Notes under the pieces: generated by a model
The model's database searches: none
The model's input: the letters and a program-made list of their open reading frames with translations, nothing else
Told to the model about the DNA's origin: nothing
IMG/VR virus record: IMGVR_UViG_3300023174_000371
Location: 1-36,992 of that record
Source of the DNA: a virus
Reading direction: 5' to 3' (one strand)
Length of the DNA stretch: 36,992 bases
Program-made: the position numbers and the translations under genes
In this document: piece by piece, positions 1-36,992 of the stretch
Position numbering within the stretch: the first letter of the stretch is position 1
How the letters are laid out: the number at the start of each line of letters is the position of its first letter

Positions 1-123
1 GTTAATACAACTGTTTCTTTATGGCGCAATACAGCAGCCATCACCGCAGTAGAATTTTTTACCCCCTTATCATTTTTTGCTAGTGGTTCAACCTTTACAC
101 TCTACGGAATAGCGGCGGCATAA
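1..123 (+). CDS. tail fibre-like protein, C-terminal fragment
   Basis: The frame is open from the first base and ends at TAA 121-123; the start lies outside the window. The 40 visible residues end in GSTFTLYGIAAA. This matches the end of the next gene (NSTFYLYGISNS), so the two are probably tandem paralogs of one small virion or fibre-type family. The stop overlaps the next ATG (TAATG). The role as a receptor-facing or tail-tip protein is inferred from position between the other tail genes. Confidence 0.6.
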   Translation, partial: VNTTVSLWRNTAAITAVEFFTPLSFFASGSTFTLYGIAAA

Positions 124-632
124 TGGCAAATACATATACTTTAATAGAAGGCAAAACACTTGGTTCAAATACTGCTAGTGTTACTTTTACTTCAATTCCT
201 CAAACATATACCGATTTATTAGTTAAAATTAGTACAAGGCAGACAACAGCGGCAGTTTATGGAATTGTAAAATTGAATGTAAATTCAACCTCAACAAATC
301 AAACTTATAGGGCAATATTTGGAGATGGTAGTTCGGCTACAAGTAATAACAGTTCTATTATTTATGTTGGCCCTGGTGTTGGTGCAAATGCTACGGCTAA
401 TACTTTTACCAATATGGAATTGTATTTACCTAATTACACTTCTACTTCCATTTATAAATCAATAAGTATAGATGGGGCTGGAGAAAATAATGCTACTGAG
501 GCTTATTTAAATCTTACTGCTGGTTTAAAATCGGAAAATACTGCAATCACTTCATTACAGTTTATTTGTGATGGTAGCGATAATTATGTTACTAATTCAA
601 CCTTTTACCTATACGGAATATCAAACTCATAA
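123..632 (+). CDS. small tail fibre-like structural protein
   Basis: This 169-residue protein is rich in Thr, Ser, Asn and Ala, has alternating beta-strand character, and has no signal peptide or membrane segment. It opens with a Tyr-Thr-Leu-Ile segment and ends in FYLYGISNS. I recognise this layout from short virion or fibre proteins common in aquatic phages, but cannot name a precise family. It starts by TAATG overlap with the preceding paralog, so translational coupling is likely. An accessory tail-tip or adhesion protein is the best guess. Confidence 0.6.
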   Translation: MANTYTLIEGKTLGSNTASVTFTSIPQTYTDLLVKISTRQTTAAVYGIVKLNVNSTSTNQTYRAIFGDGSSATSNNSSIIYVGPGVGANATANTFTNMELYLPNYTSTSIYKSISIDGAGENNATEAYLNLTAGLKSENTAITSLQFICDGSDNYVTNSTFYLYGISNS

Positions 633-641
633 GGAGAAACA

Positions 642-866
642 ATGCCAACTAAACTAATAATCAACTGTGAAACTGGAGAGCAAACAGAGGTGGAATTAAC
701 TGCCGAAGAGGTTGCTCAAAGAGAAGCAGATGCAGCAGCATACGCCGAGCGTAAAGCGCAAGAAAAAGCAGAGGCAGAGGCTAAAGCATTAGCAAAAACC
801 TCAGCACTTGCTAAACTAGCCAAATTAGGGTTAACAGAAGAAGAAGCAAAAGCAATAACTGCTTAA
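642..866 (+). CDS. small Ala/Glu/Lys-rich helical tail-region protein
   Basis: This 74-residue protein has a short beta-like N-terminus (PTKLIINCETGE) followed by a long charged helix of Ala, Glu and Lys, ending LGLTEEEAKAITA. Short proteins of this build often sit beside fibre genes in actinophages, possibly as assembly factors or helical linkers. It is preceded by a good ribosome site (AAGGAG, 6 nt before the ATG). No enzymatic motif is visible. Confidence 0.65.
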   Translation: MPTKLIINCETGEQTEVELTAEEVAQREADAAAYAERKAQEKAEAEAKALAKTSALAKLAKLGLTEEEAKAITA

Positions 867-884
867 TTAGCAAAGGGGTTGGCA

Positions 885-2006
885 ATGGCTACAACATATC
901 GGTATTTGTTTGCTGACCTCTTGACTAACTCAATCATTGCTGAATTACCTTTAACTGGCGTTTCTTTTACTCAGCAATTAAATCAGGCTGGCACATTCAA
1001 CGCTCATTTGTTGCTATCAGGCGTAAACGCAGAAGATCTAAACGTATTTAATGCAACAATTCCAGGGCGCAACGGAATTTATGTAGACAGAGATGGAGTA
1101 CTTGTTTGGGGAGGGGTTGTTTGGGGTCGTAATTATTCAAGTTCTAATCAAGAGTTAAACATTACGGCAAGAGAGTTTGAATCATATTTTGAACGCAGAC
1201 GAATAACTTCTACAACATCATTTACAAATCAGGATCAATTAGCAGTAGTTCGTAACTTGATTACGCAGGCTCAATCAGCGACTAACGGAAACATTGGGGT
1301 ATTGATCGGAACTGAAACATCAGGTATTTTAGTGTCTAGAACTTACTACAGTTACGAATACAAACAGGTTTATCAGGCTATTCAAGATTTGGCTAGATCT
1401 GATGACGGATTTGACTTCAACATAGATGTTGCTTATGACGGTTCAGGCAACCCAAGCAAAACTTTGAATCTTGGATACCCTCGTATTGGAACTGTCTATT
1501 CTTCAACTTCTTTAAGTGCGCCTGTTTTTAATTTACCTGCTGGCAACATTGTCGAATACGAATATCCTGAAGACGGGTCTGCCGCTGCTAACACTGTATA
1601 CGCTTTGGGCGCTGGATCTAACGAAGGCAAATTAATTGCTACCTCGCAAGACGCCACAAAAATATCAAGTGGTTGGCCATTGTTAGAAGAAACAACAAAT
1701 TATTCAGATGTGACCGATAGCACTTATTTGGCTAATTTGGCAGTGGGGCAAGTTAGCGCTATTTCGTATCCTCCAACTACTATCAAAGCGGTTGTGCCAG
1801 CAAGCCAACAGCCAGTGTTTGGCACTTACAACCTTGGCGATGACGCTAGGTTAATTATTACTGATTCCCGTTTTCCAGCAATAACCACTGGCGTGATTCC
1901 AACGGCTGGACTTGACGCAATTTATCGTATTGTAGGAATTACAGTTCAGCCAGGAGAAAACAACCCTGAGCGAGTAACATTGACTTTAACTACGACAACT
2001 AATTAG
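885..2006 (+). CDS. minor tail protein, Siphovirus Gp37-like
   Basis: This 373-residue protein resembles the Gp37-like tail protein family of actinophages, an element of the tail tip or baseplate hub. Features typical of that family are the early segment around TYRYLFADLLTN, a WGG turn after VDRDGVLVW (about residues 50-60), FESYFERRRI near residue 105, and a beta-rich C-terminus. An in-frame TTG lies at 879. The ATG at 885 is preferred because the AAGGGG ribosome site at 873-878 is 6 nt away and would touch the TTG. It lies between fibre proteins and lysis genes, the usual place. Confidence 0.8.
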   Translation: MATTYRYLFADLLTNSIIAELPLTGVSFTQQLNQAGTFNAHLLLSGVNAEDLNVFNATIPGRNGIYVDRDGVLVWGGVVWGRNYSSSNQELNITAREFESYFERRRITSTTSFTNQDQLAVVRNLITQAQSATNGNIGVLIGTETSGILVSRTYYSYEYKQVYQAIQDLARSDDGFDFNIDVAYDGSGNPSKTLNLGYPRIGTVYSSTSLSAPVFNLPAGNIVEYEYPEDGSAAANTVYALGAGSNEGKLIATSQDATKISSGWPLLEETTNYSDVTDSTYLANLAVGQVSAISYPPTTIKAVVPASQQPVFGTYNLGDDARLIITDSRFPAITTGVIPTAGLDAIYRIVGITVQPGENNPERVTLTLTTTTN

Positions 2007-2012
2007 GAAAAC

Positions 2013-2228
2013 ATGGCATACATAAATCAACCGCCTGACTTGAAGACAATTGTTGATGACCTCAAAAATAGATTACGATTGTTGGAAACAAGCAACAGAT
2101 TTACTTTTCCTAATGTAACATCAGATCCTGCTGACCCTAGAAAAGGTGACGCGTGGCTGAACACAACCACTAACCAAGCCAAGATAGTAGATAAGAACGG
2201 AACAGTTCGTATCATTACTTGGACATAA
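2013..2228 (+). CDS. small hypothetical tail-region protein
   Basis: This 71-residue protein has a helical first half (IVDDLKNRLRLLETSNRF) and a short C-terminal part containing DPRKGDAWLNTTTNQ, a turn seen in phage tail-tip and fibre proteins that carry a short beta repeat. It starts after AGGAAA. It lies between the Gp37-like tail protein and the lysis genes and is probably co-transcribed with both. Function unknown; a minor virion component is possible. Confidence 0.6.
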   Translation: MAYINQPPDLKTIVDDLKNRLRLLETSNRFTFPNVTSDPADPRKGDAWLNTTTNQAKIVDKNGTVRIITWT

Positions 2229-2243
2229 CTCGAAAGAGCGCAA

Positions 2244-2441
2244 ATGAACACTACGCAATGGGCAGGTTTAATAGTATCGGCAATGAGTGTTGTCGCTGGT
2301 TTTGCAACGCTTGTAAGGTGGCTGGTCAAACACTACCTTTATGAATTAAAACCAAATGGCGGATCTTCAGTTAAAGATCAGGTTAATAGACTTGAACAAC
2401 GGGTAGACGCAATATATGAAATGTTATTGGAGAGAAAATGA
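2244..2441 (+). CDS. single-pass membrane protein next to the endolysin
   Basis: This 65-residue protein has one hydrophobic helix near residues 6-25 (WAGLIVSAMSVVAGFATLV) followed by a basic stretch and a coiled-coil-like tail (DQVNRLEQRVDAIYEMLLERK). The arrangement suits a small holin, pinholin or anti-holin. It overlaps the endolysin start by 4 nt (ATGA), so the two are probably translated together. With the second candidate holin at 2900, the lysis cassette has two membrane proteins around the endolysin. Its exact role is inferred from place and topology. Confidence 0.65.
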   Translation: MNTTQWAGLIVSAMSVVAGFATLVRWLVKHYLYELKPNGGSSVKDQVNRLEQRVDAIYEMLLERK

Positions 2442-2890
2442 TTGTAGTGGAGGCGGCAAAGGCGGAACTTGGCTATGTTGAGCAAGGTAATAACGACAAC
2501 AAATTTGGGGCTTGGTACGGATTAAATAACCAGCCTTGGTGCGCAATATTTGTATCTTGGTGTTACAACAGGGCGGCATTGTCCGAACTTGTATCAGCGC
2601 AAACCAAAAAAGGATTTGCTTCATGTGACGCTGGATTTAAGTGGTTTGCAAAGCGCAACAAAATAATTTCAGTGGGTCAGGCTCAGCCTGGTGATATAGC
2701 ATTTTTTCAGTTTGATAAAGACGCAGAACCTGATCATGTAGGCATTGTGGCTCAAAATGACGGCAAAAAATACATTTGGACTTACGAAGGCAACACTTCA
2801 AGCGGAGATAAGGGTTCACAGGCAAATGGTGACGGGGTATACTTGCGAAAGCGCCCTTACTCACTTGTAATGGGAGTTGCCCGACCATAG
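2438..2890 (+). CDS. endolysin, CHAP-domain peptidoglycan hydrolase
   Basis: This 150-residue protein is a single CHAP domain that cuts peptidoglycan (amidase or endopeptidase) at the end of infection. The catalytic Cys is in QPWCAIFVSWC (C35), the His in PDHVGIV (H100), and the third polar residue in YEGNTS (N119). A separate cell-wall-binding domain is not visible, so it is shorter than many endolysins. No signal peptide is seen, so it should need the holin to reach the wall. The gene overlaps the membrane-protein gene before it and is followed by a holin. Confidence 0.88.
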   Translation: MIVVEAAKAELGYVEQGNNDNKFGAWYGLNNQPWCAIFVSWCYNRAALSELVSAQTKKGFASCDAGFKWFAKRNKIISVGQAQPGDIAFFQFDKDAEPDHVGIVAQNDGKKYIWTYEGNTSSGDKGSQANGDGVYLRKRPYSLVMGVARP

Positions 2891-2899
2891 GAGGCGGAA

Positions 2900-3148
2900 A
2901 TGAGCAATAAATTGAAAGCAGCATTGGCTTCGTACGCACGATCATTTTTAGTAGCAGTTTGCGGTCTTGCGCTTGCTGGAGAATCAGACCCTAAAGTATT
3001 GGCAATCTCAGCATTAGCGGCAGTTGTCGGACCAGCGATCAGAGCAGTAAATCCTAATGATTCAGCATTTGGAATTGTTGCAGATAAAGCAGACGCTGAA
3101 GTTCGTAAATTGATCGAAAAAGAAAAGGCAAAAAAAGCAAAAAAATAA
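2900..3148 (+). CDS. holin
   Basis: This 82-residue protein has two hydrophobic stretches, around residues 10-26 (YARSFLVAVCGLALAG) and 31-46 (VLAISALAAVVGPAIRAV), then NPNDSAFG and a Lys/Ala-rich tail. This pattern is familiar from actinophage holins that follow the endolysin. It should make holes in the membrane to let the CHAP enzyme reach the wall. A good ribosome site (AGGAGG) precedes the ATG. The gene is last in the late transcript, just before a terminator. Confidence 0.8.
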   Translation: MSNKLKAALASYARSFLVAVCGLALAGESDPKVLAISALAAVVGPAIRAVNPNDSAFGIVADKADAEVRKLIEKEKAKKAKK

Positions 3149-3162
3149 ATTGAAATAAAATA

Positions 3163-3200
3163 GATCCGTCAGCGTGTTGCGTTGGCGGATCTTTTGCTTT
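3163..3200 (+). terminator. Rho-independent terminator of the late operon
   Basis: A 12-bp stem (3163-3174 GATCCGTCAGCG pairing with 3180-3191, two G-U pairs) with a TGTTG loop is followed by TTTTGCTTT. It lies 15 nt after the holin stop and should end the structural and lysis transcript. Confidence 0.85.
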
Positions 3201-3229
3201 ACGATACTGTTTGCGCGGGAGGAATACTA

Positions 3230-3472
3230 ATGGCGTTAGCGGATAAGATTGAGCAGTTATTGATCGAAAGAAACAGACCTAGTACACACTGCGCATACAA
3301 AGCGCTTTATGATTCGCTGGATCTTAAAGAGCGTAAAGCACTTGACGAGGCTTGGGCTAAAGGATATTCAGTTAATATTATTTTAACTGCGTTGCGTTCA
3401 GAAGGATACAAAAGCAGTAATGAATCCATACGGGCGCATAGAACTGGAACTTGTAAGTGTCCAAAAAGTTAA
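3230..3472 (+). CDS. small hypothetical protein, possible helix-turn-helix
   Basis: The 80-residue reading begins at ATG 3230, which follows a strong GGGAGG ribosome site; an in-frame TTG at 3182 lies inside the terminator and is rejected. The protein is mostly helical. Its C-terminal part (GYSVNIILTALRSEGYKSSNESIRAHR) resembles a helix-turn-helix with a basic recognition helix, and it ends in Cys-Lys-Cys-Pro. Similar proteins ending in a basic Cys motif occur in actinophages. DNA binding is inferred. It overlaps the next gene by 16 nt. Confidence 0.65.
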   Translation: MALADKIEQLLIERNRPSTHCAYKALYDSLDLKERKALDEAWAKGYSVNIILTALRSEGYKSSNESIRAHRTGTCKCPKS

Positions 3473-3714
3473 ATCAAATACTTGATGATAGACAAGAGCA
3501 ATACGGAAGCGCTAATGATAATTTCACTCGTATTGGCGTGGGTTGGGGAGCAATACTTAATACTGGCGCTATTCCTCCTCACATTGTTGCTTTAATGTAT
3601 GACTTTGGCAAGACAATAAGGTGCGTAGTTAATCCTGAACACAATGATAGTTGGTTTGACAAGCAGGGATATACCCAACTTGGTCATAAGATTGTAGGCA
3701 AGCATGAGTCTTGA
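3457..3714 (+). CDS. DUF6378-like protein
   Basis: This 85-residue protein begins at GTG and matches the DUF6378 pattern of phages: LDDRQEQYGS near the N-terminus, a helix with ALMYDFGKTIRCV in the middle, and HNDSWFDKQGYTQLGHKI at the end. The biochemical role of the family is not known to me; such genes are common in early regions. It overlaps both neighbours, which supports co-translation with the phosphoesterase that follows. Confidence 0.7.
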   Translation: MSKKLNQILDDRQEQYGSANDNFTRIGVGWGAILNTGAIPPHIVALMYDFGKTIRCVVNPEHNDSWFDKQGYTQLGHKIVGKHES

Positions 3715-4738
3715 AGAACAATTTAATGAAATGCCTGAAGGAATTGAAAGCAACGATGTTAAAGAATTGCGTCAGTTGGTTTTAAGATTACAAAAGCAAT
3801 TAAAAAAAGCAAAAGAGCGTACTGAAGAATTGGTTGAAACAACACATCAAGCCTCGTATGACGCAATGCTAACTTACGGATCTATCAAACCAATTCCACC
3901 TTTAGAGCCTGATAAAAGAAAAACAAAATCAGAGGTTGCTCTTTGGCACATGACGGATTGGCAAGGCGCAAAAAGAACTACTTCATACAACAGTGAAGTT
4001 ATGAGAAAACGCGTATTGGAGTTTGCTACAAAAGCAGTGCGCATTACTGATATTCAAAGAGCAGATCACCCAGTGCGAGAAGTTTTTATTTGTTTTGGCG
4101 GCGACATGGTTGAAGGTTTGTTCAATTTTCCTAGTCAGGCATTTGAAGTAGACAGCACATTGTTTGAGCAATATGTAAATGTTTCAAGATTGTGCGTTGA
4201 TGTTGTTCAATTCGCACTTGCTAATTATGAGAAAGTTACTGTTGTTGCGGAATGGGGCAATCACGGTCGTATTGGATCCAAGCGTGACAATGTTCCAAGA
4301 TCAGACAACTTTGATCGCATGTGCTATGAACTTGCTCGCCAATTGCTTCAAGGGGAGAAGCGATTGGTGTGGCAGGAGTGTCCTGAAGACATACAAAGAA
4401 TTGAAATTGGATCTTACAGAGCGTTGTTGATTCACGGTGATGAAGTAGGGCGTAATGGATTTGCTAGTCCAGGTGCTATTGTGCAACACGCAAACAAATG
4501 GAGATCAGGTTCTTATCCTTGGGAATTTAGAGATGTGTATATTGGGCATTATCATACTCATTGCGAATGGGCTATGGCGAATGGACAAGGATCTGTTTAT
4601 CAAACAGGATCTACTGAATCAGACAACCGCTACGCAGGAGTTATGCTTGCTTCTAGTGCAACACCTTCTCAAAGACTTCATTTTATTGATCCAGTAAAAG
4701 GCAGAGTAACTGCGGCGTATAAAGTGTGGCTTGACTAA
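3704..4738 (+). CDS. calcineurin-like metallophosphoesterase
   Basis: This 344-residue protein has a coiled-coil-like N-terminus (residues 17-48) and then the metal-binding motifs of the calcineurin-like phosphoesterase fold: HMTDWQG (82-88), GGDMVEG (132-138), GNHGR (185-189), IHGDE (243-247) and GHYHT (281-285). The first motif is DxQ where many members have DxH. The enzyme probably cuts a phosphodiester or phosphomonoester, perhaps of DNA or a nucleotide, but the substrate cannot be read from sequence. It overlaps DUF6378 by 11 nt. Confidence 0.82.
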   Translation: MSLEEQFNEMPEGIESNDVKELRQLVLRLQKQLKKAKERTEELVETTHQASYDAMLTYGSIKPIPPLEPDKRKTKSEVALWHMTDWQGAKRTTSYNSEVMRKRVLEFATKAVRITDIQRADHPVREVFICFGGDMVEGLFNFPSQAFEVDSTLFEQYVNVSRLCVDVVQFALANYEKVTVVAEWGNHGRIGSKRDNVPRSDNFDRMCYELARQLLQGEKRLVWQECPEDIQRIEIGSYRALLIHGDEVGRNGFASPGAIVQHANKWRSGSYPWEFRDVYIGHYHTHCEWAMANGQGSVYQTGSTESDNRYAGVMLASSATPSQRLHFIDPVKGRVTAAYKVWLD

Positions 4739-4761
4739 AACCAAAAAAAATTTGCGATTTA

Positions 4762-4868
4762 CTGGCGCGTCTTGACTAATCTAAACAGGATATGTGTTCA
4801 GTTTAATTTTTGCTAAAACACACTCAGATAGAATTTAGCCTAGATCCTGAAATTCAGGGTTAGAAAGG
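4762..4868 (+). promoter_or_regulatory. leader region with diverged repeat module and start hairpin
   Basis: The 135-nt gap before gene 4874 holds CTGGCGCGTCTTGAC (4762-4776) and AAACAGGAT. These resemble the CTGGCG...CAGGAAAG module before genes 10221 and 11798, but are more diverged. An inverted repeat TGTGTT/AACACA lies at 4793-4798 and 4817-4822, and a -10-like TAGAAT at 4829-4834. A hairpin at 4840-4850/4854-4863 (one bulge) is followed at once by GAAAGG (4863-4868) and the ATG. Promoter function is inferred. Confidence 0.5.
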
Positions 4869-4873
4869 CAAAC

Positions 4874-5335
4874 ATGGATAAAAAAGTGATATGGGTGAAC
4901 GGGCACACTACGCTCACTCTAAAGAATCGCAAGGTTGGGTCAAAGCAATTAACCAAAGAGCAGTATTTGATTGCCGCCAAAACAAGATCCAATTTTAGAA
5001 AATGGGTGTTTGCTCAGGGCAAGGGAAAACCATGCCCAGGCAAATCAACTAAGATCATTGGTGATATTGGTCTTAACTATCATGACGGCAAATGTTGCGA
5101 TGAAATGATGATATCGCCAGCAGTATCCTACGAAACAGTTAAAGAGTTTGTATTGAGCAATCTTTGTTCATTGGAGGAAATAGAAATACAGGCTGAACAT
5201 GCTTTCAGGTTGTATCAAAGGGTCAAGTCATTTGAAGTGCCGTATTCAAAAGACTACAACAAAGAGAAAACAGCGATATACAGGGGGCGCAGACAGGTGT
5301 GGTTGGATCTCCTCCACGCAAAGACCCAAGCGTAA
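4874..5335 (+). CDS. hypothetical protein
   Basis: This 153-residue protein is soluble and basic in its first half (many Lys in residues 12-60) and contains PCPG and KCCDEMM motifs with three cysteines near residues 53-77. The C-terminal half is helical and ends in YRGRRQVWLDLL. I do not recognise the family. It stands alone between a leader hairpin and a strong terminator, so it appears to be its own transcription unit. Independent control suggests an early host-takeover or regulatory protein, but this is only inference. Confidence 0.65.
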   Translation: MDKKVIWVNGHTTLTLKNRKVGSKQLTKEQYLIAAKTRSNFRKWVFAQGKGKPCPGKSTKIIGDIGLNYHDGKCCDEMMISPAVSYETVKEFVLSNLCSLEEIEIQAEHAFRLYQRVKSFEVPYSKDYNKEKTAIYRGRRQVWLDLLHAKTQA

Positions 5336-5341
5336 GGATCA

Positions 5342-5373
5342 AACCCGTAGGAGAGCCTTTCTACGGGTTTTTT
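5342..5373 (+). terminator. Rho-independent terminator
   Basis: A perfect 9-bp stem AACCCGTAG/CTACGGGTT (5342-5350 and 5361-5369) with a 10-nt loop runs into TTTTTT. It lies 6 nt after gene 4874. A second small hairpin, TGGGTT/AACCCA (5376-5381 and 5385-5390), may serve the converging minus-strand genes. Confidence 0.88.
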
Positions 5374-5379
5374 CTTGGG

Positions 5380-5466
5380 TTAAAAACCCAGCGCCTCAAC
5401 TTCGTCAATAGAATCGTCAATAGTTCTACTGTGTTGGCTGCCGCAAGATCCGCATTGGTAGCACAT
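5380..5466 (-). CDS. 28-residue CxxC micro-protein
   Basis: On the minus strand, the stop of the gene upstream and this ATG overlap as TAATG, the coupling seen throughout the genome. The 28-residue product begins MCYQCGSCGSQH and continues with an acidic helix (IDDSIDEVEALGF). Three Cys and a His in the first 12 residues suit a metal or thiol site. Tiny proteins beginning MCxxC are familiar in actinophages and their hosts. The stop lies inside the small hairpin at 5376-5390. Function unknown. Confidence 0.5.
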   Translation of the reverse strand: MCYQCGSCGSQHSRTIDDSIDEVEALGF

Positions 5467-5684
5467 TATTCGTCATCTTCGTATTCATCATAATCGTATT
5501 CATAAGCCCTAATATCGCAACCAGCGGTTTTAGCCATTGTCAAAGCCTGTACAAATACCTCATACGCACGATTGCCTAAATCAGTTAACTGGTCAGGGTA
5601 ATTTGCTTCATGTTCCACTTCAACATATAACTGATGAAGACTGATTACTACTCTACCTTTGGGTGGGTTTTGGGATTGGCTCAT
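5466..5684 (-). CDS. small acidic hypothetical protein, minus strand
   Basis: This 72-residue protein has an extended N-terminus and a helix (TDLGNRAYEVFVQALTMAKTAGCD), and ends in a Tyr/Asp/Glu run (AYEYDYDEYEDDE). It is one of only two minus-strand genes, lies between a terminator and a divergent promoter, and is coupled to the 28-residue gene after it. The ribosome site is poor (GAGGG almost touching the ATG). The highly acidic tail suggests a protein that binds a basic partner or mimics DNA; this is speculative. Confidence 0.55.
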   Translation of the reverse strand: MSQSQNPPKGRVVISLHQLYVEVEHEANYPDQLTDLGNRAYEVFVQALTMAKTAGCDIRAYEYDYDEYEDDE

Positions 5685-5724
5685 ACCCTCATTTTCTCAC
5701 CTTTGCTCAAAAAAAACACGCGAC

Positions 5725-5765
5725 TTGCCGAGCGAAATCCCCTACTTTGTAATCTTTTAGGGGAT
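5725..5765 (+). promoter_or_regulatory. promoter with palindromic operator over the -10
   Basis: TTGCCG (5725-5730), a 17-nt spacer and TGTAAT (5748-5753, one mismatch from TATAAT) form a good sigma-70-type promoter for the replication operon. An exact 8-bp inverted repeat, ATCCCCTA at 5737-5744 and TAGGGGAT at 5758-5765, is centred on the -10 box. That placement is typical of an operator for a dimeric repressor; it could also fold in RNA. Confidence 0.7.
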
Positions 5766-5779
5766 ACTAGACGGCAACA

Positions 5780-5810
5780 GGAGCAACCATGCTCCCCCAA
5801 CGAAAGAAGG
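5780..5810 (+). promoter_or_regulatory. leader hairpin before the replication operon
   Basis: GGAGCA (5780-5785) and TGCTCC (5790-5795) form a 6-bp stem with an ACCA loop, followed by AACGAAAGAAGG and the ATG at 5815. This hairpin-then-GAAAG order also occurs before genes 4874, 10221 and 11798 with unrelated stem sequences. Confidence 0.55.
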
Positions 5811-5814
5811 CAGT

Positions 5815-6378
5815 ATGGCTAAGTTTGACCTTAGTGACTATGAAACCGTAGAAGCCCGTCTGGCGCGGTTCTGGAAATCTAACCCTGAAGGCAGGATCTT
5901 GACGGAACTTGTTTTTCATGATGAACGCAGATTCATTGTCAAAGCGGAGATCCATTTTGATCGCAACGACATGACACCAGTGGCAACTGGATACGCTGAA
6001 GAAATAGTAGGTGCCTCACCAGTGAACAGAACTTCAGCGCTTGAAAATTGCGAAACGAGTGCAATTGGACGCGGATTAGCGAATTGTACATTTGCTTCAG
6101 CAGGTAAGCGACCAAGCAGAACTGAAATGGAAAAGGTTGAACGCTATCAGGCTGAACCTAGAAAAGCGCCAGTGTCAACCAAACGCGAATACACAGCAGA
6201 GGAAATTAAGGTTGCTGAAGATCTTATGACGCTGATTCCAACCATTGACGATTTAGAGCAATTGCGCAAACTTTGGGATACACATGGCGATATTAGAGAT
6301 TTACCTATCAATGGCACAACATTAAAAGATATATTCAATAAGCGTGCCACTGAAATATCAGAGAACAATCAAGCATGA
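5815..6378 (+). CDS. putative single-strand annealing protein (ERF-like), tentative
   Basis: In this 187-residue protein a conserved-looking core spans residues 20-100: VKAEIHFDRNDMTPVATGYAEE, then TSALENCETSAIGRGLANC. The last segment resembles the Ala/Ser-rich helix of ERF and Rad52-type annealing proteins, and proteins with this motif are frequent beside phage exonucleases. A helical C-terminal domain follows from about residue 125. A Cas4-like exonuclease is encoded 1.2 kb downstream, which would give an exonuclease-annealing pair. Family assignment is tentative. First gene of the replication operon. Confidence 0.55.
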   Translation: MAKFDLSDYETVEARLARFWKSNPEGRILTELVFHDERRFIVKAEIHFDRNDMTPVATGYAEEIVGASPVNRTSALENCETSAIGRGLANCTFASAGKRPSRTEMEKVERYQAEPRKAPVSTKREYTAEEIKVAEDLMTLIPTIDDLEQLRKLWDTHGDIRDLPINGTTLKDIFNKRATEISENNQA

Positions 6379-6860
6379 GTGGATACAAAAAACATTGGCA
6401 AAGCCTTCCTGTTTTGCCTTATGCTGGAACATCAGGTTGGTCAGGATCAGAAACGAGCAGAGAACGCGCTATTACGGCTGACCGCAGTGGTGAAACCAAA
6501 CTACGACAGAACCAAACTATCACGCATGTTAGACATCAAGGCATGCGCGGTTTAACTTGGTATGAATTGTCTGAAATTACTAATTGGCATCACGGCACTT
6601 CATCAGGCGCATTGTCGGTATTGAATAAAGCAGGCAGGCTTGTGCGCTTGAAAGAAAGGCGCAACAAATCATCTGTGTATGTGACCCCTGAGTTTGCTGG
6701 AGGTAGAGCAATTGCTGAACGCAAAAAAGGCAAATTGATACTTACAATGCAATTGTCGGCAGGCGTTCACATTGACGACATCAAGACAGATCTTAATTGT
6801 GAATCATTATTGAGATTAGAGGAAATGGGCTTAATTAAAGAATGGAGTTGGAGTGAGTAA
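6375..6860 (+). CDS. winged-helix DNA-binding protein
   Basis: This 161-residue protein has a low-complexity N-terminus of about 45 residues. A winged helix-turn-helix follows: GLTWYELSEITNWHHGTSSGALSVLNKAGRLVRL holds helices 2 and 3, and KERRNKSSVYVTPE forms the wing. This kind of protein is common in early regions of actinophages. DNA binding is well supported; whether it regulates transcription or helps replication is not visible. It overlaps the gene before it by 4 nt and the one after by 8 nt. Confidence 0.7.
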   Translation: MSGYKKHWQSLPVLPYAGTSGWSGSETSRERAITADRSGETKLRQNQTITHVRHQGMRGLTWYELSEITNWHHGTSSGALSVLNKAGRLVRLKERRNKSSVYVTPEFAGGRAIAERKKGKLILTMQLSAGVHIDDIKTDLNCESLLRLEEMGLIKEWSWSE

Positions 6861-7143
6861 AAATAAGAAGTTTGAACCAAGTATGGGTTGGATGGTTGCG
6901 GTTAATCACCAACAGGTGTCAATTACAAGGTTGGCGCAAGAATTGAACATTGACCCTATTGCATGCGGACAGGCATTAGAAAATGCTGGCTACCAATTAA
7001 TTCCTGACCCGTTTGATATTGCCAAAGACGCTTGGAAAGTGTTAGATGTAGAAAAGCGTAACAAATTAAGAGCAGTGCCAACAATGGCAGATATCGCTGA
7101 AAGCGTCACCGAGTTAGATGAGGAGGAAATGGCTAATGAATAA
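6853..7143 (+). CDS. hypothetical protein, possible helix-turn-helix
   Basis: This 96-residue protein starts at GTG with GGAG a few bases upstream. Residues 20-45 (VSITRLAQELNIDPIACGQALENAGY) look like a short helix-turn-helix. The C-terminus is acidic (VTELDEEEMANE). No family is recognised. The gene overlaps both neighbours and belongs to the replication operon. Confidence 0.6.
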   Translation: MSKNKKFEPSMGWMVAVNHQQVSITRLAQELNIDPIACGQALENAGYQLIPDPFDIAKDAWKVLDVEKRNKLRAVPTMADIAESVTELDEEEMANE

Positions 7144-7495
7144 TGTTGTCACTCCTCAGATGATTGAACAAAGGTTGCGCGATTTGTCGCGTGAAGTGGA
7201 TCAATCTCACAAGGATCTATCAGAGGCAGAGAATCAATACTTCACTGTTAAGGCAAAGTATGAATTGGCGCTCGCTCACGGCAGATTATCTTTAGCAGGC
7301 AAACAAGAAATGAAATTAACTGTTTCAGATAAAGCAGACATGGCACTTGTATCAGCAGAGGAATTGCACATGAAAATGGCAACGGCTGAAGCACTGGTGC
7401 GTGCGGCAAGAGCAAATGCTTCACGCATTAGAACTCAGGTTGATATTGCTAGATCAATTGGAACGTCAGTGCGCACCAGCATGGATATATCATGA
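7136..7495 (+). CDS. small helical protein of the recombination operon
   Basis: This 119-residue protein is nearly all helix with heptad-like spacing (IEQRLRDLSREVDQSHKDLSEAENQYFTVKAKYELALAHGRLSL). ATG 7136 is preferred because GGAGG at 7122-7126 is 9 nt away; an in-frame ATG at 7118 would put that site inside the gene. Similar coiled-coil proteins lie just before the Cas4-like exonuclease in related phages, so it may be a partner of that nuclease. Function unknown. Confidence 0.68.
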   Translation: MNNVVTPQMIEQRLRDLSREVDQSHKDLSEAENQYFTVKAKYELALAHGRLSLAGKQEMKLTVSDKADMALVSAEELHMKMATAEALVRAARANASRIRTQVDIARSIGTSVRTSMDIS

Positions 7496-7626
7496 TAGGA
7501 ATACGCAATCCTTTTTATCGCAAAAAAGCAAAAGTTATTTGGGTCGCATGTGATCATTGCGCTACACAATTTCCTGTGTTTGTTGAAAACATACGAGTTA
7601 CAAATTATTGTATGAGGCATAAATGA
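7492..7626 (+). CDS. 44-residue zinc-ribbon-like protein
   Basis: The frame starts by ATGA overlap with the previous gene and ends in ATGA overlap with the exonuclease, so it fills the gap exactly. The product is basic and carries CDHC (C20, C23) and a second pair in NYCMRH (C40, H43), a likely zinc site. It is probably a small nucleic-acid-binding or regulatory protein. The exact tiling between two coupled genes supports it being real. Confidence 0.65.
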   Translation: MIGIRNPFYRKKAKVIWVACDHCATQFPVFVENIRVTNYCMRHK

Positions 7627-8294
7627 TTGATCTTAACGATATGTTGGTCAAATCATTAAAAGCATTTGACGCTAACAGGTCAAGATCGCAACAGGTTGAA
7701 GTTGGACCAAGCAGTATTGGTGGTTGTCGCAGGCAGGTTTGGCATGAGTTAAAACAAACACCTGAAACAAATCACAACACTGAATCACTGGCGGCAATAC
7801 TTGGAACATTTATTCACTCAGGCATTGAGAAGGCTATAAGGCGTGAAGATCCATTTGGCGACAATTTCATCATTGAAAAAGAAGTCCAGCATGAAGGTCT
7901 AAAAGGTCATGTTGATTTATTTATTAAAGATTTGGGATTGGTTGTTGATTGGAAAACTACCAAAGTCAAGTCACTGCGCTATTTCCCGTCAGAGCAACAA
8001 AGGTGGCAGGTTCAGATCTACGGCTACTTACTGGAGAAAAATGGATACAAGGTCAATGAAGTAGCACTGGTGGCTATACCGCGTGACGGTGAAATGGCTG
8101 ATATTAGAGTTCACAAAGAAATCTACGACTTGCCAACGGCAGAGCGCGGTATTCAGTGGTTGAAGGAGATAGAATCAATTGTTGCTAATGATCAACCTGC
8201 CCCAGCGCCTGAAGAAAGCAAGTTCTTCTGCGTCAGGTATTGTTCATATTATGATCCGACAGGAGAAATTGGTTGCCCTTCTACGCAGAAGTAA
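7623..8294 (+). CDS. Cas4-like PD-(D/E)XK exonuclease with Fe-S cluster
   Basis: This 223-residue protein shows the Cas4/RecB-type nuclease motifs in order: a first Cys in GGCRRQVW (C35), H65, GHVDLF (D98), VVDWKTTK (D109, K111) and a QIYGY motif near 131. Three more cysteines follow at 203, 207 and 218, so four in total can hold a 4Fe-4S cluster. The protein should degrade a DNA strand for recombination and replication, probably with the annealing protein at 5815. No CRISPR array or other cas gene is visible, so a phage recombination role is preferred. Confidence 0.85.
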   Translation: MIDLNDMLVKSLKAFDANRSRSQQVEVGPSSIGGCRRQVWHELKQTPETNHNTESLAAILGTFIHSGIEKAIRREDPFGDNFIIEKEVQHEGLKGHVDLFIKDLGLVVDWKTTKVKSLRYFPSEQQRWQVQIYGYLLEKNGYKVNEVALVAIPRDGEMADIRVHKEIYDLPTAERGIQWLKEIESIVANDQPAPAPEESKFFCVRYCSYYDPTGEIGCPSTQK

Positions 8295-8647
8295 ATTGGG
8301 ATCAGGCTGAATGCAGAGGTGTGTACACAGATCTGTTTTACAGGGTTGAGGAGGAAAGGAATGTTAATGCCTATCCTTACATTGACGCTGTTAGATCCAT
8401 TTGCGCAAAATGTCCAATTTGGGAGGATTGCCTCACATACGCCATCCGTCATGAGCAATACGGCGTATGGGGAGGTCTTACCTCAATGGAGAGAAAATCA
8501 TTTGAACAACCTGACAAATACCCTGCTCAAAGATCAAGAGCATTGTTGGCGTTAGAGCAGTACGGCATTACATTGGATCAACTGAAGGAGTGTTATGAGC
8601 ATACGATTGATGTCGGAGGTGTGGCAGACCAAATTACCAACAATTGA
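8273..8647 (+). CDS. WhiB-family Fe-S transcription regulator
   Basis: This 124-residue protein has the four cysteines of the WhiB family (C14, then CAKCPIWEDC with C44, C47, C53) and the GVWGGLT turn (64-70). These bind a 4Fe-4S cluster and contact the host sigma factor. The family is restricted to actinobacteria and their phages, which fixes the host phylum. The TTG start at 8273 has AGGAG 7 nt upstream and overlaps the exonuclease by 22 nt. In phage TM4 a WhiB protein interferes with host WhiB2 and cell division; a similar role here is inferred. Confidence 0.9.
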   Translation: MPFYAEVNWDQAECRGVYTDLFYRVEEERNVNAYPYIDAVRSICAKCPIWEDCLTYAIRHEQYGVWGGLTSMERKSFEQPDKYPAQRSRALLALEQYGITLDQLKECYEHTIDVGGVADQITNN

Positions 8648-9407
8648 AAAAATGGTGTTGTTGATAATTGCTGATCATGCTAACGATGAAGGCACTGAGG
8701 CTTGGCCGTCACAAGCAACAATGGCAAAGAAGGCTAGTTTGAGCATTAGAACTATCCAACGCGCTGTCAATTCGCTCGTAAAAACCAAGTTTCTGCTTGT
8801 CGAAAAACATGGTGGAGGATCTGCTAATTGTAGAGATGATCGCAGACCCCACAAATATACGATTAACCTGAAAACATTACGGGGCGACCAAGCGACTACC
8901 CGTATATTACGGGGCGACGCAGACAACCTTGACGGGGCGACTTTCACGCCTGATACGGGGCGACTTTCACGACCTAAGAACCTTCCTTTAGAACCTCCCT
9001 TAGAAACACCCTTCGATTTGTTTTGGAAGGCTTATCCAATCAAGGTAGGAAAGCAAGCCGCATTGAAGGCATGGGACAAGGCAGTCAATTCAGGAGTTGA
9101 TCCTAAAGTTCTAATTAGCGGTGCGAATCAGTATGCCTCAGATCCTAACAGGCACCCTTCGTATACTGCTCATGCCTCAACATGGCTAAACGCTGGCAGG
9201 TGGGCAGATGAACCATTACCTCCAAGAGAGTTATCAGTTGAGGAAAAGAAGGCTAAAGAAGTTGAGTGGGCTCGTATCAAGTCTGAGCGCGAAAGAGAGA
9301 AAAGCAGGCTTGCTCAGATTGAAGATGAGAAAGCAAGGCAGAGGGCAGTGCCAGCACCTCAGCACATAAAAGAAATGCTAATTAAGACTATTGGCAAATC
9401 ATTGTGA
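8595..9407 (+). CDS. replication initiator (winged-helix, DnaD/O-like)
   Basis: This 270-residue protein has an N-terminal winged helix (about residues 15-75; AWPSQATMAKKASLSIRTIQRAVNSL is the helix-turn-helix). A variable linker spans 95-135. A C-terminal replication domain begins FDLFWKAYPIKVGKQAALKAW, contains ASTWLNAGRWADE, and is followed by a charged helix. This is the layout of phage replication organisers that bind the origin and load the helicase. The linker DNA contains four iteron-like repeats, as in lambda O. No helicase or polymerase gene is visible, so the host replisome is probably used. Confidence 0.78.
   Translation: MSIRLMSEVWQTKLPTIEKMVLLIIADHANDEGTEAWPSQATMAKKASLSIRTIQRAVNSLVKTKFLLVEKHGGGSANCRDDRRPHKYTINLKTLRGDQATTRILRGDADNLDGATFTPDTGRLSRPKNLPLEPPLETPFDLFWKAYPIKVGKQAALKAWDKAVNSGVDPKVLISGANQYASDPNRHPSYTAHASTWLNAGRWADEPLPPRELSVEEKKAKEVEWARIKSEREREKSRLAQIEDEKARQRAVPAPQHIKEMLIKTIGKSL
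8876..8964 (+). repeat. iteron-like repeats, candidate replication origin
   Basis: Four exact copies of ACGGGGCGAC lie at 8879-8888, 8909-8918, 8932-8941 and 8955-8964 (spacings 30, 23 and 23). Copies 1 and 2 share ATT before them; copies 3 and 4 share TTTCACG after them. The copies fall in three reading frames of the gene, so the conservation is at the DNA level. Their place inside the initiator gene suggests the origin. Confidence 0.72.
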
Positions 9408-9487
9408 GTGAGTCAGGTTTTTCTGAAAATTGGCTTGATGATGAAGATTTAAGAATTGTGTCGCATTTGTCCGAAAAGGTGGCATAA
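9404..9487 (+). CDS. 27-residue acidic micro-ORF
   Basis: A GTG overlapping the replication gene's stop opens a 27-residue frame (NWLDDEDLRIVSHLSEKVA in its core) that reads like an acidic helix. It ends 13 nt before the repeated promoter motif at 9500. No ribosome site stands out, so translation would depend on coupling. It may be a real small gene or a chance open frame. Confidence 0.35.
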   Translation: MSESGFSENWLDDEDLRIVSHLSEKVA

Positions 9488-9497
9488 ATCACTTAAT

Positions 9498-9527
9498 TAG
9501 ATTACACTTATTGTAATCATTACACTT
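9498..9527 (+). promoter_or_regulatory. promoter/operator with direct and inverted repeats
   Basis: ATTACACTT occurs twice, at 9501-9509 and 9519-9527, exactly 18 bp apart. GATTACA (9500-9506) and TGTAATC (9512-9518) form an inverted repeat, and TGTAAT-C-ATTACA (9512-9524) a second one. TGTAAT here is the same -10-like hexamer as at 5748, and the ATG lies 24 nt beyond it after GGAGG. This looks like a regulated promoter for genes 9541-10103. Confidence 0.6.
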
Positions 9528-9540
9528 GATTGGAGGTGAA

Positions 9541-9732
9541 ATGAATAAAAGCATATACACCCAGCCTGAAAGATTACGAATAGGTGATCGTATTCTAATT
9601 AGAGATCAAGAATATACATTGAAATATGTAGACACACCCGACAAATTGGGAACATGTGATATGTATGTAATTGATTCACAAGGACACGATCAACATGAAA
9701 TTGTTACAGGACTGGTTAGAATAGTTATGTGA
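9541..9732 (+). CDS. small hypothetical protein
   Basis: This 63-residue protein is beta-rich (RLRIGDRILIRDQEYTLKYV resembles a small barrel or SH3-like strand pair). The start is ATG 9541; an in-frame TTG at 9526 is rejected because GGAGG (9532-9536) serves the ATG. The stop overlaps the RusA start, so it probably shares a transcript with the resolvase. Function unknown. Confidence 0.6.
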   Translation: MNKSIYTQPERLRIGDRILIRDQEYTLKYVDTPDKLGTCDMYVIDSQGHDQHEIVTGLVRIVM

Positions 9733-10103
9733 TTCAATTCAGAGTAGACGGACAGCCGATTCCACAAGGATCTATGAAAGTCATAAATGGACATATAATC
9801 CATTCGCAAGGTTCTGCGCTTGCCGCATGGCGATCAGCAGTAGCACTTGCCGCTAAACATGCTGGGGCAAAGCCTTCCTTAAATCCAATTGCAATAACAA
9901 TGGTGTTTGTGTTTGCAAGACCAAGAACAGTAACAAGAGCAGAACCAACAGTGCCGCCTGACTTAGATAAATTAATACGCGCAGTGTTAGACGGGCTGAC
10001 CGCAGTAGTGTATAAAGATGACGCACAAGTAACTGAAATTAAAGCGGTAAAAATATACGGAGAATCGCCATGTGTTGAAATACAAATGGCTGAAAAGTTG
10101 TAA
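9729..10103 (+). CDS. rusA: RusA-type Holliday junction resolvase
   Basis: This 124-residue protein contains the RusA motifs: QGSMKV near the N-terminus (residues 13-18) and PPDLDKLIRAVLDGL (76-90) with the acidic pair D78 and D80. YKDDAQV (95-101) supplies further acidic residues. The enzyme cuts branched DNA during recombination and before packaging. It starts at GTG by overlap with the preceding stop and is the last gene of its unit, followed by the repeat module at 10104. Confidence 0.88.
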   Translation: MIQFRVDGQPIPQGSMKVINGHIIHSQGSALAAWRSAVALAAKHAGAKPSLNPIAITMVFVFARPRTVTRAEPTVPPDLDKLIRAVLDGLTAVVYKDDAQVTEIKAVKIYGESPCVEIQMAEKL

Positions 10104-10213
10104 AAAAAGTTATCAAAAAGTTATCAAAATATGTTGGCGCGCCTCTAGATTTTTTACAAACTATCAGGAAAGATTTAGGTTATTGAGATCGCCCGATCTC
10201 AAAAACCGAAAGG
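10104..10213 (+). promoter_or_regulatory. repeated promoter/leader module, copy 1
   Basis: In order: two tandem 11-bp repeats of AAAAAGTTATC (10104-10125), TTGGCGCG (10134-10141), CTAGATTTTT around the -10-like TAGATT (10146-10151), CAGGAAAGATTTAGGTTAT (10165-10183), a perfect 9-bp hairpin TTGAGATCG/CGATCTCAA (10183-10191 and 10194-10202) and GAAAGG (10208-10213). The same order recurs at 11674. It probably drives genes 10221-11672. Confidence 0.65.
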
Positions 10214-10220
10214 CACTAAA

Positions 10221-10394
10221 GTGGATAAGACCCAAAAAAACCTTGTAAATACAAGAGTTTTAGCGTTTGTAGATCGTCTAGTGTTTTGCTACAACTGCCA
10301 AAGCAAATTTTGGACAGCAGTCAAAACAAATGAAACAAAACAAATGAGAATCAGATTTTGCTCTAATTGCAACAGTGAGCAGGTAACCAAATAA
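10221..10394 (+). CDS. 57-residue zinc-ribbon-like protein
   Basis: The frame starts at GTG 10221, with GAAAGG 7 nt upstream, and ends in TAATG overlap with the next gene. The product carries CYNC and CSNC pairs about 25 residues apart, a classic zinc ribbon, and is basic between them. It is the first gene behind the repeat module. It could bind nucleic acid or the host RNA polymerase; this is inference. An in-frame reading from ATT 10182, where copy 2 has the leader ATG, would add 13 residues. Confidence 0.65.
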   Translation: MDKTQKNLVNTRVLAFVDRLVFCYNCQSKFWTAVKTNETKQMRIRFCSNCNSEQVTK

Positions 10395-10666
10395 TGACTA
10401 CAAAAATTCAAGCAGGCAATCAACCAGCATTTGTTGATCCAAAAGGAAACAATATTGACGCCAACTACTGCGTTCAATGCGGTCGCAAGTGCGGATCAAA
10501 CCCTTGGTTTATTGAGGTTATCAAAGGTGGCGAAATCCGCCAACAAGACGGCATTAACTACAACGCTTCACAAGACGCTGGATATATGGGCTGGTGGGCA
10601 GTTGGCAACGAATGCGCAAAACAATTTGAATCCAATGTGTTATTCAAAATGGAGGTAAGCAAATAA
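10394..10666 (+). CDS. small Cys-containing hypothetical protein
   Basis: This 90-residue protein has YCVQCGRKCG near residue 25 and a single later Cys (NECAK, near 75), a possible zinc knuckle. The middle contains GYMGWWAVGNECAKQF, which suggests a compact folded domain. It overlaps its neighbours as TAATG on both sides. No family is recognised. It belongs to the 10221-11672 group behind the first repeat module. Confidence 0.62.
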   Translation: MTTKIQAGNQPAFVDPKGNNIDANYCVQCGRKCGSNPWFIEVIKGGEIRQQDGINYNASQDAGYMGWWAVGNECAKQFESNVLFKMEVSK

Positions 10667-10908
10667 TGACAATCACAATCGTATACAAAGCAGATGTTTC
10701 AGGAACAGATGAGGCACATGCCGCATGGTGCACTGATATAACTAAAAAGTTGAACACACCAGGTTGGCACATGTATGGCAATTTTTCAACAATTGAACAA
10801 GCCGCAAGAGATTTGTTTGGAGACATGCTTGAAGAAGGCAGCATGGATCTTGAAGAGGCAGTTGATAGTATCAAAGTTCTTCCATGCGTAAACAAGGAGG
10901 TGAAATAA
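10666..10908 (+). CDS. small acidic hypothetical protein
   Basis: This 80-residue protein is acidic in its C-terminal half (FGDMLEEGSMDLEEAVDSIK) and mixed alpha/beta by pattern. It has two isolated Cys (22 and 74) and no clear metal site. It is coupled by TAATG to the genes on either side. Function unknown. Confidence 0.6.
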   Translation: MTITIVYKADVSGTDEAHAAWCTDITKKLNTPGWHMYGNFSTIEQAARDLFGDMLEEGSMDLEEAVDSIKVLPCVNKEVK

Positions 10909-11381
10909 TGACTTCAATAACAATCAATGACACAACAGGTCGCACAATTCCTGCGCCTGAAGGTAATTTCAACCCTGAGTGGTGGGGCAAGTATTTACAC
11001 ATAGCAGACAAAGACATCATGGTTGGCGATCCAGCAACATACTCAGTTGGATCTGATTCATACTCAGCAGTGGTCACTGAAGTAGTGCGCTTTAAAGAAG
11101 GTAAGCGCGCTGGTCAAGTCAAATATATCAAGTTAGATGGTCGCGACAAAATGTTGGCTTATCCAATTCTTTGCTCACAACACAAAACACCCAAAATCAA
11201 GTCAGACAAAACTGAAACAATTGAAACACCTTGGGGCGGCACATTTATTCACAAAGATCCAGTTTGCAATGATTGCTGGTTACAACATCATGGCGCACTT
11301 AGATTTCAAGAATCAGCAGATTCATACTGGGCGAGCGCAAGAGTGGGCTCACAAAACCCTTATCAAGATCCACACTTCTAA
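10908..11381 (+). CDS. hypothetical protein with Cys/His cluster
   Basis: The product is 157 residues from ATG 10908. An in-frame ATG at 10884 is less likely because AGGAGG lies between the two, 8 nt before 10908, and 10908 overlaps the previous stop as TAATG. The N-terminal half is beta-rich (PATYSVGSDSYSAVVTEVVRF, like a small barrel). The C-terminal half has C and H residues (CSQH, then PVCNDCWLQHH) that could bind zinc. Possible nucleic-acid-binding protein; family unknown. Confidence 0.62.
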   Translation: MTSITINDTTGRTIPAPEGNFNPEWWGKYLHIADKDIMVGDPATYSVGSDSYSAVVTEVVRFKEGKRAGQVKYIKLDGRDKMLAYPILCSQHKTPKIKSDKTETIETPWGGTFIHKDPVCNDCWLQHHGALRFQESADSYWASARVGSQNPYQDPHF

Positions 11382-11399
11382 AGCAGGAAGCGAAGGCGC

Positions 11400-11672
11400 A
11401 TGTTAATTTCGGAAGAAGACTTCGAACTACTTCATGATGTATCAATGGCATGGGGCGAACAATGGCATGCGCAACAACGCAGATTTTCAAGCAAACACCC
11501 AATTCACTACAACCATTTGTTTGCGTATTGGTTCAGTAACTACGCTTCATATTTATTGGCACGACAATTCTTAATTAACATTGGCACTGATTATCAAGAA
11601 TTGATTGACGAAGCAAGTGGCGATTATGTTTTGGTTAGTAATTATGTATCTATAACTTGGAGAAAACATTGA
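11400..11672 (+). CDS. hypothetical protein
   Basis: This 90-residue protein is rich in aromatic residues and helical (EDFELLHDVSMAWGEQWHAQQRRF, then HLFAYWFSNYASYLLARQFLINIG). The aromatic stretch is only partly hydrophobic, so a membrane helix is uncertain. It is last in its group, and its stop lies 1 nt before the tandem repeats of the second module. Function unknown. Confidence 0.58.
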   Translation: MLISEEDFELLHDVSMAWGEQWHAQQRRFSSKHPIHYNHLFAYWFSNYASYLLARQFLINIGTDYQELIDEASGDYVLVSNYVSITWRKH

Positions 11673-11673
11673 A

Positions 11674-11785
11674 AAAAAGTTATCAAAAAGTTATTTTATT
11701 TGCTGGCGGGTCGCTAGATTTTTAGTAAATAATCAGGAAAGATTTAGGTTATGAAGTTAGAGATACTAACTTCAAAAACGAAAGG
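11674..11785 (+). promoter_or_regulatory. repeated promoter/leader module, copy 2
   Basis: Two tandem AAAAAGTTAT[CT] repeats (11674-11694) are followed by TGCTGGCGGG (11701-11710), TAGATT (11715-11720) and CAGGAAAGATTTAGGTTAT (11734-11752). A 9-bp hairpin TGAAGTTAG/CTAACTTCA (11752-11760 and 11766-11774) and GAAAGG (11780-11785) complete it. The stem sequence differs from copy 1 but pairs fully. It probably drives genes from 11798. Confidence 0.65.
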
Positions 11786-11801
11786 CACGGATCTAAAATG
11801 A
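11751..11801 (+). CDS. 16-residue leader peptide
   Basis: ATG 11751 follows AGGAAAG by 9 nt and opens MKLEILTSKTKGTDLK, whose stop TGA overlaps the next ATG as ATGA. The hairpin lies inside this frame, so a ribosome translating the leader would melt it and reach the next start. This suggests a coupling or attenuation device. Copy 1 has ATT in place of this ATG. Confidence 0.45.
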   Translation: MKLEILTSKTKGTDLK

Positions 11802-12172
11802 GCACACACGCACTCATCGGAGTAAAAACACCAACAGGCTACAAAGCCCGTTTTGTTCATTATGACGGCTACACAGAGGCAATGCTTCCAGCAATTAAGC
11901 GTTGTATTCAAAATCATTGGGTAGCAGGCAACACATACCTTGATGCAAGAAACTACATGTTAAGTAATCACTGGAGTTCATTTAACATCTCAGAGCATTC
12001 AGTTGCTCAATCTCATACTCACGATCAGGTTTGGTATACCGAGAATGACGGTATTGACGCACAATACTTGTACATTCTAGATGAGAAAGAAGTGACTGCT
12101 TATATCAACCTACACGGCAAATGGATCGCAATAGATCCAACCAAAACAATTGAAACAAAGATATACGCATAA
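11798..12172 (+). CDS. conserved-type phage protein of unknown function
   Basis: This 124-residue protein begins MSTHALIGVKTPTGYKARFVHYDGY, a start I have seen in actinophage proteins without known function. It is alpha/beta in pattern, rich in His and Tyr, with no clear catalytic motif. It is the first full gene behind the second repeat module and overlaps the leader-peptide stop. Small Zn-type genes follow it. Confidence 0.7.
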   Translation: MSTHALIGVKTPTGYKARFVHYDGYTEAMLPAIKRCIQNHWVAGNTYLDARNYMLSNHWSSFNISEHSVAQSHTHDQVWYTENDGIDAQYLYILDEKEVTAYINLHGKWIAIDPTKTIETKIYA

Positions 12173-12345
12173 TGAAAACATACAACTGCTTGAAGTGCCA
12201 AACAGCAAGTTCTGAGGCATACGACAATCAATGGTTTGCTAACAAATACGGCAAAGTTTGCCTATGGTGTGCAGACATATCTATTGATACAACACGCTAC
12301 GCAGGTATAACACGCATGGCTGACGCAGAAATGGGTGATTTATGA
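12172..12345 (+). CDS. 57-residue double-CxxC protein
   Basis: The frame begins by TAATG overlap and ends by ATGA overlap with the next gene. CLKC (C6, C9) and CLWC (C30, C33) form a likely zinc ribbon. The C-terminal part is helical (AGITRMADAEMGDL). Too small to assign; it tiles exactly between coupled genes, which supports it. Confidence 0.62.
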   Translation: MKTYNCLKCQTASSEAYDNQWFANKYGKVCLWCADISIDTTRYAGITRMADAEMGDL

Positions 12346-12500
12346 AAACATTTGTAATCACTGAAGATCAAATGGAAATACTGCTAGACACATTCATCAA
12401 GTTTGGCGAAGCCATAGCCAGTAAATCAGGTGTAACACCTGCGTTGGCTCAACAAATGGAAAAATCCTTCAATGTATGCGAAACAGTGGTCAAACAATGA
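12342..12500 (+). CDS. 52-residue helical protein
   Basis: This short helical protein (MEILLDTFIKFGEAIASKSG is an amphipathic helix) has one Cys. It is coupled by ATGA to genes on both sides. No signal peptide, membrane span or known motif is visible. Function unknown. Confidence 0.55.
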   Translation: MKTFVITEDQMEILLDTFIKFGEAIASKSGVTPALAQQMEKSFNVCETVVKQ

Positions 12501-12664
12501 GATCAACAAACTACTACCGCATTAGAACAGCAGTTCGCATATTGTTTTGGATTGGATTTGCCGCAGTAATCTACCTACTTGCTACGCATATCAACTGGGT
12601 TGGTGACGGATATTGCTGGGGCAGTATTGACAAATGTTATCCATCAACCATTGGAGGCAAGTAA
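12497..12664 (+). CDS. small single-pass membrane protein
   Basis: This 55-residue protein starts at ATG 12497, which overlaps the previous stop (ATGA); an in-frame ATG at 12476 would overlap further and is less likely. A basic N-terminus (RSTNYYRIRTAVR) precedes one membrane helix (ILFWIGFAAVIYLLATHI). Two Cys follow, and the C-terminus would lie outside if the positive-inside rule holds. It could act in superinfection exclusion or as a lysis accessory; neither is proven. Confidence 0.6.
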   Translation: MRSTNYYRIRTAVRILFWIGFAAVIYLLATHINWVGDGYCWGSIDKCYPSTIGGK

Positions 12665-12963
12665 TGTGTTATTCAGGCAATTTACAAGGTTGTGATCGCA
12701 CACCTTCAGGTTTGCGCAAATACGACATTGACGATTTTATACAAGAACTTCAAAACAGAGGCATACCCAAAGAACGCATTGTGTTGAGGGTGCTTCCAAT
12801 TGACGGCAGAGATTATTACAGGATCACACTGCTATCAGGCAACACAGATCCTAATTGCCACTGGCTACACAAAGAAAAGTATTACTACACTTTTAATGAA
12901 CGCACACTTGATTGGGGTACTACTTGGTATCACGCACACGCAAAGGAAATGACCAATGTCTGA
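12664..12963 (+). CDS. hypothetical protein
   Basis: This 99-residue protein starts at ATG 12664, coupled as TAATG with the membrane protein; the in-frame alternative at 12634 is rejected for that reason. The sequence is alpha/beta with LRKYDIDDFIQELQNRGIPKERIVLRVLPIDGRDYYRITLLSG, like a small ferredoxin-type fold. No catalytic residues are recognised. It overlaps the next tiny gene by 8 nt. Confidence 0.58.
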   Translation: MCYSGNLQGCDRTPSGLRKYDIDDFIQELQNRGIPKERIVLRVLPIDGRDYYRITLLSGNTDPNCHWLHKEKYYYTFNERTLDWGTTWYHAHAKEMTNV

Positions 12964-13078
12964 ATACAAACCAGTAGATATAACAAAAGAAGTTTGCACA
13001 GTCTGCCAAGAAAAAGCAACCAACATTTTTTACGGCAAATTTTTATGCGCAGATCATTACGAACTCAGTAGGCACTAG
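12956..13078 (+). CDS. 40-residue zinc-finger-like protein
   Basis: The product has CTVC (C14, C17) and later CADHY (C31, H34), a compact zinc-finger pattern. It overlaps the previous gene by 8 nt. Its stop TAG is the first part of the -10-like TAGATT of the third repeat module. One of several similar tiny Cys proteins in this region. Confidence 0.55.
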   Translation: MSEYKPVDITKEVCTVCQEKATNIFYGKFLCADHYELSRH

Positions 13079-13111
13079 ATTTTTTTAAGAAAATCAGGAA
13101 GGATTTAGATT
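13073..13111 (+). promoter_or_regulatory. repeated promoter/leader module, short copy 3
   Basis: CACTAGATTTTTTT with TAGATT at 13076-13081 is followed by ATCAGGAAGGATTTAGATT and the ATG of gene 13112. Upstream tandem repeats and the hairpin are absent. Here the CAGGAAGG box itself is the ribosome site (9 nt before the ATG). Confidence 0.55.
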
Positions 13112-13567
13112 ATGCAGACTTTTCTACCATACGCGCATTTCAAACACACTGCTAGCGTGCTTGACGATAAACGATTAGGCAAACAGCGTGTTGAGGCTTG
13201 GCAGATCCTTAGAGCATTACGAGGAGAAACCAAAGGTTGGGTCAATCACCCAGCGACAGTAATGTGGCAAGGGCATGAACAGACACTAATTGAGTACGGC
13301 TTGGAGATCTGCTTGGAGTGGAAGCAAAGAGGCTTCGAAGACACGCTCTACGCCCGATTTGAGGCTGAATTCAATGGCTGGTCTGACGCTAGACCTTGGT
13401 GGATTGGTTATGAGCCATTACACATTAGTCATAGATCTAATCTCAGACGCAAAGATCCAATTTACTACGGCGCTTTCACTGAACCAATTGACCTACCTTA
13501 TATTTGGTGCAAGCCTGACGGAACTTTTAAGGTAGGAGAAAAACCAGAGGTGGCACTTGTCAATTAG
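13112..13567 (+). CDS. pyrimidine-dimer DNA glycosylase-like, MSMEG_6728 family
   Basis: This 151-residue protein matches the actinobacterial MSMEG_6728 family related to T4 endonuclease V: MQTFLPYAHF start, SVLDDKRLGKQRVEAWQILRAL (15-37), HPATVMWQGHE (46-56) and SHRSNLRRKDP (105-115). Such enzymes excise UV-made pyrimidine dimers in DNA. It is directly preceded by the short repeat module, so it may be separately controlled. In a sunlit freshwater setting, UV repair is a plausible benefit. It may also meet the modified base made by the 16479-19438 genes. Confidence 0.8.
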   Translation: MQTFLPYAHFKHTASVLDDKRLGKQRVEAWQILRALRGETKGWVNHPATVMWQGHEQTLIEYGLEICLEWKQRGFEDTLYARFEAEFNGWSDARPWWIGYEPLHISHRSNLRRKDPIYYGAFTEPIDLPYIWCKPDGTFKVGEKPEVALVN

Positions 13568-13751
13568 ATTCAGAGCAGAGGTTGATGTTTGGCTTAGTGA
13601 AGAACTTATTGATTCATTAGGCACTGCTACAACTTCAACATCAATGCTCAATGAGTTAGCAAAGCAACAGGTAGCAAAAGAAATACAAATGTCATTAGAC
13701 GCATACGGAGTAATTTCAAATGTGGCTAGTGTGGCTAAAACAACCAAATGA
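13557..13751 (+). CDS. small hypothetical protein
   Basis: This 64-residue protein starts at TTG with GAGG 6 nt upstream and overlaps the repair gene by 11 nt. The first part is strand-like (SIRFRAEVDVWLSEELIDSLG) and the second a helix rich in Ser, Thr, Ala and Lys. No known motif. The frame ends with ATGA overlap on an alternative start of the next gene. Confidence 0.5.
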   Translation: MSIRFRAEVDVWLSEELIDSLGTATTSTSMLNELAKQQVAKEIQMSLDAYGVISNVASVAKTTK

Positions 13752-13765
13752 CAAAGGAGGAAGGC

Positions 13766-14038
13766 ATGACTTCAATAGTCAAAGAAGTAGATCAGTCTGA
13801 CTATCAAGGTTGGACTAATCGTCAAACTTGGAGTGTTGCGTTAAACATATCCAATGATTACAACCTATATATGGCGGCAGTAGATTATGTTAGAAAAAAC
13901 ATGAAAAGCAAGAATTTGTATAGAGGGTTTGTTCAGGCATACGGATTAACTGGCATGAAAACATCAGAAGGTTATGTGTATCTGAGCAACAAACTTAATT
14001 ACACTGAACTTAACCGATTTATGAAAGGTTTAATATGA
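13766..14038 (+). CDS. DUF7249-like phage protein
   Basis: This 90-residue protein's signature GWTNRQTWSVALNISND matches the WxNxxTWxVALxxxN core of the DUF7249 type of small phage protein. Start 13766 is chosen because GGAGG lies 5 nt upstream; ATG 13748 is also in frame and overlaps the previous stop. It is helical in its second half and ends ATGA on the next gene. Its role is not known. Confidence 0.62.
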   Translation: MTSIVKEVDQSDYQGWTNRQTWSVALNISNDYNLYMAAVDYVRKNMKSKNLYRGFVQAYGLTGMKTSEGYVYLSNKLNYTELNRFMKGLI

Positions 14039-14229
14039 GCGTAGATCCAAGAGTGCAGTTGTTTTTACACCAAACAGGCGCGCAATTTACTGGCGCGGCA
14101 TTGTCTAATGACGAAGCGCAAATGGCTGAAGTGCTACGCATAGCCAATCTTAACATTGAAGATATGTGGCACAACGCTAACAACGCAGTGTTCAAAACAG
14201 TGATTGCTCAGACGGCAGGCGCAGAATGA
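14035..14229 (+). CDS. small hypothetical protein
   Basis: This 64-residue helical protein (DEAQMAEVLRIANLNIEDMWHNANNAVFK) has no Cys or membrane span. It is coupled by ATGA on both sides. Function unknown. Confidence 0.55.
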   Translation: MSVDPRVQLFLHQTGAQFTGAALSNDEAQMAEVLRIANLNIEDMWHNANNAVFKTVIAQTAGAE

Positions 14230-14441
14230 GCATGATGGGTTCAGGAATCTACGCAGAGGAAGTTGAAGTTGAAATTGTTTGCGCAGAAATGTGCGGATCT
14301 TGCGAAGACGATCAAAAAAATTGCAAAGCAGTATTCATTGCTAGTTTGATGACAGATGATTGGGGAAACATTGATCAACGCGTTAATTGTCCGCAGTGTA
14401 ACCATGCTGTGCGTTACCGACAAGAAAAAGATTATGTCTGA
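14226..14441 (+). CDS. small protein with zinc-ribbon-like Cys groups
   Basis: This 71-residue protein has an acidic N-terminus and then CAEMCGSCEDDQKNC (19-33), and a C-terminal CPQC (55-58). The N-terminal cluster could hold a metal or a disulfide. It overlaps neighbours by 4 and 8 nt. No family is recognised. Confidence 0.58.
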   Translation: MSMMGSGIYAEEVEVEIVCAEMCGSCEDDQKNCKAVFIASLMTDDWGNIDQRVNCPQCNHAVRYRQEKDYV

Positions 14442-14640
14442 TTATTTATTCACAATTAGTGTGTTAGATGACGATTCATACATTGTTACAAGTTACGACA
14501 ATGCGTTTGACGCAATCACTGAATACAACAAATACATTGATCATGGCAACGCTCATATACGGCGTGTCGTGTTAAACGAGCCTAATGGCAACCAGCACAG
14601 TAAGATATTTACGGCGCTTGGAACCCAAGAACTGCCGTAA
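14434..14640 (+). CDS. small hypothetical protein
   Basis: This 68-residue protein starts at ATG 14434, which overlaps the previous stop by 8 nt; an in-frame ATG at 14356 would lie deep inside that gene. The fold looks alpha/beta (LFTISVLDDDSYIVTSYDNAFDAITEYNKYI). No recognised motif; function unknown. Confidence 0.55.
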   Translation: MSDYLFTISVLDDDSYIVTSYDNAFDAITEYNKYIDHGNAHIRRVVLNEPNGNQHSKIFTALGTQELP

Positions 14641-14677
14641 AATGATCATGTCCGATAACCAACCGATAGGGGAGATA

Positions 14678-14767
14678 ATGGACAACATGATAAATCGTTG
14701 CGCACACGGCGCATGGCACTACGGAGAAAAACTTTGCGAAGTTTGTAGAAAGGCGCGCAAGGAGTAA
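14678..14767 (+). CDS. 29-residue zinc-finger-like protein
   Basis: ATG 14678 is preferred because AGGGGAGATA stands directly before it; in-frame ATGs at 14642 and 14648 would give up to 12 more residues. The product NRCAHGAWHYGEKLCEVCRKARKE has three Cys and two His in 20 residues, a compact metal-binding pattern. Its stop TAA is followed by the GTT-initiated gene. Confidence 0.5.
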   Translation: MDNMINRCAHGAWHYGEKLCEVCRKARKE

Positions 14768-14770
14768 TCA

Positions 14771-15163
14771 GTTAAGCGCACTGCTCAATTCCTTTTAGCA
14801 GCCGTATTAGCGGTAGGAATCGGGTTAGCAACTCCAGTTCAAGCACAAGCGCCTGCTTTTAAGGTAAGTATGTTGCCGCCTAAACAATACGCAAAAATTG
14901 CCGTAGGTAATTCAAAGCAGTTTGCCTGCCTTGAACAACTTTGGACTAAAGAAAGTAACTGGCGTCCAAAAGCACAAAACAAAATTAAGATCAACGGCAA
15001 ACAGGCTGGAGGCATACCCCAAGTACTGGGATTGTCGCCTGACCTGCCAGCGCATTTGCAGATCAACAGGGGCTTAGATTACATTAAGCACAGGTACGGA
15101 TCTCCATGTGAGGCATGGGCATTTTGGTTGAAACAACATAAGAAAGGGGTTGGTTGGTATTAG
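14771..15163 (+). CDS. secreted lytic transglycosylase-like protein, GTT start
   Basis: From GTT 14771 the 130-residue frame has a clear Sec signal peptide: basic KR at 2-3, hydrophobic FLLAAVLAVGIGLA (7-20), then TPVQAQA with cleavage expected near residue 25. The mature part resembles actinobacterial transglycosylase domains: CLEQLWTKESNW with a catalytic-type Glu, GGIPQVLG, then GLDYIKHRYGSPCEAWAFWL. AAGGAG (14759-14764) sits 6 nt before GTT. The first normal start, ATG 14870, would remove the whole signal peptide. It probably cuts peptidoglycan outside the membrane. Confidence 0.68.
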   Translation, partial: VKRTAQFLLAAVLAVGIGLATPVQAQAPAFKVSMLPPKQYAKIAVGNSKQFACLEQLWTKESNWRPKAQNKIKINGKQAGGIPQVLGLSPDLPAHLQINRGLDYIKHRYGSPCEAWAFWLKQHKKGVGWY

Positions 15164-15242
15164 TACAACATCACCTTTCGGACTTCCTCTCACAGTGACT
15201 ATTCCAAGCGTAGATCCTGATGAGTGGGAAGATGATGATTGA
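15150..15242 (+). CDS. 30-residue acidic micro-ORF
   Basis: A TTG just after AAAGGGG opens a frame whose middle reads SPFGLPLTVTIPSVDPDEWEDDD. It overlaps the transglycosylase end by 14 nt and the HNH start by 8 nt. The acidic, structured-looking tail hints at a real peptide, but ribosome-site spacing is poor. Could be chance. Confidence 0.35.
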   Translation: MVGISTTSPFGLPLTVTIPSVDPDEWEDDD

Positions 15243-15576
15243 TAAATCAATTGTTGCGCTAGTAGAACAGAGGGCAGGGTATTACTGCGAGGTTTGCGGA
15301 TTACCTGCTCAGGAAGGCATGGCGCTTCACCACCGCAAATTGAAATCAAGAGGAGGCAAAGACACAGTGTCTAATCTCATTAAAGTTCATCACGGTTGCC
15401 ATAACTTAAATACAAACAGTATCCACGTTAATCCAAGTTGGGCTGAAGATAAGGGCTACATGGTGCCTTCATGGAAAGATCCTGAAGAACACCCAATATT
15501 TAGACCTGACGGCGCAATTGTGTTATTAAAAAATGATGGTAGTCTAATTACATTACAAGGAGGCAACAATGAGTAG
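15235..15576 (+). CDS. HNH endonuclease
   Basis: This 113-residue protein has CEVCG (zinc pair), MALHHRKLKSRGGKDTVSNLIKVHHGCHN (the HNH beta-beta-alpha core with HH, N and the final H) and a proline/tryptophan-rich tail. ATG 15220 and ATG 15232 are possible alternative starts in the same frame. HNH nucleases near terminase genes can assist packaging; this one is 4 kb away, so it may instead be a free-standing homing or defence nuclease. It overlaps SSB by 8 nt. Confidence 0.82.
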   Translation: MIDKSIVALVEQRAGYYCEVCGLPAQEGMALHHRKLKSRGGKDTVSNLIKVHHGCHNLNTNSIHVNPSWAEDKGYMVPSWKDPEEHPIFRPDGAIVLLKNDGSLITLQGGNNE

Positions 15577-15934
15577 CGCAAACATTACGGTAACGGGAAA
15601 TGTCGGAACAGATCCCGAATTGAAATTCACAAAAAACAACACAGCATTTGCTTCATTTTCTTTGGCTTACACACCTAGACAAAAACAGGGTGATGATTGG
15701 ATTGACGGAGAAACAATGTGGTTCAGAGTTACACAATGGGGCGAGCGCGCTGAATCAGTAGTTGATTCTATCGCCAAAGGATACAAAGTAGTTGTCACTG
15801 GCACTCTTAAACAATCAACCTATACGGCTAAAGACGGCGCAGAAAAGACTGGTTTGGAGATCACGGCAACAGAGATTGGGGTTGTCCCAAAAGCACAATT
15901 TAAGTCACCAAAGAAAGATATGCCTCAGTGGTAG
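15569..15934 (+). CDS. ssb: single-strand DNA-binding protein
   Basis: This 121-residue protein is a typical OB fold: ITVTGNVGTDPELKFTKNN, ASFSLAYTPR, MWFRVTQWGERAESV, GYKVVVTGTLKQSTYTAKDG, LEITATEIG. The C-terminus is short, MPQW, lacking the acidic DDIPF-type tip of bacterial SSB, so contacts with host repair proteins may differ. A strong AAGGAGG ribosome site precedes the ATG. It protects replication forks and recombination intermediates, in keeping with the annealing and exonuclease genes. Confidence 0.9.
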   Translation: MSSANITVTGNVGTDPELKFTKNNTAFASFSLAYTPRQKQGDDWIDGETMWFRVTQWGERAESVVDSIAKGYKVVVTGTLKQSTYTAKDGAEKTGLEITATEIGVVPKAQFKSPKKDMPQW

Positions 15935-16140
15935 ATTCGGATCTATTAACATCTGACGAGGTAATAGCGAAGTTAGGTATAACGCTTAACAACCTGCGAC
16001 AACTTCAATTCCGCAAGCAATTGGTGTGGGTAAAAAAAGAAGGTCGCAGTGTGTATTATCGTGCGCTAGATGTTGAAGCATTTCGATTAAAGAGAGAAAC
16101 CAAGAGGTATTATCGTGTTGTTAGACAAACCAAGAGTTAA
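15928..16140 (+). CDS. MerR/excisionase-type helix-turn-helix protein
   Basis: This 70-residue protein starts at GTG overlapping the SSB stop. LLTSDEVIAKLGITLNNLRQLQFRKQLVWVKKEGRSVYYRALDVEAFRLKR is the HTH_17-like layout of a helix-turn-helix with a short wing. With no integrase visible, a regulator role is more likely than excision. It overlaps the next gene. Confidence 0.68.
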   Translation: MVDSDLLTSDEVIAKLGITLNNLRQLQFRKQLVWVKKEGRSVYYRALDVEAFRLKRETKRYYRVVRQTKS

Positions 16141-16291
16141 TCACGCGTTAAACCTGTTTGCCGCAAGTCTGCGTAAGCGTGGCTTCAATGATTTGGCTGT
16201 TCAAATTGAGAACTATGAAGAATTACTACTGGCTGAATTAGAAAAACAACCAGTAATTTCTAAATCAAAGAAGTCGCGCAAAACCTTGTAA
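16115..16291 (+). CDS. 58-residue basic hypothetical protein
   Basis: GTG 16115 lies 6 nt after GAGG and overlaps the HTH gene by 26 nt. The frame encodes a helix (NHALNLFAASLRKRGFNDLAVQIENYEELLLAEL) and a basic tail (SKSKKSRKTL). No motif is recognised. Base composition and codon use look like the neighbours, supporting a real gene. Confidence 0.55.
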   Translation: MLLDKPRVNHALNLFAASLRKRGFNDLAVQIENYEELLLAELEKQPVISKSKKSRKTL

Positions 16292-16300
16292 AATTGTCTC

Positions 16301-16474
16301 ATGATAATCGTTGAAGCAGAGATCACAGTTCAAGAAATTGATGAGGCTTTACGCCACCTTAAAAATATGCTTGAAGACAAATACGGCAACAGATTGTCCT
16401 ATCAAAAGCGCAAGATCCTGTTAGACAGCGTAGATGATCTACTTGACGCAAGGTTGAAATTAAGCGTAAAGTGA
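16301..16474 (+). CDS. 57-residue helical hypothetical protein
   Basis: The product is nearly all helix (EAEITVQEIDEALRHLKNMLEDKYG, then KRKILLDSVDDLLDARLKL). There is no ribosome site; instead TAAAAT (16289-16294) lies 6 nt before the ATG, which would suit a leaderless transcript. Function unknown. It ends 4 nt before the ParB-like gene. Confidence 0.55.
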   Translation: MIIVEAEITVQEIDEALRHLKNMLEDKYGNRLSYQKRKILLDSVDDLLDARLKLSVK

Positions 16475-16478
16475 TCTC

Positions 16479-17150
16479 ATGGAGATTACAAAGGCGCAAG
16501 TCACAGATCTGAAAGAATACCGCAACAACCCACGCAAGGGTAATGTTGATCTGATTGCTGAATCATTGTCCAAATACGGACAATATAAACCAATCACAGT
16601 GAACAAATCAACAGGTGAAATACTTGCCGGTAATCACACTTTCAAAGCGGCAAAACAATTAGGTTGGTCAGACATTGATGTTGTTTATGTAGATGTTGAT
16701 GATACAACTGCGGCAAAAATTGTAGCCATAGACAACAGAGCGTCTGACATGGGCGAATACGACAAAATTGTTTTAGCAGATTTACTAGACAGCATGGACA
16801 CGCTTGAAGGATCAGGCTACACATTTGACGAGTATGACGATCTTAAAGCGAAAATTGATGAGGCTACTGCGCCTTCCCTAGAACACAAAACATATTTTGC
16901 TTCACTTGAAGCAGGCGAAACAGGTCAATCAGGCACAAGGTTTATACCTTCATTGGGAGATTACGCTGAAAGGTATATTAACAAGGCAACCCGTATGCTC
17001 ATGTGCGATTATCACAATGACACCTATGTTTGGATTGTAGATAAATTGATAGAATATAGAACCAATAACAAAATAAACAGCAATGCTGAAGCCATATTGA
17101 AACTGGTTGAAGATGTTGCTGGGGAAAAATGCCCTCATGAAATTATCTGA
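16479..17150 (+). CDS. ParB-like nuclease-domain protein of the DNA-modification cassette
   Basis: This 223-residue protein's N-terminal 90 residues form the ParB/sulfiredoxin-like domain: YRNNPRKGNVDLIAESLSKYGQYKPITV (14-41), GEILAGNHTFKAAKQLGW (46-63) and KIVAIDNRASD (80-90). In chromosomal ParB this fold binds CTP; in phages it is often linked to base-modification genes, as noted by Iyer and colleagues. The C-terminal half is unassigned. It overlaps the dioxygenase, so it may direct or license modification. Confidence 0.78.
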   Translation: MEITKAQVTDLKEYRNNPRKGNVDLIAESLSKYGQYKPITVNKSTGEILAGNHTFKAAKQLGWSDIDVVYVDVDDTTAAKIVAIDNRASDMGEYDKIVLADLLDSMDTLEGSGYTFDEYDDLKAKIDEATAPSLEHKTYFASLEAGETGQSGTRFIPSLGDYAERYINKATRMLMCDYHNDTYVWIVDKLIEYRTNNKINSNAEAILKLVEDVAGEKCPHEII

Positions 17151-18015
17151 TCTGCCTGTATACAAAATTAAAAGAGTTATGTCTGAAGAAGACGCAACTG
17201 CTTTAGTTGGAACCACTGTGCCTGACTACGAGCCAACATGTATTGACGAAGGCATTTGGATAGATGAAGATACTGAAGAAATTGTGTTTGTCTATTTCCC
17301 AATGGAGGAAGAAGTATCACTACTTAGAGCATCAGTGTTAAATATCAATTACGGAGAAACAATCCGTCAATCAACAGGTTTGAAAAACAAATCAAGAACA
17401 TTTGGCATGGCGCCAAGAAAAGTATTTCAACGCAGAGAAAGTTGCCGACCAACATCATTGGCTTATGAACAACCTGAAGAACACGCAGTATTGGTTGCTT
17501 TCGCAGAGAAGTTTGCCAAGATGTATAAAGAGTTTGCGCCTGATTTGTACGAACAAGACAAAAAGAACCTTGCTGACGCAGGATTAGCAGATGAATGGAG
17601 ATTGACTGATGACGCATTATGGACTTCAGGAGTTGTCAACAAGGCTTCAACGCTTCCTTATCACAGAGATGGATTCAACTTTGCTACATGGTCAGCCATG
17701 CCAGTTATTCGCAAAGAAATGAAAGGCGGATACCTTACTTTGCCTGAATACAATTTTACTTGCTCATGCCGCGATGGTTGGGTGACTTTTTTTGCTGGAT
17801 ACAAATATGTTCACGGTGTAACACCAATGACGCCTAAAAGCGCTGATTCATATAGATATTCAATTGTTTATTACGCATTACGAGGATTGAAAGATTGTTT
17901 TACTTACGCAGTCGAAACAGCCAAAGCAAGAGAGAGCAGAACTGCCCGTGAAGACAACATGGCTAGAGCGCTCAAAGGCGAAGTAGATATGCCCGTTCTC
18001 GGTAAAGGTAAATGA
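17137..18015 (+). CDS. TET/JBP-like 2-oxoglutarate/Fe(II) dioxygenase
   Basis: This 292-residue protein starts at ATG 17137 inside the ParB end; the in-frame ATG at 17107 is less likely. The iron ligands are in PYHRDGF (H176, D178) and HGVTPM (H226), and R240 in SYRYSIVYY should bind 2-oxoglutarate. GGYLTLPEYNF (197-207) is the strand pair typical of TET/JBP enzymes. These oxidise the methyl group of thymine (JBP) or 5-methylcytosine (TET) in DNA. The next two genes suggest the oxidised base is modified further. The substrate cannot be decided from sequence. Confidence 0.75.
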   Translation: MKLSDLPVYKIKRVMSEEDATALVGTTVPDYEPTCIDEGIWIDEDTEEIVFVYFPMEEEVSLLRASVLNINYGETIRQSTGLKNKSRTFGMAPRKVFQRRESCRPTSLAYEQPEEHAVLVAFAEKFAKMYKEFAPDLYEQDKKNLADAGLADEWRLTDDALWTSGVVNKASTLPYHRDGFNFATWSAMPVIRKEMKGGYLTLPEYNFTCSCRDGWVTFFAGYKYVHGVTPMTPKSADSYRYSIVYYALRGLKDCFTYAVETAKARESRTAREDNMARALKGEVDMPVLGKGK

Positions 18016-18899
18016 CAGTTTGGCAAGATTACGCTGAATTACATCAAGCAATGGTTGACGCCAACGAACTTGATCCAATCTATCCACTGCTGAAAGAAAT
18101 AGCAAGACTACTTGACTTAAACAAAGATGAAGCAGCGTGGTTGTGCCATGTTTATGTTGCTTATTACGATTTTGGTTCAGGGCTAACTTGCTACGATCAA
18201 GTCAGATCTCCAGCAGTGCCTTCAGAGGATCTATTGAAATTACCTTGCGACACTGAGCGTAGAAATCACCGCACACCTAGCAAACTCAAACAACATTTTG
18301 AATCAGTTGTGTCTATTGCTGAGAACAATGGCGGATTGCACACTTGGTTATCAAAATACATACGAGATACACCCCAACAGAGTTGGACGGCAATGCTTGA
18401 TCCGCTTGAAACAATATACGGCAACGGCAGGTGGGCTTCATACAAACTTGTAGAGATGATTGGATTTGTTTGCGATCTACCCGTTGAAGCGCCTGATATG
18501 GGTCACGCCAACAGCACTGGTCCAAGAGCAGGATTGAACTACCTTTATTCAGGATTACCTTCAGGTAACAGACCTTCTGAGATCGCATACTTAGATAAAG
18601 TGTCATTGAATTTGATAGACAAATTGGCTGAACAAGGAGTTCAAACAAGGCTACAAGAGGCAGAAACATCTCTCTGCGCATTGAAGTCGTTAATCAAAGG
18701 CACTTACTACATTGGCGAAGATTTGGACGCCATGCTGGAGGAGATAAAACGGCAACCAAATGGCTTGACAGAATTGGCTCTAGAAGCCCGATCAAATGTG
18801 TTCCCACATAGATACTTGGGGGAGAAAATGGGTTGGGAAGGTGTAGACAAAGCAAGGTTGAAGGCATACAAAGAAACAGGTAAGATCCTTATTAGATAA
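18012..18899 (+). CDS. aGPT-PPlase2 / amino acid:DNA transferase-like protein
   Basis: This 295-residue, mostly helical protein resembles the phage family called alpha-glutamyl/putrescinyl thymine pyrophosphorylase clade 2. It has an N-terminal WLCHVYVAYYDFGSGLTCYDQV (44-65), then IYGNGRWASYKLVEMI (136-151), then a DMGHANSTGPRAGLNYL segment (163-179). Family members replace the phosphate on a hydroxymethyl pyrimidine with an amine such as an amino acid or polyamine. Family match is by recalled pattern, so moderately sure. It overlaps the dioxygenase by 4 nt and precedes the kinase by 11 nt. Confidence 0.68.
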   Translation: MTVWQDYAELHQAMVDANELDPIYPLLKEIARLLDLNKDEAAWLCHVYVAYYDFGSGLTCYDQVRSPAVPSEDLLKLPCDTERRNHRTPSKLKQHFESVVSIAENNGGLHTWLSKYIRDTPQQSWTAMLDPLETIYGNGRWASYKLVEMIGFVCDLPVEAPDMGHANSTGPRAGLNYLYSGLPSGNRPSEIAYLDKVSLNLIDKLAEQGVQTRLQEAETSLCALKSLIKGTYYIGEDLDAMLEEIKRQPNGLTELALEARSNVFPHRYLGEKMGWEGVDKARLKAYKETGKILIR

Positions 18900-18910
18900 C
18901 GGAGGCAATC

Positions 18911-19438
18911 GTGAAGGTAATTTATTTAATTGGCGCACCTGGCGCTGGCAAAACTACTTTAACTGAAGCATTTACAAAAACTTGGATTGAAACAGCAAAG
19001 GTTGAAGATCCAATCAAATATAGAACACACGACACTCCTCATGGCAAAGCAATATCACTTGGTTGGCTTAGACCTGCCTTTGGAGGCACAGATACACTAG
19101 GCAACACTGCCATTGTTTCAATAGAACCTTGGCTACCAACAGTTCAAACAGATCTGATATACGGAGAAGGCGACAGGCTTGCCAACGGAAGATTTTTTCA
19201 ATTAGCACAATCAATTGGCGAATTTCATTTGTTTTATCTGAACACTGAGCCTGCACTTTGCGCTGAAAGAAGGCGACAAAGATCTGAACTTACTGGTAAG
19301 CATCAAAATGAAACATGGGTCAAGGGAAGGGAAACAAAACACCGCAACCTTGCTTCATTGTTCAAAGCATTTGAAATACCTTCAGGGCTATCACCTGAGC
19401 GTGGCGCAGATCTTATGAATCATGTAATCTTTTCCTAA
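18911..19438 (+). CDS. P-loop kinase, probable hydroxymethyl-pyrimidine DNA kinase
   Basis: This 175-residue protein has Walker A GAPGAGKTT (8-16) followed by FGGTDTLGN (57-65), GEGDRLANGRFF (86-97) and ETWVKGRETKHRNLA (near 138-152), a set typical of the small actinophage kinases beside TET/JBP genes. In well-studied systems a 5-hydroxymethyl-deoxyuridine DNA kinase adds phosphate to 5hmU so that a transferase can replace it. Here it follows the transferase-like gene and supports the same three-step route. GTG start after GGAGG. Confidence 0.75.
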   Translation: MKVIYLIGAPGAGKTTLTEAFTKTWIETAKVEDPIKYRTHDTPHGKAISLGWLRPAFGGTDTLGNTAIVSIEPWLPTVQTDLIYGEGDRLANGRFFQLAQSIGEFHLFYLNTEPALCAERRRQRSELTGKHQNETWVKGRETKHRNLASLFKAFEIPSGLSPERGADLMNHVIFS

Positions 19439-19451
19439 CGATAAGGAAAAC

Positions 19452-19925
19452 ATGAGCGACAAAGAGGAAAAAGAGTTAGAGTTAATCAAGCGTGAGACGC
19501 AGGTTGTTGAATTAAGGCGCACTGGCGCTACTTGGGAGGGTATTGCTCAGGTAGTTGGATATAGCAACGCTGGAGGCGCTTACAAGGCTTATCAGAGGGC
19601 AATGGCGAGGGTGTTTGATCAACCTGTCAAAGAACTACGCAACGCAGAACTAGACAGGTTAGACAGATTACAAAGAGCATTTTGGAAAGACGCAGTAGAC
19701 GGCAATGTGAGATCAGCAGACTTCATATTGCGAGTAATAGATAAAAGAGCAAAATTGCTCGGATTAGACGCACCAACAAAAATACAGGCAGAGGTGGTGA
19801 ATTATGACGCAGGAGTTATTGACGCCGAAATTGAACGAATCATCAGAGAACTTAACGAATTGGATCAAAGCATCACGGTGGAGGTGGAGAAAGGAACTAG
19901 CACGGAAGGAACAACTACCGCCTGA
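19452..19925 (+). CDS. terS: small terminase subunit
   Basis: This 157-residue protein has an N-terminal helix-turn-helix (VVELRRTGATWEGIAQVVGYSNAGGAYKAYQRA, 18-50), then helices RLDRLQRAFWKDAVDGNVRSADFILRVIDKRAKLLGLD, the usual build of phage small terminases that recognise packaging DNA. It lies directly before the large terminase, overlapping by 122 nt. The kinase upstream ends 13 nt before it, so packaging and modification genes may share a transcript. Confidence 0.82.
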   Translation: MSDKEEKELELIKRETQVVELRRTGATWEGIAQVVGYSNAGGAYKAYQRAMARVFDQPVKELRNAELDRLDRLQRAFWKDAVDGNVRSADFILRVIDKRAKLLGLDAPTKIQAEVVNYDAGVIDAEIERIIRELNELDQSITVEVEKGTSTEGTTTA

Positions 19926-21180
19926 AGGTGATTGGAACATTTGGTTATACATGGCTGGGCGCGGTGCTGGTAAAACAAGAACTGCGGCAGAGTGGCTTTG
20001 CTGGGAGGCTATAAGACAACCCAATACACGCTGGGCAATTGTTGCTCCAACTTATGGTGACGCAAGAGATACCTGCGTTGAAGGTGAATCAGGTGTTTTA
20101 GCGATTTTACGCAGATACAAAGTATTGCGCGATAAAGGTTGGAACAGGTCAATGGGTGAGATCTACCTTAACAACGGCAGTCAAATCAAATTATTTTCAG
20201 CAGACAAGCCTGATCGCTTCCGTGGACCACAGCACCATGGCGCTTGGTGTGACGAGTTAGCGGCATACAGATACGCAGACGCTTGGGATCAACTTCAATT
20301 CGGTATGCGCTTAGGAGAAAAGCCACGCATTGTAGTAACAACAACACCTAGACCAACAGCATTGATTAGATCTTTAGCAGGGCGTAATGACGGATCAGTG
20401 GCAATTACTAGAGGATCAACATTTGACAATGCGGCAAACCTAGCACCCTCAGCATTACTTGAATTAGAGGCTAGGTATCACGGCACAAGATTAGGCAGAC
20501 AAGAGTTATACGGAGAAATACTTGACGATGTAGAAGGCGCATTGTGGACAAGAGGAGTTATTGAAAGAAACAGACTACAAAAAGCGCCAGCGCTCGCAAG
20601 AATTGTCGTATCAGTAGATCCTGCGGTAACAAACAACGCTGATAGTGATGAAACAGGAATCATTGTTTGCGGATCAGACACGCAAGGCAACGGATATGTA
20701 TTGGCTGATTATTCTTTTAGAGGATCGCCATTGGATTGGGCAAGCAAGGTTGTTCAAGTGTTTCAAGATCACAAAGCAGATAGCATTTTGGTTGAAGTCA
20801 ATCAAGGTGGAGATATGGTTGCTTCAGTATTGAGGCAGGTCAAACAAGGATTGCCTATACGGGAAGTGCGAGCGCATGTCGGTAAAAGATTACGCGCTGA
20901 ACCTGTTGCCGCAATGTATGAACAAGGGCGTATTCATCACATTGGAGAGTTTGCTCAACTTGAAGATCAAATGACTAATTGGACAGCCGATATGCCTGAT
21001 TCACCTGACAGGCTTGACGCAATGGTTCAGGGCTTTCAAGATCTACTAGCAACTCAAAATGTCGCAAATTATTTCAATGCAATAGCAAACTTTTGCGAAA
21101 AGTGCGGATTACCTAATCCAAAGACAAGTCCAGTATGTTTGAAGTGCGGAAGCGCTATCATTACACCAGCCGTAGGATAA
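19804..21180 (+). CDS. terL: large terminase subunit with C-terminal zinc ribbon
   Basis: This 458-residue protein has Walker A GRGAGKT (52-58), Walker B GAWCDE (D150, E151) and nuclease residues in VVSVDPAV and the later VEVNQGGD segment: an ATPase motor plus headful-type nuclease. The family-typical LARKEQLPPEGDWNIWLYMAGRG lies partly inside the small-subunit overlap, so the overlap is genuine. After the nuclease, C431, C434, C445 and C448 form an unusual zinc ribbon. Confidence 0.93.
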   Translation: MTQELLTPKLNESSENLTNWIKASRWRWRKELARKEQLPPEGDWNIWLYMAGRGAGKTRTAAEWLCWEAIRQPNTRWAIVAPTYGDARDTCVEGESGVLAILRRYKVLRDKGWNRSMGEIYLNNGSQIKLFSADKPDRFRGPQHHGAWCDELAAYRYADAWDQLQFGMRLGEKPRIVVTTTPRPTALIRSLAGRNDGSVAITRGSTFDNAANLAPSALLELEARYHGTRLGRQELYGEILDDVEGALWTRGVIERNRLQKAPALARIVVSVDPAVTNNADSDETGIIVCGSDTQGNGYVLADYSFRGSPLDWASKVVQVFQDHKADSILVEVNQGGDMVASVLRQVKQGLPIREVRAHVGKRLRAEPVAAMYEQGRIHHIGEFAQLEDQMTNWTADMPDSPDRLDAMVQGFQDLLATQNVANYFNAIANFCEKCGLPNPKTSPVCLKCGSAIITPAVG

Positions 21181-21205
21181 GGGCTATCAACAAGAGGAGA
21201 TTCAC

Positions 21206-23044
21206 ATGGGTCTTAGAGACCGAATCATTAAAGCACTACTAGCAGGCGAAATTGAAAAGCGGAATTTACCCGCAGGCGCTACAACAATGACCGAAGTAGA
21301 AATGCGCAATCGCGCAGGCGGATCTATTGGTCAGTCATACGGCAACAGTGTTCCATTATCACGCAATCCTTGGCTAGCAATGGTGCCATTTGGTCCAGGT
21401 ACTCCAATGACTCCAGGTGCTATCAATCCATTAAGACCAGACGGCAGACCAGATCCACGCAGATATGAATATCAAGTCGCGCAAAACATTAACATTACTG
21501 AAACACGTTTAACACCTTTCAAAACTTTACGAGCAGCGGCAGATCAAATTGATATTTTAAGAAGGTGCGTTGAAGTAACAAAAGCAAAAGTAGCAGGATT
21601 AGAATGGGACATTGTTTTAGCGCAAGACGCTTCAGAAAAAATTGCCGCAGAAAGTGGAGGCGATCATGTGCGCGCAATGGCGAAAGCAAGAGTTGAATAC
21701 ACTGATGAAATAAATCGCATTAGAACATTTTGGGAAAACCCTGATCGTTCAAATGGTTTAACTTTTAGTGATTGGCTTATGACAGCACTTGAAGAAATCC
21801 TAGTAATTGACGCTTGGGCAATATGGCCTCAGAAATCTGTCGGTGGAGATCTTTACGGATTTCAAATACTTGACGGATCTACAATTAAACCATTGCTAGA
21901 TGATCGTGGTATGCGACCAATGCCGCCTTCAGCCGCATATCAACAAATACTTTACGGCTTCCCAAGAGCAGAGTTCAGCGCCAATGATGATGACCCAAAA
22001 GCAGACGGAGAATTTACTGCTGACGATCTTTCATATTTAATCCGCAACCGCAGAACTACATCTGTTTACGGATACTCACCTGTTGAAAGAGCATTACCGC
22101 TAGCAGATATTTACTTACGCAGACAACAATGGATCAGAGCGGAATACACTGACGGAGTTATGCCTGAACTTATGTTCACTACTGACGCTGAGTGGGGCAC
22201 CAATCCTGATTTGTTAAGAGCGTATGAGAACATTCTCAATGACGATCTAGCAGGACAGACAGAGCAACGCAAACGCGCAAGATTATTGCCTTCAGGACTT
22301 ACTCCAATTGGAATGGAAACATACGGAGAGAAGTTCAAAGACACGCTTGACGATTATTTAATTACTTCAATTTGCGGACACTTTGGCGTTCAACCAAATG
22401 AAATTGGTTTTGCTCCTAAAGGTGGATTAGGTGGCGCTGGATTTGAAGAGGGTAGAGCAGATACAGCAGAGGCGCTTGGATCTCAACCGCTTGTAAATTG
22501 GATTAGCAAAATGCTAACTAACCTTTCATACACATATCTAAAAATGCCAAGAGAGTTAGAGTTCAAACTCATGACTTCAAGACGCTTGGACAATGAAGCC
22601 AATGCTCGTAAATCACAGATTGAAGTTACTTCAGGCGGTAAGACAATCAATGAGCGTAGATCTGAACTTGGTTTGCCTTTACTTGATACACCGCAAGCAG
22701 ATATGCCAATACTTGTAGGCGGATCAGGCATGTATTTGTTCTCACCTGACGGCATTATCAATGCGGCTCAATTAACAACAGCGCCTACACTTGAAGGATC
22801 TCAGGCAACGCCAACAGAGCAAACCCAACCGCAGGAGGAAATCAAGCCTGAAGTTGAAGAAGAAACCTCAGTTGAAACAATCTCTGAAGTTAAAGCCTTT
22901 ATGAAATGGGCAAGCAAAGGCAAGCGAGCAAGGTTGTTTGAGTTTAAGACCTTAGATCCAATTGTTGGCGAAGCACTTAATCGTTGCGCATTTGACGGAG
23001 ATCTTGAAACAGCAAAGGCATTGGCTAAGGCTTATCTAACATGA
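21206..23044 (+). CDS. portal protein
   Basis: This 612-residue protein lies right after the terminase. Typical portal parts are the early segment LTPFKTLRAAADQIDILRRCVEVTKAKVAGLEWDIV (102-136), the central SVYGYSPVERALPLADIYLRRQQWIRAEYTDGVMPELMF, and a helical C-terminus that binds other head parts. A charged linker (near 530-565) separates a short C-terminal domain. It forms the dodecameric portal ring through which DNA enters the head. Ribosome site AGAGGAG precedes it. Confidence 0.9.
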   Translation: MGLRDRIIKALLAGEIEKRNLPAGATTMTEVEMRNRAGGSIGQSYGNSVPLSRNPWLAMVPFGPGTPMTPGAINPLRPDGRPDPRRYEYQVAQNINITETRLTPFKTLRAAADQIDILRRCVEVTKAKVAGLEWDIVLAQDASEKIAAESGGDHVRAMAKARVEYTDEINRIRTFWENPDRSNGLTFSDWLMTALEEILVIDAWAIWPQKSVGGDLYGFQILDGSTIKPLLDDRGMRPMPPSAAYQQILYGFPRAEFSANDDDPKADGEFTADDLSYLIRNRRTTSVYGYSPVERALPLADIYLRRQQWIRAEYTDGVMPELMFTTDAEWGTNPDLLRAYENILNDDLAGQTEQRKRARLLPSGLTPIGMETYGEKFKDTLDDYLITSICGHFGVQPNEIGFAPKGGLGGAGFEEGRADTAEALGSQPLVNWISKMLTNLSYTYLKMPRELEFKLMTSRRLDNEANARKSQIEVTSGGKTINERRSELGLPLLDTPQADMPILVGGSGMYLFSPDGIINAAQLTTAPTLEGSQATPTEQTQPQEEIKPEVEEETSVETISEVKAFMKWASKGKRARLFEFKTLDPIVGEALNRCAFDGDLETAKALAKAYLT

Positions 23045-24531
23045 ATTGGGGCGCTCATGAGGCAGACGGGCGCATTGCTGCTAGAAATGCAGTCAAGATT
23101 AGAGCGGCACTTAGACAATCAATCAATGCTCAAAGAGTTTTTGAAACATATCTCAAAACTCAACCTCACGCTTCAGGTAATTTAACTCAGGACAGAGCAA
23201 GAGCAAGAGCATGGGCGCTTCTTAATTTACGATTTGATAACGCTCCATTACTACAAGCATTGACTAGGTTATGGGCAGAGGCATGGGTTACTGGATACGC
23301 CAGTGCGACAGAAACCTTAAAACAGGAATTAGAGGCTTTGAAAGACGCGCAAGCAACCATTGATTGGAGCACTTGGAATCCAGGAGATCAAGCAACAGCG
23401 TTGATGTTGAGAAAACCAAAAGCATTTCAAGACATACTTGACGGCGCTGGTGTTGAGATTAAAGGAATGGATAGGACAGGCATTGAAAGAATTGGCACTG
23501 CGCTCGCAGACAGTGTTGAGTTAGGTTTATCACCGACAAGGGCGGCAAAACTTATCAATGAAGCAGTATCCAATCCTGCTAGAGCATTAACAATTGCTAT
23601 CACTGAAGGTAGTCGCGTTATGAACGCTGCCGCAATTCAAAGATACAAAGAAGCGCGTGTAGATAAAATGCGTTGGTCTACTGTTTTAACAGTTGGAGGA
23701 GGATCTGTTGCTTGCGAGGTTTGCCAACCCAACAACGGAAAGATAGTTCGTATTGGTCAAGGCATATTTCCTTCAGGACACTTACAACCTCCAGCGCACC
23801 CTCATTGTCGTTGTTTTCTATCACCTGATTTTTCTGACTACACAGATCTTGGCGAGCATGGCGTAATGAATGTAGCCGTAAAACCTGATTCAATCTTTAT
23901 CACTGGATACAGAGAGATTACAAAAGAGGAAAAAAACAAAGCAAGCAATTACAAACGCAGGCATACAAACACTTGGACAAATGAAGACGGAAACAAAATT
24001 GTGCTTAGCGATGTAGTTATGACGCAGGCAGAAAAAGAAATAATTGTTGAAACAGTAAAAGAAATGCAAAGCAGATTTCCTACCAACACAAATGTATTCA
24101 CAGATGATTTTGCTGGAGAGTTTAAGCGCAATATCAATTCAGCCGCATACAATCAAGGTAGATACTCAAACAGTTTCAAACTTTGGAAACCTGAAAACAA
24201 TATGACTATCAATGCTTTGAGAGTTAGACGCAATACAGTGGCTTCCCTAGATCTACCTGCTCAACAAGAAAATCAAATGAAGTTTGTAACGCTTCACGAA
24301 TTGGGGCATAGTTCAGAGAGAGCCTACGGGCACCAATCTCCCGATATGGAAGTAGATTATTTGGCTCAAATGCCTGAAGATGTAGCCGCAACCATGAGCC
24401 TATACGGCAAAAGTGCGCCTTCAGAGGCTTGGGCAGAGGCTTGGGCAGAGTTTTTTGCTACAAACGGCAATACCCAAAACAAGGCAACCCTTTGGTTTGC
24501 CGACAAATACGAATGGAGAAAACTGCTATGA
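23041..24531 (+). CDS. MuF-type minor head protein fused to an HExxH metallopeptidase domain
   Basis: This 496-residue protein has an N-terminal region (1-265) that matches phage Mu gpF-type minor capsid proteins, including ACEVCQPNNGKIV and the ending HPHCRCFL. After a linker (270-330), a C-terminal domain has HELGH (419-423) and downstream SEAWAEAWAEFF with E462, E466 or E470 as a third zinc ligand, a zincin signature. MuF proteins with C-terminal toxin or enzyme domains are known in phages. The zincin may act on host or head proteins after injection. It overlaps the portal by 4 nt. Confidence 0.85.
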   Translation: MNWGAHEADGRIAARNAVKIRAALRQSINAQRVFETYLKTQPHASGNLTQDRARARAWALLNLRFDNAPLLQALTRLWAEAWVTGYASATETLKQELEALKDAQATIDWSTWNPGDQATALMLRKPKAFQDILDGAGVEIKGMDRTGIERIGTALADSVELGLSPTRAAKLINEAVSNPARALTIAITEGSRVMNAAAIQRYKEARVDKMRWSTVLTVGGGSVACEVCQPNNGKIVRIGQGIFPSGHLQPPAHPHCRCFLSPDFSDYTDLGEHGVMNVAVKPDSIFITGYREITKEEKNKASNYKRRHTNTWTNEDGNKIVLSDVVMTQAEKEIIVETVKEMQSRFPTNTNVFTDDFAGEFKRNINSAAYNQGRYSNSFKLWKPENNMTINALRVRRNTVASLDLPAQQENQMKFVTLHELGHSSERAYGHQSPDMEVDYLAQMPEDVAATMSLYGKSAPSEAWAEAWAEFFATNGNTQNKATLWFADKYEWRKLL

Positions 24532-24677
24532 AAGATGAAGACATAGTAATTGTAACAAATGTATGCTTTGATAACCGCAAGGGAAAAGTAATCATTGAAC
24601 CTGAAAAACCTGCTAAAGTAAGCAAGTCTTTAGAGCAAGCATTATCTAAAGTTAAATTAGAGTGGATAGAGGAATAA
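24528..24677 (+). CDS. 49-residue protein beside MuF-zincin, possible immunity partner
   Basis: The frame starts at ATG 24528 by ATGA overlap with the MuF gene; an in-frame ATG at 24429 lies inside that gene and is rejected. The product begins MKDEDIVIVTNVCF, has one Cys, and ends in a helix (SKSLEQALSKVKLEWIEE). Small acidic proteins directly behind toxin-type MuF genes can be inhibitors. A zincin inhibitor is therefore possible, but a small head protein is equally possible. Confidence 0.55.
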   Translation: MKDEDIVIVTNVCFDNRKGKVIIEPEKPAKVSKSLEQALSKVKLEWIEE

Positions 24678-24678
24678 C

Positions 24679-24960
24679 ATGGCATTTAAGCACGTAAACG
24701 CAAGCACACAAACAGTGGTTTCAATTCTGCACCAAGTGGACAAAAATGCTAGACCAAACACTCCAATCAATGTTTACAACGGGCACAGTGCGGCAATTTT
24801 TATTGGAGATAGCAGCATTACAACTTCAGGTGCAACTATCGGACGCACAATTGCTAACGCAACATCACAAGTGTTTTACGCGAGCGCTGGTGACATTATT
24901 TACGGGATTTCAGCAGCAGCCTCAGCAGCAGGCGCAGTTGTTCTAACCTATTCAGCATAA
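24679..24960 (+). CDS. small beta-rich head protein, possible decoration protein
   Basis: This 93-residue protein is rich in Ala, Ser, Thr and Ile, with alternating strands (AAIFIGDSSITTSGATIG, VFYASAGDIIYGISAAASAAGAVVLTYSA) and no charged helix. Similar short proteins occur between portal/MuF genes and the protease in actinophages, possibly as head decoration. Position suggests a virion part. Confidence 0.58.
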   Translation: MAFKHVNASTQTVVSILHQVDKNARPNTPINVYNGHSAAIFIGDSSITTSGATIGRTIANATSQVFYASAGDIIYGISAAASAAGAVVLTYSA

Positions 24961-24962
24961 TC

Positions 24963-27101
24963 ATGCCGTATCACATTGGCAAAGAAGGTTCATACGGTTG
25001 TGACGGCTATCCAGTAGTCAAGGATAGTGACGGAACAGTAATGGGTTGTCATAAAACTGAAGACGCGGCAAAAAAACAATTAGCAGCACTATACATCAAC
25101 GAACCTGAAGCAAATAAAGCGGCAGGTTTTACACCGCCAGCAGAGGTGCGAGCCAACGCCAAGCGCGGATTAGAGTTACGGGCTAAATATAATCGTGGCG
25201 GAACTGAAGTTGGTGTCGCTCGTGCTAGAGATCTATCTAACGGCACATCAGTGTCTTTGGATACATTGAAAAGAATGAATTCTTTTTTTGCTCGCCATGA
25301 GGTGGACAAAAAAGGTGAGGGTTGGGGAAAAGACAGTGCTGGATACATTGCTTGGTTGCTTTGGGGCGGTGACGCTGGTTGGTCTTGGGCAAAGAGAACT
25401 ATCAACGAACAAGAAAACAAGGAGAAATCAACAATGAGTGATTTAACAACATCATACTTTGGAATTGAGAAGGCTGATCGTAACGCTGACGGCACCCTAA
25501 CTGTATACGGCAAAGCAACAGATGACGCATTAGACATTGATCAACAAATTTGTGACGCTGATTGGTTAGAGCGTGCTATGCCCAATTGGTTCAAATCAGG
25601 CGGAAACATTAGAGAACAACACTCTAACATTGCCGCTGGCGTAGCCAAGCAATACGAATCTAAGGCAGATGGACATTACATTAGTGCTTTAGTAGTAGAT
25701 CCTGTTTCAGTAAAGAAAGTTGAGACTGGAGTTTTAAAAGGTTTTAGTATTGGTATCAAGAATCCAAGAGTTACACGCGACAAGGTTGCCGCAAACGGAA
25801 GAATCGTAGACGGACAGATCGTAGAGGTTAGCCTAGTAGACCGACCAGCCAACCCAAATTGCCAATTGGTTTTAGCCAAGAGCGCGTCAGGTGAATCTAC
25901 TTTAATTCAGGTAGAGGATCTGATTGAAAAAGAAGACAAGAAGCCTGACTATGAAGGAATGCTAGAAGGCGGAGAAAACTCAGAGCCTACCGACAAGGAA
26001 CTCTACAACAGGGTCAAAGCAGAGGCAAAAGAAAAATTTGATGTATATCCTTCAGCCGTAGCCAATTCTTGGGTAGTGCGAGAGTATAAAAAGCGTGGCG
26101 GAGAATACAAACGCAAAGCCAAAAAATCACTACAATTTGACGACCCAAATCTACTGAAAGAAGCCAACATGAAAAAAGCCAGCGACATCATTGAGTTAGC
26201 CAAATCATTGCAGGCAACTGATGTAGTTAAGTTTGATCAAGCAACTTACGACACTGCTCGTAACGCACTTGCTCAATTGATTCAAATTGAAGCAAAGGAA
26301 ATGGAAACAGAAGGTTCAGATGAACAGAATTCCATTGCTCAACTACTAGAAGCCGTACACCACCTTATGAATTGGTATCAAGGTGAGAAATTAGAGGGAG
26401 AAGTAATGGAAGAAGTACTTGAAATGTCTGCGGACAAAGATTCACATATCAAATCAACAGTTGGTTGCGATTGCGCTGGTTGCGAGAAGTGCGGCAAAGC
26501 AGGCGGTTGCGATAAAGAAATGTGCAAAGGTCACGACAGTAAATCAATGATGAAAACTGAAGAAGAGAAATCAGTTGAAACAAATAAATGTTTAGAGTGC
26601 GGTTGCCATAAGCCTGAAGAAAGTCATGGCGGTGGATCAACAGTATTGCCTGACGGCACAACTACTGCTCACATGAGCACAGCCGACATTGTCGCACCTA
26701 ACGAAACACCTAAATCTGCTGAAGCAGATGAAACACCAACTGAAGAAAAAGATTCTGCTGATGAAAAACCAGCAGAGATTGAAGCCATAGTAGAGCAAGT
26801 GGTAGAAAGCGCAACAAAGGCACTCAAAACAGAGATTGCTTCGCTAGTGTCCGCAAAAGAGGCGGCAGAAACGAAAGCAATAAGTTTGGAGTCAGAGTTA
26901 GCAATCGCCAAATCTCAGGCAGTGGCTGGTGGTCCAAAGCGAACAGCAAAACCAGTTGGAGAAACCTCCAATGATTTGTTTGTAAAGTCTGCCACCTACA
27001 GAGAAAAAGCAAAAGCAACAACCGACCCAACACTTGCGAAGGGCTACAAGCAATTGGCAGATGAATTTCTAGCCAAAGCCACTGAAGCCACAACCAAGTA
27101 A
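24963..27101 (+). CDS. prohead protease fused to scaffold-like region
   Basis: This 712-residue protein starts with an N-terminal domain (1-150, including GCDGYPVVKDSDG and SVSLDTLKRMNSFFARHEVDKKGEGW). The HK97-type protease follows, with H220 in REQHSNIAAG, S262 in GFSIGI and a later EVSLVDRPAN strand. A domain ELYNRVKAEAKEKFDVYPSAVANSWVVREYKKRGG (346-380) comes next, then a helical scaffold-like part, a CDCAGCEKCG cluster near residues 500-523, and an Ala/Glu-rich tail. It should shape the prohead and be removed by self-cleavage. It has likely internal starts. Confidence 0.83.
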   Translation: MPYHIGKEGSYGCDGYPVVKDSDGTVMGCHKTEDAAKKQLAALYINEPEANKAAGFTPPAEVRANAKRGLELRAKYNRGGTEVGVARARDLSNGTSVSLDTLKRMNSFFARHEVDKKGEGWGKDSAGYIAWLLWGGDAGWSWAKRTINEQENKEKSTMSDLTTSYFGIEKADRNADGTLTVYGKATDDALDIDQQICDADWLERAMPNWFKSGGNIREQHSNIAAGVAKQYESKADGHYISALVVDPVSVKKVETGVLKGFSIGIKNPRVTRDKVAANGRIVDGQIVEVSLVDRPANPNCQLVLAKSASGESTLIQVEDLIEKEDKKPDYEGMLEGGENSEPTDKELYNRVKAEAKEKFDVYPSAVANSWVVREYKKRGGEYKRKAKKSLQFDDPNLLKEANMKKASDIIELAKSLQATDVVKFDQATYDTARNALAQLIQIEAKEMETEGSDEQNSIAQLLEAVHHLMNWYQGEKLEGEVMEEVLEMSADKDSHIKSTVGCDCAGCEKCGKAGGCDKEMCKGHDSKSMMKTEEEKSVETNKCLECGCHKPEESHGGGSTVLPDGTTTAHMSTADIVAPNETPKSAEADETPTEEKDSADEKPAEIEAIVEQVVESATKALKTEIASLVSAKEAAETKAISLESELAIAKSQAVAGGPKRTAKPVGETSNDLFVKSATYREKAKATTDPTLAKGYKQLADEFLAKATEATTK

Positions 27102-27120
27102 CCTACTGAAAGGAACCATA

Positions 27121-28785
27121 ATGGCTGAAATGCCTCGTGCCACCGATCTGTTTGGTGATTCAAGTCCTGTTGAAGCAGTTTCACGCATGGAGGAATATAC
27201 CTCTGAATTAGGAAAGTCACTTTCCAATGTGTCAACTGTTCCTGGACAAGCACCAAGCAAAGATCCAGTTTCGGCAATGGAAACATTAGTCGCAAACAAA
27301 TCACTATCACCTGATGTTCAGGCTGGTCTACAAAACGCGTTAGCAGCACAACGCTTGGCTATGCAAGATATTCAGAAAGACATCACACTTACATCTCCAC
27401 TTAGCACATCATTTGCCGCTTTCGACTTGGAAGCACCAGCAAAACTGCTAACACCTCGTCCAACTCCACTTCGTAACCGCATTCCTCGTAAAAAAGGTGT
27501 TGGTACAAGCCACCGTGTTAAGCGCATTACTGGCTACACAGGTACTGGTACTGGTTCACAAGCACAGATTTGGCCAGGTATCACAGAATCAACAACCACC
27601 GCTTTTGGATCAATTAACTACGAGCGTGGTGCAAAGATTTCTTACACCGCAGACGATTTAGTACTGCCTTACAACTCATACTCACTATCAGATAGCGTTT
27701 CTTTTGACGCTAACTTCTCAGGTCTTGGCTACCAAGATCTACGCCAACTATCATCAACAACTACTCTGTACGCAACAATGCTCATGGAAGAGCGTATGAT
27801 GTTAATGGCACGCGGAACTGCCACAGGATACTCAGGAGCACTTACCGCTCCAACAGTAACTCTTACTTCACCAGTAGCAGCGTCTGGACAAACCGCAATA
27901 GCCGCAACAACCTATTATGTTTATGTAACTACCGATGCAGGTATTTCCGTAAACGGCTTCGGTGAGTCAATTGCTTCAAGCGTTGCTTCAGAAGTAGTTG
28001 CTTCAGGCGATGTTCTAAAAGTATCTGTTGCCGCTATCACTGGCGCACTTGGATACAACGTATATGTTGGAACCGCAACTGGTCTTGCTAACTGTAAGTA
28101 TCAGGGAACTATGAAGGGAACCTCTTGCTTTATTCAAGGAGCAGGAACAACTGGATTAACTGGTGACAACTTTGCATTAACAACAACTGGTGCTGCCGCA
28201 ACTCGCGCAACAGCAGACACATCTGCTTACGCAACTGGATATGACGGCATTCTGCCAACAGTTCTAGGTGCTAACTCAGGTTACAACAACACAATTAACA
28301 GCGTATTCTCAACTTCTAATCCAGGTGTGGAATATCAGACTGTTTTTGCTAACTTGTACCAAAATGTTAAGGCTGACCCAGATCTAATCCTTATCAACGG
28401 CAATGATCGTAAGCAATTATCTGACGCTATCAAAAATGGCTCAACTGCTAACTATCGTTTAACCATTGACAATCCAGGCACAGGCGGTGGAACTACTTAC
28501 GGTTCAATCGTTACTGGACTTCAAAACGAAGTAACAGGCAAGTCAGTACCACTAGAGGTTCACCCTTGGCTAAACGCAGGTGTATCTCCAGTTCTATCAT
28601 TTACTTTACCAATCCCTGATACTGAAGTGTCAGATGTTTGGTCAAACTTCATGGTTCAGGACTACATGGGTATTCAATGGCCAGTAACTCAGTTTGCATA
28701 CGAGTTCAGCACATACTTCAGAGGAACATTCTTCTGTACTGCTCCAGCATGGAACGGTGCAGTTTCAGGAATTATCTCTGCGTAA
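27121..28785 (+). CDS. major capsid protein, HK97 fold with FN3-like insertion
   Basis: This 554-residue protein lies after the protease gene. The first 100 residues resemble a removable delta domain. HK97-fold parts follow (LLTPRPTPLRNRIPRKKG, 109-126; GYQDLRQLSSTTTLYATMLMEERMMLMARG, 203-232; VKADPDLILINGNDRKQLSDAI further on). Residues 240-350 form a Thr/Ala/Gly-rich block with YYVYVTTDAGISVNGFGES and GYNVYVGTATG, an FN3- or Ig-like pattern, probably displayed on the shell. AAAGGA precedes the ATG. A strong hairpin terminator follows. Confidence 0.88.
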   Translation: MAEMPRATDLFGDSSPVEAVSRMEEYTSELGKSLSNVSTVPGQAPSKDPVSAMETLVANKSLSPDVQAGLQNALAAQRLAMQDIQKDITLTSPLSTSFAAFDLEAPAKLLTPRPTPLRNRIPRKKGVGTSHRVKRITGYTGTGTGSQAQIWPGITESTTTAFGSINYERGAKISYTADDLVLPYNSYSLSDSVSFDANFSGLGYQDLRQLSSTTTLYATMLMEERMMLMARGTATGYSGALTAPTVTLTSPVAASGQTAIAATTYYVYVTTDAGISVNGFGESIASSVASEVVASGDVLKVSVAAITGALGYNVYVGTATGLANCKYQGTMKGTSCFIQGAGTTGLTGDNFALTTTGAAATRATADTSAYATGYDGILPTVLGANSGYNNTINSVFSTSNPGVEYQTVFANLYQNVKADPDLILINGNDRKQLSDAIKNGSTANYRLTIDNPGTGGGTTYGSIVTGLQNEVTGKSVPLEVHPWLNAGVSPVLSFTLPIPDTEVSDVWSNFMVQDYMGIQWPVTQFAYEFSTYFRGTFFCTAPAWNGAVSGIISA

Positions 28786-28798
28786 TAGGTAAAGGCAG

Positions 28799-28832
28799 TG
28801 AGGGGGTTGCTTAAATGCGATCCCCTCATTTT
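28799..28832 (+). terminator. terminator or attenuator after the capsid gene
   Basis: A 12-bp stem (28799-28810 with 28817-28828, TGAGGGGGTTGC pairing with two G-U pairs) with TTAAAT loop runs into TTTTAAT. It lies 14 nt after the capsid stop; partial read-through would make capsid mRNA more abundant than connector mRNA. Confidence 0.8.
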
Positions 28833-28846
28833 AATAAGGAGGCTTA

Positions 28847-29122
28847 ATGACAAAATTAGTAGCACCCGATAAAGGCGTAAAAGAAACAGACATTGGACAC
28901 AGGCGATATAAGGTTGATCGTGGCGGTCTTTACAATGTTGAAAACAAATCAGACATCAAGGCAATGAAGGCTGAAGGCTATTTTGAGGCTTCACTCAATC
29001 CAGTAACACATGGTGACCGCAATAGAGGATTTACTTGCGTACAATGTGGCTTCAATGGTTGGTTTCGCAAGTGTGGGCGTTGCGGAATTGAATCTGAAGC
29101 AATAGCGACAGACGGGGAATAA
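28847..29122 (+). CDS. small zinc-ribbon head-region protein
   Basis: This 91-residue protein has RRYKVDRGGLYNVENKSDIKAMKAEGY, a short domain also seen in phage head proteins, then a zinc ribbon CVQCGFNGWFRKCGRCG (64-80). It lies directly after the capsid terminator, with AAGGAGG before its ATG. Such genes are frequent between capsid and connector genes of actinophages. Role uncertain: assembly factor or minor head part. Confidence 0.62.
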   Translation: MTKLVAPDKGVKETDIGHRRYKVDRGGLYNVENKSDIKAMKAEGYFEASLNPVTHGDRNRGFTCVQCGFNGWFRKCGRCGIESEAIATDGE

Positions 29123-29123
29123 C

Positions 29124-30014
29124 ATGGCAGTTGGCGTAACCACTAACACTTATTACGAGCGACCATATTTGACGATTGCTGAATACAAAAATGCGCCAAC
29201 TTCTATTGATTATAGCAACCTTGTCGTTGGAGGCAACAGCGCGGCACAAGACGCTGAATTAGCAAATGTAATTTCAAGGGCTACTTCATACCTTAATGAG
29301 TATTTGAATCAGGATCTTACCGCTCAACAAAGAGTTGAAACACAAAGAACCCGTATTAACTCACAAGGATTTATAGCCCTACACCCAAACCATTCTCCAG
29401 TTATATCTTTGACCAGTTTTGAATACGGCACTGATCCCAACGGTTTATCCGCTTTAACTGATTGCTCAAAATCATGGTTTGAAGATCAACAGATAATTAT
29501 TCCTTTATCTCAACTGCAAACAACCTACTCATCTGCTGGTCCATTGGCGTTCGGATCTTACAATTCACCAAGAGTTCAACTATTCACTAAGTATCAATAT
29601 GCCGCAGGGTATTGCAACACAACAATTGCAAGCGCTACTGCCGCCGCAACCAGTTTCACCGTTGCTGACGGGTCAGGATTTGTCGCTGGAGATTCATACA
29701 GGATCTATGATGGTGTTAGTTCTGAAACAATCACCGTTGCCTCTACTTATTCATACGGATCTACCACTATTCCTACGACCTCTGCGCTGGCTTATAGCCA
29801 TGCTTCAGGTGTAGCCGTTGGCAATCTACCAAACGCGGTTAAACAAGCCTGCATTATCGCTACTACGGCTTTTATCAAGGTGCGTGGAGATTCATCTATG
29901 ACCATGAATATCACTACCGCTCCAACTCCAACTGCCGCAACAGGCAGTCAGAGATACGGCAATGAACTCTCACTAGCATTAGAAATGATTAACGCATACC
30001 GCAGGATTAGATAA
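29124..30014 (+). CDS. head-tail connector (adaptor), gp6-like
   Basis: This 296-residue protein has an N-terminal helical part (ELANVISRATSYLNEYLNQDLTAQQRVETQRTRI) and a C-terminal helix (NAVKQACIIATTAFIKVRGD, and later ELSLALEMINAYRRIR), which fit the HK97 gp6 / SPP1 gp15 adaptor fold. A beta insertion (SATAAATSFTVADGSGFVAGDSYRIYDG) resembles the modules found in actinophage connectors. It should sit under the portal ring. Overlaps the next gene by 1 nt. Confidence 0.72.
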   Translation: MAVGVTTNTYYERPYLTIAEYKNAPTSIDYSNLVVGGNSAAQDAELANVISRATSYLNEYLNQDLTAQQRVETQRTRINSQGFIALHPNHSPVISLTSFEYGTDPNGLSALTDCSKSWFEDQQIIIPLSQLQTTYSSAGPLAFGSYNSPRVQLFTKYQYAAGYCNTTIASATAAATSFTVADGSGFVAGDSYRIYDGVSSETITVASTYSYGSTTIPTTSALAYSHASGVAVGNLPNAVKQACIIATTAFIKVRGDSSMTMNITTAPTPTAATGSQRYGNELSLALEMINAYRRIR

Positions 30015-30502
30015 TGGCAGGGCGTACTGGCGTACGGGCTACGCTTTACAATTTTCTACTTACTCCTCAGATTACAACACTCAATCAGGTGTTTGTATCA
30101 TTTCCTAAAAACATCAACTTTCAAACCAATGCAACAGCAGGTCAAATGTCACGTGCGGCGGCAGTAATCTTTATAGCCTCTGAGAGAGAAAGCCGTATTG
30201 CAGTAGGCGGAGCAACCAATGGTTGGAAGCGTGTTGATTACACAATTATTCTTCAGGTGTATCACCACTCTCTTCATGCGCAATCACAAGACGCAATGAC
30301 AGATTTTGATACACTCATAGACAACATCAAAACTAGATTACGCTCAGATCACAGATTTGGCGATACAAACGGCACATTGGTTTGGCAGGGCGCTGAGCCT
30401 GCTATCAATGTCCGATACGGCGAACCTGCTACAAACAAAGAAGGCGCCACAGACACCTTCGCTGAGATAGAATTTGACGCAACAGAAATGATCCAAGCAT
30501 AA
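30014..30502 (+). CDS. head closure or tail terminator protein
   Basis: This 162-residue alpha/beta protein lies directly between the adaptor and tail tube genes. It contains VDYTIILQVYHHSLHAQSQDAMTDFDTLIDNIKTRLRSDHRFGDTNG, the pattern of tail terminators that cap the tube (lambda gpU-like). Which of the two joining roles it serves is inferred from gene order. Confidence 0.62.
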   Translation: MAGRTGVRATLYNFLLTPQITTLNQVFVSFPKNINFQTNATAGQMSRAAAVIFIASERESRIAVGGATNGWKRVDYTIILQVYHHSLHAQSQDAMTDFDTLIDNIKTRLRSDHRFGDTNGTLVWQGAEPAINVRYGEPATNKEGATDTFAEIEFDATEMIQA

Positions 30503-30510
30503 GGAGCAAT

Positions 30511-30687
30511 ATGAAATATAAATACACAGGAACAGATGAGCGCGTGTTCCCGACACTTGCGATCATTGTCAAGTCAGGTGAGGAATTTGAAGCCCCAGCA
30601 GATTTCAATTCCGCAAATGTAGTACCTGCTGGCGCCAGCAAACCAACAACAGCGTCTGCCCCGTCAGACTTGAAAGCAGGAGAGTGA
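30511..30687 (+). CDS. 58-residue phage protein of the head-tail region
   Basis: The product begins MKYKYTGTDERVFPTLAIIVKSGEEFEAP, a start I recognise from short actinophage proteins between joining and tube genes, and has a Ser/Thr/Ala-rich C-terminus. A strong AAGGAG lies 5 nt before the ATG. The short beta-rich core suggests a virion spacer or an assembly factor; function unknown. Confidence 0.62.
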   Translation: MKYKYTGTDERVFPTLAIIVKSGEEFEAPADFNSANVVPAGASKPTTASAPSDLKAGE

Positions 30688-30691
30688 TTAA

Positions 30692-31678
30692 ATGTCAGTA
30701 CAAAATTCCGTACGCAGTTATTTAGGTATCGCTAAAGAAGCAACTAAAGGAACCGCAGTAGCACCAACAGATTTTATTCCAGTAATGGTTGATACTTTGA
30801 AGCCAGTAGATTTGATTGATCCTTTATATGATAAGGGTCTACGCGGATCTATGGTTGAAAATTACAACTACATTCCTGGTCGCACCCGTTCAACATTTGA
30901 TTTTGGTGGATCAGTATTTCCTGACACTATCGGATATTCAATTGCTGGCGTTATGGGTTCAGTAGCGACAACAGGAGCAAGCGCACCTTACACTCACACT
31001 GTCTCTTTGAAAAACTCAGCAGTTGCGGCGGCAGACGCTCAACCAATTTCTTACACACTAACCGATTTCTATTCAGCAGCAGTTCGCGCATACGCAGGTA
31101 TGCAGTTCTCTGATTTCTCATTGAAGTTCAACGCTGACGGAATGTTAGAGTATGACGCAAAAGCAACTGGCTGGGCTTCAGCAAGTGCTTCAACACCTAC
31201 TCCCTCATTCTCAACTATCCTTCCAACTCCAGTATGGCAAGGCACAGTTTCAATTGGTGGATCTTCTATTTCAAATACAGTTAGTGGAAACATTGACTTG
31301 AAGCGACCAGTAACACCTATCTACGGCATATCACAAACTCAGAATCCTTACAACATTTTCTTGGGTGCTTTAGAGGTGACAGGTAAGTTTACTTTTGTAA
31401 TGGAAGACAATACTGAATTAACACGCTTCCTATCAAACACTCAACCAGCCATTGTCCTTAACTGGTCATACGGAACTGGTGCCGCTTTGGTTCAACTTCA
31501 AGCAACGATTACAAGGGGTGCTTATGTAGCCGCAGTTATTGATCGCGGTCAAGACTTTGTACAAATTGCTGTTGATATCAATGGTCAAGGTAATACAACA
31601 GACGCAGGTTCTACTGGCGGATACGCTCCAATCAAATGGGTGCTACAAAACGCCAAGGCTTCAGGAACTTACGCTTAA
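30692..31678 (+). CDS. major tail tube protein
   Basis: This 328-residue protein is beta-rich, with typical tube-protein parts: GIAKEATKGTAVAPTDFIPV (12-31), SFSTILPTPVWQGTVSIGG mid-protein, and NPYNIFLGALEVTGKFTFVMEDNTELTRF near 222-250. It is placed after the joining proteins and before tail chaperones, as expected for the tail tube subunit that polymerises around the tape measure. Ser/Thr/Ala-rich composition is like other structural genes here. Confidence 0.85.
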   Translation: MSVQNSVRSYLGIAKEATKGTAVAPTDFIPVMVDTLKPVDLIDPLYDKGLRGSMVENYNYIPGRTRSTFDFGGSVFPDTIGYSIAGVMGSVATTGASAPYTHTVSLKNSAVAAADAQPISYTLTDFYSAAVRAYAGMQFSDFSLKFNADGMLEYDAKATGWASASASTPTPSFSTILPTPVWQGTVSIGGSSISNTVSGNIDLKRPVTPIYGISQTQNPYNIFLGALEVTGKFTFVMEDNTELTRFLSNTQPAIVLNWSYGTGAALVQLQATITRGAYVAAVIDRGQDFVQIAVDINGQGNTTDAGSTGGYAPIKWVLQNAKASGTYA

Positions 31679-31690
31679 CAAATAGATCCA

Positions 31691-31747
31691 GCATTGGGGC
31701 GGTCAGGTTGATTGCGTACGCCTTCCCGCAATTCCGCGCCTCAATGC
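31691..31747 (+). promoter_or_regulatory. structured intergenic RNA before tail chaperones
   Basis: An outer 11-bp stem (31691-31701 with 31737-31747, one G-U pair) encloses an inner 6-bp hairpin ATTGCG/CGCAAT (31711-31716 and 31727-31732). It occupies the 109-nt gap between tube and chaperone genes. T-rich sequence after the stem is weak (CTTGTTT), so attenuation or mRNA stabilisation is as likely as termination. Confidence 0.6.
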
Positions 31748-31787
31748 CTTGTTTGATAAGATAGGAAGGCAAACAAAAGGAGGCAAA

Positions 31788-32144
31788 ATGAAAAAGACAA
31801 TTAAACTGCCGTCAGGCGCAACAGTTACACTTAAAGATCCTTCAACACTGCGCGTAAAAGATCGCAAAAAAGTTATGACTACTGCCGATCAAGCAATAGG
31901 TGGCGATTTATCCAAAGCACTTGCGTTAGGTGACGCATTACTAGCCATGCTAATTGAAGAATGGTCATTTGATTTGCTAATTCCTTCATTGAATTTGGAT
32001 TCATTGGGCGAACTTGAAATGAAAGATTACGATTACTTGGTTGATCAAACAAAAGAAGCGCAATCATCTCTGTTTCCTAACTTGGCTGACACGCCAACAA
32101 ACGAGGCAGACCCAAAAGTGCCTACCGCCAACTTCAACGCTTAA
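31788..32144 (+). CDS. tail assembly chaperone, short form (gpG-like)
   Basis: This 118-residue protein starts at ATG 31788 with AAAGGAGG upstream; an in-frame TTG at 31749 lies in the structured leader and is rejected. A beta-rich N-terminus (KKTIKLPSGATVTLKDPS) precedes helices (LSKALALGDALLAMLIEEWSF). Position between tube and tape measure and the slippery site near its end identify it as the gpG-type chaperone that keeps the tape measure in shape during tail building. Confidence 0.82.
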   Translation: MKKTIKLPSGATVTLKDPSTLRVKDRKKVMTTADQAIGGDLSKALALGDALLAMLIEEWSFDLLIPSLNLDSLGELEMKDYDYLVDQTKEAQSSLFPNLADTPTNEADPKVPTANFNA

Positions 32145-32341
32145 AGTGGTTGCTTGAAGGAGGACACAGAGTTGAAAACTTTGAATATCCTGACGAGCAG
32201 TGGTACTACTTTCAAATGGCGGATAGATTTGGCTGGACACCTGAGCAGGTAGATGAACTACCAGCAGGTCAGGCTGATTGGCTAATTGCTATTGCGGCGA
32301 CAGTGGAACAAGTGAAGGCAGATAGGTTGAACAAATCATGA
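31788..32341 (+). CDS. tail assembly chaperone, frameshifted long form (gpGT-like)
   Basis: The slippery heptamer C-CCA-AAA at 32111-32117 sits exactly in frame in the gpG gene (codons 109-110). A -1 shift there continues into an open frame read as SAYRQLQRLKWLLEGGHRV and on to WYYFQMADRFGWTPEQVDEL, ending at 32341 for a 184-residue fusion. The downstream part has no ribosome site of its own. This is the conserved frameshift of siphovirus tail chaperones. Confidence 0.85.
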
Positions 32342-32781
32342 GTGGTTATGTTCGCGTGTCTAACATGGATCAGATTCTTAAAGGGTTAAACCTTACTGAA
32401 GCAAGAGTAGATCAAGCGGCATTGATTGCTACATCTCAGGCGGCATTGGCTATTGAAGCGCAAGCCAAAGCAAATGCCAACACGGGATCTCACGCACCTG
32501 GACTACCGCATATTGGACCAAGAACAGGTGAAGGTCCAAACATTGTTACAGGTAATTTGGTGAACAAAATTAAGGCTTCGCCAGCAACAAAAGGTTTGAA
32601 AGGTTATACGGCAACTGTTGGATCGTCAGCAGAGTACGCAAGAGCAATTGAATTAGGCAACCCAGTGTGGAAAAGTGGCGTAAAATTTCCGTATCTAACA
32701 CCTGCGGCAAATAAGTTAATGGTCAGTGGAGTGTTGAACAGGATTTTTACAACAGCATTTATTAGAGTGGTGAAAGGATAG
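32338..32781 (+). CDS. HK97 gp10-like minor tail/joining protein
   Basis: This 147-residue protein has a helical N-terminus (ALIATSQAALAIEAQAKANANTG), a loop HAPGLPHIGPRTGEGPNIVTGNLVNKI, and a C-terminal AEYARAIELGN segment with LTPAANKLM, the HK97 gp10-like pattern. Such proteins usually lie beside the joining genes; here it sits after the chaperones. It overlaps the frameshifted ORF by 4 nt. Confidence 0.68.
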   Translation: MSGYVRVSNMDQILKGLNLTEARVDQAALIATSQAALAIEAQAKANANTGSHAPGLPHIGPRTGEGPNIVTGNLVNKIKASPATKGLKGYTATVGSSAEYARAIELGNPVWKSGVKFPYLTPAANKLMVSGVLNRIFTTAFIRVVKG

Positions 32782-32783
32782 AC

Positions 32784-35408
32784 ATGAGTGCTATTCCACC
32801 AATTCTAGTTCAGATACAGGCAGATGTTTCTTCATTAAAGGCTGGTTTGGCTCAGGCTGAAGCAGGTATCAAAGGATTAAACGGATCAGTAGCAACTGCT
32901 AGCACTGGCATGGGCTCAATGATTTCACGCGTCAAAACATTAGGCATGACAATGGGCGTTGTGTTTGGCGCTCAACAAGTAATGAAGTTTGGCAATGACG
33001 TTATTCAAGCGGCAAGCAACATGAACGAATCATTATCTAAGGTTCAGGTTGTGTTTGGAGAAAACTCTAAGGCTGTTGAAGATTTTGCTAAAAACGCCGC
33101 AAAGAACATGGGTTTGTCTAATCAGAAAGCACTTGAAGCGGCAGGAACATACGGCAACCTATTCCAAGCATTTGGTTTGGCTAGAGGCGAAGCAACAACC
33201 ATGTCTACAACATTGGTTCAATTAGCCGCAGATCTTGCTTCATTTAACAATACTTCAACTGAAGACGCATTGATGGCTTTGCGTTCAGGATTGGCTGGCG
33301 AATCAGAACCTTTGAAAAAGTTTGGTGTTGCTCTTAACGAAGTGACTTTGAAAAACAAAGCATTGCAAATGGGATTGATTCAAACAACCACTGGTGTTTT
33401 ACCTCCTGCTATCAAAGCGCAGGCAACATACGCGCTGGTAATGGAACAAACTAAATCAGCGCAGGGCGACTACGCAAGAACTGCTGACGGAGTAGCAAAC
33501 AAACAAAGAACTTTAGCCGCACAGTTTGAAGATACTAAAACAAAAATAGGAACTGGCTTACTACCTATCTATCAAACATTGTTAAAAGTTTTACAAGTAG
33601 GAATATTGCCAGCATTTGAATTACTAGGCACATTTATGAGCAATAATAAAGAAGCAATAACCGTATTTACCGCAGTGTTATTGGCTGGCGCTACCGCTTG
33701 GGGTGTTTATAGATTAGCCATGAAGGTTGCTAATTTTGAAATGGCTACATTTACTGCTTTGGCTAAGAAAAACCCGATAGGCATGCTTGTAACTGCTGTT
33801 GCTTTGCTTGCTGGCGCATTTGTTTTTGCTTGGAACAAATTTGAAGGATTTAGAAAAGGAATTGTTACGGGTATTCAGGTAATTCTCAATGGATTTGGAT
33901 ACTTTCTAGGAGCAATAGCAAAGGTAGTTGGCTTCTTGGCTATGTTGAAGGTTCCAGGAATGAAAGAGGCTGAAAAGTCAATATCAGGCGCGGCAAACAG
34001 CGTGCGTACATTTAGCAACGATTTAGACAAATTGGCTAATAAAAAGATTTCATTGAGCATGGGTGGCGGCATGGCTACTAAAGGCGCTGAGTTTGTCACT
34101 CCATTTATCGCAGATCCTAATGCTAAAAAGAACTCAGACAAATTGAAGGCTGAGGCAAAAAAGGTTCAAGACATTTACGACAAAATGAATGAAGCAATAC
34201 TTGAATCGCAAGATAAATTAAGTGAAGCATTAAAAGACAAAAATGAGCGCGATATGAACATTAAGCAAAAATTCAATGATCGTAAGGCTGATCTAGAAAA
34301 AACTCACTCCAAGGCTATTCTTCAAATTACAAAAGAATATAACGACAAATTAAAAGATATTCAAAACAAACGCGATGAAGATGAGATTACGGCAAGAAAA
34401 AACGCAGTTGAAAAAATGGCTGATATTGTTAAACAGTCTGTTGATCGTTTGCGTAGCGCGTTTGCAACAGGAACTGCTTTTAGCGTTACTGAGGCTTTCA
34501 AAGAAGATGGATCAGCCGAAGGCGTAATCAAAGTATTTACCGATAAATTAAGCGCAGCAAGAGATTTACAAGCCAACGCTAAAGCACTTGCCGCAATGGG
34601 TTATTCTCAAACCTTTATTGAAGAAGTTGTTAAAAGCGGAACTGAAACAGGCAACAAATTGGCTGAGGCATTAAAGTCAGCCACCCCTGAATCAACAAAA
34701 CAATTACAAAGTTTATACAGTCAATTGCAGATTATTAGCGAGTATGGATTAGATGGTCTTGCCACTACAATGAACGCTGGAGGCAAACTAGCCACTGATG
34801 AATTGATGAGGGCTTACTCTCAGGTGTCGGTAGATCTAACTAATACATTGAAAGAAATTAACAGTGATTATCAAAAAGCCAACGCTGAAGCATTAGCAGA
34901 TAGCGTTGAAAAACTTGCTGAAGCGCAAACAGCGTTTAATGACGCGCTTGTTGAGGCAGAAAAAGACATGGCTGACGCTTTGCTTGAATCTCAAAAAAGA
35001 TACATGGAAGCGATAGATGAAATTGCTAAAGCCACAAAGGCTAAATTAGATGATTTGAAAAAACAATTGGCTGAAATTGCAGGAGCAATGGCGGCAATAA
35101 GCGGCAGTGCGGTTGGCGGTAAAATTACGACAGTGCCTAATTACGGAGGATCGTCAGGTGGAGCATTTTTAGAAAACAACTACAACAGTAATTTTGATGT
35201 TACAGTTAATTCTAGTTCAAGCGCTTCCGCTGGCGACATTGCCAAATCCGCAGTAGACGCTATTAAATACGGAATGGTAATTACAACATCTGCTTCAGGA
35301 ACTGTTACCAAAACGCCAGCGACAAGCAACTTTACTTACGGAGCAAACAACCCAAGTTCAAATGTTTACACTTATTCAGTAGCGCGTAATACAGGAAGAG
35401 GCGACTAA
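32784..35408 (+). CDS. tape measure protein
   Basis: This 874-residue, largely helical protein has a start typical of the family (PPILVQIQADVSSLKAGLAQAEAGIKGL) and a helical domain with MNESLSKVQVVFGENSKAVEDFAKNAAKNMG. Two hydrophobic segments lie near residues 288-315 and 329-350. Long coiled coils follow (about 450-540 and 690-770). Its length would predict a tail of roughly 130 nm at the usual 0.15 nm per residue. It overlaps the next gene by 1 nt. Confidence 0.9.
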   Translation: MSAIPPILVQIQADVSSLKAGLAQAEAGIKGLNGSVATASTGMGSMISRVKTLGMTMGVVFGAQQVMKFGNDVIQAASNMNESLSKVQVVFGENSKAVEDFAKNAAKNMGLSNQKALEAAGTYGNLFQAFGLARGEATTMSTTLVQLAADLASFNNTSTEDALMALRSGLAGESEPLKKFGVALNEVTLKNKALQMGLIQTTTGVLPPAIKAQATYALVMEQTKSAQGDYARTADGVANKQRTLAAQFEDTKTKIGTGLLPIYQTLLKVLQVGILPAFELLGTFMSNNKEAITVFTAVLLAGATAWGVYRLAMKVANFEMATFTALAKKNPIGMLVTAVALLAGAFVFAWNKFEGFRKGIVTGIQVILNGFGYFLGAIAKVVGFLAMLKVPGMKEAEKSISGAANSVRTFSNDLDKLANKKISLSMGGGMATKGAEFVTPFIADPNAKKNSDKLKAEAKKVQDIYDKMNEAILESQDKLSEALKDKNERDMNIKQKFNDRKADLEKTHSKAILQITKEYNDKLKDIQNKRDEDEITARKNAVEKMADIVKQSVDRLRSAFATGTAFSVTEAFKEDGSAEGVIKVFTDKLSAARDLQANAKALAAMGYSQTFIEEVVKSGTETGNKLAEALKSATPESTKQLQSLYSQLQIISEYGLDGLATTMNAGGKLATDELMRAYSQVSVDLTNTLKEINSDYQKANAEALADSVEKLAEAQTAFNDALVEAEKDMADALLESQKRYMEAIDEIAKATKAKLDDLKKQLAEIAGAMAAISGSAVGGKITTVPNYGGSSGGAFLENNYNSNFDVTVNSSSSASAGDIAKSAVDAIKYGMVITTSASGTVTKTPATSNFTYGANNPSSNVYTYSVARNTGRGD

Positions 35409-36265
35409 TGCCTGTTGTAACTAATTATTATTCATTTTCTTTTAATAGCCAAGTGTTTGGCGGCGCTGGATCTCCTTATCAAATATTAAGCGTAGACGGA
35501 TTAGAGGGTGTGCCTTCAATTCGTAACCAAGACGACAATCGCGGATACTCAGACGGTATGTTTACAGGTCAAGATTTCTACAATGGCAGATCAATTACCA
35601 TGATTGTTCAAACATTTGGTTCAGGCGCTACTTCAGCGCAAACTAATTTCAATACATTACAATCTAAGTTGTTGCCTCAAACAACAGGCACTACGCCTTT
35701 ATACTTTTTATTATCGCCAACAGGAGTTGAACAATTTATCAATGCTCGCGTTAGAGGTATTAAAACAACAATAGATCCTAACTATACATACGGAATGATT
35801 ACATCTCAAATAGAGTTTTTTTGTCCATTTCCTTTTTATTTTAACAATGTGTCAAGGACTGCTTCACTTGCAATTTCAAACCCTTTGGGTAGAACCTATA
35901 ACCGTACATACAATTTGGTTTACGGAGGAGGATCTTACGCAACTACTACTGCTGTCACTAATGACGGCTGGGCTACCTCTTATCCTACAATTACATTAAA
36001 TGGACCAATTACAAACCCTACTTTGGGAAATGTTACGCAAGGCTACTATTTGACTTTTTCAGGAACGTACACAAACACAGACAGCCTAGTAATCAATCTT
36101 CAAGACAAACTTATTACATTAAATGGCAATACGGCTAGAAATCTTTTGACTTCAGGACAGTGGTTTTCTGCCCCTCCAGGCACTTCTCAATTTTATTTGA
36201 CTGGCAGTAGTACGCTTGCTGGCACTACGGCTGCAAATGTTCAATGGTATGATTCTTACATCTAA
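35408..36265 (+). CDS. distal tail (Dit-like) protein
   Basis: This 285-residue protein lies directly after the tape measure. A beta-rich N-terminus with GLEGVPSIRNQDDNRGYSDGMFTGQDFYNGRSITMIVQ is the usual Dit hallmark, followed by QIEFFCPFPFYF and a beta-sandwich C-terminal half. Dit forms the hexameric hub between tube and tip. Start codon overlaps the tape measure stop (TAATG). Confidence 0.75.
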   Translation: MPVVTNYYSFSFNSQVFGGAGSPYQILSVDGLEGVPSIRNQDDNRGYSDGMFTGQDFYNGRSITMIVQTFGSGATSAQTNFNTLQSKLLPQTTGTTPLYFLLSPTGVEQFINARVRGIKTTIDPNYTYGMITSQIEFFCPFPFYFNNVSRTASLAISNPLGRTYNRTYNLVYGGGSYATTTAVTNDGWATSYPTITLNGPITNPTLGNVTQGYYLTFSGTYTNTDSLVINLQDKLITLNGNTARNLLTSGQWFSAPPGTSQFYLTGSSTLAGTTAANVQWYDSYI

Positions 36266-36274
36266 GGAGAGATA

Positions 36275-36992
36275 ATGGCATTACGCAATCCACCCAGTTG
36301 GCTACAAAATGGATCTCACCCTGCCGAAAATGACCGCCTTACTTCGCAAGCCATGTACTATACGACAGGCATTGTAGGTTTAACCACTTTAGTTAATTCA
36401 TTAAAAGTAACTCAAAACTCTCCTGCTGGTATGTCAGTGCTTGTTGATTCAGGTTGGGCAGCGATAGTAGGAACAACGCAAGCCAACATGGGTGTTTATG
36501 TTTCTTACAATGACGCTTCTACAACCGCAACAATAACTACTGCTAATCCAAGCAATCCTCGTATTGATCGTGTTTGTTTAACTGTATCAGACGCTTATTA
36601 CACAGGTTCTTTGAATCAAGTAGCAATCAATGTCGTGGCTGGCACTCCTGCCGCTAGTCCTGTTGCACCTGCTACCCCAGCCAATTCAATTTCTTTGGCT
36701 ACCATTGCAGTTGGAGCAGGCGTGACATCAATTTTAACTGCAAACATTACTGATACAAGAGTTGAAACAACTACTTTGTTGCCTGCTGGCGATATCACGG
36801 CTGTTACCGCAGGAACTGGTTTATCAGGAGGCGGAACTTCTGGGGCTGTTACCTTAAATATTGCAACTAGTCAATCAGATTTAATAATTAAAGGCTTTGA
36901 GGAGGATGTAAATGTTGTTGCCTCAGCCGCTACTGGAACCATTAACTTTGATGTATCTACTGCATCTGTTTGGTATTACACCTCAAACGCCT
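36275..36992 (+). CDS. tail fibre or tip protein, N-terminal part
   Basis: The frame starts after AAGGAGAGATA and runs to the end of the window (239 codons and one base). It begins MALRNPPSWLQNGSHPAENDR, then NSPAGMSVLVDSGWAAIVG and a repeated beta-strand region. The final visible segment TINFDVSTASVWYYTSNA resembles a module of aquatic phage fibre proteins that normally continues for roughly another 100 residues, so the gene is cut by the window end. Likely a host-binding tip protein. Confidence 0.72.
   Translation, partial: MALRNPPSWLQNGSHPAENDRLTSQAMYYTTGIVGLTTLVNSLKVTQNSPAGMSVLVDSGWAAIVGTTQANMGVYVSYNDASTTATITTANPSNPRIDRVCLTVSDAYYTGSLNQVAINVVAGTPAASPVAPATPANSISLATIAVGAGVTSILTANITDTRVETTTLLPAGDITAVTAGTGLSGGGTSGAVTLNIATSQSDLIIKGFEEDVNVVASAATGTINFDVSTASVWYYTSNA

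Follow-up and report, generated by a model that had tools for sequence, protein, structure and literature searches.

Hairpins that keep their pairing while their letters drift: a probable 5′-end guard on actinophage mRNAs

In an uncultured phage genome, four genes are preceded by a hairpin that ends a few nucleotides before the ribosome site, and the same leaders occur with different stem letters in dozens of IMG/VR relatives. Covariation supports a real RNA structure whose pairing is kept while its letters drift, and, with start sites and function predicted from sequence and known mRNAs, we think it probable that these are 5′-terminal stem-loops shielding phage mRNA from 5′-end-dependent decay. 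The window, by which we mean the whole stretch of DNA analysed, comprises the 36,992 bases of an IMG/VR virus record and, judging from its genes for a WhiB factor (8273–8647), a RusA resolvase (9729), an SSB (15569) and a large terminase (19804), is an uncultured actinophage genome; we assign it so because WhiB is an accepted actinophage hallmark (PMC10202952) and because one relative of its exonuclease gene (3704) was found on a contig of an Actinomycetota MAG. Its other genes include those for a Cas4/PD-(D/E)XK-like nuclease (7623), a ParB-like protein (16479) and a Tet/JBP oxygenase (17107). We infer an actinobacterial host, the habitat is probably freshwater, and the MAG with the phage relative carries genes for both RNase J and RNase E/G. 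Megablast of window positions 4000–12500 against named phages gave no match, protein searches found no close isolated relative (the best match, 46% over most of the length, was for the exonuclease), and the 11798 protein had zero relatives in IMG/VR.

All four hairpins lie on the plus strand, at 4843–4861 (GATCCTGA-AAT-TCAGGGTT, with two G·U pairs) ahead of gene 4874, at 5780–5795 (GGAGCA-ACCA-TGCTCC) ahead of gene 5815, at 10183–10202 (TTGAGATC-GCCC-GATCTCAA) ahead of gene 10221, which starts with GTG, and at 11752–11774 (TGAAGTTAG-AGATA-CTAACTTCA) ahead of gene 11798. The ribosome sites, on the same strand, are GAAAGG at 4863–4868, 10208–10213 and 11780–11785 and GAAAGAAGG at 5802–5810, with 1–6 nt between the 3′ end of the stem and this Shine-Dalgarno (SD) sequence in all four leaders, and computed stem energies range from −7.7 to −8.9 kcal/mol (n = 4). 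A sequence-only reading of this DNA had reported a stem-loop directly before each of these four ribosome sites, and all four are present where it placed them; its 10221 hairpin stands too, but the 9-bp stem proposed there would leave a 2-nt loop, and we find 8 bp with a GCCC loop instead. One hairpin each occupies the gaps 4739–4873, 5685–5814, 10104–10220 and 11673–11797 (4/4), which are every gap of at least 100 nt ahead of a same-strand gene that is uncut by the window edge and which resemble four operon leaders. The 10221 and 11798 leaders are duplicates, 82% identical over the 79 nt upstream, and homology does not extend to all four stems. Because only these two are duplicates, changed letters with kept pairing, which had been claimed among all four, is seen within the window for this pair alone. 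The remaining covariation evidence comes from relatives, outside the window.

When the 50 nt 5′ of each SD were dinucleotide-shuffled 2000 times, hairpins equally strong and ending no more than 10 nt from the SD were rare (p = 0.0075 for 4874, 0.0070 for 5815, 0.0015 for 10221 and 0.0020 for 11798; combined p = 3e-7), and the three other GAAAGG sites tested, at 14023 and 32772 (ends of coding frames) and at 27108 (a 19-nt gap), gave chance-level values of 0.72, 0.48 and 0.15. When intergenic leaders were pooled with no promoter or homology information, the hairpin excess over shuffles was only about two-fold, and operon-internal starts had a similar hairpin-to-shuffle ratio. The hairpin signal is specific only once promoter position or gene homology is applied.

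We fetched IMG/VR homologues for three queries, the 5815 protein, the 3704 exonuclease (80 of 504 relatives kept) and RusA (29), all on metagenomic contigs with simple gene calls. Judged by eye, the hairpin is in place in 43 of 44 non-redundant 5815 leaders picked on gene homology alone. Their stems include GGAGCA/TGCTCC, GGGGCA/TGCCCC, GGTTCC/GGAACC, GGATTC/GAATCC, GGATTTC/GGAATCC, GAGCAG/CTGCTC and GGGC/GCCC; the flanking ACAG and CC(C/T)AAC and the SD stay constant. The 5815 leader of one close relative, L017, lacks the hairpin, which is thus dispensable there. When arms were swapped among 5815 leaders the pairing score fell from 13.0 to 7.6 (z = 7.9, 0/5000 permutations); leaders inside a sub-group share descent, and permutation values like those given here therefore overstate independence. 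RNAalifold found no pairs on a MAFFT alignment of the 5815 leaders, in which C runs misaligned the right stem arms, and for that reason we used the arm-swap test and the cleaner post-RusA alignment; a bigger arm-swap of 31 stems (z = 11.6) drew on a hand-picked set and hence is not independent evidence. At the post-RusA position, which in the window is that of 10221, about 29 of 31 distinct relatives carry a promoter-hairpin-SD leader on reading, and it is retained though the downstream gene varies between phages. A sub-group of 17 post-RusA-type sequences chosen by the 5′ flank TTATTG, with window 10221 and 11798 among them, had 82.7% of cells paired against no more than 55.6% once partners were slid; five of its eight pairs had changed on both sides, and double-change cells numbered 11 versus 3.5 in shuffles (0/500). 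The 4874 leader is retained, with covariation, in five more relatives (L005, L141, L151, L155 and L165), and in L155 the right arm is now GATCTA, pairing with TAGATC. Covariation and arm-swapping in relatives thus support the earlier suggestion of selection on the fold rather than on the bases. The family is not defined by exact flanks, since scanning all viral contigs with a pattern of the flanks alone gave mostly chance matches and a stricter pattern three stretches; the MAG with the phage relative had no match to the same kind of pattern.

Upstream of the hairpins, again on the plus strand, we predict −10 hexamers TAGAAT at 4829–4834 for gene 4874 (+1 near A4842; relatives have TAAAAT equally distant) and GATACT at 5763–5768 for gene 5815 (+1 near A5776; CATAAT, CATACT or GATATT equally distant in relatives). 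Alignment with L141, L155, L165 and L171 suggests a promoter for gene 10221 at 10146–10175, composed of a −35-like TAGATT, 18 nt and a −10 AAGATT, with +1 at A10182, and a duplicate of this block at 11715–11744 would start the 11798 transcript at A11751. A third plus-strand copy with identical spacing (13076–13112) has no hairpin and puts the predicted +1 on the A of the gene 13112 ATG, so that this mRNA is predicted to be leaderless. A 16-codon frame from ATG 11751, its stop overlapping the 11798 start, was rejected as a leader peptide: transcription is predicted to start on the A of this very ATG, and the 10221 leader has no matching short ATG frame. We also rejected AGGAAAGATTTAGG, 5′ of the hairpins, as an SD: the −10 and +1 keep a fixed spacing from relative to relative, which is better explained by promoter sequence. 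The window promoters have weak −35 elements; L007 and L175 have TTGACA-17-TATGTT. Of the non-redundant intergenic leaders in which a hairpin precedes the start, 42 of 129 had a −10 hexamer 6–11 nt 5′ of the stem, versus 21 of 153 operon-internal starts (p = 1.3e-4), and the same comparison gave no excess at other distances. Post-RusA leaders follow the order −10, usually six nt, A, stem, from which we expect transcription to begin on the A and the stem on the next nucleotide (+2), and in 5815-type leaders about four nt precede the stem. Because the −10 hexamer sits 6–11 nt before the stem, the hairpin should begin 1–4 nt from the mRNA 5′ end.

We propose that a sigma-70-type promoter, its −10 resembling TANNNT and, in some relatives, its −35 clearly TTGACA, would start the RNA 1–4 nt before a stem of 4–9 bp with a 3–8 nt loop, followed by a short A/C-rich spacer (mostly 5–8 nt), the SD GAAAGG or GAAAGAAGG, and the start codon. 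An RNA whose 5′ end lies beside a helix may be a poor substrate for pyrophosphate removal, for 5′-monophosphate-dependent RNase E and for the 5′-exonuclease RNase J; slower decay would let phage operon mRNA live longer, and selection on pairing alone would let the letters drift. Hairpins at the 5′ end are known to stabilise mRNA in both E. coli and B. subtilis (PMC3997798). The helix of such stabilisers starts 1–4 nt from the 5′ end, hinders RppH and blocks 5′-sensing by RNase E, and RNase J targets are likewise stabilised by 5′ hairpins (PMC3997798 and its references). Like such stabilisers, the phage leaders contain a stable RNA stem-loop, as computed from folding and covariation, and leave the SD outside the stem. 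Of the three roles that the sequence-only reading had offered, 5′-end protection fits best, with the −10 hexamer 6–11 nt before the stem, and the other two, an opened ribosome site and a sequence-specific protein, fare worse as set out below. Some observations weigh against protection of the 5′ end: the predicted 5815 +1 leaves four unpaired nucleotides, which in E. coli is near the limit for protection; the 13112 promoter copy and the L017 5815 leader have no hairpin; and the window −35 elements are weak. A wider version, in which most or all operon-leading transcripts of this actinophage group would carry a structure-only 5′ hairpin, either outliving host mRNA under 5′-end-dependent RNases or being read by a shape-specific phage protein, is a speculation to which we give little credence.

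The hairpin ends 1–12 nt, mostly 5–8, before the SD in 37 leaders, and the best-conserved letters include those of the SD motif and the spacer, as might be expected if the hairpin acted in translation, whether as a spacer or as a standby element, by keeping the ribosome site single-stranded or by positioning the 30S subunit. Predicted SD accessibility in these 37 leaders is, however, 0.613 with the native and 0.610 with the shuffled hairpin (p = 0.83), and this absence of gain disfavours the earlier idea of a ribosome site held open; the promoter distance is constrained as well, which a purely translational role would not need, and we regard such a role as unlikely. A phage or host protein might instead bind the hairpin by its shape, for antitermination loading, translational control or localisation, and the recurrence of the hairpin at several operons per genome, together with a GAAA (GNRA) tetraloop repeated in one sub-group, would suit this. 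Family-wide, however, the 3–8 nt loops have many sequences and neither loop nor bulge letters are conserved, and known protein-binding sites in phage RNA (nut, put, MS2-type) retain specific letters, which we count against protein binding. Since stem and loop vary freely, the sequence-specific phage protein envisaged earlier is improbable, and a shape-recognising one seems to us doubtful.

We consider it very unlikely that the inverted repeats act as DNA, as operators or as DNA hairpins of the kind found at N4 virion RNA polymerase promoters, with the RNA fold incidental. They do lie at promoters, adjoining GGCGCGCC-like and TGTAATC blocks, but their letters are not conserved between sites, unlike those of the 9541 leader of the same genomes, which retains TGTAACCATTACA...TGTAATGATTACA and in which the letters TGTAACCATTACACTTATTGTAATGATTACA surrounding a −10 are unchanged in about 30 relatives, a pattern that gives the picture of a protein-bound operator. 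The repeats also lie downstream of the −10, whereas the N4 promoter hairpins are upstream. In 13 well-aligned post-RusA leaders G·U cells outnumbered A·C cells 10 to 1 (p = 0.012, with cells not fully independent), which argues for an mRNA-sense RNA helix, as a DNA dyad gives no reason for a strand bias. Nor, on reading, do the stems resemble an intrinsic terminator or attenuator, a G+C-rich stem and then a T run; what comes after them is a CCCAAC- or AAAAC-like spacer and then the SD. Chance hairpins, though short stems are common and the pooled enrichment is modest, are refuted by the covariation and arm-swap tests as far as sequence can, and the window shuffle test also speaks against them; we set them aside as highly improbable.

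Dozens of these leaders, with hundreds more relatives, form a large natural set in which a sigma-70-type promoter is joined to a 5′ hairpin that keeps its fold as its letters vary. They would offer ready data on what a 5′-end guard requires in Actinobacteria, where RNase E and RNase J can occur together, and would be of practical help in locating where the operons of uncultured actinophages begin. Were the wider, phage-wide marking true, control of mRNA lifetime would be a general phage strategy against the host decay machinery.

No Rfam family reached its gathering score on the leaders, and our search of the literature on phage 5′ hairpins, whose coverage left out most subscription journals, found no published description of them. 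Among actinophage elements the closest are the extended start-associated sequences (ESAS) known from Cluster K mycobacteriophages, which are likewise multi-copy, with an inverted repeat just 5′ of the start-associated sequence, ahead of a subset of genes; their arms retain a 17-bp consensus for which the authors see little support for RNA pairing (PMC3203893). Our leaders differ in that letters vary while pairing is kept and the motif GGGATAGGAGCCC is uninvolved: in place of 17-bp consensus inverted repeats beside GGGATAGGAGCCC the stem letters differ between sites, and on reading the motif is absent from the four window leaders. The B. subtilis aprE leader also joins a 5′ hairpin and a ribosome site that protect a long downstream RNA (PMC3997798); the B. 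subtilis 5′ stabilisers are cellular and belong to single genes, with no phage family. The ompA and papA mRNAs likewise have a stem-loop at or within a few nucleotides of the 5′ end, 5′ of an unpaired SD, and structure outweighs letters as in the phage leaders (PMC3997798). These two are single enterobacterial host genes with measured half-lives, whereas the phage leaders come from many uncultured actinophages and several operons and are known from sequence. The ompA and papA stem-loops were reportedly described by Emory, Bouvet and Belasco in 1992 and by Bricker and Belasco in 1999, both cited in PMC3997798. The T7 gene 10 leader also belongs to a phage mRNA starting with a short hairpin, an A-rich spacer and a strong SD. 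The first letters of T7 transcripts are fixed by the promoter of the phage's own RNA polymerase, whereas the actinophage leaders have host-type sigma-70 promoters and freely varying stems. We propose that the hairpin leaders, as candidate members, may work like the ompA and T7 type.

In two relatives of the window phage, L007 (at 12818) and L174, we found a homologue of the 11798 protein directly 3′ of the RusA resolvase gene, the position that gene 10221 holds in the window, and the hairpin before this homologue is a different one (GCGC/GCGC), so genes and leaders have been shuffled from one phage to another. Upstream of all four leaders, the stem-loop-bearing regions before genes 4874, 5815, 10221 and 11798, lies a GGCGCGCC-like block (about 4762–4772, 5721–5733, 10135–10146 and 11702–11713; variants CTGGCGCGTC, CGCGACTTGCCG, TTGGCGCGCC and CTGGCGGGTCG) that is also present in many relatives and may serve as an activator site. 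Repeated AAAAAGTTATC units occur 5′ of two promoters (about 10108–10127 and 11676–11695), and relatives L005, L151 and L165 have units resembling them (GTTATA/GTTATC). The promoter block duplicated before genes 10221 and 11798 has a third copy at 13076–13112, and because the ATG of gene 13112, which encodes a pyrimidine-dimer glycosylase (PF03013), follows directly, we predict that its mRNA is leaderless.

The leader of gene 9541 (9487–9540) carries two TGTAAY-ATTACA dyads around a −10 element (TACACT), with letters kept in ~30 relatives; they probably form an operator to which a phage regulator binds. Upstream of gene 5815 there is also a half site, TGTAATCT. An intrinsic-terminator-like hairpin with a T run (AAACCCGTAGGAGAGCCTTTCTACGGGTTTTTT, 5336–5390) sits in the space separating gene 4874 from the convergent gene at 5466–5684. 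Elsewhere, a Tet/JBP-type 2-oxoglutarate oxygenase (PF12851, 17107–18015) and a P-loop nucleotide kinase 3 (PF18751, 18911–19438) could together constitute a DNA base modification set.

Follow-up and report, generated by a model that had tools for sequence, protein, structure and literature searches.

In the window (the whole 36,992-base virus record IMGVR_UViG_3300023174_000371), three groups of accessory genes each begin at a copy of one repeated module, a predicted promoter that is followed in copies 1 and 2, and in a diverged copy 4, by a hairpin at the predicted 5' end of the message. Because some 60 related phages keep this hairpin while its letters change, the comparison points to a working RNA part and not to a chance repeat. 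Our reading, held with slight preference, is that the copies are promoters read by a host sigma factor and that the RNA made from copies 1, 2 and 4 opens with a protective 5' hairpin. This is a defined, testable expression module for the accessory genes of a widespread, little-studied freshwater phage group, and it marks where the fast-changing genes of these phages begin.

The phage and its relatives

The window phage is a freshwater tailed phage with every main gene on one strand (terminase, portal, tape measure, rusA, a Cas4-like exonuclease and a 2OG-oxygenase/amino-acid:DNA transferase pair), and the genomes of its relatives are collinear with it. One relative, with a terminase 79% identical, sits in an Actinomycetota MAG contig, suggesting that the host of the window phage is likely an actinobacterium. 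In L250 (RGDC01000007.1), a close relative in a contig filed under an Actinomycetota MAG, the promoter-hairpin module also follows rusA (1449–1548). Elsewhere in the window, positions 16479–18899 encode in a row a ParB-like protein, a Tet/JBP-type 2OG oxygenase (Pfam 2e-12; PHROG label, queuine tRNA-ribosyltransferase) and an amino-acid:DNA transferase (ADDT; match 2e-23), a probable DNA hypermodification cassette.

The repeated module in the window

The 20-nt word TCAGGAAAGATTTAGGTTAT occurs exactly at 10164–10183 and 11733–11752 and with 2 mismatches at 13094–13113, as compared to 0.01 matches expected by chance (dinucleotide shuffles); the earlier note's report of a repeated module at three gene-group starts is thus borne out. 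A repeat search returned these sites as a single 55-nt family at 10129–10183, 11698–11752 (82% identical to copy 1) and 13059–13113 (65% identical to copy 1). The -35-like motif T[A/C]GA[C/T]TTTT has three occurrences in 37 kb, each on the + strand and each at one of copies 1–3.

Both features that had been described 5' of copies 1 and 2, the tandem repeats and GGCG, are present, the former as 11-nt A-tract repeats (AAAAAGTTATC). These may be UP-element-like, and A-tracts of like kind are also present in relatives. A GGCG-rich word separates the A-tracts from the -35 region (GGCGCGCC at 10130–10143, GGCGGGTC at 11704–11711 and GGCGCGTC at 4762–4770), as it does in several relatives. The diverged form that was placed at 4762 is real, but its position needs correction: the aligning part, TCAGATAGAATTTAGCCTA, is at 4824–4842 and not in the TTGACT region at approximately 4762–4772. 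The counterpart of this copy in two relatives (G012 and G010) also has a hairpin.

Table 1. Positions of the repeated module and of neighbouring genes in the window.
Feature	Position	Strand	Description
Diverged copy 4	4824–4861	+	-10-like TAGAAT 4829–4834; hairpin GATCCTGA-AAT-TCAGGGTT 4843–4861
Gene behind copy 4	4874–5335	+	
rusA	9729–10103	+	RusA Pfam E 9e-15; conserved, directly 5' of module 1
A-tract tandem repeat	10104–10129	+	Period 11 (AAAAAGTTATC, twice); 5' of promoter copy 1
Predicted promoter copy 1	10146–10181	+	-35 TAGATT 10146–10151, 18-bp spacer, -10 AAGATT 10170–10175; predicted +1 A 10182
5'-terminal hairpin 1	10183–10202	+	TTGAGATC-GCCC-GATCTCAA; perfect 8 bp, 4-nt loop
Shine-Dalgarno-like GAAAGG, copy 1	10208–10213	+	
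First gene, unit 1	10221–10394	+	57 aa, zinc-ribbon-like; begins with conserved start segment VDKTQKNLVNT
Predicted promoter copy 2	11715–11750	+	-35 TAGATT 11715–11720, 18-bp spacer, -10 AAGATT 11739–11744; predicted +1 A 11751
5'-terminal hairpin 2	11752–11774	+	TGAAGTTAG-AGATA-CTAACTTCA; perfect 9 bp, 5-nt loop
Shine-Dalgarno-like GAAAGG, copy 2	11780–11785	+	
First gene, unit 2	11798–12172	+	124 aa, MSTHALIG...; similar to the first gene after rusA in relative L206
Predicted promoter copy 3	13076–13113	+	-35 TAGATT 13076–13081, 18-bp spacer, -10 AGGATT 13100–13105; predicted +1 13112; no hairpin
First gene, unit 3	13112–13567	+	Pyrimidine-dimer DNA glycosylase (T4 endonuclease V-like, Pyr_excise), Pfam E 5e-23

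A sigma70-type promoter was taken to have a -35 near TTGACA, a -10 near TANNNT, 16–18 bp between them and +1 about 7 nt further on. The candidate promoters have this layout, with a spacer of 18 bp in each of copies 1–3 and mostly of 16–18 bp in relatives. The AAGATT -10 element of the window copies is weak, and an alternative (TAGGTT/TAGATT) lies six bases further; the first position is favoured because relatives carry TAGATT or TAGACT there. Copies 1–3 precede the genes at 10221, 11798 and 13112. In copy 3, which abuts the ATG, the predicted +1 is the A of the start codon, 7 nt past the last -10 base. This is an independent fit to the start-site geometry, and the copy 3 message is predicted to be leaderless. 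No common promoter was found upstream of homologs of the unit 3 glycosylase elsewhere, whose contigs are those of other phages. Within unit 1, a stop/start sequence resembling AGGTAA.CAAATAATGAC is common to three internal gene junctions (10381–10921; repeat family D3).

Hairpins at the predicted 5' ends

The earlier note did not mention that a hairpin lies immediately behind copies 1, 2 and 4, nor that copy 3 adjoins an ATG. Hairpins 1 and 2 occupy the same position (from approximately +2) with unrelated stem sequences, and each is followed by AAAAAC(C)GAAAGGCAC and then the start codon. The sequence behind them is A-rich and lacks a T run, excluding an intrinsic terminator. Transcripts predicted from copies 1 and 2 fold better than shuffled sequences (z of -2.7 and -2.8, respectively). 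A search of the window against Rfam gave no match at gathering score.

Conservation in related phages

Since searching with the 20-nt word by itself retrieves hardly any relatives, these were collected using rusA as an anchor, and 67 distinct leaders, including that of the window, were compared. In essentially all of the 66 distinct relatives, rusA is followed by a promoter-like sequence, a hairpin, a Shine-Dalgarno site and a variable first gene (60 such proteins fall into 31 clusters). The motif search that had been suggested divides in its outcome: the module is at the equivalent place in approximately 66 relatives, whereas the 20-nt word is confined to the window and a single contig nearly identical to it. 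On this comparison, the proposal that a promoter/leader module splits the accessory genes into separate units is well supported.

Of 61 distinct leaders, 97% contain a hairpin scoring at least 12, a score that 23% of shuffled leaders reach; in a few leaders where the automatic choice was wrong, it was located by eye. In the group to which the window belongs, 96.8% of the cells of a six-pair stem are paired (83.6% in shuffles, at most 57% in slid controls), with 20 two-sided changes compared to 4.3 in shuffles, and in a second hairpin group the inner stem is 93.7% and an outer helix 86% paired; many relatives share descent, so these counts are not independent. G-U pairs are used freely in the window-type stem, which fits RNA and not DNA. 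Many relatives have at least two modules, each with a stem sequence of its own. A descriptor combining promoter, hairpin and start gave 34 forward and 4 reverse matches in 18 genomes, against approximately 0–1 per shuffled genome, although some of the forward matches are intragenic and probably due to chance and window copies 2 and 4 were missed.

Mechanism and alternative explanations

In the favoured reading, each copy would be a housekeeping-type promoter, read by the host sigma factor, that launches its own accessory-gene message. RNA from copies 1, 2 and 4 would start at an A and fold almost immediately, leaving few unpaired 5' bases and an open Shine-Dalgarno site just 3' of the hairpin. 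The hairpin would keep RppH, RNase E and RNase J, the agents of 5'-end-dependent decay, off the message, and would also insulate the ribosome-binding site. From copy 3, with the same kind of promoter and no leader, the RNA would begin at the AUG. Stem-loops at the 5' end are an established means of stabilising mRNA in E. coli and B. subtilis (references in the review PMC3997798). Given the predicted +1, both fold and covariation agree with the rule for such stabilisers (a stable hairpin preceded by no more than a few unpaired bases), a rule that comes from other bacteria and may not hold for the host of the window phage.

The same leaders might instead, or jointly, act as a timing lock of the T4 gene e/soc type, a reading to which we give about half the credence of the first. 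In many relatives, a left arm located between the -10 and +1 can pair with a right arm at the Shine-Dalgarno site, both just outside the hairpin. The local promoter would then lie within the 5' arm of a longer hairpin, such that RNA reading through from the rusA operon hides the Shine-Dalgarno site while local RNA, lacking the arm, is translated. In swap tests, which treat related sequences as independent and are thereby overstated, arms pair at -5.9 kcal/mol with their own partners and at -4.2 kcal/mol with swapped ones (0 of 20,000 permutations), own partners being better in 106 and worse in 17 of 140 near pairs, and better in 18 and worse in 5 same-genome swaps (p 0.02). The predicted openness of the Shine-Dalgarno site is 0.67 in the local transcript and 0.27 in an assumed read-through transcript (0.40 with shuffled upstream sequence). 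The pairing of the outer helix in the second group likewise agrees with a lock, and the mechanism is known for T4 e, soc, 49 and I-TevI (PMC3014915, PMC2988022). However, some relatives have no outer arm, and in the window itself copy 1 has GGTT/AACC only and copy 2 almost nothing; we therefore hold the lock as a rival or addition at the level of the family.

The remaining explanations are all improbable. The earlier note's suggestion of a phage regulon, in which a phage sigma factor or activator would read TCAGGAAAGATTTAGGTTAT, draws on the fact that this spacer word is retained throughout copies 1–3, including copy 3, whose flanks differ. The word contains an ordinary -10 at the correct spacing, however, it is not retained in relatives with approximately 85% identical terminase, and the window copies may be recent duplicates. 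Such a regulon is unnecessary, as what the relatives share is the housekeeping-type -35/-10 geometry and the hairpin, not the 20-nt word; we give it little weight. Slightly less credible still is a DNA operator, in which a repressor of phage or host origin would bind the inverted repeats at +2 to +20: a dyad at a promoter start is what an operator typically looks like, and in many relatives the outer and inner arms form one long DNA palindrome, but the stem makes free use of G-U, the window stems are unrelated within one genome and those of most relatives differ between copies. A single-repressor operator was rejected, because one repressor could not read differing stems. An antitermination site of the nut/boxB or put kind, at which a promoter-proximal hairpin loads an antiterminator onto the polymerase, would suit both the position directly behind the promoters and the size of the hairpin (a 4–6 bp stem and a 4–5 nt loop, similar to boxB). 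We regard it as the most doubtful of these readings, given that loop and stem letters vary among copies of one genome, that no boxA was seen by eye and that Rfam gave no match at gathering scores.

Comparison with known elements

The module had been likened in concept to the start-associated sequences (SAS) of cluster K mycobacteriophages, and there is a likeness in that both are short repeated elements before non-structural genes of different families. SAS are fixed 13-bp sequences (GGGATAGGAGCCC-like) located 3–7 bp before start codons, on the ribosome-binding site; ESAS are conserved 17-bp imperfect inverted repeats of fixed sequence, whose left and right changes are non-pairing and which were judged not to be RNA hairpins; a promoter function is described for neither (PMC3203893). 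The analogy fails on these points, since the module here has a predicted promoter upstream and a hairpin kept by compensatory changes. No SAS-like 13-bp sequence was seen in the window leaders when read by eye, and identity with ESAS was rejected, as stems in the window family differ between copies and change in pairing fashion.

Closer parallels are the ompA, papA and aprE leaders (references in PMC3997798), which likewise have a hairpin a few bases from the 5' end (predicted in our case) and an open Shine-Dalgarno site behind it. Unlike them, the element described here recurs as a module in phage genomes and varies in stem sequence, and its stabilising effect would follow by analogy. As in T4 gene e, soc and I-TevI, the promoter in many relatives overlaps a 5' arm able to pair at the Shine-Dalgarno site; unlike those genes, the local transcript has an extra inner hairpin, the window copies have a weak outer arm or none, and the promoters appear ordinary rather than T4 late. 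Copy 3 resembles leaderless actinobacterial promoters, with the A of the ATG 7 nt after the -10, although its start site is a predicted one. Nothing relevant on comparable elements in actinobacteriophages came up in a literature search. In kind, the module would be a 5'-terminal stabilising hairpin, possibly combined with a T4-type lock. Dozens of natural 5' hairpins that share a layout but not their letters also make up a test set for the relation between 5'-end structure and message life.

A conserved start segment within the first genes

The most unusual part of the module is the start segment. In the subgroup of the window, the module continues approximately 12 codons into the gene, where it is conserved at the nucleotide level and fused to unrelated proteins; its forms are MLDQK[K/E]TVNTSEF and MxxSQKNPLNTSDF. 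Within the window it is found at copy 1 only, while eight relatives have it in two copies per genome before unrelated proteins. After removal of 14 residues, 21 tagged proteins fall into 9 unrelated clusters, and some tagged families also occur untagged elsewhere (e.g., L187, MATTVKIQAGDQPNFAEP; L219, ...GATENWFRN). In the window-type group, synonymous changes are absent from the core codons, as against approximately 50% synonymous-different codons between the main lineages in the neighbouring rusA; the other group has 0–1 synonymous changes in the core. This suggests that the segment is either conserved as nucleotide sequence or recently spread.

Taken with the 9 unrelated clusters, the absence of synonymous change in the core leads us to propose, tentatively and with somewhat less than even confidence, a start cassette in which promoter, 5' hairpin, ribosome-binding site and approximately 12 codons are fused in frame to unrelated accessory genes. 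This freshwater phage family would carry at least two copies per genome and swap new genes in behind a fixed start, which could explain how genes are plugged in without the building of new promoters. As to the role of the segment itself, we can only guess at A-rich early codons favouring translation or at homology for gene exchange. The idea that the A-rich segment pairs with the promoter T-run was dropped, as such pairing fails across relatives when inspected by eye.

Shared N-terminal stretches of 10–13 residues were seen in pairs of unrelated proteins from the same genome, each behind a promoter-hairpin module and with nearly identical segment DNA: G004 (21699/23149), G006 (1675/3494), G008 (36576/38157), G010 (7998/9647), G011 (6514/8231), L142 (5494/7141), L143 (5494/7060) and L146 (3156/4605).

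Follow-up and report, generated by a model that had tools for sequence, protein, structure and literature searches.

A ParB, TET/JBP, transferase and kinase cassette predicted to hypermodify thymine in the DNA of a freshwater phage, and the variable slot beside it in related phages

In phages M6, ViI and phiW-14, hmdU is thought to be made in the nucleotide pool, polymerized, and then phosphorylated in DNA (PMC6449724). The locus described here lies on a 36,992-base IMG/VR virus contig from a freshwater phage (the whole stretch analyzed, hereafter the window). It resembles M6 in its PF18724 transferase, its P-loop kinase and a modification that would be finished on DNA, whereas M6 has a PF00303 enzyme and PolA, lacks Tet_JBP, and carries a PF18748 kinase together with PF18723. 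The glycinyltransferase and flavin-dependent lyase families of the Nalpha-GlyT/5-NmdU pathway (PDB 8z2m, 8z2o and 8z79) are encoded consecutively in sister cassettes, but the window has the transferase and no lyase; we take 8z2o and 8z79 to be the flavin-dependent lyases of this thymidine pathway. In base J synthesis (JBP plus a glucosyltransferase) and T4 hmC glucosylation, the base is oxidized or hydroxymethylated and then decorated, and in some relatives of the window TET is followed by TAGT or by a protein modeled with the T4 beta-glucosyltransferase (BGT) fold, whereas the window cassette has no glycosyltransferase.

Cultured counterparts also exist. In Tonitrus (Rhodococcus, PP978825) and Wooper (Gordonia, OP910132), genes for ParB, TET, aGPT-PPlase2 and kinase occur in the same order as in the window and near the terminase, and the authors describing Tonitrus named its cassette a thymidine hypermodification system (PMC11955845). 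The Tonitrus proteins are 35-46% identical to those of the window, and both phages carry an extra protein of ~290 aa after the kinase, which the window lacks; these two cassettes are known by annotation alone. The term aGPT-PPlase2 is used by annotators of Actinobacteria phages for ADDT-type genes. Iyer et al. (2013) reportedly predicted hydroxymethylpyrimidines made by TET/JBP enzymes as starting points for modification, with the same families and logic as in the window. The concept had been predicted by Iyer and colleagues and annotated in Tonitrus and Wooper, and the window cassette is a further example. No biochemical proof for such TET-ADDT-kinase cassettes was found in the available literature.

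Gene content and protein families of the cassette

The original prediction described a four-gene cassette at 16479-19438, and the open reading frames were indeed found there (Table 1), in operon-like packing, in one direction, and ahead of the terminase genes. The ParB and TET genes overlap by 14 nt and the TET and transferase genes by 4 nt, while gaps of 11 nt and 13 nt separate the transferase from the kinase and the kinase from the small terminase. The TET start was placed at the ATG at 17137, where the alignment of relatives begins, although translation might instead start at a TTG further upstream, at 17107. All four proteins exceed the curated Pfam cut-offs, and each was placed in the family originally proposed rather than in an unrelated one. 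The label "RNase E" (PHROG 645) on the small-terminase gene is apparently wrong. A megablast search of the window against cultured phages gave no match.

Table 1. Genes of the cassette and the adjoining terminase region, in window coordinates
Feature	Coordinates	Strand	Evidence	Pfam bits (curated cut-off)
ParB-like protein, 223 aa	16479..17150	+	PF02195 E 1.5e-07; PHROG 723 E 4e-47	ParB_N 31.8 (26.3)
TET/JBP dioxygenase, 292 aa	17137..18015	+	PF12851 E 1.7e-12; conserved active site; fold	Tet_JBP 47.3 (34.9)
ADDT (aGPT-PPlase2) amino acid:DNA transferase (predicted), 295 aa	18012..18899	+	PF18724 E 1.9e-23	ADDT PF18724 83.9 (26.2)
P-loop kinase, 175 aa, GTG start	18911..19438	+	PF18751 E 1.6e-25; Walker A	Ploopntkinase3 PF18751 90.2 (27)
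Probable small terminase, right edge of swap slot	19452..19925	+	precedes TerL; conservation	
Large terminase (TerL)	19804..21180	+	PHROG 979 E 4e-46	

The assignment of the second protein to the TET/JBP family is consistent with the Tet_JBP profile, the HxD...H...R motif and a TET-like fold. The catalytic residues originally read from the sequence (H176, D178, H226 and R240) were exactly located and, together with N181, are invariant across 39 aligned homologues. Structures were predicted for proteins of the window and of the other contigs, and the TET model (pLDDT 80) matched TET2 (Z 15.9) and NgTet1 (Z 14.6) best, with CcTet, CMD1 and AlkB-like enzymes ranking below. Both of these best matches were solved as 5mC enzymes. 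The window TET is predicted to hydroxylate the 5-methyl group of thymine in DNA, but nothing observed in its active site speaks against 5mC as a substrate. The PHROG 6059 label "queuine tRNA-ribosyltransferase" (E 5e-85) was rejected as an error, because Pfam, active site and structure all indicate TET; the TET genes of many phage records carry the same label, matching PHROG 6059. The ParB gene lies 5' of TET in nearly all relatives, and its product is a possible DNA-loading factor for the dioxygenase.

The proposed aGPT-PPlase2-like transferase is likewise well placed in its family by the PF18724 profile and by residues conserved with M6 gp51, the amino acid:DNA transferase of phage M6, which itself matches PF18724 (E 1.4e-46). 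In an alignment of 21 ADDT members, including M6 gp51, residues R83, R84, G139, L194, E218 and C222 are invariant. The ADDT family profile matched a PDB entry named glycinyltransferase (8z2m, E 1.7e-35) and, more strongly, 25qc; the latter match is circular because M6 gp51 sits in the profile, and the window transferase alone matched 25qc marginally (E 0.036). The window protein is predicted to be an amino acid:DNA transferase.

For the fourth protein, the original prediction of a kinase with the hydroxymethyl-pyrimidine kinase pattern held in part. The P-loop kinase pattern was found, with an invariant Walker A motif (G8, G11, G13, K14 and T16) and the PF18751 profile, but the protein falls outside the characterized 5-hmdU DNA kinase family, in which M6 gp54 matches PF18748 and M6 gp55 matches PF18723, the helical domain of the PF18748 kinase. 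Among the proteins tested, the PF18751 model scored highest with gp1 of mycobacteriophage Vista (361 bits), a close relative of the kinase that adjoins the terminase, although Vista itself lacks both ADDT and Tet_JBP. Relatives of the kinase were counted in 387 phage records, as against 94 with TET. For these reasons, the predicted role of the window kinase, phosphorylation of 5-hydroxymethyluracil in DNA, is assigned by association and is the weakest link in the scheme.

Variable slot between TET and the small terminase

In IMG/VR, 113 TET relatives were confirmed and 80 of them retrieved; the set analyzed held 68 intact intervals between TET and the small terminase, including that of the window. 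In these related phages of ~40 kb, genes for HNH, SSB, HTH, ParB and TET lie on the left, and those for the small terminase, TerL and portal lie on the right. The ParB-TET pair stays constant across the 68 intact relatives while the genes that follow it vary. The most frequent content was ADDT, an FAD protein and kinase (22/68), followed by GTa with a HAD-like protein (14/68), a divergent ADDT with a PLP-like protein and kinase (12/68), and the ADDT and kinase type of the window (8/68); the remainder comprised GTb (5/68), kinase alone (5/68), GTc (1/68) and TAGT, the TET-associated glycosyltransferase (1/68, in L073). In a more distant group (L080-L083), the terminase genes follow TET directly, without a decoration gene.

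The FAD protein, which follows ADDT in the 22 sister cassettes, matches DAO and, when searched as a profile, gave its best PDB matches with 8z2o and 8z79 (E 2e-12), both named flavin-dependent lyase. The divergent transferase also belongs to PF18724 (E 1.9e-18), while the PLP-like gene showed weak ACC deaminase matches only, and sequence-profile searches of the PDB returned no firm match for the GT-like and PLP-like genes. No Pfam or PHROG match was obtained for GTa, but the top structural match of its model (pLDDT 85) was T4 beta-glucosyltransferase (Z 19.3 over 298 residues, 4.0 A), followed by T4 alpha-glucosyltransferase (Z 16.9) and generic GT-B enzymes (~16). This orphan is thus best modeled as a glycosyltransferase with a T4 BGT-like fold. 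GTb and GTc, which account for 6 of the 21 GT-type cassettes, are called glycosyltransferase-like from a reading of their sequences and one weak PHROG match.

The kinase accompanies ADDT in all 42 intact cassettes with ADDT and none of the 21 with glycosyltransferase-type genes, a strong association within the lineage of the window, although Fisher values for these associations disregard the relatedness of the phages and do not stand on their own. With TerL as an independent marker, a tree of 54 rows showed at least 13 changes of cassette type and at least 6 changes of coarse class. Among independent contrasts on supported branches, 2-3 of 4 for ADDT against kinase were as expected and none was opposed, and all 3 for glycosyltransferase against kinase were as expected, both sets being too small for significance. 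The label "terminase small subunit" (PHROG 800) for the kinase was rejected within this lineage, because 21 cassettes lack the kinase and a separate small-terminase candidate exists.

Thus, the slot appears to alternate between activation with amino-acid transfer and what resembles direct glycosylation, and such an alternation is what a hydroxymethyl group placed on the base by TET would lead one to expect. Herein, we propose, with slightly better than even confidence in the proposal as a whole, that ParB-TET writes 5-hydroxymethyluracil into finished DNA and that the adjacent slot has been exchanged repeatedly among decoration modules, namely ADDT with kinase, a lyase-trimmed amino acid, a divergent ADDT with a PLP-like enzyme, a bare phosphate, a BGT-fold enzyme, other glycosyltransferase-like enzymes, and TAGT. 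The swap-slot enzyme data alone are compatible with hmU as well as hmC, and hmU is favored on account of the flavin lyase, the ADDT family and the lack of methyltransferases.

Base modified and competing explanations

Thymine is the one 5-methylpyrimidine certain to occur in the phage DNA. The original prediction preferred a model beginning with thymine in finished DNA, having seen in the window no dUMP hydroxymethylase, thymidylate synthase or DNA methyltransferase, and searches of the window with PF00303, PF02511 and PF00145 (the C5 type) were all negative. Whole-record searches with PF00303 and PF00145 covered 39 TET-bearing records. These were the window, relatives from freshwater, fragments among them, and 14 cultured phages whose hosts are Mycobacterium, Gordonia, Rhodococcus, Microbacterium, Arthrobacter and Prochlorococcus; M6 and Vista, which lack TET, served for comparison. 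Thymidylate synthase or dUMP hydroxymethylase (PF00303) was found in 0 of the 39 and matched only in the M6 control. A C5-methyltransferase (PF00145) was missing from 35 of the 39, including the window and all 14 cultured phages, and matched only in freshwater relatives: ~2 kb upstream of TET in G007 and G009, at ~5 kb in G012 and at ~11 kb in G008. ThyX (PF02511) was absent from the 23 records searched, window included. PolA, the only polymerase family searched, occurs in M6 and several mycobacteriophages, but neither the window nor any of 13 freshwater relatives has it. The tail region missing from the window, ~1.5-2 kb between tail genes at the two ends of the contig, had been suggested as a place where a methyltransferase or hydroxymethylase might lie; two close relatives whose records cover this region (G002 and G013) lack both PF00145 and PF00303 throughout. 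With the enzymes of the rival routes rare or absent in these searches and a flavin-lyase homologue in the sister cassettes, the thymine-first model is the best supported of those considered, and thymine is a better supported and probable starting base than 5mC or pool-made hmdUMP. We infer this order rather than observe it, since the kinase belongs to a family other than that of the proven hmU kinases, and the host may supply a methyltransferase.

Cytosine provides the main competing substrate: a host C5-methyltransferase would methylate cytosine, TET would convert 5mC to 5-hydroxymethylcytosine, and the kinase and transferase would decorate that base. The best structural relatives of TET being 5mC oxidases is in keeping with this route, as is GTa, an enzyme found in place of ADDT and kinase in 14 relatives, since its model is closest to T4 beta-glucosyltransferase, which naturally acts on hmC; PF00145 also lies near TET in two of the four records that carry it. 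However, the general lack of phage C5-methyltransferases, cultured phages included, means that a phage-encoded form of the route is not supported, and reliance on a host enzyme would be fragile over several host genera. Moreover, the substrates of the ADDT and flavin-lyase families, as far as they are known, are bases derived from uracil. We therefore regard the cytosine route as unlikely.

A thymine-based scheme could also hold for TET, ADDT and ParB while the P-loop protein performs another step, for example as a nucleotide kinase or packaging accessory, and ADDT is activated otherwise. Such a role would agree with a PF18751 family distinct from that of the M6 kinase, with relatives that adjoin the terminase in TET-less phages, and with co-occurrence with a glycosyltransferase in phage Indlovu, yet the strict pairing of this protein with ADDT and its exclusion from GT-type cassettes in the lineage of the window, along with the separate small-terminase candidate, make it quite improbable. 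An M6-like route, in which pool-made hydroxymethyl-dUTP is polymerized and TET has some other job, draws on the ADDT family common to the window and M6; it was rejected as highly improbable because PF00303 is missing from all 39 TET-bearing records and PolA from the window and the 13 relatives searched, ThyX is also absent from the 23 records searched, and the small missing region is filled in close relatives without such a gene.

Our preferred reading, to which we assign a probability of roughly 0.7, remains post-replicative hypermodification of thymine by the window cassette. The gene content, families, catalytic residues and linkage, and the absence of rival base-making enzymes, were observed directly; from these we infer the reactions, base, amino acid, ParB role and protection in the following scheme. 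Host enzymes would make dTTP and replicate the phage genome, leaving thymine unmodified at first. TET, possibly loaded onto the DNA by the ParB-like protein, would then hydroxylate a subset of these thymines at the 5-methyl group to give 5-hydroxymethyluracil, the P-loop kinase would phosphorylate its hydroxyl, and ADDT would swap the phosphate for a free amino acid attached through its amino group, with glycine as the best guess, to yield an aminoacyl-methyl-uracil. Because the window lacks the flavin lyase and PLP-like trimming enzymes, the end product in this phage would be the untrimmed conjugate, and the modified DNA would resist restriction.

Implications and cultured relatives

A fixed slot with swapped modules in this lineage, with a BGT-fold orphan among them, was not found described earlier in the literature compared, which did not include Iyer et al. 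2013. That phage TET enzymes would start from thymine in DNA to prepare it for the attachment of amino acids was predicted long ago. No test of this was found in the available literature, and cultured phages of Mycobacterium smegmatis with matched cassette variants (Reprobate; KayaCho and Nigel; Indlovu) make it testable. Reprobate, like Kozie, has ADDT and a flavoprotein; KayaCho and Nigel, like MementoMori and Kharcho, have TET and kinase with PF18724 nowhere in the genome; Indlovu has TET, TAGT, a PIG-L deacetylase and kinase; LilMcDreamy has ADDT and a protein with an Asp/Arg-hydroxylase domain; and Prince, another phage cultured on M. smegmatis, has a divergent ADDT. Searches with PF00145 and PF00303 found no phage C5-methyltransferase or hydroxymethylase in Reprobate, KayaCho, Nigel or Indlovu. 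The swap slot is a source of uncharacterized DNA-modifying enzymes, including the T4 BGT-like GTa. If the proposal is true, the thymine-first, post-replicative route would be a modular platform by which these phages alter the chemistry of their DNA surface while leaving the nucleotide pool and the polymerase untouched.

The window and its database labels

The contig appears to represent an almost complete genome in permuted form: tail genes were observed at both ends of the window (36265-36992 and 1-122), and approximately 1.5-2 kb is missing when it is compared with the related records G002 and G013. In addition, a PF03013 glycosylase-like protein is encoded by this phage, which probably modifies pyrimidines.

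The label "queuine tRNA-ribosyltransferase" is widespread on homologues of the TET/JBP dioxygenase (PHROG 6059 and records annotated from it), and the kinases are labelled "adenylate kinase" or "terminase small subunit" (PHROG 800 and its derived records); all of these look like propagated errors. Kinase-family genes also adjoin the terminase in phage Vista (gp1, L099:1-567) and many other Mycobacterium phage records, and neither Tet_JBP nor the amino acid:DNA transferase was found in Vista.

Additional genes in related loci

Features of the window and of dioxygenase-bearing loci (L-numbers) in relatives
Feature	Location	Remarks
Pyrimidine dimer DNA glycosylase-like protein	window 13112-13567	PF03013; NCBIfam MSMEG_6728 family, E 1.7e-45
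PLP-enzyme-like gene	L027:6224-7285	homologues in L056, L067, L071
Asp/Arg beta-hydroxylase-domain protein (PF05118)	L096:2656-3759 (LilMcDreamy gp4)	between transferase and kinase
Asp/Arg beta-hydroxylase-domain protein (PF05118)	L077:5181-6266	between transferase and kinase
T4 beta-glucosyltransferase-like orphan (model)	L042:10884-11822	homologues in L034, L036, L043, L045, L051, L054

The PLP-enzyme-like gene has the kinase on one side and a divergent member of the amino acid:DNA transferase family on the other; Pseudomonas phage M6 likewise encodes a PLP enzyme, gp52, adjoining its transferase. A second oxidation step, perhaps of the attached amino acid, is a possible predicted role for the PF05118 proteins. 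The orphan had no match in Pfam or PHROG, but the top structural match of its predicted model was T4 beta-glucosyltransferase (Z 19.3); it is accompanied in every case by a 148-aa partner, which looks HAD-like when its sequence is judged by eye. Moreover, C5-methyltransferase matches were observed in four relatives (G007, G008, G009 and G012; loci L040, L042, L044 and L067) representing three cassette types, approximately 2 kb upstream of the dioxygenase in L040 and L044.

Reduced cassettes

In L057, L060, L065, L066, L068 and the Mycobacterium phages KayaCho (L093) and Nigel (L097), the dioxygenase and kinase are present and no transferase was found; the predicted end product of such cassettes might be phosphorylated hydroxymethyluracil. 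In L080-L083, the terminase genes directly follow ParB and the dioxygenase with no intervening decoration gene, and the predicted product is possibly bare 5-hydroxymethyluracil.
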